64,000 nucleotides of DNA from Achatina immaculata (Eukaryota > Mollusca > Gastropoda > Stylommatophora > Achatinidae). The stretch covers positions 37,708,234 to 37,772,233 of the forward strand of contig CM019707.1 in assembly GCA_009760885.1 (NCBI GenBank). Direction: 5' to 3'. Within the stretch, counting starts at the first letter, position 1. Each line of letters opens with the position of its first letter. The notes below the pieces were generated by a model. That model ran no database searches, had not been told where the DNA came from, and saw only the letters and a program-made list of their open reading frames with translations. A program made the translations under genes and the position numbers. Shown here in pieces: positions 1 through 64,000 of this stretch.

Positions 1-673
1 AAACCATGCCAGGAGCTGACTGCAATAGTGACCACGACCCACTCTGTGGAAAAATTAGAATAAAGCTAAAGAAAGTATGCAGAAAAGTGAGAAACATCAA
101 ACTGAATACAGAACTACTTAAAAATGACCAAGAACTGCAAGAACAATACAAAGTTATTATAACAGATACAGTGCAACAGCAAAGAAAAACAGTATAGATG
201 AACAATGGGCGATGTTAAGAGATTCTATCCATCAAACTGTTAAGGAGATAATACCACCAAAAAAAGAAGACTCTAAAAATAAATGGATGACGGATGATAT
301 CTTAGGACTGATGGACAAGAGGAGGAGTAAAAAATAACCAAGAAAAATATAGCAAGATCAATAAAGAAATAAGATGCAAATGCAGAGAAGCAAAGGAAAT
401 GTGATTAAATAAACAGTGCAGACAAATAGAGGACTCCTATAATAAAGACAGCAAAAACATGCACAAACGAAATAGTGAACTCACAGGCAGAAAGACAAAA
501 TATACCACAGGATGCCTGAAACCGAAAGAAGGTAAAATGTTAACGGGAAAAGAAGACATTGTGGGCAGGCGGACAGAGTACATCTTTGAGCTATATGGAG
601 GAGAAAGACCAGAATTAACACCAGATACTGAAAAATGTGATGGATCACCAATACTTGAAGATGAAATTATAGA
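1..673 (+). pseudogene. LINE ORF2 remnant (endonuclease end and linker)
   Basis: Decayed non-LTR retrotransposon coding sequence. Frame 6-197 opens with the end of an APE-type endonuclease: a GADCNSDHDPL motif, the SDH signature that closes this domain. It then passes into the lysine-rich linker found between endonuclease and reverse transcriptase. Stops and frame changes occur near 197, 336 and 404, but homologous-looking sequence resumes in other frames up to the assembly gap (TEYIFELYGGERPE near 570-610). Both ends are missing, at the window edge and at the N-run. The family is not certain; family A or a relative is likely. Confidence 0.7.
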
Positions 674-773
674 NNNNNNNNNNNNNNNNNNNNNNNNNNN
701 NNNNNNNNNNNNNNNNNNNNNNNNNNNNNNNNNNNNNNNNNNNNNNNNNNNNNNNNNNNNNNNNNNNNNNNNN
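674..773. other. assembly gap (100 N)
   Basis: A run of exactly 100 N, the usual placeholder for a gap of unknown length. The LINE sequence on its left does not obviously continue on its right. Confidence 0.99.
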
Positions 774-1062
774 CTACTGCTTCCAATGATCTTTGTGCAG
801 ACCTGTCTTTTGTACATGGTTCACTTTCATATAGTAATATAGGCTCATTATAGTATTTTAGGATTATTTTCTAACATGCATTGATAAAGAACTTACTATT
901 GAATATTCTCCCAGTTTTATGCCTTTTGATTGAGGCACCTAGGGGATATTGTGCCAGTGTCTATACTTTCCTAGATCTGATGGCAGATCAGATGATGATG
1001 TCTGTCTCTGACCACCTTTTCTTTTGAAGCTGAAGGACGGAGGTACCAATTCTTACACAATG
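774..1062. other. unassigned AT-rich sequence
   Basis: No coding motif, tandem repeat or recognisable mobile element is visible between the gap and the antisense LINE end that follows. Confidence 0.5.
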
Positions 1063-1076
1063 GTTACCTGATCAGC

Positions 1077-1273
1077 AGGAAGCCACCAACAACAGCTAAT
1101 GAAACAACATCAGAATGTCCCTTTCGAAACTTTGTCTCCCTAACAGCTCTCTTAAATACCTCTCTGTTGTAAGCAAGATGCCCTGCTGCTGATGCATCCA
1201 TTGCCAAATTATCAACAATGTCTTGTAGCCATCTTCTCTGTGGTCTTCCTCTTTTTTTTTTTTTACCATTATG
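1077..1273 (-). pseudogene. 3' end of family A LINE, antisense, first half
   Basis: On the minus strand this encodes the C-terminal tail of an endonuclease/RT polyprotein ([12 protein letters not shown], then [20 protein letters not shown]). The same tail occurs on the plus strand at 2000-2230, 40850-41030 and 44070-44220. A SINE splits it from its continuation at 1571-1760. Confidence 0.8.
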
Positions 1274-1285
1274 TACCCTTCTAAG

Positions 1286-1558
1286 GGGCCGGCTAGCGTA
1301 GTGGTTAGAGCACTCGTCTAGCAACCAAATGGTCGAGGGTTCGAATCCCCAGCTGAGCGGGATTTTTTTTCCGACCAATACGGCCCTGAGGTCGACCCAG
1401 CCTCGCAAAATGGGTACCAGAGAAAATCTGGGAAGTAAAGGCAGCGAGGAAAGGAACTGGTCACCCTACCTCATACGCTGATGACCCAGCATAATGAGGC
1501 CTCTAACGCTTCACCCCCTACGGCATTTGAAATGCTATGGGACTATCTTTACTACTTT
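1286..1558 (+). mobile_element. tRNA-headed SINE inserted in a LINE fragment
   Basis: The head carries pol III-like box A (TAGCGTAGTGG) and box B (GGTTCGAATCC) about 40 bases apart. A body of about 200 bp with the core GGGTACCAGAGAAAATCTGG follows. It is flanked by a perfect 12-bp target duplication, TACCCTTCTAAG, at 1274-1285 and 1559-1570. A second copy at 57081-57346 is nearly identical. The head is not a functional tRNA gene: the anticodon stem does not pair properly and transcription would read into the SINE body. Confidence 0.9.
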
Positions 1559-1570
1559 TACCCTTCTAAG

Positions 1571-1760
1571 ACTGTCTTCTCCAAACTCTCATGAAGTTTA
1601 CTATGTCGGAAATCTGTATTTAATCATCTTTATTAACCAACCTTCATCAATTTTAAATTCTTGTAGTAATTTTTGTAGTTCTGTCTACCCTTCACCACAG
1701 TTTCTTTAACTGTGTTAGCTTCTGGAGAGCGACAAATGTCCCTCTTTTAATTAATCTCCC
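1571..1760 (-). pseudogene. continuation of the SINE-split family A LINE
   Basis: Antisense continuation of the LINE tail at 1077-1273, interrupted by the SINE. It matches the segment just upstream of the GRP-KRRW motif in other family A copies, but is more diverged and has no open frame. Confidence 0.55.
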
Positions 1761-1794
1761 TCATTATATCTCCACTGAATTTTATCTACACACT

Positions 1795-2241
1795 AATAAT
1801 TAGGGCATACATCTTTCCCATCGCAACATATGCCTTTGAGACCTGGACACTTAACAAAACAGCTGAGAAACACATAAATGCCTTTGAATGTAAATGCTAC
1901 AGAAGAGTTCTTCTAATATCATGGATACAAAAAAAGAATAAATATATCCGTACTACAAGAACTTAATATTGAAGAAGGCTGGCTAGTAAAGAGGATTAAA
2001 GAGAGAAAACTTAAGTATTTTGGACACATTAAACGTCATGATAATCTAGAGAAAACCGTCTTGGAATGGTACATAATGGGAAAAAGAAAGAGGAAGACCA
2101 AGGCGAAGATGGCTGCAGGACATCGTTGATAATCTGCGAATGGATGCATCAGCAGCTGGCCATCTTGCTCACAACCGAGAGGCCTACAGGAAAGCTGTTA
2201 GGGAGGCAAAGTTCCGCAAGGGACATGCAAGTGAATGAATG
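1795..2241 (+). pseudogene. 3' end of family A LINE, sense
   Basis: Encodes [17 protein letters not shown], the RT-distal domain, then KRLKYFGH-type and [16 protein letters not shown] blocks with frameshifts, ending in ...KFRKGHAS. It closes with a GAATGAATGAAT tetranucleotide tail. Family A copies here share this protein end but differ in tail repeat. Confidence 0.8.
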
Positions 2242-2428
2242 AATAATTAGCGTGTGCTCGTTAATTGATAAATCAGTTCCTATGTACTTCACTGGAATAC
2301 AGTCTGTTTTTTTGGTTTATTCTAAACTCCCGAGTGTCGACATTAACTCTACTTACCGATATTAGCAGGTCTTCTCTGGGGAGGCGGTTTTTACAGCAGG
2401 AAGACATCTTGCTCAAGATTTCTGCCAT
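2242..2428. other. unassigned sequence before the tandem duplication
   Basis: No feature recognised. It ends where the 1.49-kb duplicated unit begins (the sequence TGCCTGACTTTG). Confidence 0.4.
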
Positions 2429-3922
2429 GCCTGACTTTGTCAGGTTTGGACTTGCACAGTAACAAGAAGCACTATTTGCGTAGTTAGTTCACGTTTCCTT
2501 CCTCTTACATCTCCGAACTTCACGCTTGTTCCTACCTAAAGGATGTGGCTCAAAGCTGCTCTAAGCTAAGCCGGTGTTTCCTAAGTTCCAGTGTAAAAAC
2601 GTGCAGCACGACCACTTGTCGCTTGAGGTTATGAGAGCAGACGTCTACAAAGGTGTACTCATTTATTCTATAAATAGCACAGAAACAGTCAGCTAGACTG
2701 GTATAGTAACAGTGGTTCTCAATATCTGGTCACGTCTCAAATTAGGGTCGCGTGGGGGTTGAAGAAGGGTTGCGAGAAGACACTTTCATAAATACTGCAT
2801 TATTACGAGATGACATTTTTATATTACGGTGATTAGTAACAAATTTACGTCACGTTAAAAACACTGACACTGTATTAGCTATGAAGTTGTTGTTGTAGTG
2901 TTGTTGTTGTTGTTGTTGTTGTTGTTTTGGTTGTTAAATCTAAGTATTTTAAAACTTATTTCTCATGAGTCATGTGATCACCTAACATTCTTCTGATCTA
3001 GGGGGTCGCAGGTCTCCTATCACTGTTGGCGCAGGGTTGCACTCACAAAATGTTTAGAACCACTGCTGTAAAATTATTATATCATTTTAATGCACAGCGA
3101 AGGGTTTTATAAGCTGAGCAATAATTTATCAGATCCGGGGGGGGGGGGGAATCCAGTCAGTACATTGCTCCAGGGCCCCGATGGCGGCCCAGAGCGTTTC
3201 AATGGAGAGAGGGCGGGGGCCGTAGTGAATGAAAACAGAATGGCTAATCAGTAAATCAGTAAGGCGGAAGGAGGGTGGGGGATTTTCCACCGTCTTATAA
3301 ATTTACCCCACCCCACCCCTCCCGAGACACCCTCTACCTTACTTTTCTTAGTTATGGATTCCATGCTGTTATATCTTTCATGAAAGAAGCATGAAGGGTC
3401 GAGATGATAAGATTGAAGGCCCACATCAGCGGGTTCAACTCCTGCTTCCGTCATCCTTCAGTTTACTGGCACAAGCTGTAAAATACTTGAAAACCGCTGG
3501 GTATATCCGCAGTGTTTACAGTATTTTATCAACGAACCAGTCAAAAGTAGAAACAAGAAAACTTCTCAAGACCGTGTTCATTGTAGAAAACATGAAAGTG
3601 CACATGATGTTACAAATAGGGTCTCTGAGACAGTTTGTAGGCCAACGCAAAACTATTACTTAGTCTCCCCTCCCCCTTCCACACCCCCACCCCACCCCCA
3701 GCCAAGTTACCCTTTTGATTAGCCATTCTACCTTCATTCGTTATGAGCCAGCTCTTGAATCATCATCTTCATCATTGTCAGGTGCCATATCGGTGGGCCT
3801 TGACGCTCATCATTCTCCATAGATCTCGATTCTTGATATTTTCCATCAGCTTAGGTTTATGACTTTTTATTTTGCCATCGCGTTAGACTGTCCATGATTT
3901 TTTTTTCTCTTGGTCTTCCCCT
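2429..3922. repeat. 1.49-kb tandem duplication, copy 1
   Basis: Directly followed by a nearly identical second copy. It contains a (TTG)n tract near 2884-2933, a poly-G run near 3139, and at its right end a degraded antisense LINE tail (ATCATC...TCAGGTGCC... near 3760-3920). Small open frames inside it occur twice only because of the duplication and show no known domain. Confidence 0.93.
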
Positions 3923-5406
3923 GCCTGACTTTGTCAGGTTTGGACTTGCACAGTAACAAGAAGCACTATTTGCGTAGTTAGTTCACGTTTCCTTCCTCTT
4001 ACATCTCCGAACTTCACGCTTGTTCCTACCTAAAGGATGTGGCTCAAAGCTGCTCTAAGCTAAGCCGGTGTTTCCTAAGTTCCAGTGTAAAAACGTGCAG
4101 CACGACCACTTGTCGCTTGAGGTTATGAGAGCAGACGTCTACAAAGGTGTACTCATTTATTCTATAAATAGCACAGAAACAGTCAGCTAGACTGGTATAG
4201 TAACAGTGGTTCTCAATATCTGGTCACGTCTCAAATTAGGGTCGCGTGGGGGTTGAAGAAGGGTTGCGAGAAGACACTTTCATAAATACTGCATTATTAC
4301 GAGATGACATTTTATATTACGGTGATTAGTAACAAATTTACGTCACGTTAAAAACACTGACACTGTATTAGCTATGAAGTTGTTGTTGTAGTGTTGTTGT
4401 TGTTGTTGTTGTTGTTGTTTTGGTTGTTAAATCTAAGTATTTTAAAACTTATTTCTCATGAGTCATGTGATCACCTAACATTCTTCTGATCTAGGGGGTC
4501 GCAGGTCTCCTATCACTGTTGGCGCAGGGTTGCACTCACAAAATGTTTAGAACCACTGCTGTAAAATTATTATATCATTTTAATGCACAGCGAAGGGTTT
4601 TATAAGCTGAGCAATAATTTATCAGATCCGGGGGGGGGGGGGAATCCAGTCAGTACATTGCTCCAGGGCCCCGATGGCGGCCCAGAGCGTTTCAATGGAG
4701 AGAGGGCGGGGGCCGTAGTGAATGAAAACAGAATGGCTAATCAGTAAATCAGTAAGGCGGAAGGAGGGTGGGGGATTTTCCACCGTCTTATAAATTTACC
4801 CCACCCCACCCCTCCCGAGACACCCTCTACCTTACTTTTCTTAGTTATGGATTCCATGCTGTTATATCTTTCATGAAAGAAGCATGAAGGGTCGAGATGA
4901 TAAGATTGAAGGCCCACATCAGCGGGTTCAACTCCTGCTTCCGTCATCCTTCAGTTTACTGGCACAAGCTGTAAAATACTTGAAAACTGCTGGGTATATC
5001 CGCAGTGTTTACAGTATTTTATCAACGAACCAGTCAAAAGTAGAAACAAGAAAACTTCTCAAGACCGTGTTCATTGTAGAAAACATGAAAGTGCACATGA
5101 TGTTACAAATAGGGTCTCTGAGACAGTTTGTAGGCCAACGCAAAACTATTACTTAGTCTCCCCTCCCCCTTCCACACCCCCACCCCCACCCCCAGCCAAG
5201 TTACCCTTTTGATTAGCCATTCTACCTTCATTCGTTATGAGCCAGCTCTTGAATCATCATCTTCATCATTATCAGGTGCCTTGACGCTCATCATTCTCCA
5301 TAGATCTCGATTCTTGATATTTTCCATCAGCTTAGGTTTATGACTTTTTATTTTGCCATCGCGTTAGACTGTCCATGATTTTTTTTTCTCTTGGTCTTCC
5401 CCTGCC
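3923..5406. repeat. 1.49-kb tandem duplication, copy 2
   Basis: Differs from copy 1 by a few changes: one T lost in a T-run near 4310, a CCG to CTG change near 4987, one extra C near 5185, and a deletion of about 16 bp near 5275. Such high identity implies a recent event or a misassembly of overlapping haplotypes. The junction lies at TCTTCCCCTGCCT. Confidence 0.93.
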
Positions 5407-5531
5407 TCTCTTCTCGTTTATCTTGCCCGCTGATTTGATGTTTTCAGTCTCTTAATATCCAATGCAAACGCTCGAGAACAACTTGCCAGAAGTGATAAAC
5501 TGAACAGTGACGTTAGACGGAATTAAGAAAA

Positions 5532-5797
5532 GGCAGAAGTCTTGTTGGCGACTGATAGTGTGCGAACTGGACACGACGATTAAAGTCAGAAGTCTTGTTG
5601 GCGACTGATAGTGTGCGAACTGGACACGACGAATAAAGTCAGAAGTCTTGTTGGCGACTGATAGTGTGCGAACTGGACACGACGAATAAAGTCAGAAGTC
5701 TTGTTGGCGACTGATAGTGTGCGAACTGGACACGACGAATAAAGTCAGAAGTCTTGTTGGCGACTGATAGTGTGCGAACTGGATACGACGATTAAAG
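5532..5797. repeat. 53-bp minisatellite, 5 copies
   Basis: Five head-to-tail units containing AGTCTTGTTGGCGACTGATA and a CTGGACACGACGA segment. Internal copies are almost identical. Confidence 0.95.
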
Positions 5798-6270
5798 AAA
5801 CGGACTAACAATCAAACAAGTACAGGTAGAAAGTGTCACAGGCAAGTGGTTAGACATTCGACAACACTAACCTGGCAGGTTATGACTCGAGAACCAATCG
5901 GGGCGTATATAGAAACCAGTGGACATCTAGGGGCGGAGCAGAAATACCTAGAGAAATAAAACCTACCAAGTCAGACTGTTGCACGATACCTTGTTCTGGA
6001 GAATAATAATATTTTGTTTTCTTTTTTAAAAGGGAGGTGCAGGAGTGGGAAGTGTGCAGAGAGATATGCACAGCGACTCTGGAACATGACTAAAACTCTT
6101 GACACCAAAGTACTCTGAGACGAAGATAACCAGATACTCAGCGACGAAGATACTTCAACATTAAGATACTCGACACTCACATAAGTAGACTGAGACCAAG
6201 AGAGACGTGCAGACAGAACCATTCTAGAGAAGATCAGACAAGACGCAACAATCCAGGGAACTTTCATACC
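5798..6270. other. unassigned; probable upstream part of a decayed LINE
   Basis: No clear coding motif. The recognisable LINE RT sequence starts just to the right, so part of this may be its eroded 5' portion. Confidence 0.35.
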
Positions 6271-6461
6271 TTGTAGGGGGAACAGAAAGTTGCTTGCTTA
6301 CGCAGACGACACATCTTCTTCCCACCAACAGACAGATTAACAACCCACATCTTAGACTCCCTCACAGAGTTTGGTAAAGGTAGCGGAGCCAACTCAGCAT
6401 ACAGAAATCAGTCTTCGTAGGCATAAGTAAATGGCGGGATAAAAAAATATTTTCCTTTTCG

Positions 6462-6776
6462 TCTCCCACACACAGACAACATTAAACTGCACGGCATCAC
6501 ATTCACATCACACAGAGACAACATCAAACTGCACAGCATCACATTCCCATCACACAGAGACAACATTAAACTGTACGGCATCACATTCCCATCACACACA
6601 GACAACATTAAACTGTACGGCATCACATTCCCATCACACAGAGACAACATTAAACTGTACGGCATCACATTCCCATCACACACAGACAACATTAAACTGT
6701 ACGGCATCACATTCCCATCACACAGAGACAACATTAAACTGCACGGCATCACATTCCCATCACACAGAGACAACAT
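6462..6776 (+). repeat. 42-bp minisatellite inside LINE coding sequence
   Basis: About 7.5 units of 42 bp, each encoding a 14-residue block of the type DNIKLYGITFPSHT in the LINE frame. The units follow the RT thumb region and lead straight into DNIQFKTLIQ, the normal continuation. The length keeps the frame. Confidence 0.92.
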
Positions 6777-6833
6777 TCAATTTAAAACCCTCATACAGGA
6801 CAAACTACGCGGAGGAATTGTCTTATAAGATAT

Positions 6834-7145
6834 CATCATCATCATCATGTGCCGTGCCGACTGGCGTTGGCTATTATGCTTCTCCAGAGTACACGATCCT
6901 TCATGCAGGCCATCAGTTCAGTTGGTGATCTCCTCTCACACCATCCCGTCAGACTGTGCAGTATCATTTCTCTTGGTCTTCCTCTTGATCTTCTCTCCAT
7001 CTATTTTTCCTGTTGTTATAATATTTTCAATGCCCCCTCTTCTCATTGCATGTCCTATGAAAGTACATTGTCTCTCTCTTATCTTTTTGACAAGGTTTTT
7101 TGTCTCTCCAGCTCTTCTCCTACATTCTTCATTAGTTATTTTTTT
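6834..7145 (-). mobile_element. 5'-truncated family B LINE nested in the L1/Tx1-like LINE
   Basis: Antisense LINE end. It starts on the plus strand with (ATC)n followed by the complement of the conserved 3' coding end ([15 protein letters not shown], then a basic tail). An 11-bp duplication TTATAAGATAT at 6823-6833 and 7146-7156 flanks it. Confidence 0.88.
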
Positions 7146-7910
7146 TTATAAGATATACAAACAAAAATACAAGCAATCAGAATTAGCCACGTAGGTCACA
7201 TTATCAAACACCCAAACCAGCACCCACTAGCTCACTACTACATGGGACTTAGACTATCAAACTTAGTCCCACCAAACAATTTGCAAGCACACTACTTTAA
7301 CACACTACCACCCTTCTACAAAAACTGCACGCAAGCAACCCAAGGACATGAAACACTCATTCATTGCAAGACAAACAACATATACAAACATTTGGTCAGA
7401 AATCAAGCACCGTCATTACACCTTAGGATTAAGAGAGGAAACAGATACCCCATACTAGACTACGCTGACACATTAAAAAATCTCCATCTCAGGAACATCA
7501 CACCAAAAGCCAGAGAAATCAGTCAGACTCATATACAATGACACCCACGATACACAGACTAACACACAGAAATATGATACGATGTTGCCTGTGCAGGAGA
7601 AACACACAAGAAACAGAAGAACACATTTTTTACGAATGCAGAACAGTTGCAAACATCGTAAAAACAACACAGAACAGCATAGAAACACACACGGCACAAC
7701 AAGCAGACATCTACAAAGCCATAATGTCGAATACAATCCCTAAAACTCAGGCGGACACACACAGCAAGTTACTGGTCCTGCTTGCAGAGTTCAGGTACTT
7801 GGCGTGGACGTACAGAAACAGGGCTCATTTTTTTATTTCTGCAAGTTTAGTCCTGACACCTTCTTAGGTCTGTTTCAGCAGAGTACAAGCAAAACAATGG
7901 ACTGGCATAG

Positions 7911-7916
7911 CTAGAA

Positions 7917-7959
<43 letters not shown>

Positions 7960-7966
7960 AGAGAGA
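7911..7966. repeat. (GA)n microsatellite
   Basis: Near-pure GA dinucleotide run. The 7967-8151 stretch after it contains no recognised feature. Confidence 0.95.
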
Positions 7967-8151
7967 TGAGAGGGGAGGAAACAGTGTTAAAATATCAAGA
8001 TTTTAATGTACATTCCTGGAGAGAAAGAGTAGACAGTGTAAGTAAATGTACATCTTCGAAGAGAAAGGATATATATATACTTACCGGGCATTGAAGGTAC
8101 AATGATCAATAAGGGCCTTCCAGGTTAGATTTTAATTTAAAAAAACTCCAC

Positions 8152-9604
8152 CACCGTGAGCTGGTACATCTATCTAGCGGGCAGCCTTGTGGTGTGAGGT
8201 GGTACATCTATCTAGCAGGCAGCCTTGTGGTGGTGAGCTGATACATCTATCTAGCAGACAGCCTTGTGGTGGTGAGCTGATACATCTATCTAGCAGACAG
8301 CCTTGTGGTGTGAGGTGGTACATCTATCTAGCAGACAGCCTTGTGGTGTGAGGTGGTACATCTATCTAGCAGACAGCCTTGTGGTGTGAGGTGGTACATC
8401 TATCTAGCAGGCATCCTTGTGGTGTGAGGTGGTACATCTATCTACCAGGCACCCTTGTGATGTGAGATGGTACATCTATCTAGCGGTCACCCTTGTGATG
8501 TGAGGTGGTACATCTATCTAGAATTCAGCCTTGTGGTGCGAAGTGGTACATCTATCTAGCAGACAGCCTTGTGGTGTGAGGTGGTACATCTATCTAGCAG
8601 GCAGCCTTGTGGTGTGAGGTGATACATCTATCTAGCAGGCAGCCTTGTGATGTGAGCTGGTACATCTATCTAGCGGTCACCCTTGTGATGTGAGGTGGTA
8701 CATCTATCTAGAATTCAGCCTTGTGGTGCGAAGTGGTACATCTATCTAGCAGACAGCCTTGTGGTGTGAGGTGGTACATCTATCTAGCAGGCAGCCTTGT
8801 GGTGTGAGGTGGTACATCTATCTAGCAGGCAGCCTTGTGGTGTGAGGTGGTACATCTATATAGCAAACAGCCTTGTGGTGTGAGGTGGTACATCTATCTA
8901 GCAGGCAGCCTTGTGGTGTGAGGTGGTACATCTATCTAGCAGACAGCCTTGTAGTGTGAGATGGTACAACTTTCTAGCGGGCACCCTTGTGGTGTGAGGT
9001 GGTACATCTATCTAAAAGGCACCCTTGTGGTGCGAAGTGGTACATCTATCTAGCAGACAGCCTTGTGGTGTGAGGTGGTACATCTATCTAGCAGACAGCC
9101 TTGTGGTGTGAGGTGGTACATCTATCTAGCAGGCAGCCTTGTAGTGTGAGGTGGTACATCTGTCTAGCAGACAGCCTTGTGGTATGAGGTGATACATCTA
9201 TCTAGCAGGCAGTCTTGTGGTGTGAGGTGATACATCTATCTAGCAGGCAGCCTTGTGGTGTGAGGTGATACATCTATCTAGCAGGCAGCCTTGTGGTGTG
9301 AGGTGGTACAACTATCTAGAAGGCAGCCTTGTGGTGTGAGGTGGTACATCTATCTAGCAGGCAGCCTTGTGGTGTGAGGTAGTACATCTATCTAGCAGGC
9401 ACCCTTGTGGTATGAGGCGGTACATCTATCTAGCTGGCAGCCTTGTGGTATGAGGCGGTACATCTATCTAGCAGGCACCCTTGTGGTATGAGGTGGTACA
9501 TCTATCTAGCAGGCACCCTTGTGGTATGAGGCGGTACATCTATCTAGCAGACAGCCTTGTGGTATGAGGTGGTACATCTATCTAGCAGGCACCCTTGTGG
9601 TGTA
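8152..9604. repeat. 38-bp minisatellite, array 1 (about 38 copies)
   Basis: Head-to-tail units built on GGTACATCTATCTAGCAGGC and CCTTGTGGTGTGAG, with point variants such as AGACAG/GGCAGC/GGCACC. It is not open in any frame. The same unit forms a second array at 11458-11907, with the same flank on its right. Confidence 0.97.
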
Positions 9605-10334
9605 TTAAAAAAAACAGACGGAGATATAGAAGCAGATAGTCATGCTGATGTGATGAAACTACGTGCTAGTTTGATACAGGTTCTTAGGAGAGCTAGTAAA
9701 TAGATGTCGATACAGTGAGTAGAAAACTGAAAGATCTGAACTTATATTTCATTGACAATTCATGAAAGATACCAACTGTTGAACGAGGTCCAGGTAGACC
9801 AGACTAATCTGCCTATTAAGACTGAATTCGTTGGTGGCTCCTGAGAGAGAAGGAGATAAACTGTTCTATAAAGTTCGTGTAATTCATTTTCTTATGCCTA
9901 ATAAGATTCAAGGTTGTTGTAGTTTATGACTTTTAAAAGGAACTGGTGGAAATTATACGTCCAAGTTAGAGGAGACAACTGTGTAAATAAACCTGCGTAT
10001 TTTCATAACAGACAAACGGACGTTACCGTATTTGAAATTGTGTAAGAATTTATCTGTCTGTGCGATGGTATACTAGTTGTGTAAGACGTTTCCAATAGGG
10101 AGACTTTCTGTGTAACAATGTATAAAACAACAACTATAACATAACAGACTTTGTCCCGACATTTAGGAGGAGACGACTAGGTAAGTCCGTGGCAACAACG
10201 CCGAGTGCTGAATGCTGACGTCTTTGGCTAAAGATAAGTTATATGTAGATACCGTGACTAATTGTAGCAAAATACGACGTACACTAGAGACGTGGAAAAA
10301 CAAACGGACAAAATGACACATATGTTATCACAGT
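9605..10334. other. macrosatellite shared block 1 (copy 1)
   Basis: About 730 bp of non-repetitive sequence, repeated almost exactly at 11908-12640. It contains AATAAA near 9985, TATAAAAC near 10121 and a GTGGCAACAACGCC segment near 10190. Its place between a satellite and a gag-like frame suggests the 5' leader or terminal region of an LTR retroelement, but no paired TG...CA ends were found. Confidence 0.5.
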
Positions 10335-10828
10335 TAAATAAAACAATCAGTTACTTAAAGAGCAAAATAAAACAATCAGTTACTTAAAGAGCAAAATAAA
10401 ACAATCAGTTACTTAAAGAGCAAAATAAAACAATCAGTTACTTAAAGAGCAAAATAAAACAATCAGTTACTTAAAGAGCAAAATAAAACAATCAGTTACT
10501 TAAAGAGCAAAATAAAACAATCAGTTACTTAAAGAGCAAAATAAAACAATCAGTTACTTAAAGAGCAAAATAAAATAATCAGTTACTTAAAGAGCAAAAT
10601 AAAACAATCAGTTACTTAAAGAGCAAAATAAAACAATCAGTTACTTAAAGAGCAAAATAAAATAATCAGTTACTTAAAGAGCAAAATAAAACAATCAGTT
10701 ACTTAAAGAGCAAAATAAAACAATCAGTTACTTAAAGAGCAAAATAAAACAATCAGTTACTTAAAGAGCAAAATAAAACAATCAGTTACTTAAAGAGCAA
10801 AATAAAACAATCAGTTACTTAAAGAGCA
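10335..10828. repeat. 29-bp minisatellite, array 1 (about 17 copies)
   Basis: Units built on AAAATAAAACAATCAGTTAC plus TTAAAGAGC. 29 is not a multiple of three, so changes in copy number would shift any frame through it. It lies just upstream of the gag-like relic in both macro-units. Confidence 0.97.
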
Positions 10829-10858
10829 TCAGTAGCAGACCGGGCTGTATGACACGAC

Positions 10859-11272
10859 ATGGACATTTTTGACTGTCAGTCTTACAAATTGATGGGATGG
10901 ATTAAGAGCGTTGAAAAATAAGCTTACTTAGCCAGACTCAGCGACAGTGACACAAAACTGATGTCGTTCAGATCAAGTAGAGTCTCAGATAAACATTCAC
11001 AGAAAGCTCACCTCCCACCCGTCAGAGACATGGAAGGAATTAAATCAGGATTTAACACGACATTATAGGGACATTATACTGACACACAACATGCATTTGC
11101 TTTACTGAAACAACAACAACAACAACATGAAAATGTATGGGCTTACGCCAACAGATGCTTAGACTTAGTAGCAGATGCTTTTCCAGACATACACACAGAT
11201 GAAATAGCCATGAATCGACAGCTAATAGAGATTTTTGTACGAACTCAGCACCATTTACTCACCCTCTCACTC
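10859..11272 (+). pseudogene. retrotransposon gag-like relic (copy 1)
   Basis: A broken frame reads MDIFD-QSYK--GWIKSVEK, stop, AYLARLSDSDTKLMSFRSSR-VSD, then after disruption DTQHAFALLKQQQQ and AYANRCLDLVADAFPDIHTD. This order of blocks resembles the capsid region of LTR-retrotransposon Gag proteins: a hydrophobic WIKSVEKYA-like helix, an SR-VSD block, a HAFALL block and a YA-R helix. Stops and a missing middle make it non-functional. CA-rich simple sequence follows to 11457. Confidence 0.6.
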
Positions 11273-11457
11273 TAACACTCACACAGAAACGCTCATTCAT
11301 ACACACTCACTCACTCAAAAAACACATACTCATTCACTCAAAAACTAAAACTCTCACAGACTCACACTGTCACACTACCACACTCAGACACACACAGGAC
11401 AACACAGAAAAAACTCGAACAGGACACGTTATATAAGCTTATAACAAATGATATGTG

Positions 11458-11907
11458 AACATCTATCTAGCAGACAGCCTTGTGGTGTGAGGTGGTACAT
11501 CTATCTAGCAGGCAGCATTGTGGTGCGAAGTGGTACATCTATCTAGCAGGCAGCCTTGTGGCGTGAGGTGGTACATCTATCTAGCAGGCAGCCTTGTGGT
11601 GTGAGGTGGTACATCTATCTAGCAGACAGCCTTGTGGTGTGAGCTGATACATCTATCTAGCAGGCAGCCTTGTGGTGTGAGGTAGTACATCTATCTAGCA
11701 GGCAGCCTTGTGGTGTGAGGTGGTACATCTATCTAGCAGGCAGCCTTGTGGTGTGAGGTGGTACATCTATCTAGCAGACAGCCTTGTGGTGTGAGGTGGT
11801 ACATCTATCTAGCAGGCAGCCTTGTGGTGTGAGGTGGTACATCTATCTAGCTGGCAGCCTTGTGGTATGAGGTGGTACATCTATCTAGCAGGCACCCTTG
11901 TGGTGTA
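11458..11907. repeat. 38-bp minisatellite, array 2 (about 12 copies)
   Basis: Same unit as 8152-9604. The left junction is at GAACATC|TATCTAG, where the tail of macro-unit 1 and the satellite unit share ACATC; this microhomology may mark the recombination point. Confidence 0.95.
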
Positions 11908-12640
11908 TTTAAAAAAAAACAGACGGAGATATAGAAACAGATAGTCATGCTGATGTGATGAAACTACGTGCTAGTTTGATACAGGTACTTAGGAGAGCTA
12001 GTAAATAGATGTCGATACAGTGAGTAGAAAACTGAAAGATCTGAACTTATATTTCATTGACAATTCATGAAAGAGAAAGAGACCAACTACTGAACGAGGT
12101 CCAGGTGGACCAGACTAATCTGCCTATTAAGACTGAATTCGTTGGTGGCTCCTGAGAGAGAAGGAGATAAACTGTTCTATAAAGCTCGTGTAATCCATCT
12201 TCTTATGCCTAATAAGATTCAAGGTTGTTGTAGTTTATGACTTTTAAAAGGAACTGGTGGAAATTATACGTCCAAGTTAGAGGAGACAACTGTGTAAATA
12301 AACCTGCCTATTTTCATAACAGACAAACGGACTTTACCGTATTTGAAATTGTGTAAGAATTTATCTGTCTGTGCGATGGTATACTAGTTGTGTAAGACGT
12401 TTCCAATAGGGAGACTTTCTGTGTAACAATGTATAAAACAACAACTATAACATAACAGACCTTGTCCCGACATTTAGGAGGAGACGACTAGGTAAGTCCG
12501 TGGCAACAATGCTGAGTAATGCTGACGTCTTTGGCTAAAGATAAGTTATATGTAGATACTGTGACTAATTGTAGCAAAATACGACGTACACTAGAGACGT
12601 GGAAAAACAAACGGACAAAATGACACATATGTTATCACAG
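11908..12640. other. macrosatellite shared block 1 (copy 2)
   Basis: Near-identical to 9605-10334 apart from scattered substitutions and small indels (for example AAGAGACC against ATACC near 12080). Confidence 0.9.
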
Positions 12641-12960
12641 TTAAATAAAACAATCAGTTACTTAAAGAGCAAAATAAAACAATCAGTTACTTAAAGAGCA
12701 AAATAAAACAATCAGTTACTTAAAGAGCAAAATAAAACAATCAGTTACTTAAAGAGCAAAATAAAACAATCAGTTACTTAAAGAGCAAAATAAAACAATC
12801 AGTTACTTAAAGAGCAAAATAAAACAATCAGTTACTTAAAGAGCAAAATAAAACAATCAGTTACTTAAAGAGCAAAATAAAACAATCAGTTACTTAAAGA
12901 GCAAAATAAAACAATCAGTTACTTAAAGAGCAAAATATAACAATCAGTTACTTAAAGAGC
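12641..12960. repeat. 29-bp minisatellite, array 2 (about 11 copies)
   Basis: Same unit as 10335-10828 with fewer copies, as expected from unequal exchange or slippage. Confidence 0.96.
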
Positions 12961-12991
12961 ATCAGTAGCAGACCGGACCGTATGACACGAC

Positions 12992-13392
12992 ATGGACATT
13001 TTTGACGGTCAGTCTTACAAATTCAAGGGATGGATTAAGAGCGTGGAAAAATAAGCTTACTTAGCCAGACTCAGCGACAGTGACACAAAACTGATGTCGT
13101 TCAGATCAAGCAGAGTCTCAGATAAACATTCACAGAAAGCTCACCTCCCACCCGCCAGAGACATGGGAGGAATTAAATCAGGATTTAGCACGACATTATA
13201 GGGACATTATACTGACACACAACATGCATTTGCTTTACTGAAACAACAACAACAACATGAAAATGTATGGGCTTACGCCAACAGATGCTTAGATTTAGTA
13301 GCAGATGCTTTTCCAGACATACACACAGATGAAATAGCCATGAATCGACAGCTAATAGAGATTTTTGTACGAACTCAGCACCATTTACTCAC
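12992..13392 (+). pseudogene. retrotransposon gag-like relic (copy 2)
   Basis: Second copy of the relic at 10859. Its start is slightly better preserved (MDIFDGQSYKFKGWIKSVEK before the stop). It carries the same stops, so the damage came before the macro-duplication. Confidence 0.62.
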
Positions 13393-13582
13393 CGTCTCAC
13401 TCTAACACTCACACAGAAACGCTCATTCATACACACTCACTCACTCAAAAAACACATACTCATTCACTCAAAAACTAAAACTCTCACAGACTCATACTGT
13501 CACACTACCACACTCAGACACACACAGGACAACACAGAAAAAACTCGAACAGGACACGTTATATGAGCTTATAACAAATGAT

Positions 13583-13850
13583 ATGTGAACATCATGGGCT
13601 ACAAACACCATCACTCCACTCTGGACAAGTTATATGAGCTATTAACAAATTATATGTGAACATCATGGGCTACAAACACCATCACTCCACACTGGACAAG
13701 TTATATGAGCTATTAACAAATGATATGTGAACATCATGGGCTACAAACACCATCACTCCACACTGGACAAGTTATATGAGCTTATAACAAATGATATATG
13801 AACATCATGGGCTACAAACACCATCACTCCACTCTGGACAAGTTCTGATC
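13583..13850. repeat. 67-bp tandem repeat, 4 copies
   Basis: Units containing CATGGGCTACAAACACCATC, then CACTCCA and GGACAAGTTATATGAGC. The second half of the unit also forms the right end of macro-unit 1, so the array grew from the end of the macrosatellite. Sequence 13851-14145 has no recognised feature. Confidence 0.93.
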
Positions 13851-14155
13851 TGCTTTATGTGCTCTTTGATTAAGAATTAGTTATTTGAACAGGAGTTTTG
13901 AAAATATCTGATACAAAGTTAAATAAACAAAAAAGAAAACAAATCCGCCCCTGTCTAACAGCCTCACACTTTCAACTATCTTACTGAGTAGTAACTGATG
14001 GATCTTTACTAATGTGTGTGACTGTGACAGTAACTTTGTTACATTTTACTTCCTGTACTGAGTGCATGGATAACAGAGGAACATACAGGTTTTATGATTT
14101 CGGTTTCGGTATATCAATGTTTGTTATATGCAGAACACACTTTGTGCTAACTACT

Positions 14156-14399
14156 GTAGAAAAGGTAAAAGACCTGTTTTCACGCCATTAAGGCATATTA
14201 AGGAAAACGATGTTAGGCCCGTATTTTACATGACCTTCGGCACATGAAAGTGTGATATGGTCAGTATCATGCCTGGCCACATTTACCTTCCCAGATTTCT
14301 CTGGTACCTATTTTTAGAGGCTGGGTGAACCCCGGGGCCTTTTCGGTGTGTAACTGGAAAAAAATCCCACCGCTGGGACTGAACAAGGTACCACCTACA
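14156..14399 (-). mobile_element. SINE, antisense, head eroded
   Basis: The minus strand carries a GTTCAGTCCC box B remnant, GGTGGGATTTTTTTCC, and the core GGTACCAGAGAAATCTGG. It matches the SINE at 61687-61975. A 10-bp duplication GCTAACTACT flanks it (14146-14155 and 14400-14409). The box A end is missing or diverged. Confidence 0.78.
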
Positions 14400-14529
14400 G
14401 CTAACTACTATAGACTCTTGTCTTAAACAGCGTGAAAGTTGTATGATACAAGACAGAATGTCCGATAGGCCTGCATGACCAATTCTTCAACATTTGAAAA
14501 AAAAAAGTTCGTTTGTTCCAAAAGTAACA

Positions 14530-14970
14530 GTTATTCCTTATTACTCTCACAATCTCTCTTTTTCTCGCTCTCTCACGATCTCTATATCTCTCTCTCGCTC
14601 CCTCTCTATCTCTCGCTCTCTATCTTGCTCTCTCTCTCTCTCTCGCTCTTTCGCTCTCTTTCTCACTCTCTCTCCCGCTGGCAAGTTCTCTTTCTTTCGC
14701 TCTCTCTCTCTTTTCGCTCTCTCTCTCTCTTTTGCTCTCTCTCAATCTCTCTCTTTTCGCTCACTCTCGCTTTCTCTCTCACACACTCTCTCTCTATCGC
14801 TCTCTCTCTCTCTCTGTCTCTAGCAATCTCTCTCGCTCTTTCTCTTTCGCTCTCTCTCTCTCTCTTTCACTCTCTCTTTATCTCGCTCTCTCTCTCTTTT
14901 CTCTCTCACTCACTCTCTCTATCTCGCTTTATCTCACTCCCGCTCTCTCTCTCGCTTGCTCTCAATTTTT
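14530..14970. repeat. CT-rich microsatellite tract
   Basis: Degenerate (CT)n with interspersed GCTC and TTTC. The long Ser/Leu frames across it are artefacts of the repeat. Confidence 0.95.
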
Positions 14971-14974
14971 TTTC

Positions 14975-16140
14975 AATTGCACAATCTACACCAGTGACTA
15001 CGATTGTGTTAATCTAGAATCAACTCTTCAGGTCGAGTTATACAATTTAATTGGATGGAGAAAAAATAATGGCATGATTATAAACACCGATAAAACAAAA
15101 TCAATGCTCATAACAACAAGACAGAAACTACAAAACGCAACAAAAACAACACTTCGGCTCTGTACAGAAACATCACAGATAGAAAACGTTAGCGAGCACA
15201 AAACACTAGGTCTTATTATTGACCAACATCTGACCTGGAACTCTCATGTGCAATGTCTAACAAAACTCATCGCACAAAAAGTATACCAATTAGCTAAAAT
15301 TAAGCACTTCATAGATCAAGACACTAGGAAGACATACTACATAGCTCATATACAAACACATTTAGACTACTGCTCAACAGTTTGGGATGGTTGCTCAGTG
15401 TCAAATACAAAAAGGCTTTGCTCTCTCCAAAAGCGAGCAGTAAAGCTTATTAGTGACAAAGATCAAGCACAATCAACTAATCATCACAAACGTATCAAAA
15501 TACTACCTCTTAAGAACAGGTTCCTCTTCAACAAGGCCAAGTTAGTACATCAAATTCTTTCACGGCATGCCCCGCCTTATCTATGGAACCTGTTTAAATT
15601 TAACCCAAAGTGCAGCCAACGCTTGAACAACATATGTCTTCCAAAACCTAGACTTGATCTTTACAAGAAAAGCTTTAGTTATTCTGCTGCTCATCTTTGG
15701 AATACCCTCCCATCCTATATAAAAAATATAAATTATACTCCTTCCTACAACTACAAGCTTTCCCAATATCTATTTGATGTCGCTACATGCCTCCATGAAT
15801 TATAAAACTTAAAAGTTATCTTAAACTGCTCTTACAGACACCGAATACAATTAATTGTTTTCTGAATAGTCCCGAAAATTTTGTTTAGTAGATAGTCATT
15901 TATAATGTATATAGTTACTTCTGTACTGAGTGAATGTGTAAGAGCGAAACGTAAATGTTATATTTTATTTTATGTCTCTCAGCTTCAATGTTAGTTATGT
16001 TTGTTATATGAACAGCATATTTGTAGAATGTCTGGAATAGAGTGAAAGATGTATGATAAAGGGCAGAATGTCAGACGGGCCTGCGTGCCCAATTCTTAAC
16101 CCTTTTGAAATAAAGATCAATCAATCAATCAATCAATCAA
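14975..16140 (+). mobile_element. CR1-like LINE, 5'-truncated (copy A)
   Basis: A frame of about 270 residues reads the end of the RT (NNGMIINTDKTKSM, LGLIIDQHLTWNSHV) and the C-terminal domain ending near AAHLWNTLPSYI, then a 3' UTR of about 330 bp. The element ends AAATAAAGATCAATCAATCAATC and runs into CT repeat. It is truncated upstream of the RT catalytic box. This copy has no stop in its remaining coding part, so it is fairly young. Confidence 0.88.
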
Positions 16141-16198
16141 TCTCTCTCTCTCTCTGCTCTCTCTCTCTCTCTCTCTCTCACGCTCTCTATCTCTCGTT
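16139..16198. repeat. (TC)n tract at the end of CR copy A
   Basis: Near-pure TC dinucleotide following the ATCA tail. Sequence 16199-16349 then has no clear feature and may be the 5' UTR of the next LINE. Confidence 0.9.
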
Positions 16199-16349
16199 CT
16201 CTTTCTATATTTCATAAAATTGCAGTAAGGCATTCTTTCTCTGAGTTCGTAGTGGTCACCAGTTTTCACCACCATTTTTCGATAAGCCACGCGGTCTGCC
16301 CAGTGTCAGCCAGAATGTTTTGTTTGCTTAATCTGGACGTTATGTAACA

Positions 16350-18766
16350 ATGATAGAATGCAGGACAGAAGGTTTAATCTGTGAGGTGACGAACAAGCCC
16401 AGCCGGCGGGATGGTCTCCGGTCTACCACAACAAAGAACTATAGCCTAAACAAACACAAAGCCGGGGGAACAAAGCTAAAGAAACGCCGTAACCCACCAG
16501 GCTTAACAATAAAATACACCAACGAGGGATAATGTGTCGTTGTGACATGTCACAACACACTTCAGTACGAGTCCCTGAGGCAAGCACTTAGGAAGATCTA
16601 TCAAGCAGAAAGAGAGGAGAGGTATGACAAGCTAGGCGCTAATGTTTAGGACATCATAAAAACACCAGTCCTCACAGTTCATCTTTACCACACCAAGAAC
16701 AAAGTGATGGTACAAGGTGACGCCGAGGCCATTGAATCCTGGCTAACAAAACAGTTTATGGAGCTGCAAGAAGGAAACGTAAACACCGTCAAAGAAGTGA
16801 TGTTCAGTCAGCTCCATCAAGCAGATAACTCATATGAACTAAACACATCAATTACAAACATGGCAGAAAGTCTTGCAAGTCCTGCAAAGAAGTCTACTGG
16901 CATAGTCGACGATAGAAAGGAAATCATGACAGTAGAAGAGTCTGTGCCAGAAACCTCTGTTATTATCACCAGCAAAGAAGCCTCCAGCAAACATGAATCA
17001 CTATCTACACTTGTTGCAGAAGAACCAATAATCCCAGATACTGCTGGAGAACAAGGAGCAACAGCTTCTACTGAGAAAGCTCCACTGTCTTCAGACACCT
17101 TCACTCACAAAGTCAACCCAGCTAACAGTTCTAGGGAAACTGACATAATAACGGAACCAAACTCTGAAAAATCTTTGGAGAGCACTGTACCTAGACTTAG
17201 TGAGACTGTTAGTTCTCATCAAGCTGTTGGTACAGGTACAAAATTACTTACTTGTCTCTGTGGCCATGACTTCACAGAAGTTATTAAAGACTTCGTGAAA
17301 ATATTCATCAGTGACATGAAGTCGGAAGTTGTCATTCTTAGTACGGAGAATGACAATATTAAAAAAAGAAGTTGAACAGCTGAGAGAAGAAAATACCAAG
17401 CTGAAGCTGTCCATTGAATCAATCAACAGCGAAAAGCACAGTTGTAGCAGAAAACTACAGAAAAACAACCAGACAGAAACTGGTAGTCACAGTCAGTCAG
17501 TGGCTGCTAGTCGAAGTAATCTCAACATGAAGCCGAAGGCTCAGCCATCGTCGCCAGCCGGTGTAAACAAACTTCACCAGAAAAACGACCAACAAAAACA
17601 GAGTGAACTGACTCTTTACCAGTTGAGCAAGACCAGCATATCACAAAACACGAGTACCCCATCGAGGTCAAGATCACCAACAGATTTGACGCTCTACAAG
17701 AAAGCTCTGTACCAGATACTCAGCAGACAGACAGGACGCAACAATCATCTCAGTCAAACAAGACATCCCACCTCCAGTCACAATCTAACCAAAAACAACG
17801 TGAACGAAATATGCAGCAAATTCCCATTCACAAAATCACGGACATCACAACACATTTAATAATTGGGGATTCTCTGCTAAAGGGCGTCTATGGCGAGCGG
17901 ATATCCATAGCAGACGAGGAGACTGTCTCAGTACTTGCAGTACCGGAAGCTGGTATTGCGAAAATAACGCAAACACTGAGAAGTTTTAATACAGACCAGG
18001 CCGTGGGAAAATCTCCGTACATGTTGACATAAATGACAGCATGAATGGCCAGAACATCAGACGTTCCGACATGCAGGCTTTGACTTCCGCCATCAAGAAA
18101 AAGTATCCGACTGCAGCAATCTTCCTATCTTCCATCATTCCACCCTGCTCCGGTCCTGGACGCCGCCTGGTAGACATCAACAACAAGGCATTTCAGTCAT
18201 ACTGTCGTGTTAACAACATTGTCTTCATAGACCACACTGTGTTCTTCATCTCAGCCTCTGGTGCCCCGAAGAAACGGATGTACAGGGACCACATACATAC
18301 ATCAAAACTTGGTACCAGCATCCTTGCCAAAAATCTAAAGTTTCCAGAACGTACACTACAGAAAGACGTAGTACAGCTGGATGTCCACAAACAACACCCA
18401 TGTCCAACAAAAAAAACCCATAAAGCTAGCTCTACTGCGAGCACTAAAACCATAGGGACCTCCAAATCTGCACCACCTGACCCACAGCAAACCACCGATT
18501 ATGACACAATGTTTCCACCCCTACCCTCACGTCAGCCTCAGACGGTCAGACGAGCTGATACGAGCGTCAGCAACGTCAGGATTCTTCCTCCGTCGCACAG
18601 CTCATTGGAAGAGCTCAACACACAAGCACGTTCCATGCAACATCCTCAAAGAAATCTGGAGCTGCAGTATTTGTTGCAATTTAGCCCTGCAGCCTTGAGT
18701 CATGCCTGTATGTTATCTCTGCATAATTCACATGGCATGGTACCTTACAAACACCACATGTCTTAG
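16350..18766 (+). pseudogene. CR1-like LINE ORF1 (coiled coil plus SGNH/esterase-type domain), broken
   Basis: ORF1 of the near-complete CR-family element. From 16590 it reads YDKLGANV, stop, DIIKTPVLTVHLYHTKNK. A Ser/Thr/Glu-rich linker follows to about 17330, then a leucine-heptad coiled coil (IKKEVEQLREENTKLKLSIE) split by a frameshift in an A-run near 17358. The C-terminal part has IIGDSLLKG (a GDS nucleophile block, about 17860), SSIIPP (about 18130) and YRDHIHTSKLG, the D-x-x-H block. Together these mark the SGNH-hydrolase (esterase) domain known from ORF1 of CR1-type LINEs. There are frameshifts near 17358, 17820-17860 and 18030. Not functional as it stands. Confidence 0.75.
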
Positions 18767-19289
18767 ACTGATGGCAATATCATCGTGATCCATCACAAAC
18801 TGAAACCTTCAATCCGCAATGTCGAAAAAGAATTATTACTCATCAAGACATAGTGACTGATATATTCTTTCTTAAGTTTATTTAGAATTCTTTACGTTTT
18901 ATTATTGCATTTTATTTCTTGCCCCTTTTCATTTGTATCTAATTTTCTAATTTTTGTTAACTTTCTATAGGTCCTTGCAGTTTGTGAGTTGTATCTATTT
19001 GTGTGTGAGAACTATATACTTAATTACTCAACTTGTTAGTGAATTCGCATATTTCAGTGTTTAATTATTCAGTACTCAGGCGTGTTACTCTTTCAGTTTC
19101 CAATTATTTCAGCTGGTGAGTTGTGTACCAGTTGAAAGTTTTTAATATACAGAGTGTGTCTCTGTGTAGTATTTAAAAGTTTATTTACTTCAGTATTAAG
19201 TATCATAATAGGAATTACTTTCAAACCAGTAACAGGAGACAGGAAAATAAAATTACCCCACATACCGAAAAATGGTTACATAAAGAAGG
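18767..19289. other. spacer between ORF1 and ORF2 of the CR-family LINE
   Basis: AT-rich, no open frame, no repeat. Its length and position fit a decayed inter-ORF region or the 5' end of ORF2. Confidence 0.45.
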
Positions 19290-22075
19290 ACTTTGAATAG
19301 GCCATCTGAATGTATATCACCTATCAGGTAAAATTCCTGAAGTAACACACATATTAAATCAACATTTCCACATTTTTGGCTTCTCTGAAAGCCGTTTAAA
19401 TAGGAACATAACCGATGAAGATATTAGAATTAACGGTTTTAACCTGAGCCGGCGTCACCCAACCAGGAAACTAGAAACAGGTCTAGTAATGTATGTCTCC
19501 ACAACTATCCAGTTTAGTCGTAGAGAAGACCTCGAATCATCAGAGGTAGAGTGTAACTGGGCGGAAGTTAAAATGCCAAACCAGAGTCCATTAATTATTG
19601 GACTTTTGTACCGTAATCCAAACCCATCATCTCTGTGGTACGATCACTTCACGACTACGATGGATGAGGTTTCAACCTTTAAGTTCAAAGATATTATCAT
19701 TCTTGGAGATTTCAGCATAGATCTAACACAATCAAATCTAACTTGGAGCAATATTATATTATCCTAGAGTAACAGAAGTATCATCCACATTATTAGTTCA
19801 TATATATGTAGCCCACCCAGAAAACATCATTGAATGTAACATCCCTCATACTTCGTTAAGTGATCATTACCCAGTCTGCTGTACGTGGACAAGAAAGGGG
19901 TATAAACTTCCTGAACACAATCACACCAGTATGAAATTTAGAAGCTTCAGAAAATTTAACCTAGAAGTATTCCTTAATGATTTGCCAGAATCTTCACATA
20001 CACACGTGTACCAACTAACTGACCCTGATGAGACAATATAATACTGGCTAAAGATCTTCAGAGATATATTAGACAAACATGTCCCCTTGAAAGAGGTGAG
20101 AGTAAAACACCAGACGAAGTCACCTTGGATAACACCTGAAATATTACAATCCATGAGAGAACGTGACCGGGCGCACAAAATCAAGGACTTTAGGACCTAC
20201 CGTTCACTCAGAAACAAAGTCCAGTACTTAATAAGACAAGAAAAAAAATTACTTCAGGAATCTGGTACAGAATAAATCAGACAGTAAATCAATTTGGAAA
20301 GCCATAAATACACTATCAAATAAAAGAAAAGAATTTGATTCTCAAGCCATCAATCGTGCATACACTAGCGCACATATCAGTACACATTTCAGAGAAGAAA
20401 TCAACGTTCTTAAATCATCAATATCAGCTCCTGTATGCGACTTACATGAACTACAAACATTCCTGGACAGCAGTTAAACAGTTACACATTCCATTCTTAA
20501 CAGTCAGTGAAGTTTACAGTTATCTCTTAACCTTAAAAAACAACAATACAGCTGGGCTTGATGATATTAGTAATAAGATCTTACGTTATGCTGCACCTGT
20601 CATTTCACATACACTAACATATATTTACATTCAGTGCATTGCACATTGTTATTTCCCTGAGGCTTTTAAAACTGCTAAGGTGTATCCTCTCTTTAAATCT
20701 GGCTCATCCAACAATCTTACCAACTATAGACCAATATCCATACTATCGTCATTATGAAAACCACTCGAAAGACACATACACAAAATAACTCTACGACCCA
20801 TGCAAGAGAACAATTTACTCATAGACAGTCAATCAGGCTTTAGACCCAATCATTCCTGCCACACAGCTCTTATCAAAATGACAGAAAACTGGTTAGTAAA
20901 CATAAATGACGACAGACTATGTGGTGCCATCTTTGTCGACTTTAAAAAGGCATTTGATATGACTGACAACGATATTCTTTTAAGAAAAATATCTTATATC
21001 TTATATCCTTCCCGTGCCGTTAGACGTCACATAGGGCTCGCAAAGTAGTTCGCCAATTTTTCCTGTCTTCGGCGAGTCTTTCAACCTCAACAAAGGATTT
21101 TATGCCTGTTAACTTGGCCTCTCTTAATAATGTCCTATTCAGAGTTTCACTCGGTCTGCCCCTTTTTCTTCGGCCTGTTGTGTTCCACTTGATAGCTTGT
21201 TTTGGGATTCTCTGATCATTTCTTCTCATCAAGTGACCAACATAAGAAAAATAAAGACTTATAAATTGCACCCTGACCTAATAAAATTAATTGCATCGTT
21301 TCTTTCAGACCTACAACAGGTAGTATTCTTCAACAATTCTCTATCAAATTCTGCTAAAGTTGACACTGGTGTTCCGCAAGGTTCTATTCTAGGCCCGTTG
21401 CTCTGTGCTATCTATATCAATGATCTTCCACTTCATCTTAAACACTCTTCTTGTGACATTTTTTGCCGATGATTGCACAGTCTACACCAGTGACTACGAT
21501 AGTATTAATCTAGAATCAACTCTTCAGGTCGAGTTATACAATTTAATTAGATGGAGTAAAAATAATGGCATTATTATAAACACCGATAAAACAAAATCAA
21601 TGCTCATAACAACAAGACAGAAACTACAAAACGCAACAAAAACAACACTTCGACTCTGTACAGAAACATCACAGATAGAAAGACAAAGAGGCTTTGCTCA
21701 CTCCAAAAGGAGCAGTAAAGCTTATTAGTGACAAAGATCGAGCACAAACAACTAACCAGCACAAACGTATCAAAATACTACCTCTTAAGAACAGGTTCCT
21801 CTTCAACAAAGCCAAGTTGGTACATCAAATTCTTTCACGGCATGCCCCGCCTTATCTATGGAACCTGTTTAAATTTAGCCCAAAGTGCAGCCAACGCTTG
21901 AACAACATATGTCTTTCAAAACGTAGACTTGATCTTTACAAGAAAAGCTTTAGTTATTCTGCTGCTCATCTTTGGAATACCCTCCCATCCTGTATACAAA
22001 ATATAAATTATACTCCTTCCTACAACTACAAGCTTTCTCAATATCTATTTGATGTCGACTACATGCTTCCATGAA
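19290..22075 (+). pseudogene. CR1-like LINE ORF2 (endonuclease and RT), broken
   Basis: Endonuclease blocks: IGHLNVYHLSGK, FGFSESRLN, VMYVS, IIGLLYRNPN, IILGDFSID (about 19690) and SLSDHYPV (about 19860). RT blocks: LTNYRPISILSSL (about 20720), SGFRPNHSCHTAL, GAIFVDFKKAFD (motif A, about 20930), TGVPQGSILGPLL (motif B, about 21370) and FFADDCTVY (motif C, about 21460, reached by a frameshift). A nested antisense LINE sits at 20992-21242. Compared with copy A, about 220 bp are deleted after CTETSQIE (about 21680). The C-terminal part to 22075 is open. Several frameshifts and a stop after SSL show it is dead. Confidence 0.85.
20992..21242 (-). mobile_element. family D LINE fragment nested in CR-family RT
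   Basis: Antisense LINE C-terminus (GHLMRRNDQRIPKQAIKWNT, then RKRGRP and a basic end). It is flanked by an 11-bp duplication TAAGAAAAATA at 20981-20991 and 21243-21253. The same family occurs in sense at 60479-60868. The host RT frame resumes exactly after the duplication. Confidence 0.9.
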
Positions 22076-22976
22076 TTATAAAACTTAAAAGTTATCTTAG
22101 ATTGCTCTTACAGACACCGAATACAATTAATTGTTTTCTGAATCGTCCCGAAAATATTGTTTAGTAGATAGTCATTTATAATGTATGTAGTTACTTCTGT
22201 ACTGAGTGAATGTTTAAGAGCGAAACGTGAATGTTATATTTTATTTTATGTCTCTCAGCTTCAATGTTAATTATGTTTGTTACATGAACAGCATATTTGT
22301 AGAATGTCTGTGTAGTATAGGTTTTTTAATGGATTGATGATTTATTGGTGTAGTATATTTATCTTTACTTTACTGTCGTGAATTAATTGTTCAGTCTTTT
22401 ATTTCTTCTAGCCGCCGTCGTACTGAGTGATGGAAGGGTGACTACCCCATACATTCACACCTTACGTATAAATAACGGGAACACGAAACAACAATCCTTT
22501 TTTCTTAAAATCACGATCCTTGTATTTACAAAATTCTGATCCACAAGGCAATGCAAATCAAACGAATCCTATGCGCATGAAGTCCATATATTTATATATT
22601 TCCACACGCTTTATTGAATCATACAAAAAAAAAAGGTTCCTTGAATAATATGATTTCAATCCTGATTACAAATGCACACAACTAAACTATACACGTCAGC
22701 CTCCATCTATCGAATGACCCTCCTTGTCCACGTCTGCCGCTGGACTTCCACGTGCTCAACTCATCCCCCTTTTTTTCTCTTCTCGCCTTATATACCTGGT
22801 CAGCGCCGGACTCGAAGGCCTGAGGATTTCCATTCAAAACCGGGTCACTGCTTGCTTATTTTTCCACTCCTTACATCTGGAATAGAGTGAAAGATGTATG
22901 ATAAAGGGCAGAATGTCAGATGGGCCTGCGTGCCCAATTCTTAACCCTTTTGAAATAAAGATCAATCAATCAATCG
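22076..22976 (+). mobile_element. 3' UTR and tail of the CR-family LINE, split by a solo LTR
   Basis: Matches the 3' UTRs of CR copies A, C and E up to AGAATGTCTG at 22310, then resumes at TCTGGAATAGAG (22876) and ends in AAATAAAGATCAATCAATCA and CT repeat. The interruption is the 565-bp solo LTR. Confidence 0.9.
22311..22875 (-). mobile_element. solo LTR of an LTR retrotransposon (565 bp)
   Basis: Begins TGTA and ends TACA. It is flanked by a 4-bp direct duplication TCTG (22307-22310 and 22876-22879). Three empty sites in this window (16030, 24310 and 38285: AGAATGTCTGGAATAGAG) show the uninterrupted sequence. Read on the minus strand it has a TATATAA box (about 22795) followed about 180 bp later by AATAAA (about 22612), so the minus orientation is inferred. 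No internal coding region remains, as expected after LTR-LTR recombination. Confidence 0.85.
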
Positions 22977-22979
22977 ATC

Positions 22980-23872
22980 AATCTCTAACTCTCGCTTTAT
23001 CTTGCTCTCTCTCTTTCTCTCTCGCTCGCTTCTCTTTCACTCTCTCTCTCTCTCTTTCGTTATCTCTCTCAGTTTCACTCTCTCTCGCTCTCTCTGTCTC
23101 TCTTCTCTCTCTCGCTTTATCTCGCTTTCTCTCTCGATCTATCTCTATCTCTAACGCTCTCTCTCGTGATCTCTCTAGCTCTCTCTCCAGCTCTCTCTCT
23201 CTTTCGTCTCTCTCTTTCACTTTCTCTCACTCTCGCTCTCTTTCTCGCTCCCTCTGTCTTTCACTATCTCTCGCTCTCTCTCTCTCAATCTTGCCCCCTC
23301 TCTCGCATTCTCTCTCTCGCTCTCTCTCCCACTCTCTCTCTCGTTCTCTCATTCGCGCTCTCTCTTCTGTCTTTCTCACTCTCTCTATCTCTTTCGCTCT
23401 CTCCCTCGCCCTCTCTCTCAATCTCTCTCCTTCGTTCTCTCTCTCGCTCTCTCCCTCGCACTCTTTGTCGCTCTCTCTCTATTGGTCTCTCTCGCTCTCG
23501 CGCTCTTTCTCGATCTGTCTCTCTCGTTCTCTCTGTCTTGCTCTTTCTCTCGCTCTCTCTTTCGCTCCCTCTCTCTCTCTTTCACTCTCTCTCGCTCTCT
23601 TTCTCTCGCTCTCTTTCTCTCGCTTTCTCTCTCTACAACTCTATCTCTGGCTCTCTCTCTCTCTATCTTTATATCTTTGGCCCTCTTTTTCTAAATCTTT
23701 CTTTTTTACTCTCTCTGTTCTCTCTCTCTCGATCTCTTTTTCGCTCTCTCTCTCGCTCTATCTCTCTATCTCTAGCACTATCTTTCTTCTGCTCTCTCTC
23801 GCTCTTTCTTTCGCTTTCTCTCTTTCGCTTTCTCTCGCTCTCTTTTTCGCTCTCCCTCTCTCTCGCTCTCTC
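22980..23872. repeat. CT-rich microsatellite tract (about 890 bp)
   Basis: Degenerate (CT)n/(TCTCTCGC)n. Hundreds of Ser/Leu/Arg codons on one strand and Arg/Glu on the other are repeat artefacts. Confidence 0.95.
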
Positions 23873-24412
23873 TCTAAATTTAGCCCAAAGTGCAGCCAAC
23901 GTTTGAACAACACATGTCTTCCAAAACGTAGACTTGATCTTTACAAGAAAAGCTTTAGTTATTCTGCTGCTCATCTTTGGAATACCCTCCCATCCTATAT
24001 AAACAATATAAATTATACTCCTTCCTACAACTACAAGCTTTCCCAATATCTATTTGATGTCGACTACATGCCTCCGTGAATTATAAAACTTAAAAGTTAT
24101 CTTAAGCTGCTCTTACAGACACCGAATACAATTAATTGTTTTCTGAATAGTCCCGAAAATTTTGTTTAGTAGATAATCATTTATAATGTATGTAGTTACT
24201 TCTGTACTGAGTGAATGTTTAAGAGCGAAACGTAAATGTTATATTTTATTTTATGTCTCTCAGCTTCAATGTTAGTTATGTTTGTTATATGAACAGCATA
24301 TTTGTAGAATGTCTGGAATAGAGTGAAAGATGTATGATAAAGGGCAGAATGTCAGACGGGCCTGCATGCCCAATTCTTAACCCTTTTGAAATAAAGATCA
24401 ATCAATCAATCA
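23873..24412 (+). mobile_element. CR1-like LINE, strongly 5'-truncated (copy C)
   Basis: Only the last 60 or so residues of ORF2 (SPKCSQRLNN to [11 protein letters not shown]) and the 3' UTR with AATAAA and ATCA tail remain. CT repeat flanks it on both sides. Confidence 0.9.
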
Positions 24413-24917
24413 ATCTCTTTCACTCTCTTTCTTTTCTCTCTTCTCTATCTCTCTCTCTTAATCTCTCTCACTCTTGCTCTCTCTTCTCTATCTATCGCTC
24501 ACTCTAATTCGCTTTCTCTCTTTCGCTCTCTCTCTCTCTCTCTCTCGCTTTCTCTCTCGTCTCTCTTTCATTCTTTCTCACTCTCTCAAGCTCTATCTCT
24601 CTTTCGCTCTCTCTCTCTCTCTCTCTCTCTCGCTTTCTCTCTCGTCTCTCTTTCACTCTTTCTCACTCTCTCAAGCTCTATCTCTCTTTCGGTCTCTCTC
24701 TCCCTCTCTCGCTTTCTCTCTCGTCTCTCTTCACTCTTTCTCACTCTCTCAAGCTCTATCTCTCTTTCGGTCTCTCTCTCGCTTTCTCTCTCGTCTCTCT
24801 TTCACTCTTTCTCACTCTCTCAAGCTCTACCTCTCTTTAGGTCCTCTCTCTCTCTCGCTTTCTCTCTCGTCTCTCTTTCACTCTTTCTCACTCTCTCAAG
24901 CTCTATCTCTCTTTCGG

Positions 24918-24948
<31 letters not shown>

Positions 24949-24964
24949 TGTTCTCTTTTCTCTA
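24413..24964. repeat. CT-rich tract with higher-order repeat of about 75 bp
   Basis: Within the CT repeat, a block containing CACTCTCTCAAGCTCTATCT recurs about five times between 24570 and 24925, so the tract has its own higher-order period. Confidence 0.88.
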
Positions 24965-24965
24965 T

Positions 24966-26690
24966 CATTTGATTACTATCATCACAAGATAGTGAAGAGT
25001 GTGTGGCTCATAGACTTTGATTACTATCATCACAAGATAGTGAAGAGTGTGTGGCTCACAGACTTTGATTATTATCATCACAAGATAGTGAAGAGTGTGT
25101 GGCTCACAGACTTTGATTACTATCATCACAAGATAGTGAAGAGTGTGGGTCTCATAGACTTTGATTACTATCATCACAAGATAGTGAAGAGTGTGTGGCT
25201 CACAGACTTTGATTATTATCATCACAAGATAGTGAAGAGTGTGTGGCTCACAGACTTTGATTATTATCATCACAAGATAGTGAAGAGTGTGTGGCTCACA
25301 GACTTTGATTACTGTCATCACAAGATAGTGAAGAGTGTGTGGCTCACAGACTTTGATTATTATCATCACAAGATAGTGAAGAGTGTGTGGCTCACAGACT
25401 TTGATTATTATCATCACAAGATAGTGAAGAGTGTGTGGCTCACAGACTTTGATTACTATCATCACAAGATAGTGAAGAGTGTTTGGCTCACAGACTTTGA
25501 TTACTGTCATCACAAGATAGTGAAGAGTGTGTGGCTCACAGACTTTGATTACTGTCATCACAAGATAGTGAAGAGTGTGGGTCTCACAGACTTTGATTAC
25601 TATCATCACAAGATAGTGAAGAGTGTGGGTCTCACAGACTTTGATTACTATCATCACAAGATAGTGAAGAGTGTGTGGCTCACAGACTTTGATTACTATC
25701 ATCACAAGATAGTGAAGAGTGTGGGTCTCACAGACTTTGATTACTGTCATCACAAGATAGTGAAGAGTGTGGGTCTCACAGACTTTGATTACTGTCATCA
25801 CAAGATAGTGAAGAGTGTGGGTCTCACAGATTTTGATTACTATCATCACAAGATAGTGAAGAGTGTGGGTCTCACAGACTTTGATTACTATCATCACAAG
25901 ATAGTGAAGAGTGTGGGTCTCACAGACTTTGATTACTGTCATCACAAGATAGTGAAGAGTGTGGGTCTCACAGACTTTGATTACTGTCATCACAAGATAG
26001 TGAAGAGTGTGGGTCTCACAGACTTTGATTACTGTCATCACAAGATAGTGAAGAGTGTGGGTCTCACAGACTTTGATTACTGTCATCACAAGATAGTGAA
26101 GAGTGTGGGTCTCCCAGACTGATTACTGTCATCACAAGATAGTGAAGAGTGTGGGTCTCACAGACTTTGATTACTGTCATCACAAGATAGTGAAGAGTGT
26201 GGGTCTCACAGACTTTGATTACTGTCATCACAAGATAGTGAAGAGTGTGGGTCTCACAGACTTGATTACTGTCATCACAAGATAGTGAAGAGTGTGGGTC
26301 TCCCAGACTGATTACTGTCATCACAAGATAGTGAAGAGTGTGGGTCTCACAGACTTTGATTACTGTCATCACAAGATAGTGAAGAGTGTGGGTCTCACAG
26401 ACTTTGATTACTGTCATCACAAGATAGTGAAGAGCGTGGGTCTCACAGACTGATTACTGTCATCACAAGATAGTGAAGAGTGTGGGTCTCACAGACTTTG
26501 ATTACTGTCATCACAAGATAGTGAAGAGTGTGGGTCTCACAGACTTTGATTACTGTCATCACAAGATAGTGAAGAGTGTGTGGCTCACAGACTTTGATTA
26601 CTATCATCACAAGATAGTGAAGAGTGTGGGTCTCCCAGACTGATTACTGTCATCACAAGATAGTGAAGAGTGTGGGTCTCACAGACTGAG
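24966..26690. repeat. 48-bp minisatellite, about 36 copies
   Basis: Units built on TCATCACAAGATAGTGAAGA and CTCACAGACTTTGATTAC. Because 48 is a multiple of three, both strands stay open for over 370 codons; there is no start context, family match or splice evidence for a gene. Two unit types are ordered: TGTGGCTCACAG with ACTATCATC dominates the left, GTGGGTCTCACAG with ACTGTCATC the right. A few short units (CAGACTGATTAC) in the right third break the frame. Confidence 0.96.
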
Positions 26691-26990
26691 TCTACAAGCT
26701 CTATCTCCTGCTAGGACAGTACGGAAGGTTTCTCCGTAACCTGCACCATATAAGAATTTCCAGAGAGGAAATATGTTTGGGCCTTCAGTTTCAAGGGAAT
26801 TAGATTCACAAAAAGAGGAGAAGGAAGAGAAGAACGATTATCCCGAAGGATATAGACAATTTCTACGTCTAACTCTAATGGAATTACTTGTTGTGAATGT
26901 TGAATGTGTTAGACTTGTAATCTATGATGCATCAGAACGAGACAGAGAATCAAGCCCAAGAATGGCGGAACAGTTCATGTTACGAACCAC
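26691..26990. other. unassigned sequence
   Basis: A short plus-strand frame (26773 on) has no recognisable domain and runs into a microsatellite; I do not call a gene. Confidence 0.4.
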
Positions 26991-27155
<165 letters not shown>

Positions 27156-27575
27156 TTATTTGCTTTTTTATTTTGATGTCTGTCTAATACTTCTTCAATT
27201 CTTACATCGGCTCTATAGAAGCGACAATTCTGTGTAAACTTTACTTAGACTAAGACAAAGAAAGAGAGACTATATGGAAGAAGAGTTCAGAGAACTGTGG
27301 AGAGAAAGTCGAGAACTAGGGATGAAAGGAAACTGATTGTATGTACTGTACTTGGTAAAGAGGACTTGAAAATTTGGAGAGATTGATTGATTGAATGATC
27401 TTTATTTCAAATAAATAGAGAGAGGAAGAGAGAGACGGAGAGAAGGAGAGAGAGGGAGAGGGGAGAGAGAGAGGGAAAGAGGGAGAACGAGAGAGAGAGA
27501 AAGAGAGAGATCTTTGGAACCTAAAATAGCATAGACGGGTAGGTGGAGGTGTTATCGACTTGAAAAACTGGAGAT
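27156..27575. other. GA-rich sequence with an orphan CR-type tail
   Basis: At 27380-27410 the minus strand reads AAATAAAGATCATTCAATCA, the terminal signature of the CR-family LINE with nothing else of it. A (GA)n-rich stretch follows to about 27512. Confidence 0.6.
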
Positions 27576-29125
27576 GGATAGATTGATTGATTGATTGATT
27601 GATCTTTATTTCCAAAGGGTTAAGAATTGGACGCTCAGGCCCGTCTGACATTCTGCCCTTTATCATACAACTTTCACCCTGTTCCAGACATTCTACAAAT
27701 ATGCTGCTCATACAAGAATAACAAACATAACTAACATGGGAAAACTGAGAGACATAAAATGCAACATTTACGTTTTGCTCTTATCCATGCACTCTGTACA
27801 GAAAGCAACTACATACACAAGTAAATGACTATCTTCCAAACTACAGTCTCAATACTATTCACAATAAATATTTAACTGAACTTGGTGCCTGTAAGAAAAG
27901 TATAGAATAGCACGTAAGTTTTATGATTCTTGGAGGCATGTAGTCGACATCAGACAGATATTGCAAAAGTTTGTGGTTGTAAGAAGGAGTATTGTTTATA
28001 TATTTTTTTAATACAGGGTTGGAGGGTATTCCAAAGATATGCAGCAGAATAAGAAAAGCTTTTACTGAAAAGGTCACGTCTAGATTATGGAAGACATGTT
28101 GTTTAAGGGTTGGCTACACTTTGGGCTAAATTTAAACAGTTTCCATAGATAAGGCGGAGCATGTTGTGAAAGAATTTGATGTACCAACTTGGCTTTGTTC
28201 AAGAGGAACATGTTCTTAAGAGGCAGTATTTTGATACGTTTGTTGTGATTTGTTTTTGTGCATGATCTTTGACACTAAATAAGGTTTACTGCTCGCTTTT
28301 GAAGTGAGTAAAGTCTCTTTGTATTTGACACTGAACAACCATTCCAGATTGTTGAACTAAATATATTTGAATATGAGATGTGTAGTATGTCTTCCCTCTG
28401 TCTTGATCAATGAAGTGCTTAATTTTGGCTAACTGGTACACTTTTTGTGCGATGAGTTTTGTTAGACCTTGCACATGAGAGTTCCAGGTCATATGTTGGT
28501 CAATAGTTAGACCTAGCGTTCTGTGTTCGCTAACGTTTTCTCTCTGCAGTATTTCAGTACAGAGTTGTAGTGTTATTTTTCTCGTGTTGCTGTAAGCATT
28601 GATTTTGTTTTATCAGTATTTATAATCATGCCATTGTTGTTGATCCATTGAATTAGATTATTTAACTCGACCTGAAGAATTGATTCTAGATTAATACAGT
28701 CGTAGTCACTTATGTAGACTGCATTCATCGGAAAAAGGTCACAAGAAGAGTGTTTAAGATGAAGTAGAAGGTCATTGATATAGATAGCAAAGAGCAGAGG
28801 GCCTAGAATGTAACTTTGCGGAACACCGGTGTCAACTGTAGCAGAATTTGATAAAGAATTATTGAAAAATACTACCTGTTGTCTGTCTGAAAGAAATGAT
28901 GCAATTAATTTTATGAGGTAAAGGTGCAGTCTATAAATCTTTATTCTTTTAACAAGAATATCATTGCCAATCATATCGAATGCCTTCTTAAGATCTAGAA
29001 AGATGGCACCACAGTCTATCGCCATTTATGTCCGCTAACCAGTTTTCTGTCAATTTACTGAAACTTGTGTGACAGGAATGATTGGGTCTAAATCCTGAAT
29101 GATTGTCTGTGAATAAATTGAAGCA
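27576..29125 (-). mobile_element. CR1-like LINE, antisense, 5'-truncated (copy D)
   Basis: On the minus strand from 29125: SGFRPNHSCHTSF, CGAIFLDLKKAFD (motif A), DTGVPQSYILGPLL (motif B with Q-S in place of the usual Q-G), then a decayed catalytic region, the C-terminal domain and 3' UTR. It ends AAATAAAGATCAATCAATCA. Frameshifts and stops are scattered. It is more diverged from copy A than B, C or E. A trinucleotide array abuts its 5' end. Confidence 0.85.
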
Positions 29126-29146
29126 ATAGCAGCAGCAGCAGCAGTT

Positions 29147-29210
<64 letters not shown>

Positions 29211-29436
29211 AAGTAGTAGCAAGAGCAGTTGTAGTAGTAGTAATAGTAGTAGCAGTAGTAGCAAAAGCAGTAGTAGTAGTAATATAAGTAGTAGTAATAG
29301 TAGTAGTAATAGTAGTAGTAGTAGCAGCAGCAACAGTAGTAGTAGTCGCAGTAGTAGTAGTAGCAGCAGCAGAAACAGTAGTAGTAGTCGCAGTAGTAGT
29401 AGTAGTAGCAGTAGTAGCAGCAGCAGCAGCAGAAAC

Positions 29437-29486
<50 letters not shown>

Positions 29487-29514
29487 CAGCAGCAGAAACA
29501 GTAGTAGTAGTAGC

Positions 29515-29579
<65 letters not shown>

Positions 29580-29649
29580 CAGCAGAAACAGTAGTAGTAG
29601 TCGCAGTAGTAGTAGTAGCAGCAGCAACAGAAACAGTAGTAGTAGTCGC

Positions 29650-29686
<37 letters not shown>

Positions 29687-29710
29687 TAGTAGTAGTAGTA
29701 GTGGTGGTGG
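29126..29710. repeat. (TAG)n-based trinucleotide array (about 580 bp)
   Basis: Mostly TAG/CAG with ACA and TCG variants in semi-regular blocks. It yields poly-Tyr or poly-Leu frames that are not genes. A (GGT)n run follows to 29720. Confidence 0.96.
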
Positions 29711-30284
29711 TGGTGGTGGTATCAGCATCACCACCAGACCAGGTCGTAGTAGAAGTTGTAGGCAGTAGTAACAGTAGTAATACTACTAGTGGGAGATTCA
29801 GAGTAATGCCAGTATTACACAACAGTAAGAAACAAATCAGATGGTTTTCCACGTTACAGACAGTATGCCACAGAAACAATTCAAATGGTTTGTCCACGTT
29901 ACATGACGAACAGACAGCAAAACTCTTCCTCATGTAACAGTAACAACATTCGCTTCTGTCCCCTCCGTTAGTGCTCTTCAGTCGCCCGAGTTGCAAAATT
30001 AAACACTCAACAACGGTGTGTTGAGAAAATTGACTCCGAAAAATAAATATTGTTTGTCTGCTTTGATAGGAACACTGGATTATACTGCACACACGGCTGT
30101 AAGGTGGTTCCACAACAAAGTATGCACGTGTAGCACTGATACAAAGCCTCACTTCCAAGTTCAATATTAAATGCATTTATTATTTTTTCAGTATCAAACA
30201 CAACCTTCAGATGACCTCACTGTCGCTAGCTCCTTCATTTTCCCAGGTTCTCCTAGCTCGACCCAGGCAATTCACAACGCAAAA
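29711..30284. other. unassigned, with a short dispersed repeat
   Basis: A motif around CCACGTTACAGACAGTATGC and ACAGAAACAATTCAAATGG recurs at 29840-29910, and in a related form at 39590-39710. Otherwise nothing recognised. Confidence 0.45.
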
Positions 30285-31428
30285 AATATTGCCTATCTCC
30301 AATAGTCACTTAAATCAACTGCCTATCTCCAATAGTCACTTAAATCTACTGTCTATCTCCAACAGTCACTTAAAACTATTGCCTATCTCCAATAGTCACT
30401 TAAACCTATTGCCTATCTCCAATAGTCACTTAAACCTATTGCCTATCTCCAATAGTCACTTAAACCTATTGTCTAAATCCAATAGTCACTTAAACCTATT
30501 GCCTATCTCCAATAGTCACTTAAATCTATTGTCTATCTCCAAAAGTCACTTAAACCTATTGCCTATATCCAATAGTTACCTAAATGTAATGTCTACCCCC
30601 AATAGTTACTTAAACCTATTCCCTACCTCCAGTAGTCACTTAAAACTATTGTCTACCTCCAGTAGCCACTAAAATCTAGTGCCTACCTCCTATAGTCACT
30701 TAAATCTTTTGGCTAACTCCAGTAGTCACGTAAATCTATTGCATGCCTCCAGTAGTCACTTAAATCTATTGCCTACCTCCTATAGTCATTTAAATCTATT
30801 ACCTAACCCCAATAGTCACTTAAATCTATTACCTACCTCTAATAGTCACTTAAATGTAATGCCTCCCTCCAATAGTCACTTAAATCTACTACATACCTCC
30901 AATAGTCACTTAAATCTATTACTTACCTCTAATAGTCACTTAAATGTAATGCCTCCCTCCAATAGTCACTTAAATCTATTACCTGTCTCTAAAAATCACT
31001 TAATTGTAATGCCTACCTCCAATAATAACTTAAATCTATTGCCTACCTCCAGTAGTCACTTAAATCTATTACCTACCTCCGGTAGTCACTTAAAACTGTT
31101 CCATATCTGCAGTACTCACTTAAATCTATTACCTACCTCCGGTAGTCACTTAAAACTGTTCCATATCTGCAGTACTCACTTAAATCTATTACCTTACCTC
31201 CGGTAGTCACTTAAAACTGTTCCATATCTGCAGTACTCACTTAAATCTATTACCTACCTCCGGTAGTCACTTAAAACTGTTCCATATCTGCAGTACTCAC
31301 TTAAATCTATTACCTACCTCCGGTAGTCACTTAAAACTGTTCCATATCTGCAGTACTCACTTAAATCTATTGCCTACCTCCAGTAGTCACTTAAATCTAT
31401 TACCTACCTCCGGTAGTCATTAAAATCT
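30285..31428. repeat. 30-bp minisatellite with a 60-bp higher-order block
   Basis: About 38 units on the theme AATAGTCACTTAAACCTATT. From about 31068 to 31390 alternating units (GGTAGTCACTTAAAACTGTT and CAGTACTCACTTAAATCTAT) form a homogeneous 60-bp repeat in about five copies. The ten-residue periodic frame has no independent support as a protein. Confidence 0.96.
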
Positions 31429-31726
31429 AAAAAGCGTATGATGGATGCAGGCCTTCGAGTTCCACCAGTACTCACGACTGAAAACGTGCACCTGATGATC
31501 TCTTCGACTTGTCCTGTCTTGGACCACCTGTTGCTATCTTTATTCCTACACGTTGCCCAGGTCTCCCTGTTCTCAGCTCCATTTCGCTCGTCAATCTTCA
31601 GCACTTGTTATCACTAGCTCCCTCCAGACATTCCATGTTTAATGCCGTATTTCACAGGACTTATTTCCGTATTTCTGCAGCTTGCCCAACCCACATAAAA
31701 ATTGGTAATGGTTGCCCTGTCTACAC

Positions 31727-31782
<56 letters not shown>

Positions 31783-31794
31783 TCAATCTCTCTT

Positions 31795-31837
<43 letters not shown>

Positions 31838-31978
31838 CAGCCTATGACGTTACACTTCCAATCATTCGCTCTCGCTCGCTCGGCTCCTCCATTCTTTTCG
31901 ACATCCCTGGGCGTGGAGAAAATAGAATATACGGCCAGTTTCCTCCCGCTAATATACTCGTAAAAATGAATCTCTCAA
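31429..31978. other. unassigned sequence containing a (TC)n tract
   Basis: A (TC)n run lies at 31724-31836. The part before it has a weak minus-strand frame with no recognised domain. Confidence 0.45.
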
Positions 31979-31989
31979 GGACTACAGAG

Positions 31990-32289
31990 TCAGTCAGTAA
32001 GTCAGTCATTTGCATGTCCCTTGCGGAACTTTACCTCCCTAACAGCTCTCCAGTAGGCTTCTCGGGTATAAACAAGATGGCCTACTGCTGATGCATCCAT
32101 TTGCAGATTATCAACGATGTCATGCAGCCATCTTCGCCTTGGTCTTTCTCTCTTTCTTTTCCCTCATTATGTAGCCTTCCAAGACAGTTTTCTCTAGATT
32201 ATCATGACGTTTAATGTGTCCAAAATATTTAAAATGTCTGTGTTTAATCCTCTTTATAGCCAGCCTTCTTCAATATTAATTTTTTTTGT
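31990..32289 (-). mobile_element. family A LINE 3' end, antisense, with target duplication
   Basis: Complement of the conserved end (tail (GTCA)n, KFRKGHA, RRRWLHDIV region). A perfect 11-bp duplication GGACTACAGAG flanks it (31979-31989 and 32290-32300). Sequence 32301-32558 to its right is AT-rich with nothing recognised. Confidence 0.88.
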
Positions 32290-32558
32290 GGACTACAGAG
32301 ACAGTACACAAATAAATAATGGAAACAAAAAATATATTGGAATTAACGAATTTTCTTTCGTTTAAATATAACAAAATACTCATTATATGTTTACATTCCT
32401 AATATTCTGATGGCTAAATAAAATCCATATAGGATAATTTAATGTGTTTATGATGGCATTTACGGTGAAAATTAAAACAGAAACATACTATGCAATAAAG
32501 CTCTGTCGACGAATACCAAAGATAAAGTTATTTAGAGCTACGTAGAGCTCGTGGTTTT

Positions 32559-32959
32559 ATAACCATACGAAGCCTGGACAATAGCCAAGAGCACTCAAAG
32601 TCTCCTGGAAGCAGCGGAGATGTGATTCCTGAGAAGAATGATAAGAATACCGTCGACAGTCAAGAAAACAACAGAAGTTCTAAAACAGGCTGGACAAAAG
32701 AAGGAAATTATGGCAAAATTCAAACACCGACAATCCAGATTTGCAGGACATGTTTTGAGAAGAGGCAAACTGCAACACCTAGTGACAACGGGACAAATTT
32801 TGAGACAAACGGACAGAAGAAGACGAGGAGACAAGAAAACTGAAAGACTAACAGAATGGCAAGGAGGACAGCCGACACACATCTTATAGAGTGACCAAAG
32901 GATAGATGGTTGTGGAAATAAATGATGACCAACGCCTGAATTGGCATGGACCAGAGAGA

Positions 32960-33003
<44 letters not shown>
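32559..33003 (+). mobile_element. LINE C-terminal fragment with (GAT)n tail
   Basis: Reads YEAWTIAKSTQSLLEAAEM, stop, FLRRMIRIPS, KKTTEVLKQAGQKKE, KHRQSRFAGHVLRRGKL and a basic tail, i.e. the RT-distal domain of an endonuclease/RT LINE. It ends in a (GAT)n tail of 13 or so units (32970-33003). Frameshifted. It lies just downstream of the M20 gene stop codon (33238), in the opposite orientation. Confidence 0.8.
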
Positions 33004-33004
<1 letters not shown>

Positions 33005-33237
33005 CCTCGATAAACTATCACTTTCTGTTCCTTATTAAATATTTTGAAATGAAAGAAAGCTTCCACGCAGGACGTAGACATCTGAATAGATGTGTCTTAA
33101 AAATCTTTTGAAGCATCTGAAACTGACAAAACTCTAAATACATCATTCTTCACCGCATCTACTATCAAAGTGTGCTTGGACTACTTCCTTGATAAATCAG
33201 AGAGCCCGTCACCTTTAGTCTATTTGTAGGACAGTTC

Positions 33238-33368
33238 TCATTTCTCTGTTCTTGTTAGAAATTCGTTTCTGATTTCTTGAAACAAAACTGGATCTAGGAG
33301 AACTTCAATGGCTGTTTGTGCCAGAGCTTTGGCCTGGTTCTGTGTGGCCGAGTGAGCAGCCTTGGAAC
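33238..33368 (-). CDS. PM20D2: M20 gene, last coding exon (shortest form)
   Basis: Residues 358-400 and stop: [20 protein letters not shown], then [20 protein letters not shown] and TEK. I chose the acceptor at 33368/33369 (CATCCATCCACAG|GTTCC) because it gives the same spacing to QAKALAQTA as in known family members. Five further identical-type acceptors lie upstream in a 54-bp array, all in the same frame with no stop between. Splicing to them would add 18, 36, 54, 72 or 90 residues. The most upstream one (33638) has the best pyrimidine tract. Confidence 0.9.
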
Positions 33369-36300
33369 CTGTGGATGGATGTAAGTTAGAAGGTGTCAAC
33401 AGACAGTGAGCAGCCTTGGAACCTGTGGATGGATGTAAGTTAGAAAGTGTCATCAGAGAGTGAGCAGCATTGGAACCTGTGGATGGATGTAAGTTAGGAA
33501 GTGTCATCAGAGAGTGAGCAGCCTTGGAACCTGCGGAAGGATGTAAGTTAGAAAGTGTCATCAGAGAGTGAGCAGCATTGGAACCTGTGGATGGATGTAA
33601 GTTAGGAAGTGTCATCAGAGAGTGAGCAGCCTTGGAACCTGTGGAAGGATGTAAGTTAGAAAGTGGTGAGAGAGAAATAAAACGATAGATGTAACACTAC
33701 GTTTTGTTGTCAAGATGGGCAGAAGATATGATCATATGTGAACATTTAGTCTCCAAATGCTTGTATTGCTAAAATGAGATGTAATGAGAAGCTAAGATGA
33801 AGGAGAAGACCCAAGAATGAGATGAAATGACTTGCTGTCTAAGTGATCTAAATATCGGAATCTTCTGGTCGTTCCAGACTTAAAAACAGGTACCTGATTC
33901 TAGTGATAGGGAAAAAAGTTTCTAGAAGGTAAGAATATCTACCTGCAGAGAAATGTACTTCTGAATCCACATTTACTTATATCTATCAGTGACTGACTGG
34001 TTAAATCTGTCAGTCACTGACTGCTTACATCTGTCGGTCGCTGACTGTTACATGTGTCACCCGCTGACTGGTTACATGTGTCAGTGACTGATAGGAGATT
34101 GTGATATCATCTAAAGCAAGAGACAAACTGGGCGTTGCCTCAACTCACAAAGAGAGGACGGGGGACAAAGTGATAAAAGATAAAAATGAGAAGGAAAATG
34201 AAATCGTGAAATCAAAGAAACAGTGAAAAAACCATTCTGGAGATGACCACGCCCACTTTCTCACGTTGATATCAGTAATATTTCTCTCCAGACAAAGATT
34301 GTCATAAATCTAGGTCCGGTCAAAGATTGTCATGAATCTAGATCCGAGCAAAGATTGTCATGAATCTGGGTCCGGTCAAAGATTGTCATGAATCTAGGTC
34401 CGGTCAAAGATTGTCATGAATCTAGGTCCGGTCAAAGATTGTCATGAATCTAGGTCCGGGCAATGGAATCTAGGAAGTATCCTATCAATATCCATCCATT
34501 ATTTGCTGGACCGGATAGCGTTGACGACCATGCTTCATCATTTTACGTGATTATGGGTGTTTCTGATAAACTGAAATTCTTTTTTTCCCATCCAACTCGA
34601 CCATTTCATTTAATTTGTTTTTTTTTTTTATCTTGGCCTTCTTCTCCTTCTTTATCCCTTGAGTTTTCCAGTGACTGGCAAATTCTTCGTCTTCTCGTGA
34701 CTTGTCCAGGAAATTTTGACCGTCTTTTTCTGATCATCCTAACTAGTTTTCGTTGTTCTGAAACTTCTTTGAGGACCTCTTCGTTTGTTTTTCCTGTCTG
34801 CCCGGAGTATTTGTTGTCTTTCTCCAGAATAGCATTCATTTTCTGAAGATAACGGAGAGGAAAACAAACCCATTTCCTAGATTTCGTTGTTTAGTCATTT
34901 TGAATGGAAATACTGATAGCAAAGGTGTCTTAGCCATGTTGAAGGGAACGCAGCTGTTTATGGGAGGCAAATTATTGTGAGGGGGCCCAGGGTTTATGAG
35001 AGGCAAATTATTGTGAGGGGGCCCAGGGTTTATGAGAGGCAAATTATTGTGAGGGGGCCCAGGGTTTATGAGAGGCAAATTATTGTGAGGGGGCCCAGGG
35101 TTTATGAGAGGCAAATTATTGTGAGGGGGCCCAGGGTTTATGAGAGACAAATTATTATGAGGGATCCTAGGGTTTATGAGAGGCAAATTATTTTGAGGGG
35201 GCCCAGGGTTTATGAGAGGCAAATTATTGTGAGGGGGCCCAGGGTTTATGAGAGGCAAATTATTGTGAGGGGGCCCAGGGTTTATGAGAGGCAAATTATT
35301 GTGAGGGGGCCCAGGGTTTATGGGAGGCAAATTATTGTGAGGGAGCCCAGGGTTTATGGGAGGCAAATTATTGTGAGGGGGCCCAGGGTTTATGGGAGTG
35401 TCCCGAGTGCAAAGACGTTAGTCTCAGATTATACATTATAGTTTACCGATATGGATGGCAGACTAGAAACTATCGTCTCTTACAGATATGGATGGCAGAC
35501 TAGAAACTATCGTCTCTTACAGATATGGATGGCAGACTAGAAACTATCATCTCTTACAGATACGGATTCAATTCAATTCAAGTGCCATGCCACGTGGCGT
35601 AGGCGATCATTTCTCTCCACAATTCCCTGTCTTTAGACTTGATTATGAGATCCACCAGTGAATTCCTTCCTAGCCACACTGACAGCCCATCCAGTAACTT
35701 CTCTCTCTGTCTTGCTCTGCCTCTTCTTCTTTCAATTTTTCCACTTGCCACAATGTGTTCCAATTTTCCTCTTCCCAGGAAATGTCCTATTAATCTCGCT
35801 TGTCTGCCTCTGATCTTTGCTATAATTTGCTTTTTATCTTAAGACTTCTTCGTTGGTTTTCTTAGCTGTCATTGGTACCTTCAACATCCTTCTTATGGAC
35901 CACATCTCCATGACCTCCATTTCTCGCTCTACTCTCTTATTTATGGACCATGCTTCACATCCATAAAACAAAATTGGCTCCATGTAACATTTAAGTACTC
36001 GGAATCTTGTTTCCATTGATATGGATCTGTTGCACAAGATGTTTCTCATTGTCTGGAATGCTGACTTGGCCTGAACACGTCTGCTTTTTATTTCATTGTG
36101 ACATTTCCCATCAGTTGTTATAGTCGTTCCTAAGTACTTGAACCTATCAACTTGTTTCAGATTTGTGCCATGGATGGTAATGCTACATTTTGGTAGTATT
36201 CTTTTCTTTGAGATGACCATCACTTCAGTCTTCTTTATTTTTGCTTTCACGAACCACGATGTCCAGAAGAGCCTGTAGCTCCCCTTCACTTTTAGCAATC

Positions 36301-37648
36301 AGGACAGTGTCCTCATAGGATGATATCCTGATGGATAGGAGACTAGAAACTATTATCTTCTCTTACAGATGCCCCAAATGAAGAGCTAGTAGAGCAGAGT
36401 TCAAGTCTGGTCTCTGGTGATAAGACGCCTTCTACAAGTCTGTCGTTATTCCCAACCCTTAGCCCAACCCGGAGATTTTCTCATTCAGACTACCACGACA
36501 CCTACAGCTGAGAATAGTTGTTATGATGATGATGATGATGATGATGATATCAATTACCTGCAAGGGGAGTGAACTCTTTACTATGTGGAGCAGCCTCTCC
36601 GATCTTATAGCACGGGTGAATGGCTGGGACGACGTAGCTAACATTGCCCATGTCTGTGGAACCAAGTGGCACAGAATCTTCACCTACGGTTGCTCGGTCC
36701 GGCTCCAGACCTTCCATGTGTTTGTCGTATATTTTAGCCAACGCACGATTTGTAATCAGATCGGCATAGAACTTTGAACTCCAGTCCACATCAACCTGTG
36801 ATGTACCGACTTGACATTTTAAAATTATGGATCTAATTTACGCCGTGAATATATTTTTAACCCTTTCGAATCCTTTGTCAAACATATTTTTCGGTAAACC
36901 AATTTGGGTATTTTATTCCTGCGTTACGTATCGCTTTGATAGACTAAAAAAACATCGTTATGGAGAATGTATTGAAATTTAGATTAATGTCAGTTTCTGT
37001 TCTAAATTTTACTTATGAAAATCTCATAGCAAAAGCAGAAAAAGGGAAATGATAAATGATAGAATTCCAATCAAATAAAGAAAGCAAGTTAAATGTTGAT
37101 GAAGATTCATTGTTACCGAAAAAGATGGAGAAAAATAGATAAATGATATTAAAATTTAGTTGGGGCGTTTCGTAAGTTAATTTATCAGATTATTTTATAA
37201 ATCATCAGAAATAGATGAAAATATAATTTTCTATAGATGTTATCTCTTCATTTAGGTTTCATCTCTTCATTCATATTTAATCTCCTCTCTCGTGTTTCAT
37301 CTCTTTATTAACGTTTTGTCTCTTCACTCGTGATTTATCTCTTCCTTAATGTTTTGTCTCTTCACTCGTGATTTATCTGTTCCTTAATGTTTTGTCTCTT
37401 CACTCGTGGTTTATCTCTTCCTTAATGTTTTGTCTCTTCACTCGTGGTTTATCTCTTCCTTAATGTTTTGTCTCTTCACTCGTGGTTTATCTCTTCCTTA
37501 ACGTTTTGTCTCTTCACTCGTGATTTATCTCTTCCTTAATATTTAGATCTTCATTTGTCTTTTTTTTTTCAGTGTGTGTCTACAAATATTCTAGCTCTAC
37601 TTGGACTTTAGGCGGAGAATCTGTTCAAGCTCATCTACCAGGGGAGCC

Positions 37649-37680
<32 letters not shown>

Positions 37681-37912
37681 GATGATAGACTACTGAGCTT
37701 ACCGTACACCCACTAGCAAGAGCCGCGCCCTGGAAGCAGCCGTCCACCTTCTTACACAGCGCCTTCAGCTCGTCCAAGCAGTCCTCCCGGACAATGTACT
37801 CCAGCTTGGACAGATCTGGGATGATGTTTGGCTTCACGCCGCCATTACTGATAATACCTGGAAATTAATGCGAAGCAGCAACGAAAGATAGTTTCTCCTT
37901 GATCTCTCCTTC

Positions 37913-37966
<54 letters not shown>

Positions 37967-40900
37967 ATCCTATATAAAAAATATACATTGTACTCCTTCC
38001 TACAACTACAAGCTTTCCCAATATCTATTTGATGTCGACTACATGCTTCCATGAATTATAAAACTTAAAAGTTCTCGTAAGCTGCTCTTACAGACACCGA
38101 ATACAATTAATTGTTTTCTGAATAGTCCCGAAAATTTTGTTTAGTAGATAGTCATTTATAATGTATGTAGTTACTTCTGTAATGAGTGAATGTTTAAGAG
38201 CGAAACGTAAATGTTATATTTTGTTTTATGTCTCTCAGCTTCAATGTTAGTTATGTTTGTTATATGAACAGCATATTTGTAGAATGTCTGGAATAGAGTG
38301 GAAGATGTATGATAAAGGGCAGAATGTCAGATGGGCCTGCGTGCCCAATTCTTAACCCTTCTGAAATAAAGATCAATCAGTCAATCAATCAGTCTCTCTC
38401 TCTCTGAATTTGACTGCAAAATCTTACTCTGACACCCACTTAGTCAGAAACTTCCCGCACAGTTGACCGACGCTTTTCGGAGTCACACACGAACTCTCTC
38501 GACATGGTTGTCGTCTGTTGTTACGGAAGGTCTGTCCAGGCCTGGGATCTTCATCTGCCAACGCTTTGACCTCCATAAAACGCTTTAATCACTTATAGCA
38601 CAGCGTGTGGCTCATATAGTCCTTCCCGTATGCTAGGTTAAGCAATTGCCAGTTTTGTGTAAAACTTTTACCAAGGCTGCAAAGAAAACTTCACACGCGC
38701 AAAGTGTTCTTCACGCTCCATCATTGTCACTTTGCAACTAATCCGACGAACAGCTTGTGCACGTGCTCGCTTCAGTGGGTGCAGCTCGAAGACTAATGCT
38801 CATATCAGAATAGAGCAAATGGAAGTTTGTTGTCAAAACCTGCAGCTACGTGCGGTCGGTAGTCGCACAACGCCCTCTGTGTCGCTTGGCCTCTACTTTT
38901 AAAAAGTTCGTTATTTTCTTTGAACATACCTCGCATGTGTGCATGTGTGCATGTGTGCATGTGTGTTTTCAAAACGGTGAACACAAAATTGTCCGACAAC
39001 CAACTCAGAAAACGTACCCAATAGAGGACCACAATGAACTCCTTTTTTGCTAGCGACCATTCGCTTATAGCCACACCAGAGAAAGACCTACAGCAGAACA
39101 TAGACAACTTGTCAAGAACATGGGAAAATTACAACACGAAAAGCAGTGGTGAAAAATAAAACGGAAGACAAAATCTTAGCAAAGATCTCCCTGAACAACC
39201 AATCTTTGAAACGAGTGAAACATATGTCGTTTGTCCAGTGACCTGCTCTGCTTTACTGCATTTGTTCTCAATTTGGACATCGACTTTCATACATATTGAT
39301 ACTTTGGTAGCGTAATATCACTATGTATGAAAGTCGATGTCCAAATTGAGAACAAATGCAGTAAAGCAGATCAGGTCACTGGACAAAGGACATATTTACT
39401 GAAAAACAAATACATCTCACATGAAACAAAAAGAGCACCGGACAACATAATTTTACTCCCGAATCTATGCTATCAATGTCAAAGAAGGACACTAAAAGCC
39501 AAAAAGAAAAGGGACATAAGATACCAAAATCAGACATGACACCATCAGGGCAAGAGTTGAAACAAAACCAGTATTACACTACATTCAGGAACAGGTCAAG
39601 TGGTTCTACCACGTCACATAGCTACCGCCAGTCAGTATACCACAGAAACAATAAGTCCCATTGTCTGACCACGTTACAGTACTACCACCAGACAGTATAT
39701 CACAGAAAACATTCACTCTTAGAATTCTAAAAACCAGAGGAAGTTACTCTATAGTAATCAATCATCCAACCACTGTGGTGTAATAAATCACCCAACCAAA
39801 GTATAGTAATCAATCATTCAACCACTGTATAGTAGTAAATCACCCAACCAAAGTATAGTAATCACTCATCCAACCACTGTATAGTAGTAAATCACCCAAC
39901 CAAAGTATAGTAATAAATCACCCAAGCACTGAATAGTAATAAATTACCCAACAACTGTGAAGTAATCAATCGCTCAATCACTGTGAAGTAAACAATGTTT
40001 AGAACGAAGAGTCCAAAATGTAAAAAATATAAACAGACTGCAAGCACACTTTGAGCACGCTTCACCTGTGTCCCTTGCTTGCTGTCTTCTGCCATGTTGT
40101 CAGTACTTCTTGTTGAATAATTCTTCTCTTCATAACCCTGGTTAAACAAGCACTTGGTCTAGGTGGCACTACAGTCTCACACCGCGGAGCTGATACAACA
40201 AAGAGAAGCATCATTCTGGTCACGTTTCCAGGTCACGTGATTCTTTGATGTAAAGAACGAACTTTATTTGCAGAGGATGAAGAACTGGGCACATGGACCT
40301 TCCGGCCATTCTGTTATTCCATCAATCAACTTTCACTCTGTACCAGACATTTCCTTTAGTACAGATACTAAAACGTGAAGGGTACAATGGCCAAACTTGA
40401 GCCTCTAATCCAAACATTCAACAATATATACACGTACTAAAAACATAGTTTTGAATATCTTGGATCACTACTAACTAATAATGGAGATACAATGCGGGAA
40501 ATTAAAAGGCGGACATCTATTGCTCTTCAGAAAGTAAAACAAATAAAGAATCTGTGGAGAGGAGCAGACAGAACCACAAAAATAAGATTTTTAAAGGCAT
40601 GCATCTTTCCCATCGCAACATATGCCTGTGAGACCTGGACACTTAACAAAACAGCTGAGAAGCACATAAATGCCTTTGAATGTAAATGCTATGGAAGAGT
40701 TCTCCAAATATCGTGGACACAAAAAAGAACAAATATATCTATACTACAAGAGCTTAATATTGAAGAAGGCTGGCTAGTAAAGAGGATTAAGGAGAGAAAA
40801 CTTAAATATTTTGGCCACATTAAACGTCATGATAATTTAGAGAAGACCGTATTGGAAGGATACATAATGGGAAAAAGAAAAAGAGGAAGACCGAAACGAA

Positions 40901-41303
40901 GATGGCTGCAAGACATCGTTGATGATCTGGAAATGGATGCAGCAGCAGCAGGCCATCTTGCTCACAACCGAGAGGCTTACAGGAGTGCTGTTTGGGAGGC
41001 AAAGTTCCGCAAGGGACATGCAAAGGAATGAATGAACTAAAAACATAGAATTTGATTACTCGTATCATCATCATCATCATCATCATCAGGTGCCGTGCCG
41101 AATGGCGTTGGCAATTATGCTTCTCCAGAGTACACGATCCTTCATGCAGACCATCAGCTCAGTTGGTGATCTTCTTTCACACCATCCCGTCAGACTGTCC
41201 AGCATTGTTTCTCTCGATCTTCCTTTGGCTCTTCTTCCTTCTGTTTTTCCTGTTGTTATTTACAATGCCCCCTCTTCTCATTGTATGTCCTATGAAAACA
41301 CAT

Positions 41304-41335
<32 letters not shown>

Positions 41336-41448
41336 TTCTCTCTTATGTTTTGTTCTTTTTTTCGACAAGATTTTTTGTATCTCCAGCTCTTTTCAAACAT
41401 TCTCCATTAGTTATTTTTGCTGTCCAGGGAATTCGCAACATTCTTCTA

Positions 41449-41496
<48 letters not shown>

Positions 41497-44400
41497 CCTT
41501 AAGTGCCCAGGGCACATGGGGCTTCCGCAAGGATTTTCCACAAATGCCTGTCCTTCGCCTTTTTTTCTGCTCTTGCCCAGGTGAGCCCTCTATTGCTCAA
41601 CATCCTTTCTGTTGTTCTTCTCCATGTCTCTTTTGGTCTACTGGCCTACCCTTACTTCTGTTCCCCTGTGGTGTCCATCTTAGTGCTATTTTTGGTAGTG
41701 AGTTGTCAGTCATTCGGAGCACATGTCCCAACCATCGCCAGCGTCTTTCCTCAATAATTGTTGTCAGTAGTTTCATCTGCATTTCTGCTAATAAGATGTT
41801 ATTTCTTATGGTGTTTGGCCAAAATATTTTTCTAATTCTTCGTAAACATTTAGTTTGGAAAGAATTCAACTTGTTTTCTATGGTTTTGGTGATTTTCCAG
41901 CATTCACTTCCATAGAGTAGTACACTTAGAACATTACTCTTAAATATCCTGATTTTCATATTTATGCTTAGTTTTTTTTATTTCCATACAGTCTGCAGCA
42001 TTGCAAAAGCCTGGTTTGCTCTAGTAAGTCTGCTGTTGATGTCCTCTGTGCTGTCTCCATTTTCTACTACTCTGCTGCCAAGGTATACAAATTCGTTGAC
42101 CTCCTCCACTAACTTGTTATCTACTCTGAGTACATTTCTGTTGTTCACATTTTGTTTCATTAACTTTGTCTTTCCTACGTTGATCTTTAGTCCTATGTTG
42201 TTTGCATTCTGAGTTAGCTTGTTTATTTTATCTTGCATATCTTTGTGGCTGCTTGATAGAAGACAAATGTCATCCACATCTTCTAACAATATCTCAGCGT
42301 TATTCCTAGAGAATTTAACGTATATTAACGGAATTCTTGCACGGACTTTGTCATGTCTTGTCTCCTACATCGCCTTTGTACTATAAGATGACGCTCTTTA
42401 CAGCCGATACTGTCGAAATGTCCAGACACAGCATCGTGTTGTCTTGGGAGCGATATTATAGCAGCTATTTTTTTTTCGGTCCCTAAGTACAGAATAAAAG
42501 GCAAGCACCTGTTACTGGGGGTACCAACGAAAATGTGGGACAGGGTCTTGATCAGCTAAGGCTCGCCAACCCTGACGATAACAGGTCAGCTATGAGTGTC
42601 TGATGTCCAAAGCGGACGGCGTTTTTGTTTCTATGAACTGTGTAAACATTAAAATAAAGAAAGCTATCCCATACAAATCAAATATTGAGCAAAACACGGT
42701 TGTCCCCACTTATAAATCACGTAAACAGGCAGCCACGTTTGTCGGTTACCATGGACACGTGAGGTTGGCTTCATCTGTTGCCTCATGGAAGAGATGTTGC
42801 TGTAGGCCTGGACTGCGGCGTCAAGGGCATTAACTCCTTCCCATGGATAGGCCGAGGCGTGAGATCCCTTGCCGTGGTAGGTCACGTTCACGCTGGGAAG
42901 ATACAAATTAAATGTCCTTTATGGGCCAAAGTTTTCAACCTTCACAGAGAGCTAAGATGATCGTGTTGGAAGGGCTTTGTAACTATGAAGGCCAGGGAAC
43001 CAAAGCTAATCCAGACCCTACCTAATCTCGCTTGATACAGTCAAGTTTCTTCTACTTGATTGACAGGATGTCCCTCGAGGAAGTGGAATCTGCCGGAGAA
43101 GATTGTTTCAGTGGCCCATTCAGGTATTTGTGGAAGGCACCGCTGTTGCCAACTCCACATCCAGCTCCATGTTTGTTATTCGGCTTCTTCAGCTCGACAG
43201 TTGTTCAGAAAATAACTCTGCAATTTCAGGCAGGTTCTGAAATAATAACAGCTACAACAACAACAATAGAAACAACAACACAATAACGACAGTAATCAGA
43301 AAAGCTATGCCAACAGAGTGTAGATATTTACTGAAATGTAGATTTTCCACTCTTGTGATGGATGATATCATTCAGTCATTTGCACGTCCCTTTCGGAACT
43401 TTGTCTCCCTAACAGCTCTCCTGTAGGCCTCTCGACTGTAAGCAAGATGGCCTGCTACTGATTCGTCCATTAGCAGACCATCAACGATGTATTGTAGCCA
43501 TCTTCGCTTTGGTCTTCCTCTCTTTCACACCCTTACGTCATGCAAGTGTATACTGAAAACAAATTTACCAGGAATATGACAATAGACAGAGGTCCTCAAG
43601 GAGAAAGTAGCACAAACCGAGAAATACCTGGAGATTTGCCTGTGATATAACACAATTACAAGGAAAACACGACGAGAAATAGCAGCGTGTATGCTACTAG
43701 CTTATCTAGCTTATAGCTCTTCAAAAAAATAAAACAACTAAAGAAGCTGTGGAGAGGAACAGACAGAACTACAAAAATAAGATTTTTAAGGGCATGCATT
43801 TTCCCATGGCAACATATGCCTGTGAGACCTGGACACTTAACAAAACAGCTGAGAAACACATAAATGCCTTTGAATGTAAATGCTACAAAAGAGTTCTTCA
43901 GATATCGTGGACACAAAAAAAAGAACAAATATATCCATACTACAAGAACTTAATGTTGAAGAAGGTTGGCTTGTAAGGAAGATTAAACAGAGAAAGCTTA
44001 AATATTTTGGACATATTAAACGTCATGATAATTTAGAGAATACAGTCTTGGAAGGATGTATAATGTGAAATAGGAAGAGAGCTAGACCAAAGCGAAGATG
44101 GCTGCAAGACATCGTTGATGATCTGCAAATGGATGCATCAGCAGCAGGGCATCTTGCTTATAACCGAGAGGCCTACAGGAGAGCTGTTAGGGAGGCAAAG
44201 TTCCGCAAGGGACATGCAAATGACTGACTGACTGACTGACTAAGGCTACTAACAGCGTTTTTTTCTGAAGTATGGGTTTCTATGATGATAATGATGATGA
44301 TGACAGTGATTCGTCTCACGAGTTAACAGCCAAAGATCTCATGTTGGTGCAGTTAAGATTGGCCGGGTGGCACATCAAAGCGAAATCGATGTCGTCAAAA

Positions 44401-47400
44401 GCACCCGCGTTGATGAGGTCAATTTTCCCGCCTCCACTTTCTTCAGCTGGGGTGCCCAGAACAGTCACCTAGTGGTCAATGATACACGAGATAGTCTGTG
44501 ATACATGTCAGTGATACATGGGATAGTCATTGATACATGAGATAGTCAGTGATACACGGGATAGTCATTGATACATGGGAAAGTCCGAAATATAAGCCAA
44601 AAATTAGAGATACATGTAATAGAAATATAGGGGCTAGTAAGATATATATTTATATAGGATAATCATAGATACACAGGATAGTCAGAGATATGTAGGACAG
44701 AGATACTTGTGATATCCAGAGGTACAACAGAGTTAGGGATATATGGTATAATTAGAGATATAAAAGATAGAGATATGTGGGATAGTCAAAGATATATGGG
44801 ATAGTTAGAGATATAAAAGGTAGAGATATATGGGATAGTCAGAGATGTACAGTTAGTCAGAGACATGTGGGATAGTCAGATATATATGTGATAGTCAGAG
44901 ATATATGGGATAATCAGAGATACAACAGATCCCATATGTGGAATGGTCAGAGATATAAAAGATAGTCAGGGACAAATGAGATAATCAGAGATATATTGAA
45001 TAGTTATAAATACAAGAGACATTCAGAGATATATAGAATAGTTGGAAATACAGTGTATGGAATAGTTAGAGATATATGGAAGAGGTATAGATACAAGAAA
45101 TGTTCAGAGTTATAGGGGATAGTCAGTGAAAGCAAAATAGTCTATATAGGATAGTTAAAGATACAAAAGATAGTGACACAGGGAGTCGTCAGACACACAA
45201 GAGACAGAGATAGCAATAGACAGAGATATACAGTCAGACATTACAGGGGATCCTCGGTGAGACAGTAATAAACAATCAGAAAATTCCACCAGTTAACACT
45301 CAGAAGATACCACTAATTACGGCTAAAAAGACACCACTAATTAACGCTCAAAAGACACCAATAATTAACATTCGAAAGACGCCACGAATTGACACTCAAA
45401 AGACACTGCTGGTTAATTTTTCTTCTTCAAAAACTGATTGCTGCAAAATATAATTTTGCGCCTGATTCATTCATTCATTCATTTGCATATCCCTTGCGGA
45501 ACTTTGCCTCCCTAGCAGCTCTCCTGTAGGCCTCTCGGTTGTGAGCAAGATGGCCTGCTGCTGATGCATCCATTTGCAGATCATCAACGATGTCTTGCAG
45601 CCATCTTCGCCTTGGTCTTCTTCTCTTTCTTTTTCCCAGTATGTACCCTTCCAAGACGGTTTTCTCTAGATTATCATGCCGCCTGATATAACCACTAATT
45701 TCCGATATGCTGTTTCAAATGACTCTACGATTTCGTTTTGAAGATCAAAAGACGTCACTAACTCTGTTTTGCATTTCAGCTGACATTGGAGACTGTCTGA
45801 AGAATGTGTGAGAAGAGCTGGAGAGACAAAATAAAATCTTGTCAAAAAAACGTAAGAGAGAGCAATGTACTTTCATAGGACATGCAATGAGAAAAGGGGG
45901 CGTTAAAAATATTATAGCAACAGGAAAAATAGAGGAAAGAAGAGCCAGTGGAAGACCAAGAGAAATGATACTGGACAGTCTGACGGGATCCCCCGTGTGG
46001 TACCCGGGATCTGCAAAGAATAGGACCACTGTACCCTACCACGCATGATCGTAAAAGGCGACTAAGAGGGTTCGGCATAGGGCCAGCAACCCTATCTGGT
46101 AAAAAAAAACTATCAGACTGCTACAGAAACGGAAGCAAGGGAAAAAACAAATGCAGGTGGAAGGAGAAATGCGTATCAGGAAACTGAGCCCATGAAGGTT
46201 GTGGATGAAAGCCAGCCACTGGAAGTCCCCAGCCCGACTGCAGACCTCCTGGAACCTAAACACAAGATGCAAATAGGCAGCTGGAATGTAAGAACACTTA
46301 ACCAGACTGGAAAACTAGCACAAACCATCAAGGAAATGCACAGATACAAACTAGACATACTAGGAATACAAGAAGCAAGATGGACAGGACAAGGCAGAAG
46401 GAAATTAACAACACAGCACACAGAAGATACAATAATATGGTCAGGTAAAGAAGATCTTCATGAAGGAGGAGTAGCATTAATTATAACAAAAGAAGCATCA
46501 AGAGCATTGCTGAAATGGACCCCTATAAATGAGAGATTATTATATGCACGGTTCAACTCAAGATTCACGAAGCTGTTTATTATAGTTTGTTATGCACCAA
46601 CAGAAGCAGCTGAAGAGGAATTAAAAGAAGAATTTTACAACAGCCTCCAAGCCACAGTAGAAACAATACCCAAGCATGATATGCTACTCATCTTGGGCGA
46701 CTTCAATGCAAAAGTAGGTGAAGGAAATGAAGATAGAAGAATAATCATGGGAAGAGAAGGAATCGGAGAAATAAATGAAAATGGAGAAAGACTGTGCAGT
46801 TTCTGTGAAGAAAACATAATGACTATCGGGGGGACAATTTTCCAACACAAAAACATCCATAAGGTGACTTGGAGGTCCCCAGATAAAACCACAGAAAACC
46901 AAATCGATCACATACTAATAAACAACAAGTGGAAACGGTCACAACAAGATGTGCGAGCAAGGAAAGGAGCAGATGTAGGAAGTGATCACAACCTTCTGGT
47001 AGCAAAAATAAAACTAAAATTAAGGAAAGCCAAAATCGGAGAACACAGAAAGATACATTTTGATACAAGAAAACTGAAAGACCAGCAAACAAGAAATGAA
47101 TTCTCAATAGTACTTAAGAACCGCTTCAGTGTCCTACAAGACGAAGCAGAAATTTCCATACTAGAGTTCAATAAAACACTACAGGAAACAGCAAAAGAGG
47201 TGCTGGGATATCGGAAAAGGAGAAAAGAGGAATGGATAAGCAAGACCACATGGGAAAAGACAGAGCAAAGAAAAGAAATCAAGAAAAAATTACTGAACAC
47301 CAAATCACCACGGCTTAAAGAACAAGTTTTAAGTAATTATGCACAAAAAGACAAGGAAGTGAAGGAATCATGCCGTCAAGATAAACGTCAATACTATGAC

Positions 47401-50400
47401 AACTTAGCACAAACAGCAGAGAAAGCAGCATATACAAATGACATGAAAACCATATACAAAATCACAAAGCAGATGACAGGTAACTTCAACACAAGATGTG
47501 AAAGTGCAGTAAGGACACAAAATGGACAACTGGTCAGTGAAGAAAGAGAAAAAATTGAAAGATGGAGGGAACACTTTAACACCCTACTAAACAGAACACA
47601 AGCAGCACAAACAATAGACATACCTGAAGCAAAAACGGAACTAAACATCAATACAGGACCAATAACAATAAATGAAGTAAAGGAGGCGATAAAGAAGCAA
47701 AAATCAGACAGGGCACCAGGTGAAGGTGAAGTGACTGCTGAGATGTTGAAAGCAGAAGAAACAGAAACACCAAAACAACTTTGCCGGATATTACAACAAA
47801 TTTGGGATCTAGAAAAAGCCCCAGAGGAGTGGAAAACTGGGCTTATAGTAAAACTACCAAAGAAGGGTGACCTCAGAGATCGCGGGAACTGGAGAGGCAT
47901 TACCCTACTGCCACTCACCAGTAAAGTATTTTGCAGAATAATCATCAACAGAATTGTACCAACACTTGAGGAAAAACTTCGGAAAGAGCAGGCAGGATTT
48001 AGGAAAGGAAGATCATGCATAGACCACATATTTGTACTTAGACAAATATTAGAACAGGCAAATGAGTGGCATAGCACAACATATGCATTATTCATAGATT
48101 TTGAGAAAGCCTTTGACAGTGTCAACAGAGATGCACTGTGGAAAATCCTAAGATGGCATGGCCTCCCCCATAAATAGTTAATGTAATCAAAGCCCTATAC
48201 GAGGGTTTTCAGTGCAAAGTTATCTGTGGAGAACATACCTCCAGCAGCTTTAGGGTACAAACAGGAGTGAAACAGGGATGTGTACTATCACCAACATTAT
48301 TTATCTTGGTAGTAGACTGGTTAATGAAGGAGGCAACATCAGACAAACGCAGAGGATTACAATGGACCCTTGACACAGTGCTGGAGGACCTTGACTTTGC
48401 GGACGACATTTGTCTATTATCAAGCAGTCACAAAGATATGCAAGATAAAATAAACAAGCTAACTCAGAATGCAAACAACATAGGACTAAAGATCAACGTA
48501 GGAAAGACAAAGTTAATGAAGCAAAATGTGAACAACAGAAATGTACTCAGAGTAGATAACAAGTTAGTGGAGGAGGTCAACGAATTTGTATACCTTGGCA
48601 GTAGAGTAGTAGAAAATGGAGACAACACAGAGGACATCAACAGCAGACTTACTAGAGCAAACCAGGCTTTTGCAATGCTGCAGACTATATGGAAATAAAA
48701 AAAAACTAAGCATAAATATGAACATCAGGATATTTAAGAGTAATGTTCTAAGTGTACTACTCTATGGAAGTGAATGCTGGAAAATCACCAAAACCATAGA
48801 AAACAAGTTGAATTCTTTCCAGACTAAATGTTTACGAAGAATTAGAAAAATATTTTGGTCAAATACCATAAGAAATAACATCTTATTGGCAGAAATGCAG
48901 ATGAAGCCACTGACAACAATTATTGAGGAAAGACGCTGGCGATGGTTGGGACATGTACTCCGAATGACTGGCAACTCACTACCAAAAATAGCACTAAGAT
49001 GGACACCACAGGGGAACAGAAGTAAGGGTAGACCAAAAGAGACATGGAGAAGAACAACAGAAAGGATGTTGAGCAATAGAGGGCTCACCTGGGCAAGAGC
49101 AGAAAAAAAGGCGAAGGACAGGCATTTGTGGAGGACCCTTGCGGAAGCCCCATGTGCCCTGGGCACTTAAGGTTCAGAGAGAGAGAGAGTCTGACGGGAT
49201 GGTGTGAGAGGAGATCACCAACTGAGCTGATGGCCTGCATGAAGGATCATGTACTCTGGAGAAGCATAATAGCCAACGCCAGTCGGCACGGCACCTGATG
49301 GTGATGATGGTGATTTCAACTGAAGTAATATTTAACACAAACACACACACACACATAAAAAACACTGCTAAAAAATGAACACTCAAAAGACACTTATAAT
49401 TAGACTAAAAGATTACCGTTCCTATTGGTTGTCCGTGTCTCTCCATCGTGGCCTTCACGGCCAGAGCGGCGGCCACCCCCAGCTGTGCTATCAGGTTGTG
49501 CCCACAAGCGTGCCCTATCTCAGGCAGGGCGTCGTACTCGCAGAGAAATGCCACGTTCAGGGGCCGTAACTCTGCTGAACTGTCACCTTAAATTTGGATG
49601 AAATGTCAGTTGTGGATTGAGCAGTGGTGTTCTTATAGTAGGTTTAGCTTCAAACCTGTGCTCGCTGTTCTTATAGTAGGTTTAGCTTCAAACCTGTGCT
49701 CGTTGTTCTTATAGTAGGTTTAGCTTCAAACCAGTGCTCATGTAAACAGCCTCTCTATTTTTTTTAGCTTTGGATTGAATCCAAAATTTATACTCAGTTA
49801 CTGATCCCGTTAGAAAAAAAGGTAATAATAAGACAGTATGACTGAACTGACTGTAAAGTTTACGAGCACAATTGTTACTGACTGTAAGTTTGACTTTAAC
49901 AAGAGATAAATTGTTACTGATCGTAGAGCTCAATTCAACAAGAGATAAACTGTTACTGATTTCAGGGCTCACTTTAACAAGAGATAAACTGTTATTGATT
50001 GTAAAGTTCACTTTAATAAGAGATAAATTGTTATTGATTGCAATGCTTACTTAAACAAGATTGCAAAACTTACAATAACAACTTATAATGATTGCAAAGT
50101 TCACTTTAACAAGAAATGACCTGTTATTGATTGTAAGTATCACTTTAATAAGAGATAAATTGTTACTGATTACAATGATTATTTTAACAGGAAATAAACT
50201 GTTATTGACTGTAATGCTTACTTTAACAAGAGGTAAGCTATTATTGGTTGTAATGCTTACTTTAACAAGAGGTAAGCTATTATTGGTTGTAATGCTTACT
50301 TTAACAAGAGGTAAGCTGTTATTGGTTGTAATGCTTACTTTAACAAGAGGTAAGCTATTATTGGTTGTAATGCTTACTTTAACAAGAGATAAAATGTGTT

Positions 50401-51214
50401 TGCTGAACAGAGGTATATCAATGAAAAATAATCTTCTTCTTCTTCTCCGTTCGCAACAATGAAAAATAATAACAAGAAGCGTTTTTAAAATCTGAAATGT
50501 AAAAGCATGTCAACTACAACTTTAATATCTGACAGATAAATGAAATGACCACTACATTTAAACATCTGGCACACAAACAAAATGATTACAACAGCTAAAC
50601 AAACATAATGATTACTCCAGCCAAACATCTAACAAACAAAATGATTGCAACAGCTGAACAAACATAATGAATATTACAGTCAAAAATCTAACAAATATAA
50701 TGATTACAGCAGCAAAACATGAGACATACAAACACAATGATTACAACAACCAAACAACTGGAATACACACTCTGCTTACAACAGCCAAACATCGGGTATA
50801 TTAACAAAATGACTACTATGGCCAAACATCTGGCATACAAATGCAATAATTACTATAGTCAAAAATTTAATATACAAACACAACATTTACTGCAGCCAAA
50901 CAAATAATATACAAATACAACGATTATAACAACCAAACATCTAACATACAAACACAATGATTACAACACTCCTACAACTTATTCATACAAACCTGACCTG
51001 CCAAACTCCAGGATGCTCTGAAGGCGGTGCTCAAACTCTTGTAGTGTGGCTCCACGTGGAACCCATGCTCTTCTAGAAATCTGGTCAGAGTTTCGTGTGC
51101 GATCTTCTCCTGGAAAAACAGTTCCGGCTGTCTCCAGATTGTCTGACTTAACTCCAGCAAAGACTCGGACTCCAAGTCCACAGTCTCGCAGGCTGTCTGG
51201 AAAAGCTGCTCCAT
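33238..51214 (-). CDS. PM20D2: PM20D2-like M20 peptidase, whole gene (7 coding exons joined)
   Basis: Joined exons on the minus strand: 51214-50998, 49586-49417, 44468-44320, 42892-42750, 37857-37703, 36795-36558, 33368-33238 (1203 nt, 400 residues plus stop). All introns are GT-AG and phases agree (1, 0, 2, 1, 0, 1). Motifs in order: CEYDALP (residues 88-94) and HACGHN (98-103), which carry metal ligands; GTPAEE (134-139), with the catalytic Glu pair; CHP (162-164); HASAYPWEG (190-198), in the dimerisation/lid domain; [10 protein letters not shown] (323-332) and IHP (337-339); a late His-containing block at 349. This is the layout of PM20D2, reported to cleave beta-alanyl-lysine and related dipeptides as metabolite repair. 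Length is slightly under the roughly 436 residues of the human protein, mostly at the N-terminus. No signal peptide is visible, so a cytosolic enzyme is expected. The subfamily call is from motif memory, not a search. Confidence 0.88.
33354..33677 (-). repeat. 54-bp tandem array duplicating a 3' splice site (6 copies)
   Basis: Unit starts on the plus strand are 33354, 33408, 33462, 33516, 33570 and 33624. Read on the minus strand, each unit holds a branch-point-like CTAAC, then TTACATCCATCCACAG (or CATCCTTCCACAG) and the first 17-18 exon bases GTTCCAAGGCTGCTCACT, with small variants. The two units starting at 33462 and 33570 have GTTCCAATGCTG. The sixth unit is preceded by TTTCTCTCTCACC, a better pyrimidine tract than in the internal units. 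Confidence 0.96.
33976..34095. repeat. degenerate repeat of about 30 bp in intron 6
   Basis: Three to four units on the theme CAGTCACTGACTG...TACATGTGTCA. Sequence 33678-33975 shows nothing else. Confidence 0.8.
34293..34460. repeat. 28-bp minisatellite, 6 copies, intron 6
   Basis: Units CAAAGATTGTCATGAATCTA plus GGTCCGGT, nearly identical. Confidence 0.95.
34560..34850 (-). pseudogene. LINE C-terminal fragment in intron 6
   Basis: The minus strand reads [20 protein letters not shown] and [17 protein letters not shown], the basic post-RT domain of an endonuclease/RT LINE; a Lys-rich run follows. No target duplication was identified. Confidence 0.6.
34958..35395. repeat. 36-bp minisatellite, about 12 copies, intron 6
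   Basis: Units on GGGTTTATGAGAGGCAAATT and ATTGTGAGGGGGCCCA. Both strands are open because 36 is a multiple of three; the Pro/Asn-rich periodic frame is not supported as coding. Confidence 0.95.
35449..35560. repeat. 37-bp tandem repeat, 3 copies, continued at 36328-36367
   Basis: Units GATATGGATGGCAGACTAGA plus AACTATCGTCTCTTACA. A further diverged unit lies at 36328-36367, beyond the LINE, so the LINE inserted into this array. Confidence 0.9.
35561..36327 (-). mobile_element. LINE 3' half inserted into the 37-bp repeat, antisense
   Basis: The minus strand reads [45 protein letters not shown] and [11 protein letters not shown], then [20 protein letters not shown] and a terminal HGT. This is the region after the RT catalytic box plus the basic tail. 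The 3' tail is a GAATT-type repeat (ATTCAATTCAATTCAA on plus). One frameshift occurs near 35830. Confidence 0.85.
36518..36549. repeat. (ATG)n microsatellite just inside intron 6
   Basis: On the gene strand this is (CAT)n starting about 11 bases after the exon 6 donor. Sequence 36368-36517 before it has no clear feature. Confidence 0.9.
36558..36795 (-). CDS. PM20D2: M20 gene, coding exon 6
   Basis: 238 nt, residues 279-357 plus one base. Starts [20 protein letters not shown] and contains [19 protein letters not shown] and [11 protein letters not shown]. These are the C-terminal catalytic motifs, with the late His supplying the last metal ligand in this family. The acceptor is CATCACAG|GTTGAT and the donor CTTGCAG|GTAATT, followed within about 11 bases by (CAT)n. 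Confidence 0.95.
37295..37545. repeat. 38-bp minisatellite, about 6.5 copies, intron 5
   Basis: Units TGTCTCTTCACTCGTGATTT plus ATCTCTTCCTTAATGTTT. The 36796-37294 stretch between exon 6 and this array is AT-rich with nothing recognised. Confidence 0.93.
37645..37686. repeat. (ATG)n microsatellite just inside intron 5
   Basis: On the gene strand, (CAT)n beginning near +19 of the intron after exon 5. Confidence 0.9.
37703..37857 (-). CDS. PM20D2: M20 gene, coding exon 5
   Basis: 155 nt, residues 227-278. Contains [20 protein letters not shown] and [12 protein letters not shown], closing the dimerisation domain and returning to the catalytic domain. The acceptor is AATTTCCAG|GTATT and the donor TGTACG|GTAAGC. 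A (CAT)n tract begins near +19 of the following intron. Confidence 0.95.
37890..37965. repeat. (TC)n tract beside the exon 5 acceptor
   Basis: Pure TC over most of its length. On the gene strand this is (GA)n, so it does not strengthen the polypyrimidine tract of exon 5. Confidence 0.93.
37966..38396 (+). mobile_element. CR1-like LINE, strongly 5'-truncated (copy E)
   Basis: Holds the last 30 or so residues of ORF2 ([17 protein letters not shown]) and the 3' UTR ending AAATAAAGATCAATCAGTCA. TC repeat occurs on both sides, so the insertion target was a TC microsatellite in intron 4, antisense to the gene. Confidence 0.9.
38410..38760 (-). pseudogene. mariner-type transposase N-terminus, decayed
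   Basis: The minus strand reads [28 protein letters not shown], stop, [19 protein letters not shown] and, after a frame change, [15 protein letters not shown]. This is the double helix-turn-helix and linker pattern of SETMAR/mariner transposases (FKRFK-G---EDDPR-GRPS-ST-D--VERVR). It has stops and frameshifts, and the catalytic DDD/DDE part was not found. It lies antisense to the plus strand, hence sense to the M20 gene, in intron 4. Confidence 0.75.
38761..39221. other. intron 4, unassigned with a (GTGCAT)n tract
   Basis: A GCATGT hexamer run is at 38937-38963. No other feature seen; the start of the mariner element may be here. Confidence 0.4.
39222..39395. repeat. 73-bp near-perfect inverted repeat (hairpin)
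   Basis: Arms 39222-39294 and 39323-39395 are reverse complements at 71 of 73 positions, with a 28-nt loop. The inner arm ends are TTTCATACAT and ATGTATGAAA. In intron 4 it would form a long stem in the pre-mRNA. No TIR-type target duplication was seen around it. Confidence 0.93.
39750..39990. repeat. degenerate repeat of about 26 bp (52-bp double unit)
   Basis: Alternating AGTAATCAATCATCCAACCA and AATCACCCAACCAAAGTATA units. Sequence 39396-39749 has short dispersed motifs shared with 29840-29910 and nothing else. Confidence 0.85.
40449..41035 (+). mobile_element. family A LINE 3' end with open frame and target duplication
   Basis: Reads [77 protein letters not shown] and a GHAKE end, with no internal stop. 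It ends in a GGAATGAATGA tail. A perfect 13-bp duplication ACTAAAAACATAG lies at 40436-40448 and 41036-41048. This is the best preserved family A 3' end in the window. Sequence 39991-40435 to the left has only an orphan CR-like tail trace near 40330. Confidence 0.93.
41063..41441 (-). mobile_element. family B LINE 3' end, antisense
   Basis: Starts with (ATC)n and the complement of the family B end (GTGCCGTGCCGA...), then the region of [18 protein letters not shown] with an inserted CT tract near 41305-41345. A family C LINE is inserted at its distal end. Confidence 0.85.
41454..42278 (-). mobile_element. family C LINE, 5'-truncated, antisense
   Basis: The minus strand reads [20 protein letters not shown] through [32 protein letters not shown] and [20 protein letters not shown] to the end; its (AG)n tail is (CT)n at 41454-41494. 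A 12-bp duplication TCTTCTAACAAT flanks it (41442-41453 and 42279-42290). It stops within the RT catalytic box, so it never carried a full RT. Confidence 0.92.
42498..42600 (-). repeat. partial copy of the (GAA)n-tailed dispersed family
   Basis: The minus strand matches ATCAGGGTTGG...CAGCTGA-CAAGACCCTGT and GTAACAGG of the elements at 52190, 54655 and 59180. Sequence 42291-42497 beside it has nothing recognised. Confidence 0.75.
42750..42892 (-). CDS. PM20D2: M20 gene, coding exon 4
   Basis: 143 nt, end of codon 179 to the first base of codon 227. Contains [20 protein letters not shown] and [12 protein letters not shown], the dimerisation-domain insert. Its HASAYPWEG block is diagnostic for PM20D2 against other M20D amidohydrolases. 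The acceptor is TATCTTCCCAG|CG and the donor CCATG|GTAACC. Confidence 0.95.
43375..43535 (-). mobile_element. family A LINE 3' end, antisense fragment
   Basis: Complement of KFRKGHA and RRRWLQ-type end sequence in intron 3. The 42960-43374 stretch to its left is otherwise unassigned. Confidence 0.8.
43735..44242 (+). mobile_element. family A LINE 3' end, sense, with (TGAC)n tail
   Basis: Reads [40 protein letters not shown] and the [11 protein letters not shown] end in shifted frames. It closes in TGACTGACTGACTGACTGAC rather than the GAAT tail of the 40449 copy. The tail ends about 80 bp from the exon 3 donor. Confidence 0.88.
44320..44468 (-). CDS. PM20D2: M20 gene, coding exon 3
   Basis: 149 nt, residues 130-178 plus two bases of codon 179. 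Contains [20 protein letters not shown], whose Glu-Glu pair is the catalytic base and metal ligand, and FALMCHP. The acceptor is CCACTAG|GTGACT and the donor AACTC|GTGAGA. Residues after CHP ([14 protein letters not shown]) are less family-like than the rest. A (CAT)n repeat begins about 16 bases after the donor. Confidence 0.93.
44477..45240. repeat. degenerate short-unit array (about 20-25 bp), intron 2
   Basis: Repeats of GATAGTCAGAGATATATGG and GATACATGGGATAGTCA with much divergence, beginning within 10 bp of exon 3's acceptor. Confidence 0.85.
45275..45420. repeat. 32-bp repeat, 4-5 copies
   Basis: Units on ACACTCAAAAGACACCACTA plus ATTA. One related unit (CACTCAAAAGACACTTATAA) sits at 49379-49399, beside the exon 2 donor, so the LINEs between the two parts probably inserted into one array. 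Confidence 0.88.
45470..45700 (-). mobile_element. family A LINE 3' end, antisense
   Basis: (ATTC)n tail followed by the complement of [12 protein letters not shown] and RRRWLQDIV end sequence, the same end as the 40449 copy. Confidence 0.85.
45760..45989 (+). mobile_element. family B LINE, left part (interrupted)
   Basis: Reads [10 protein letters not shown] and [20 protein letters not shown], then [20 protein letters not shown] up to the point where the family C LINE enters. Its continuation is at 49201-49315. Confidence 0.9.
45990..49187 (+). mobile_element. nearly full-length family C LINE (EN/RT), nested
   Basis: 3.2-kb insertion flanked by a 13-bp duplication AGTCTGACGGGAT (45977-45989 and 49188-49200). 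The 5' UTR of about 200 bp includes CGCATGATCGTAAAAGGCGA. The frame starts at 46192. Endonuclease motifs are [34 protein letters not shown] (about 46690), NQIDHILI and [12 protein letters not shown] motifs are [11 protein letters not shown] (about 48100), [12 protein letters not shown] and FADDICLL (48396). The tail domain has [11 protein letters not shown] and [11 protein letters not shown]. Only two 1-nt frameshifts (about 48174 and an A-run near 48698) break about 990 codons. It ends GGTTCAG(AG)n. The endonuclease resembles the CFDP2/BovB type, so an RTE-clade label is likely but not proven. Confidence 0.93.
49201..49315 (+). mobile_element. family B LINE, right part
   Basis: Resumes with GTGTGAGAGGAGATCACCAA directly after the target duplication and ends GGCACCTGATGGTGATGATG. 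Joining 45989 to 49201 restores a normal family B 3' end. Confidence 0.92.
49417..49586 (-). CDS. PM20D2: M20 gene, coding exon 2
   Basis: 170 nt, residues 73-129. Contains [20 protein letters not shown], the strongest family signature: the CEYDALP loop and the Cys/His metal site of the M20D type. The acceptor is TTTAAG|GTGAC and the donor AACG|GTAATC. It joins exon 1 in phase 1 to restore a Gly codon. GC content is clearly higher than in the AT-rich introns around it. Confidence 0.95.
49629..49742. repeat. 38-bp repeat, 3 copies, intron 1
   Basis: Units GTTCTTATAGTAGGTTTAGC plus TTCAAACCTGTGCTCGCT. Confidence 0.93.
49868..50400. repeat. 39-bp minisatellite, intron 1
   Basis: Degenerate units on the left grade into five almost identical 39-bp units at 50205-50395 (CTTACTTTAACAAGAGGTAA plus GCTATTATTGGTTGTAATG). 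Confidence 0.93.
50480..50975. repeat. degenerate repeat of about 37 bp up to the exon 1 donor
   Basis: Repeated theme ACAAACACAATGATTACAAC with AGCCAAACATCTG. The array reaches within about 25 bp of the exon 1 splice donor. Confidence 0.82.
50998..51214 (-). CDS. PM20D2: M20 gene, coding exon 1
   Basis: Encodes residues 1-72 and the first base of codon 73: [20 protein letters not shown] onward, then [20 protein letters not shown] and [14 protein letters not shown], the helical start of the catalytic domain. The donor is GGCAG|GTCAGG. I chose the ATG at 51214 because G at -3 and +4 gives a good start context. A pyrimidine-rich acceptor (TTTCCTTCCTCAG) ends only 2 bases upstream, so this may be the second transcribed exon after a 5' UTR intron. 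An in-frame ATG 16 codons upstream (51262) would read through that acceptor and is less likely. Confidence 0.88.
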
Positions 51215-51734
51215 TCCTGAGGAAGGAAATTCTGTTCGGAAAAAATTGTATCTAATCAACAAATACTGAATATTTCTCTCCTTGTATTTGCTGTTCTAGT
51301 TTTTCTTGCATTGAATCTGTGGAGGATCTGTTACTGGGACATACTCTCTGACGATATGGAACTAATTAGTCTCCTATATGGACCTCACGTGTTACCGACA
51401 ATATGTTTAAACTTATAAGCTATATAAACAATTCAAGTAAACCTAAGCTGAATGGTTCCCAAGCTATCAAACATGTGGCGTAGTAGGAGACTTGTCATAG
51501 ACTTTGGCGGTGAATCAAGATAGCTTAAGACTTATCAAGTTCGCAGTATGAAACAGTCTTCACAAAAGATGCGAAGATACCGGATAAATCAGTCTTCCTT
51601 TTACATGATGCCATAACAGATGATCATGAAAAGAAATGTTATGATATAACGATTTAAATATGTTATCGTTAGCATACCTATGTTCCTTAACTCGGTGCTC
51701 TGCCAGGTGTGATAAGCAGATCATCACCTGAAGT
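51215..51734 (-). other. 5' flank of the M20 gene
   Basis: Contains a good acceptor (TTTCCTTCCTCAG) at 51217-51229, suggesting an untranslated first exon further right. No clear TATA box, CpG-rich block or upstream coding exon was seen. Confidence 0.45.
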
Positions 51735-52175
51735 AATCATCACAAGAAATCACCATCACAAGAAATCATAATCACAAGAAATCATCATAAGAAGAAATCA
51801 TCATCTCAAAACGTCATCACAAGAAATCATCATCTCCAGATCACATCATCTCAAGAAATCATCTTTGCAAGACATCATCACCTCAAGAAGTCATCATCTC
51901 AGGAAATCATCTCAAGAAATCATCATCTCAGGAAATCATCATATCAAGAAATCATCATCATCTCAGGAAATCATCATATCAAGAAATCATCATCTCAGGA
52001 AATCATCATCTCAAGAAATCATCATCTCAAGAAATCATCATCTCAGGAAATCATCATCTCAAGATATCATCATCTCAAGAAATCATCATCTCAAGAAATC
52101 ATCATCTCAGGAAATCATCATCTCAAGAAATCATCATCTCAGGAAATCATCATCTTAAGAAATCATCGTCACAAT
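51735..52175. repeat. 15-bp minisatellite
   Basis: Units ATCATCATCTCAAGA/GGA, about 27 copies, with a few expanded to 18 bp. Confidence 0.95.
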
Positions 52176-52189
52176 CAATCATCAACTCC

Positions 52190-52515
52190 TACTGACACTA
52201 ATACACGTGTTATTACTTCTACTGGGTGGTCATCGACCCGTCCCAGACACCCTTCTCTCAGGGTTGACCAATCACAGCCGACCAAGTCCCTGTCCCACCT
52301 CCCCGTTGGTATAAACAGTAACAGACCTGGCCTGACTAACACAACAGAGATCACAATAATCTTCGTGGTGGTGGAGCCTGCTAAAAAGGCATTGCAACCC
52401 CTTCCCCCCCCCCACCGAATGGTTGAGTCCTTGTGGGCTGAAAAATATCCTCTGCAACCCACCCCCAATTCCACGTGAGCTATACTCCAACATCTTCACC
52501 GCATCGCTTGCAGAG
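52190..52515 (+). repeat. dispersed element ending GCAGAGAA, copy 1
   Basis: Blocks CAGCCGACCAAGTCCCTGTC, GTAACAGACCTGGCCTGAC, GTGGTGGTGGAGCCTGCTAA and TTGCAGAGAA match the copies at 54655 and 59180 in the same order. This copy lacks the (GAA)n tail. No coding frame. Confidence 0.8.
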
Positions 52516-52559
52516 AATAGCGCCTAGCAGTTGTATGGAGACAGAACAGCTACTGCTAC

Positions 52560-52890
52560 TATTACTGCTGATGTTTGCTACTACTGCTACTGTTACCTCA
52601 TGTGCTTACGGTTAGCAATAATAATGTTACTACTACTGCTATAATTGCTAGTGCTACTACAACTGATGTAATTGTTAGTGCTACTACAACTGATGTAATT
52701 GTTAGTGCTACTACAACTGCTATATTTGCTAGTGCTAGTACTACTGCTATAATTGCTAGTGCTGCTACTACTACCATAATTGCTAGTGCTGCTACTACTA
52801 CTATAATTGTTAGTGCTACAACTGATGTAATTGCTAGTGCTACTACAACTGCTACCACTGCTGCTATAATAACCCTCTACTACTCTAAGT
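52560..52890. repeat. minisatellite of about 30 bp, CTACTA-rich
   Basis: Units on GCTATAATTGCTAGTGCTAC and ACAACTGATGTAATTGTTAG. Confidence 0.92.
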
Positions 52891-53019
52891 GTTTTTACAA
52901 CAGACACTACTACAGTCTGTACTACTGCCACTGTTAGTGTAACAACAACTTGAAAACGGACAACTTTAATTTCCTCTGCTAAACACTAAGAAAATTTCAC
53001 AAGAATGATATTCTAGTCT

Positions 53020-53635
53020 GCATTGATATTCTAGCCCGCACTGATGTTCTAGCCTGCACTGATGTTCTAGCCTGCACTGATGTTCTAGCCTGCACTGATG
53101 TTCTAGCCTACACTGATGTTCTAGCCTGCAGTGATGTTCTAACCTGCACTGATGTTCTCGCCCGCACTGATGTTCTAACTTGCACTGATGTTCTAACCTG
53201 CACTGATGTTCTAGCCTGCACTGATGTTCTAGCCCGCACTGATGTTCTAACCTGTACTGATGTTCTAGCCTGCACTGATGTTCTAGCCTGCACTGATGTT
53301 CTAGCCTACACTGGTGTTCTAGCCCGTACCGATGTTCTAGCCTGCACTGATGTTCTAGCTTGCACTGATGTTTTAGTCCGCACTAATGTTTTAGTCCGCA
53401 CTGATGTTCTAACCTGCACTGATGTTCTAGCCTACACTGGTGTTCTAGCCTGCACTGATGTTCTAGCCTGCACTGATGTTTTAGCCTGCACTGATGTTTT
53501 AGTCCGCACTGATGTTCTAGCCTGCACTGATGTTCTAGCCCGTACCGATGTTCTAGCCTGCACTGATGTTCTAGCCTGCACTGATGTTCTAGCCTGCACT
53601 GATGTTTTAGTTCGCACTGATGTTCTAGCCATATT
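53020..53635. repeat. 18-bp minisatellite, about 34 copies
   Basis: Units TGTTCTAGCCTGCACTGA with common A/G and C/T variants. Confidence 0.96.
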
Positions 53636-54486
53636 ATGTTACCACATTCTTTCATTGCCTTCTCTAAGACCAATAGACCCGACAAGTTTTGATGAGCAGT
53701 ATTGGATCCACCGCGACCCATGCATCCAAATACTTGGAGAACCACTGCAAGAAGTCAAACATGGCCTGAATTAAGCGTGTAATAAGTACGCTTACAGCCA
53801 CTCGTCAAATGATACCTTGGAACAAGCGGGGTTCTATTAAGTCTGTCCTGCAATAAGATGTTATCCTGACACTTGCCTGTGTATAAAAAAAGACCATACC
53901 GACAGCCAGGTGGCATATTTTATGTTATATTATTTACATGCAGCAATGGCGTGGACTGTGAGTACTCTAAGAAGAGTGATGGATTATATATATATTATAT
54001 ATTCAAGGGTGGAGTATTTATTAAACCCATCTACACTGCAATATGTTGTTGTTGTTGTTTTTTTTTTTTGTTATTCCATCCCCATAGATAGGCCCAAATT
54101 TATAGCTCAGGTTTCTTGCTATAGGTAACAAATGATCCATCACTAAACTATCAGACTAAACAATCGCTAGCACAAATCCGATACGAAAAGCATACTTTCA
54201 TTTCCTCCTTCGTTATTTTTGCTTGGGTTACGTCTATAACTAATAAACTCATCCTAAATCAGATCGTTGGAGAAACGGTGTTGTCTAGCTTTCATTTCAT
54301 CTTCGAAACCGTCTTCCAAAACAGAAAAAAAAGTTACTAATATTGTAAGACCGATATCGGTAGTTCGAGTCAAGATTTGTCTGTCCACGAATAATTCTTA
54401 ATGGGAGTTTAAGGGATCATTTTGGGGTCGGGGAGAGGGTGGGGTAAAGACGCGGAAAATTCTGGCAGTCAACAACCCACAGCTGA
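53636..54486. other. unassigned intergenic sequence
   Basis: No open frame with a recognisable domain, no tandem repeat and no mobile element signature. Confidence 0.4.
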
Positions 54487-54690
54487 CATGCTAACATCAG
54501 GGTTGGCAAACCACAGCTGATATGCTAACATCAGGGTTGGCAAACCACAGCTGATATGCTAACATCAGGGTTGGCAAACCACAGGTGACATGCTAACATC
54601 AGGGTTGGCAAACCACAGCTGACATGCTAATATCAGGGTTGGCAAACCACAGCTGACATGCTAACATCAGGGTTGGCAAAACACAGCTGA
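54487..54690. repeat. 34-bp tandem array made from the 5' end of a dispersed element
   Basis: Six units GCTAACATCAGGGTTGGCAA plus ACCACAGCTGATAT. The last unit runs on without a break into CACAGCTGACCAAGACCCTG of the dispersed family. Confidence 0.93.
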
Positions 54691-54962
54691 CCAAGACCCT
54701 GTCCCACCTCTACGCTGGTACACCAAAGTAACAGGACTAGACTGACTAACAGGGCAGGAATCGTGATAGACCAAGTGGGGGTGGAGTCTGTTAAAGAAGT
54801 ATTGCACGGCCCTTGCTTTTAAGCTGCGCTCTGGGACTGACAAAAAAAATCAAACAGCTCTGCCATGATCCGCAGACATGGTTTTGTACCTTAACATCCT
54901 CGTTACATTGGCTGCAGAGAACATCATTTCGCAGTTCCAAGAAGAAGAAGAAGAAGAAGAAA
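54655..54962 (+). repeat. dispersed element with (GAA)n tail, copy 2
   Basis: Same block order as 52190-52515, with TTGGCTGCAGAGAACATC and a (GAA)n tract at 54941-54961. Confidence 0.82.
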
Positions 54963-55129
54963 GGAGCAATTAGGAAATAAAAACAGTCTCTGGTATGCTG
55001 AAAGCTGTCGTATATGTTAATACAAATAACATCAATATATCGTTCATAGGACAAATAGGTGCACTTCAGTCATTCATTGGGTCAGTAGATGGACCTGGCT
55101 GCAGTATTGGGTCAGTAGATTGATGTCAG

Positions 55130-55772
55130 TGTTTCATTTCGTCGATAGCTAGATCTCAGTATTTTATTTAGTTGTTAGATATATCTCTGTGTTTTATTTA
55201 GTTGTTAGATAAATCTCTGTGTTTTATTTAGTTGTTAGATATATCTCTGTGTTTTATTTAGTTGTTAGATATATCTCTGTGTTTTATTTAGTTGTTAGAT
55301 ATATCTCAGTGTTTTATTTAGTTGGTAGATATATCTCTGTGTTTTATTTAGTTGTTAGATATATCTCTGTGTTTTATTTAGTTGGTAGATATATCTCTGT
55401 GTTTTATTTAGTTGTTAGATATATCTCTGTGTTTTATTTAGTTGGTAGATATATCTCTGTGCTTTATTTAGTTGGTAGATATATCTCTGTGTTTTATTTA
55501 GTTGTTAGATATATCTCTGTGCTTTATTTAGTTGTTAGATATATCTCAGTGTTTTATTTAGTTGTTAGATATATCTCAGTGTTTTATTTAGTTGGTAGAT
55601 ATATCTCCGTGTTTTATTTAGTTGTTAGATATATCTCAGTGTTTTATTTAGTTGGTAGATATATCTCAGTGTTTTATTTAGTTGGTAGATATATCTCCGT
55701 GTTTTATTTGGTTGGTAGATATATATCGGCGTTTTATTTGATTGGTAAATATATCTCAGTGTTTATATGGTT

Positions 55773-55811
<39 letters not shown>
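55130..55811. repeat. 30-bp minisatellite and (TA)n, left part
   Basis: About 21 units on TGTTTTATTTAGTTGTTAGA plus TATATCTCTG, ending in (TA)n at 55777-55810 where a LINE has inserted. Confidence 0.95.
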
Positions 55812-55813
<2 letters not shown>

Positions 55814-56480
55814 GAACCTTAAGTGCCCAGGGCACATGGGGCTTCCGCAAGGGTTTTCCACAAATGCCTGTCTTTCGCCTTTTTTTCTGCTCTTGCCCAG
55901 GTGAGCCCTCTATTGCTCAACATCTTTTCTGCTGTTCTTCTCCATGTCTCTTTTGGTCTACCCTTACTTCTGCTCCCCTGTGGTGTCCATCTTAGTGCTA
56001 TTTTTGGTAGTGAGTTGTCTGTCATTCGGAGCACATGTCCCAACCATCGCCAGCGTCTTTCCTCAATAATTGTTGTCAGTGGTTTCATCTGCATTTCTGC
56101 CAATAAAATGTTATTTCTTATGGTGTTTGGCCAAAATATTTTTTTAATTCTACGTAAACATTTAGTCTGGAAAGAATTCAACTTGTTTTCTATGGTTTTG
56201 GTGATTTTCCAGCACTCACTTCCATAGAGTAGTACACTTAGAACATTACTCTTAAATATCCTGTGCAGTTTCTGTGAAGAAAACATGATGACCATCGGAG
56301 GGACAATTTTCCAACACAAAAACATCCATAAGGTGACTTGGAGGTCACCACATAAAACCACAGAAAACCAAATCGATCACATACTAATAAACAACAAGTG
56401 GAAACGGTCACTACAAGATGTGCGAGCAAGGAAAGGAGCAGATATAGGAAGTGATCACAACCTTCTGGTAGCAAAAATAT
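55812..56480 (-). mobile_element. family C LINE with 5' inversion (twin-priming type)
   Basis: From 55812 to 56261 the minus strand carries the LINE 3' end ([20 protein letters not shown] to PCALGT). From 56262 to about 56480 the plus strand carries an endonuclease segment of the same family ([20 protein letters not shown] to [13 protein letters not shown]). The two parts abut head-on at CCTG|TGCAG. AT-rich repeat lies on both sides ((TA)n left, ATATATATAT right). Confidence 0.92.
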
Positions 56481-56483
56481 ATA

Positions 56484-56760
56484 TATATATCAGTGTTTTA
56501 TTTGGTTGGTAAATATCTCTCAGTGTTTTATATGTTTGATAGATACATCTCATTGTTCTATTTGGTAAATGGATGGATCTCAGTAATTTATTGGGTTGGT
56601 AGATGAATCTCCGTGTTGTATTTGATAAATGGATGGATCTCTGTGTTCTATTTAGTAAATGGATGGATCTCTGTGTTCTATTTGGTAAATAGATGGATCT
56701 CTGTGTTCTATTTGATAAGTGGATGGACCTCAGTAATTTTTTGGTTGGTAGATGGATCCC
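56484..56760. repeat. 30-bp minisatellite, right part, diverging
   Basis: Continuation of the 55130 array beyond the LINE, with a GATGGATCTCTGTGTTCTAT variant. Sequence 56761-57070 after it is AT-rich and unassigned. Confidence 0.88.
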
Positions 56761-57080
56761 CGCGTTTTAATGAATCGGTTTATGTGAGTTTCAAAATGAG
56801 GAACAATGTAACTAATACTGATAATTTTCCCGAACTGTCGTAATAAAAAAACTATGAAAAAAGTAGACAATACTGTAAACTGTGAAAATAAAAGCATGGA
56901 CTCAACGTATAAATAGTGACCACTATAAACGCAGAATAAACGTGTCAAAAATGAACATAAAAAGTATACCAAAACGTTTAAAAATAAATATATGTAGATG
57001 AAAAATATTTCTTTTAATTACATAAACAATCGTGCATAATTCGTGACATACAAATAAAATTTACCACTTATACATAAGCC

Positions 57081-57346
57081 GGCTAGCGTAGTGGTTAGAG
57101 CACTCGTCTAGCAACCAAATGGTCGAGGGTTCGAATCCCCAGCTGAGCGGGATTTTTTTTCCGACCAATACGGCCCCGAGGTCGACCCAGCCTCGTAAAA
57201 TGGGTACCAGAGAAAATCTGGGAAGTAAAGGCAGCGAGGAAAGGAACTGGTCACCCTACTTCATACGCTGATGACCCAGCATAATGAGGTCTCTAACGCT
57301 TCACCCCCTACGGCATTTGCTATGGGACTATCTTTACTTTTTTTTT
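57081..57346 (+). mobile_element. tRNA-headed SINE, second copy
   Basis: Nearly identical to 1286-1558, with the same box A and box B. A 10-bp duplication TACATAAGCC flanks it (57071-57080 and 57347-57356). The body ends in a T-run. The close match to the first copy suggests recent activity. Confidence 0.92.
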
Positions 57347-57690
57347 TACATAAGCCACCGCTTTATATATAAAAGCCACCATCTTTACATAAAAGCCGCT
57401 GCTTCTACATATAAGCCACCCCTTGTACATAATAGCCAACTCGTGTACATAAAGCCACCCCTTGTACAAAAAGACACAAGTGTACAAATACCCACCACCT
57501 GTACATAAAACCCACCACTTGTACATAAAAGCCACAGCTTAAATATTAACAAGCCATCGCGTATACATATACCCACCACTTGTACATAAAAACCACCGTT
57601 TGTAATGGACCCACAACCTGTATGTAAAACCCACCACTTCTAAATAAAACCCACCGGTTGTACATAAAAGCCACCGTTTGTACTGTGGTA
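57347..57690. repeat. repeat of about 20 bp
   Basis: Units on CCACCACTTGTACATAAAA with many variants. The SINE inserted at its left edge. Confidence 0.88.
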
Positions 57691-57924
57691 GAACTGATAC
57701 ATAATTATTGCCTGATCAGCAGAAATGCTCCTTTTATTAAGTAAAGTAGGTCACACGGGGGAGAACTCTAGCACAGTCGAGTTTACCGTCCAGGATGTGA
57801 CGCGAACCTTCTTCTTTTCATGGCGGGGGGCCATCAATCATAGAACAAGGATGGTTGGAATGAAACACCCAGGTCATGGATTACAGCAGTCTTTCTGTCA
57901 AATCCCTCGTATACACAATGTCGT

Positions 57925-58760
57925 CATCATCCGGGGCTGGTAAGCGTAGGCGGCCATGCTTCTCGTTCGTTGATATTTTCCATCAGCTGGGTTAGGCTGT
58001 CCATTGTTTTCCCCCTTCCTTCTTTGTCTTCCCCTGCATCTCTTTCCATTTATCTTCCCCTGTTGTTCTGATGTTTTTTTCCAAGCCCCCTTCGTGTGCC
58101 CAATGAATGATGGCTGTCGTTTCCTTTTGGCTTTAATTAGGTTCCTTTCTACATTTGCTTTTTCTAGACATTCCCTGTTTATCATTCTATCTGTCCATAG
58201 TACTTCTAATGAATCACTTCCCTGTTTATCATCTTAACTGTCCGTAGTACTTCTCTAATGAATCAAATTCCCTGTATATCATTCTCTCATATTATTTCTA
58301 ATGAAATACATTTCCTGTTTATCATCTTAACTGTCCATAGTTCTTCTAATGAACCAAATGCCCTGTATATCATTCTAACTCTCATAGTATTTCTAATGAG
58401 ATACATTCCCTGTTTATCATCTTAACCTTCCATAGTACTCTAATGAACCATATTCCCTGTTTATCATCTTAACTCTCCATAGTACTTCTAGCGAACCATT
58501 TCTCTGTTGCCTCTAGTGATCTTCTGACTGACCTCCTGATTGTCCATGACCCACTTTCATAGAGTAACACCACGTAGCACAGTCTCTTTCCATATCTTTC
58601 CAGTTCTCTCTCACACACATAACTTCCAGGTATCATTGTTTCTCCATTTTGATCTACTTCACGGTCTCCTTAGCTCCAGAAGTTCTCCATAAACTTATTG
58701 CTCAGCGTTGCAGCTGTCATCCCTTGTTTCCCAGACATCTTGTATCTCGGTTTCTGATAT
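57925..58760 (-). pseudogene. LINE C-terminal region with internal tandem expansion
   Basis: The minus strand from 58580 reads LYESGSWTIRRSVRRSLEAT and KWFARSTM. There follow repeated versions of a short RSTM/INRE block (58165-58505), then KAKRKRQPSFIGHT and a basic tail. This is the RT-distal domain of an endonuclease/RT LINE, with stops. The 57691-57924 and 58761-59179 flanks hold nothing recognised. Confidence 0.6.
58165..58505. repeat. degenerate repeat of about 60 bp inside LINE-derived sequence
   Basis: Five to six units on TTCCCTGTTTATCATCTTAA and CTGTCCATAGTACTTCTAAT. Read on the minus strand they are copies of one piece of the LINE tail domain. Confidence 0.88.
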
Positions 58761-59179
58761 GTTGTCTTCAGCATCCAGCAGTATCTCTCAACGTTTGGTC
58801 TAAACACTGAGAGTTGATTAAACCACGGTCTAAGTCTAACCTTGAATTCATTCAGTTTAAGAGTTTCTAAGTCGCAAGATGAAAGTAACTGCTAGATGTA
58901 GGTCTGGTTATCACGTGACGTGCGGGTGGGGGTTGATGATTTAGTCATGCTTCTCTGGACTTTGTACAGATCCCGGCATGCACTTCTAACAGACTGCCGC
59001 GTTTATTTTCCTGTGCCACTTGGTCAGTACATTCAGATGATTTTCTGCCTTATTTCAGCAATTTTATTTTTTCTTTGAGTTTCCCAACTATTTTAGAACT
59101 AAAACATGTGAACTTGTAAGTATCATATAAGGATGAAACCTCGTACATATGTACTTTTGTGTACGCATTTGTGGCGGTT

Positions 59180-59466
59180 ATAAATCCAGCAAGGGCGACT
59201 TAGCTGTCAGCTCTGGCAATGATCTGCCCACAACTGACATGCTAGCAGCATCAGAGCACCATTGCTGACCAAGACCCTGTCCCACCTCTCCTTTGATACC
59301 CCCAGTAACAGGCCTAGCCTGACTAACGGGACAGGGGCCGATATAGTCCCCACGGTGGTGGTGGAGTCTTTTAAGAAGTATTTGCACATAATCTGCTTTT
59401 TTTTAGCTGCTCTGATTTTTCATCGCATAGGCTGCAGAGAAGAAGAAGAAGAAGAAGAAGAAGAAT
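59180..59466 (+). repeat. dispersed element with (GAA)n tail, copy 3
   Basis: Blocks GACCAAGACCCTGTCCCACC, AGTAACAGGCCTAGCCTGAC, GGTGGTGGAGTCTTTTAAGA and GGCTGCAGAGAA(GAA)n in the same order as the other copies. Confidence 0.85.
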
Positions 59467-59559
59467 GCACCAATACTATAGAATATAAACATAGACACTT
59501 TTTTTAAATGGTAACATCACCATCCAGTGCTATCGCGATGGTGAAGATTGGCTGCAGTT

Positions 59560-59765
59560 TAACCCCAGCTAGCTCTGCTCTCCGAGTGGCTGCCTCCAGC
59601 TAGCTCTGTTCTCTGATTGGCTGCCTCCAGCTAGCTCTTTTCTGTGACTGGCTGCCTCCAGGTATCTCTGTTCTCTGATTGACTCTCTCCAGAAAGCTCT
59701 GTTCTCTAATTGACTGCCTCCAGAAAGCTCTGTTCTCTAATTGGCTGCCTCCAGCTAGTTCTGTT
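59560..59765. repeat. 33-bp repeat, about 6 copies
   Basis: Units on TGATTGGCTGCCTCCAGCTA plus GCTCTGTTCTC. Confidence 0.93.
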
Positions 59766-60004
59766 CTCTGCTATTATAGCCCTCCAGTCACTCTTAATCT
59801 TGCTCTTCATTTGATTGTCCTCTCATCCGCAGCATCGTCGTCCTCTTTCTCTTTCTCCCTTCATTTTTTCCCCTCTAGTGTTGTTTCGATTTTTGTATGA
59901 TACCTCTCGGAATAACAGATTTATTTTAACTCTCTGATTCTTGTTACAGGTTTGCCGTGCTTGTTTTTTTCTTTTTTCATTCAATAACTTTACTTCTTTT
60001 TTGT

Positions 60005-60990
60005 AACAAACGAAATAAAACGTCTTCCATCTCTAAAATAAATTAGGACCTCAAGCGTCTTTCATTTCTAAAATGTATGAAGAAATCAAACGCCTTTCAA
60101 CTCCAAAATAGAACGTGATAATCACGTGACTTCTAAATTTAAAATACGTGTAGGAATCTAGTAGTTTTCGTCTCTAAAATAAATTTGAAAATAATATCTT
60201 CCATCAATAAAATAAAAGATATCTTCCAGTTCTAAAATATATTTTTTAAAAATCAAGTGATTTCCAACTCTAAAATAAATGATAAAATCATATCTTCAAG
60301 TTCTAAAATAAATGATGAAATCATATCTTCAAGTTCTAAAATAAGTGATGAAATCATATCTTCAAGTTCTAAAACAAATGTAAAAATCAAATAACTTCCA
60401 TGTCTAAAATAAATAAGAAAATCAAATGACTTCAGTCCCTAAAATAAAAAAGAAAATAAATGATTTCCATTTCTAAAATAGACAATAAATTAGACTCTTT
60501 TGAAAACAAATGCCTGCGGAAAATACTCGGCATCAAGTGGAACGAATTCAAGAACAATGCAGAGATAAGACAGATGACTGAACAACAACCAGTCTCATGG
60601 GTGATCAGGAAAAGGAGATGGACATATGTTTGTCACTTGATGAGAAGAAATGATCAGAGAATCCCAAAAGCTATCAAGTGGAACACAACAGGCCAAAGAA
60701 AAAGAGGCAGACCGCGTGAAACTCTACAGAGGACATTGTTAAGAGAGGCCAAATTAATAGGGATAAAATCCCTTGATAAGGTTGAAAGACTCGCCGAAAA
60801 CAGGAAAAATTGGGTAATTACCTTTGTGACGTTTAACAACACGGAAGAGATATAATATAAGAAAAGATTTATAAAATAAAAGAGGGAATTAAATGTCTTC
60901 CATTTCTAAAATAACCGAGGGAATGATATGACTTCAATGTCTAAAATAAATGAGGAAATAAAATGACTTACAAATCTAAAATTAAATGTG
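60005..60990. repeat. degenerate repeat of about 30 bp, split by a LINE
   Basis: Units on TTCAAGTTCTAAAATAAATG with ATGAAATCATATC. The array stops at 60478 and resumes at about 60869 on the other side of a LINE fragment. Confidence 0.88.
60479..60868 (+). mobile_element. family D LINE fragment inserted in the 30-bp array
   Basis: Reads KLDSFENKCLRKILGIKWNE, CHLMRRNDQRIPKAIKWNTT, GQRKRGRPRETLQRTLLREA, KVERLAENRKNW. It is related to the nested piece at 20992-21242. Confidence 0.88.
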
Positions 60991-61686
60991 ACATCACTTT
61001 ATCCTCACATATATACAAATTATTTTTGCTGAATGCTTGCATTTTTATTTTCTACGTGCAGATTCAGTGGCAAGACAGAAATAATATATTTTTGTGAAAA
61101 GATCTAAATCTTCGCATCTTACGATTAAAAAAAAAAAACACACATCAAGTTTGCTATCAGTCTCCTGTCACACAAACTTGTCAGAATACGGCAGTGACGT
61201 AGTTCTGACGCCAAAAGTCCAATGTAGGCCAAACTTTTCCTGAAATGTCCGTCAGGTCTGTATTAATCCATCACTGGAAAATATTTATAACAGACAGGTA
61301 AAGATGTCACGTGGCTGCATCATTGAAAAGTTGGTTTCCCTAATTTAGCCGTGGAAATTGTGGCCACGATGTTTCCGGGTGCTACTTTGTCAAACAGGAT
61401 AGGACTTTCTTCCTAGATATATAAATACGATAGCATTAGCAGATGAGGATGTACCGCGCCTGAAAAACGTTTAGTAAGAGGTTCATTAGGTTTCATTAGG
61501 TTCACCAGGACAAACTTAACGACGGAACAAACCTAAGACGCAGCGCTAGCTGGTACTAATTAAAACCAGCTGTGACCGTTCACTGCAGTACTAGCACTCT
61601 ACTCTCGGCTAGCAGTACTTGTGCTATATATTTCTCGTCAAGTGATTAAGGCTTTGGATAGATCACAAGATCATGCACTTGTTTGT
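60991..61686. other. unassigned intergenic sequence
   Basis: Mixed composition with no repeat, frame or mobile element recognised. Confidence 0.4.
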
Positions 61687-61975
61687 AAGGTAAGGTACAT
61701 GTAAAATCCTCGTTTCCATGACATTAAGGCATATTGGGGATACGGTGTTGGGCCTGTACTTCCAGGACCTTCGGGACAAGAAACTGTGATGAGGTCAGTA
61801 TCACGTCTGGCCACACATTTCTCTGGTACCCATTTTTAGAGACTGGGTGGACACCCGTTTTTTTTTTTTTTTGTGTGTACCAGAAAAAAAAAAATCCCAC
61901 CGCTGGGACTTGAACCCTGTACCACTGGATTAGTAAGCCGAGCGTCTAGCCACTCAGCCAGCCAGTCCACCAAGT
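61687..61975 (-). mobile_element. tRNA-headed SINE, second head type, antisense
   Basis: On the minus strand: box A TGGCTGAGTGG, box B GGTTCAAGTCC, GGTGGGATTTTTTTTTTTTC, then the core ATGGGTACCAGAGAAA. It is flanked by an imperfect duplication ACTTGTTTGT/ACTTGCTTGT (61677-61686 and 61976-61985). The head differs from that of the 1286 and 57081 copies, but the GGGTACCAGAGAAA core is shared. Confidence 0.85.
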
Positions 61976-62160
61976 ACTTGCTTGTTCAACATATAGTTTA
62001 TCTGAAGGTGCATTTTGCTTAGTGTTCTTTCTTCTGTTTCCAGCATCATAAAGCTCACAAAGATCACAAAGCTCATACTTAATTCTATCACAGCACTTAG
62101 AGAGTCTACAAATCATGTGCTTGATAATAGCATTTCATTTGTTTATCTCATAACTTCTGT

Positions 62161-62364
62161 CATCATCATCATCATCATCAGGTGCCGTGTCCCCGACTGG
62201 CGTTGACTGTTATGCTTCTCCAGAGTACACGATCCTTCACGCAGGCCATCAGCTCAGTTAGTGATCTCCTCTCACACCATCCCGTCAGACTGCCCAGTAT
62301 CATTTCTCTTGGTCTTCCTCTTGATCTTCTTCCTTCTATTTTTCCTGTTGTTATAACTGTTGTT
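62161..62364 (-). mobile_element. family B LINE 3' end, antisense, short
   Basis: (ATC)n tail and complement of the family B end, 204 bp. An 11-bp duplication ATAACTTCTGT flanks it (62150-62160 and 62365-62375). Confidence 0.9.
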
Positions 62365-62375
62365 ATAACTTCTGT

Positions 62376-62679
62376 ATTTAGTTGCAAAACCGTTTTTTAA
62401 GCTCACATTTCCTGGGTGTAGTTCTAACGTCTTATTTATCTCACTCAAAACTCCTTTGTTAATTGTGACCTCGTGTTTGTTTAGCCTATATTTCCTGCAG
62501 GCATGGCACATGATATTTCCTGCATTTAATTGTAACCTTGTATTCAGATAGTTCATAGTTTTAAAATTTGTTTGTGACCTTGCTTTTCTACAACTCGTAT
62601 TTCTTATTCCTGATTGTGATCTTGTGGATAGCTCACCTTGTGTATGGATATCCCACAGTTCTTGCATTTATTTGTACCT
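62376..62679. other. unassigned, degenerate CTTGT/TTTCCTG repeats
   Basis: Loose repetition of TTGTGACCTTG-like phrases, too diverged to define a unit. Confidence 0.4.
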
Positions 62680-62930
62680 AATGTTTAAGCAGGTTGTACT
62701 CGATGTTTGGGCGGGTTGTACATTATGTTTAGGCAGATTCCACGTGATGTTTGGGAAGGTTGTAGCTGTGTTTAGGCACGTTGTACAGATGTTTAGACAG
62801 GTTGTAACTATTGTTTAGGCAGGTTTTACCTGATATTTGGACATATTGTACCTGTTTAAGTAGATTGTATCTGATGTTTGGGCAGGTTGTATCTTGTGTT
62901 TGGGCAGGTCAGAATCGCTGTTTAGGCTAA
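62680..62930. repeat. repeat of about 25 bp
   Basis: Around ten units on ATGTTTGGGCAGGTTGTAC with variants. Confidence 0.88.
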
Positions 62931-63085
62931 CGTTAAATCTGATTTCACGTACAGTAGAAAGAAAGAGAAGCTCTACAACAGGCCAGATCTTTTATTTTGT
63001 TTTTTATTTCTTCCTTAAATTGAAACGTATGGTTTGACAATGCATTAAAATCAAAGTCTGAACTTAGTGCCGGACATAAAAAAAC

Positions 63086-63118
63086 GAGACGATTGATTGA
63101 TTGATTGATCTTTATTTT
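63086..63118 (-). mobile_element. orphan CR-type LINE tail
   Basis: (GATT)n followed by GATCTTTATTTT, i.e. the complement of the CR-family 3' terminus, with no other part of the element. It directly abuts the 45-bp array. Confidence 0.65.
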
Positions 63119-64000
63119 CCTAGAGGGTTGTAGTGCTATACATAGAAAACGAGACGAAGCTCTCCTAGAGGGTTGTAGTGCTACACATAGAAAACGAGAC
63201 GAAGCTCTCCTAGAGGGTTGTAGTGCTACACATAGAAAACGAGACGAAGCTCTCCTAGAGGGTTGTAGTGCTACACATAGAAAACGAGACGAAGCTCACC
63301 TAGAGGGTTGTAGTGCTATACATAGAAAACGAGACGAAACTCCTCTAGAGGGTTGTAGTGCTATACATAGAAAACTAGACGAAGCTCTTCTAGAGGGTTG
63401 TAGTGCTATACATAGAAAACGAGACGAAGCTCTCCTAGAGGGTTGTAGTGCTATACATAGAAAACGAGACGAAGCTCTCCTAGAGGGCTGTAGCGCCAGA
63501 CACAGTAAAAGAGATGAAGCTCTCAGAGAGGGTTCTAGTGCTAGACGCATAAAAGAGACGAAGCTGTCTTAGAGAGTTGTAGCTCCAGACACATAAAAAG
63601 GGACGAAGCTAGCTTAGAAAGTTGTAGCGCCAGACACATAAAAAGGGACGAAGCCAGCTTAGAGAGTTGTAGCCCCCAGACACATAAAAAGGGACGAAGC
63701 CAGCTTAGAGAGTTGTAGCGCCAGACACATAAAAAGAGACGAAGCCAGCTTAGAGAGTTGTAGCGCCAGACACATAAAAAGGGACGAAGCCAGCTTATAG
63801 AGTTGTAGCGCCAGACACATTAAAAGAGACGAAGCTCTCCTAGAGAGTTGTAGCGCCAGACACAGAAAAAAGAGACGAAGCTCTCCTAAAGAGTTCTAGC
63901 GCCAGACACAGAAAAAAGAGACGAAGCTCTCCTAGAGAGTTGTAGCGCCAGACACAGAAAAAAGAGACGAAGCTCTCTTAGAGAGCTGTAGAGCTAGACA
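63119..64000. repeat. 45-bp minisatellite, about 19 copies, runs off the window
   Basis: Units on TAGAGGGTTGTAGTGCTACA plus GAAAACGAGACGAAGCTCTC. Left copies are nearly identical; those right of about 63550 diverge (GCGCCAGACACATAAAAAG) and shift in length. The 15-residue periodic frame on the left is a by-product of the unit length. Confidence 0.95.

Follow-up and report, generated by a model that had tools for sequence, protein, structure and literature searches.

In the gastropod Achatina immaculata, a 54-bp minisatellite lies across the boundary between intron 6 and exon 7 of the PM20D2 gene, and all six of its units carry a 3' splice site. This array is most likely an acceptor-side mirage, i.e. 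a minisatellite-like tandem duplication of an intron-exon boundary. The kind is already known; here it is found outside the lancelets, and all its acceptors are in one open frame. The window, by which we mean the whole stretch of DNA that was analysed, is 64,000 nucleotides long. We think it fairly probable that the gene is mostly spliced at the innermost acceptor of the array, with in-frame leakage possible.

The host gene and its array

The coding sequence of PM20D2 is found on the minus strand (51214-33238). When its seven coding exons are joined over GT-AG introns, using the innermost acceptor, a protein of 395 residues is obtained, see Table 1. Judging from its sequence this protein is PM20D2, a xaa-Arg dipeptidase of the M20 family, with the activity being predicted. 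Two Pfam domains score above their cut-offs: the M20 domain PF01546 (45.5 bits, cut-off 24.6) and the M20 dimerisation domain PF07687 (45.2, cut-off 21). Further, the structure of human PM20D2 (7yh4) aligns to residues 6-392 with an E-value of 6.6e-117.

As a set of homologues we used the best 120 of 7658 matches to the PM20D2 product. Among the matches listed, heterobranch gastropods are the closest by identity: Physella acuta (P0002) is best with 60% identity over 98%, followed by Lymnaea at 57%, Aplysia at 55% and Biomphalaria, with a few others, at 54%. The match that ranks first in this list by E-value, from Porites (P0001), is 53% identical, yet over 71% of the query.

Table 1. Positions in the window of the PM20D2 exons and of the repeated acceptor region; for each unit the acceptor AG, the first exon base and the length of the joined product are given.
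Feature	Positions	Strand	Basis or remark
PM20D2 exon 1, coding part	50998..51214	-	joined gene model
PM20D2 exon 2	49417..49571	-	joined gene model
PM20D2 exon 3	44320..44468	-	joined gene model
PM20D2 exon 4	42750..42892	-	joined gene model
PM20D2 exon 5	37703..37857	-	joined gene model
PM20D2 exon 6	36558..36795	-	donor CAG|GTAATT (36558|36557) pairs with the acceptor array
PM20D2 exon 7, innermost acceptor to stop	33238..33368	-	joined model and homology
54-bp minisatellite over the intron 6/exon 7 boundary, 5.9 copies	33350..33665	-	TRF, 93% matches
Unit 1 (outermost), branch-point/acceptor block	33639..33665	-	AG 33639-33640; first exon base 33638; 485 aa
Unit 2, branch-point/acceptor block	33585..33611	-	AG 33585-33586; first exon base 33584; 467 aa
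Unit 3, branch-point/acceptor block	33531..33557	-	AG 33531-33532 (CCGCAG); first exon base 33530; 449 aa
Unit 4, branch-point/acceptor block	33477..33503	-	AG 33477-33478; first exon base 33476; 431 aa
Unit 5, branch-point/acceptor block	33423..33449	-	AG 33423-33424; first exon base 33422; 413 aa
Unit 6 (innermost), branch-point/acceptor block	33369..33395	-	AG 33369-33370; first exon base 33368; family-spaced 395 aa

A preliminary description of this DNA, made from its letters, had reported an array of 54-bp units that each hold a CTAAC motif, an acceptor and the first bases of the exon. TRF and motif counts agree with this description, and six units are found. Each unit consists of 36 bases on the intron side and 18 exon bases, the latter reading GTTCCAA(G/T)GCTGCTCACT. 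The motif CTAACTT occurs six times, 54 bp apart; in every unit the branch-point-like A is at -18 and the bases between it and the acceptor contain no further AG, and AG|GT is present in six of six. The acceptor motif that had been given for the whole array is less uniform than described: an acceptor is shared by every unit, but the exact letters CATCCATCCACAG are found in only four of the six, while the outermost unit has CATCCTTCCACAG and the third CATCCTTCCGCAG. At its outer edge the array gives way to unique intron, upstream of about -28 in unit 1; at its inner edge the real exon continues beyond base 18 of unit 6.

The same description had placed all six acceptors in one frame with no stop between them. 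This is indeed the case, as the products obtained by joining each acceptor to exons 1-6 (395-485 residues) are all open. Up to five extra blocks of 18 residues could be added to the enzyme in this way. By splice position the blocks would follow G353 and not residue 358, where they had been placed before, but the two placements are equivalent because each block starts GS(K/N)AAH. The array's own open frame, 152 aa long, has no match in Pfam.

The other splice sites of the gene show two further features. An AG|GT proto-splice context is seen at four of the six acceptors of the gene (33368, 36795, 37857 and 44468). On the donor side, three of the six introns, 6, 5 and 3, have a (CAT)n run on the gene strand in the 60 nt that follow their donor (36523-36548, 37649-37686 and 44291-44302), and these are three of the seven exact CAT/ATG runs of four or more units in the window. 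By chance this would have a probability of about 8e-7 if the strand must be the same and 6e-6 if it may be either, both values being uncorrected for the pattern having been noticed first. The YCAY counts at +7..+66 are 8, 11 and 8 at these donors, versus 0-1 at the other three. Both the place and the motif are those that we take to be typical of NOVA-type splicing enhancers; instead, the runs could be the consequence of a bias in repeat insertion.

Chance and the history of the array

An array like this one is far more than chance would give. Its position is a different matter: the 43 merged arrays whose period is 10 or more take up 23.4% of the 64-kb window, and when they are shifted circularly, 84% of the positions place one or more of the six acceptors of the gene inside an array. 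The actual overlap is limited to a single one of the 12 splice sites and, in the coding sequence, to 19 bases. We therefore reject the view that the coincidence of array and acceptor is surprising, since it is expected at this array density.

The open frame was also considered as an argument for selection, and rejected. The chance that a period is a multiple of three and the frame open is about 0.07 (27/67 period rows times 28/162 frames), a rough value given that the rows overlap. An alternative calculation, one third times the 0.356 obtained from random 36-base pieces of the same intron, gives 0.12 for an array that is both in frame and open. The best reading is that ordinary minisatellite turnover placed the array at the splice boundary.

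How the array grew can be followed from the differences between its units. Units 2 and 4 are identical, and the dimer formed by units 1-2 differs from that formed by units 3-4 by one mismatch in 108. From this comparison of sequences, a 108-bp dimer has probably been duplicated recently. The near-identity of the dimers suggests a recent expansion and probable length variation, and the length of the array probably varies between individuals. In one alignment frame units 1 and 6 diverge most among the six units available, largely because of unique flank; in a second frame unit 1 and unit 3 differ by one base. These unique-flank edges at units 1 and 6 are the trace left by a tandem duplication across the boundary. 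The proposed course starts with the tandem duplication of a 54-bp stretch in which the branch point and acceptor of intron 6 were followed by the opening 18 bases of exon 7. Unequal exchange or slippage would then have enlarged the array, the latest step being the gain of a 108-bp dimer.

Repeats and insertions are also seen in other parts of the window. A 38-bp array (8156-9603 and 11459-11906), a 29-bp array (10336-10828 and 12643-12961) and a 23-bp repeat (11301-11344 and 13431-13474) follow each other in the same order twice, which suggests that within 8156-13474 a segment of a few kb was duplicated, the copy numbers of its repeats differing between the two. Intron 2 of the gene holds, on the plus strand, a long LINE-type endonuclease/reverse transcriptase frame (46081-48698), and another frame runs from 48174; the 120 relatives listed for the LINE protein (46258-48177) are 43-60% identical to it. 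Finally, positions 674-773 are exactly 100 N, probably a scaffold gap.

Choice among the six acceptors

It had been claimed before that the innermost acceptor restores the spacing of the protein family, and the homologues bear this out. From the conserved histidine H344, which we presume to be a metal ligand, to the start of the AKAL motif there are 21 residues in 120 of the 120 homologues listed. This spacing is obtained with the innermost acceptor only, and none of the 120 has an insert at the site of the array. H344 is invariant in 25 of 25 aligned sequences, and the insert would sit nine residues after it. Further, when residues 350-450 of the 485-aa product were used as a query, none of 7504 candidates drawn from 5.8 billion scored at E<=1. 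This is a weak negative, as the gene's own product is not among the matches listed; it means that no catalogued protein reached by the search has the blocks, and says little on this species.

In the favoured reading the innermost acceptor would be the one spliced to exon 6 in most transcripts, with the other five units treated as intron, by analogy with the amphioxus mirages described below. The array would persist because a wrong junction keeps the reading frame, so that 18-residue blocks would be added at a hinge and the message would not be destroyed; leakage would then be mild.

To describe acceptor strength we used pyrimidine measures, which are crude, and compared eleven acceptors: the six in the array and five elsewhere in the gene. 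Over 40 nt the outermost acceptor has a pyrimidine fraction of 0.80 and a longest run of 10, both the best of the eleven, versus 0.68-0.70 and 6-7 for the other five units. The earlier claim that the outermost acceptor has the best pyrimidine tract thus stands at this length, but when the 20 nt next to the acceptor are counted, unit 3 equals it (both 0.75; the remaining four units 0.70). The innermost acceptor has the lowest 40-nt fraction (0.68), shared with three other units, and the shortest second run; in U fraction units 2 and 4 (0.28) are lower than the innermost (0.30). Its pyrimidine fraction is not below those of the gene's five other acceptors.

Masking of the outer acceptors by RNA structure was considered and is not supported: in predicted foldings the acceptors are 0.62-0.71 unpaired, and none of them is hidden. 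As the branch point and the AG are intact in all units and no acceptor is hidden, local features do not explain why the innermost one would win, and exon context would have to do so. No measure applied here gives the innermost acceptor a clear advantage.

Several acceptors might instead be used in parallel; the result would be a ladder of PM20D2 proteins in which the number of added blocks goes from 0 to 5, with the range set by the length of the allele. All six acceptors are complete, in frame and predicted to be accessible; measured over 40 nt no tract is as good as that of the outermost, the innermost is no stronger than its five copies, and the recent duplication of the dimer suggests instability. 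The protein might also tolerate the blocks. The Physella homologue P0002 has an AlphaFold model (mean pLDDT 92.1, best Foldseek match human PM20D2 7yh4) in which the insertion point corresponds to G357-T358, between the helices 350-356 and 359-381. If this model is a guide, an insert in the helix-helix hinge might fold out of the way, though it is nine residues from the conserved histidine.

However, a ladder of forms is difficult to reconcile with a His-AKAL distance that is constant in all 120 homologues listed, with an insert so close to a histidine that is invariant in all 25 aligned, and with the search in which no protein with such blocks scored at E<=1. In addition, the amphioxus mirages are, in the parts of the literature covered here, reported to be regularly spliced, and the in-frame openness has a chance of about 0.07-0.12. 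On balance we regard parallel use as a tentative possibility. We are more doubtful about a copy-number-dependent isoform generator, in which the length of the array would set the share of PM20D2 with 0-5 blocks and individuals would differ in it.

It is improbable, in our judgement, that the outermost acceptor dominates, being made first and having the best tract. Its 40-nt fraction and its run, unsurpassed among the eleven acceptors, agree with such dominance, but the protein would then normally carry a 90-residue insert in a segment whose length is constant in 120 of the 120 homologues listed.

Recursive splicing would remove the array unit by unit, with AG|GT junctions rebuilding donors and the message being the same at any copy number. 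CAG|GT is indeed present at the acceptor of every unit and exon 6 ends in CAG, but CAGGTTCCA as a donor agrees with the consensus in 5 of 9 positions, below all six real donors (6-8 of 9), and 54 nt is short for an intron; we give this very little credence. Tandem arrays are prone to assembly artefacts and the window has a 100-N gap elsewhere, but a wrong copy number or a misplaced array is hardly credible here, given that the units differ at several positions and both edges enter unique intron and exon, and a wrong copy number would leave the kind of structure unchanged.

Comparison with other repeats at splice sites

The reading with splicing mostly at the innermost acceptor has its closest parallel in amphioxus. 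According to the portions of two papers used here, mirages in these animals are minisatellite-like tandem duplications of the intron-exon boundary, found in Adh3, the globins BflGb6 and BflGb9, TnC and PGBD5 (PMC3087553, PMC3902484). In BflGb6, each unit of 150-160 bp holds the 3' end of the intron together with the first part of exon 2; the two haplotypes have 6 and 3 units, and evolution inside the array is concerted. The Adh3 units are 10-72 bp (excerpts of PMC3087553). The Adh3 and RT-PCR data given there suggested that regular splicing is undisturbed (PMC3087553, in part), and the Adh and TnC mirages are said to yield no aberrant mRNA (a passage of PMC3902484). For PGBD5, a database model takes repeat sequence as an exon of 57 residues, which the authors omitted, mRNA support being wanting (same source, in part). 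The precedent of PGBD5 is one that is argued and not RNA-proven.

As in the amphioxus mirages, the unit of the PM20D2 array spans an exon-intron boundary and carries AG/GT signals. It differs from them in being found in a gastropod and in its unit of 54 bp, which is within the Adh3 range but below the unit length of BflGb6. In addition, a branch-point motif and an acceptor are present in every PM20D2 unit, while many but not all amphioxus repeats have such signals, as far as the excerpts describe them. All PM20D2 acceptors are in one open frame.

Another multiplied splice site is found in man: a minisatellite in the gene 6-16 (IFI6/G1P3), reportedly described by Turri in 1995, gives multiple splice donor sites. 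It resembles the PM20D2 array in that a splice site is multiplied, but donors and not acceptors are concerned, and the gene is a different one. In human paralogues from segmental duplications, internal tandem repeats alter the exon-intron structure and activate cryptic splice sites, according to parts of PMC2812944. Minisatellite expansion thus changes exons there too, but those parts do not describe repeated acceptors at one boundary, and the words "acceptor" and "mirage" are absent from the main text of that paper. In the Rogers model, as discussed in a section of PMC3087553, introns are gained by tandem duplication of AG|GT proto-splice sites. Each PM20D2 unit has an AG|GT as in that model, but no new intron is evident and the AG|GT is a poor donor. 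In C. elegans, regions of alternative splicing have an excess of the minisatellite CeRep25B in their vicinity (PMC4039745). A search of the literature by title and the start of the abstract found no case of a minisatellite-duplicated splice site in a mollusc, which does not prove absence.

With the PM20D2 array, mirages would extend from the lancelets, where the named cases are seen, to a mollusc. This would suggest that minisatellite-rich genomes in general place tandem arrays across splice sites. The six near-identical in-frame acceptors, each with its own branch point, form a natural test of how one of several equal 3' splice sites is chosen by the spliceosome, outermost first or anchored at the exon. 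If the outer acceptors are used, the array would be a length-polymorphic source of protein isoforms.
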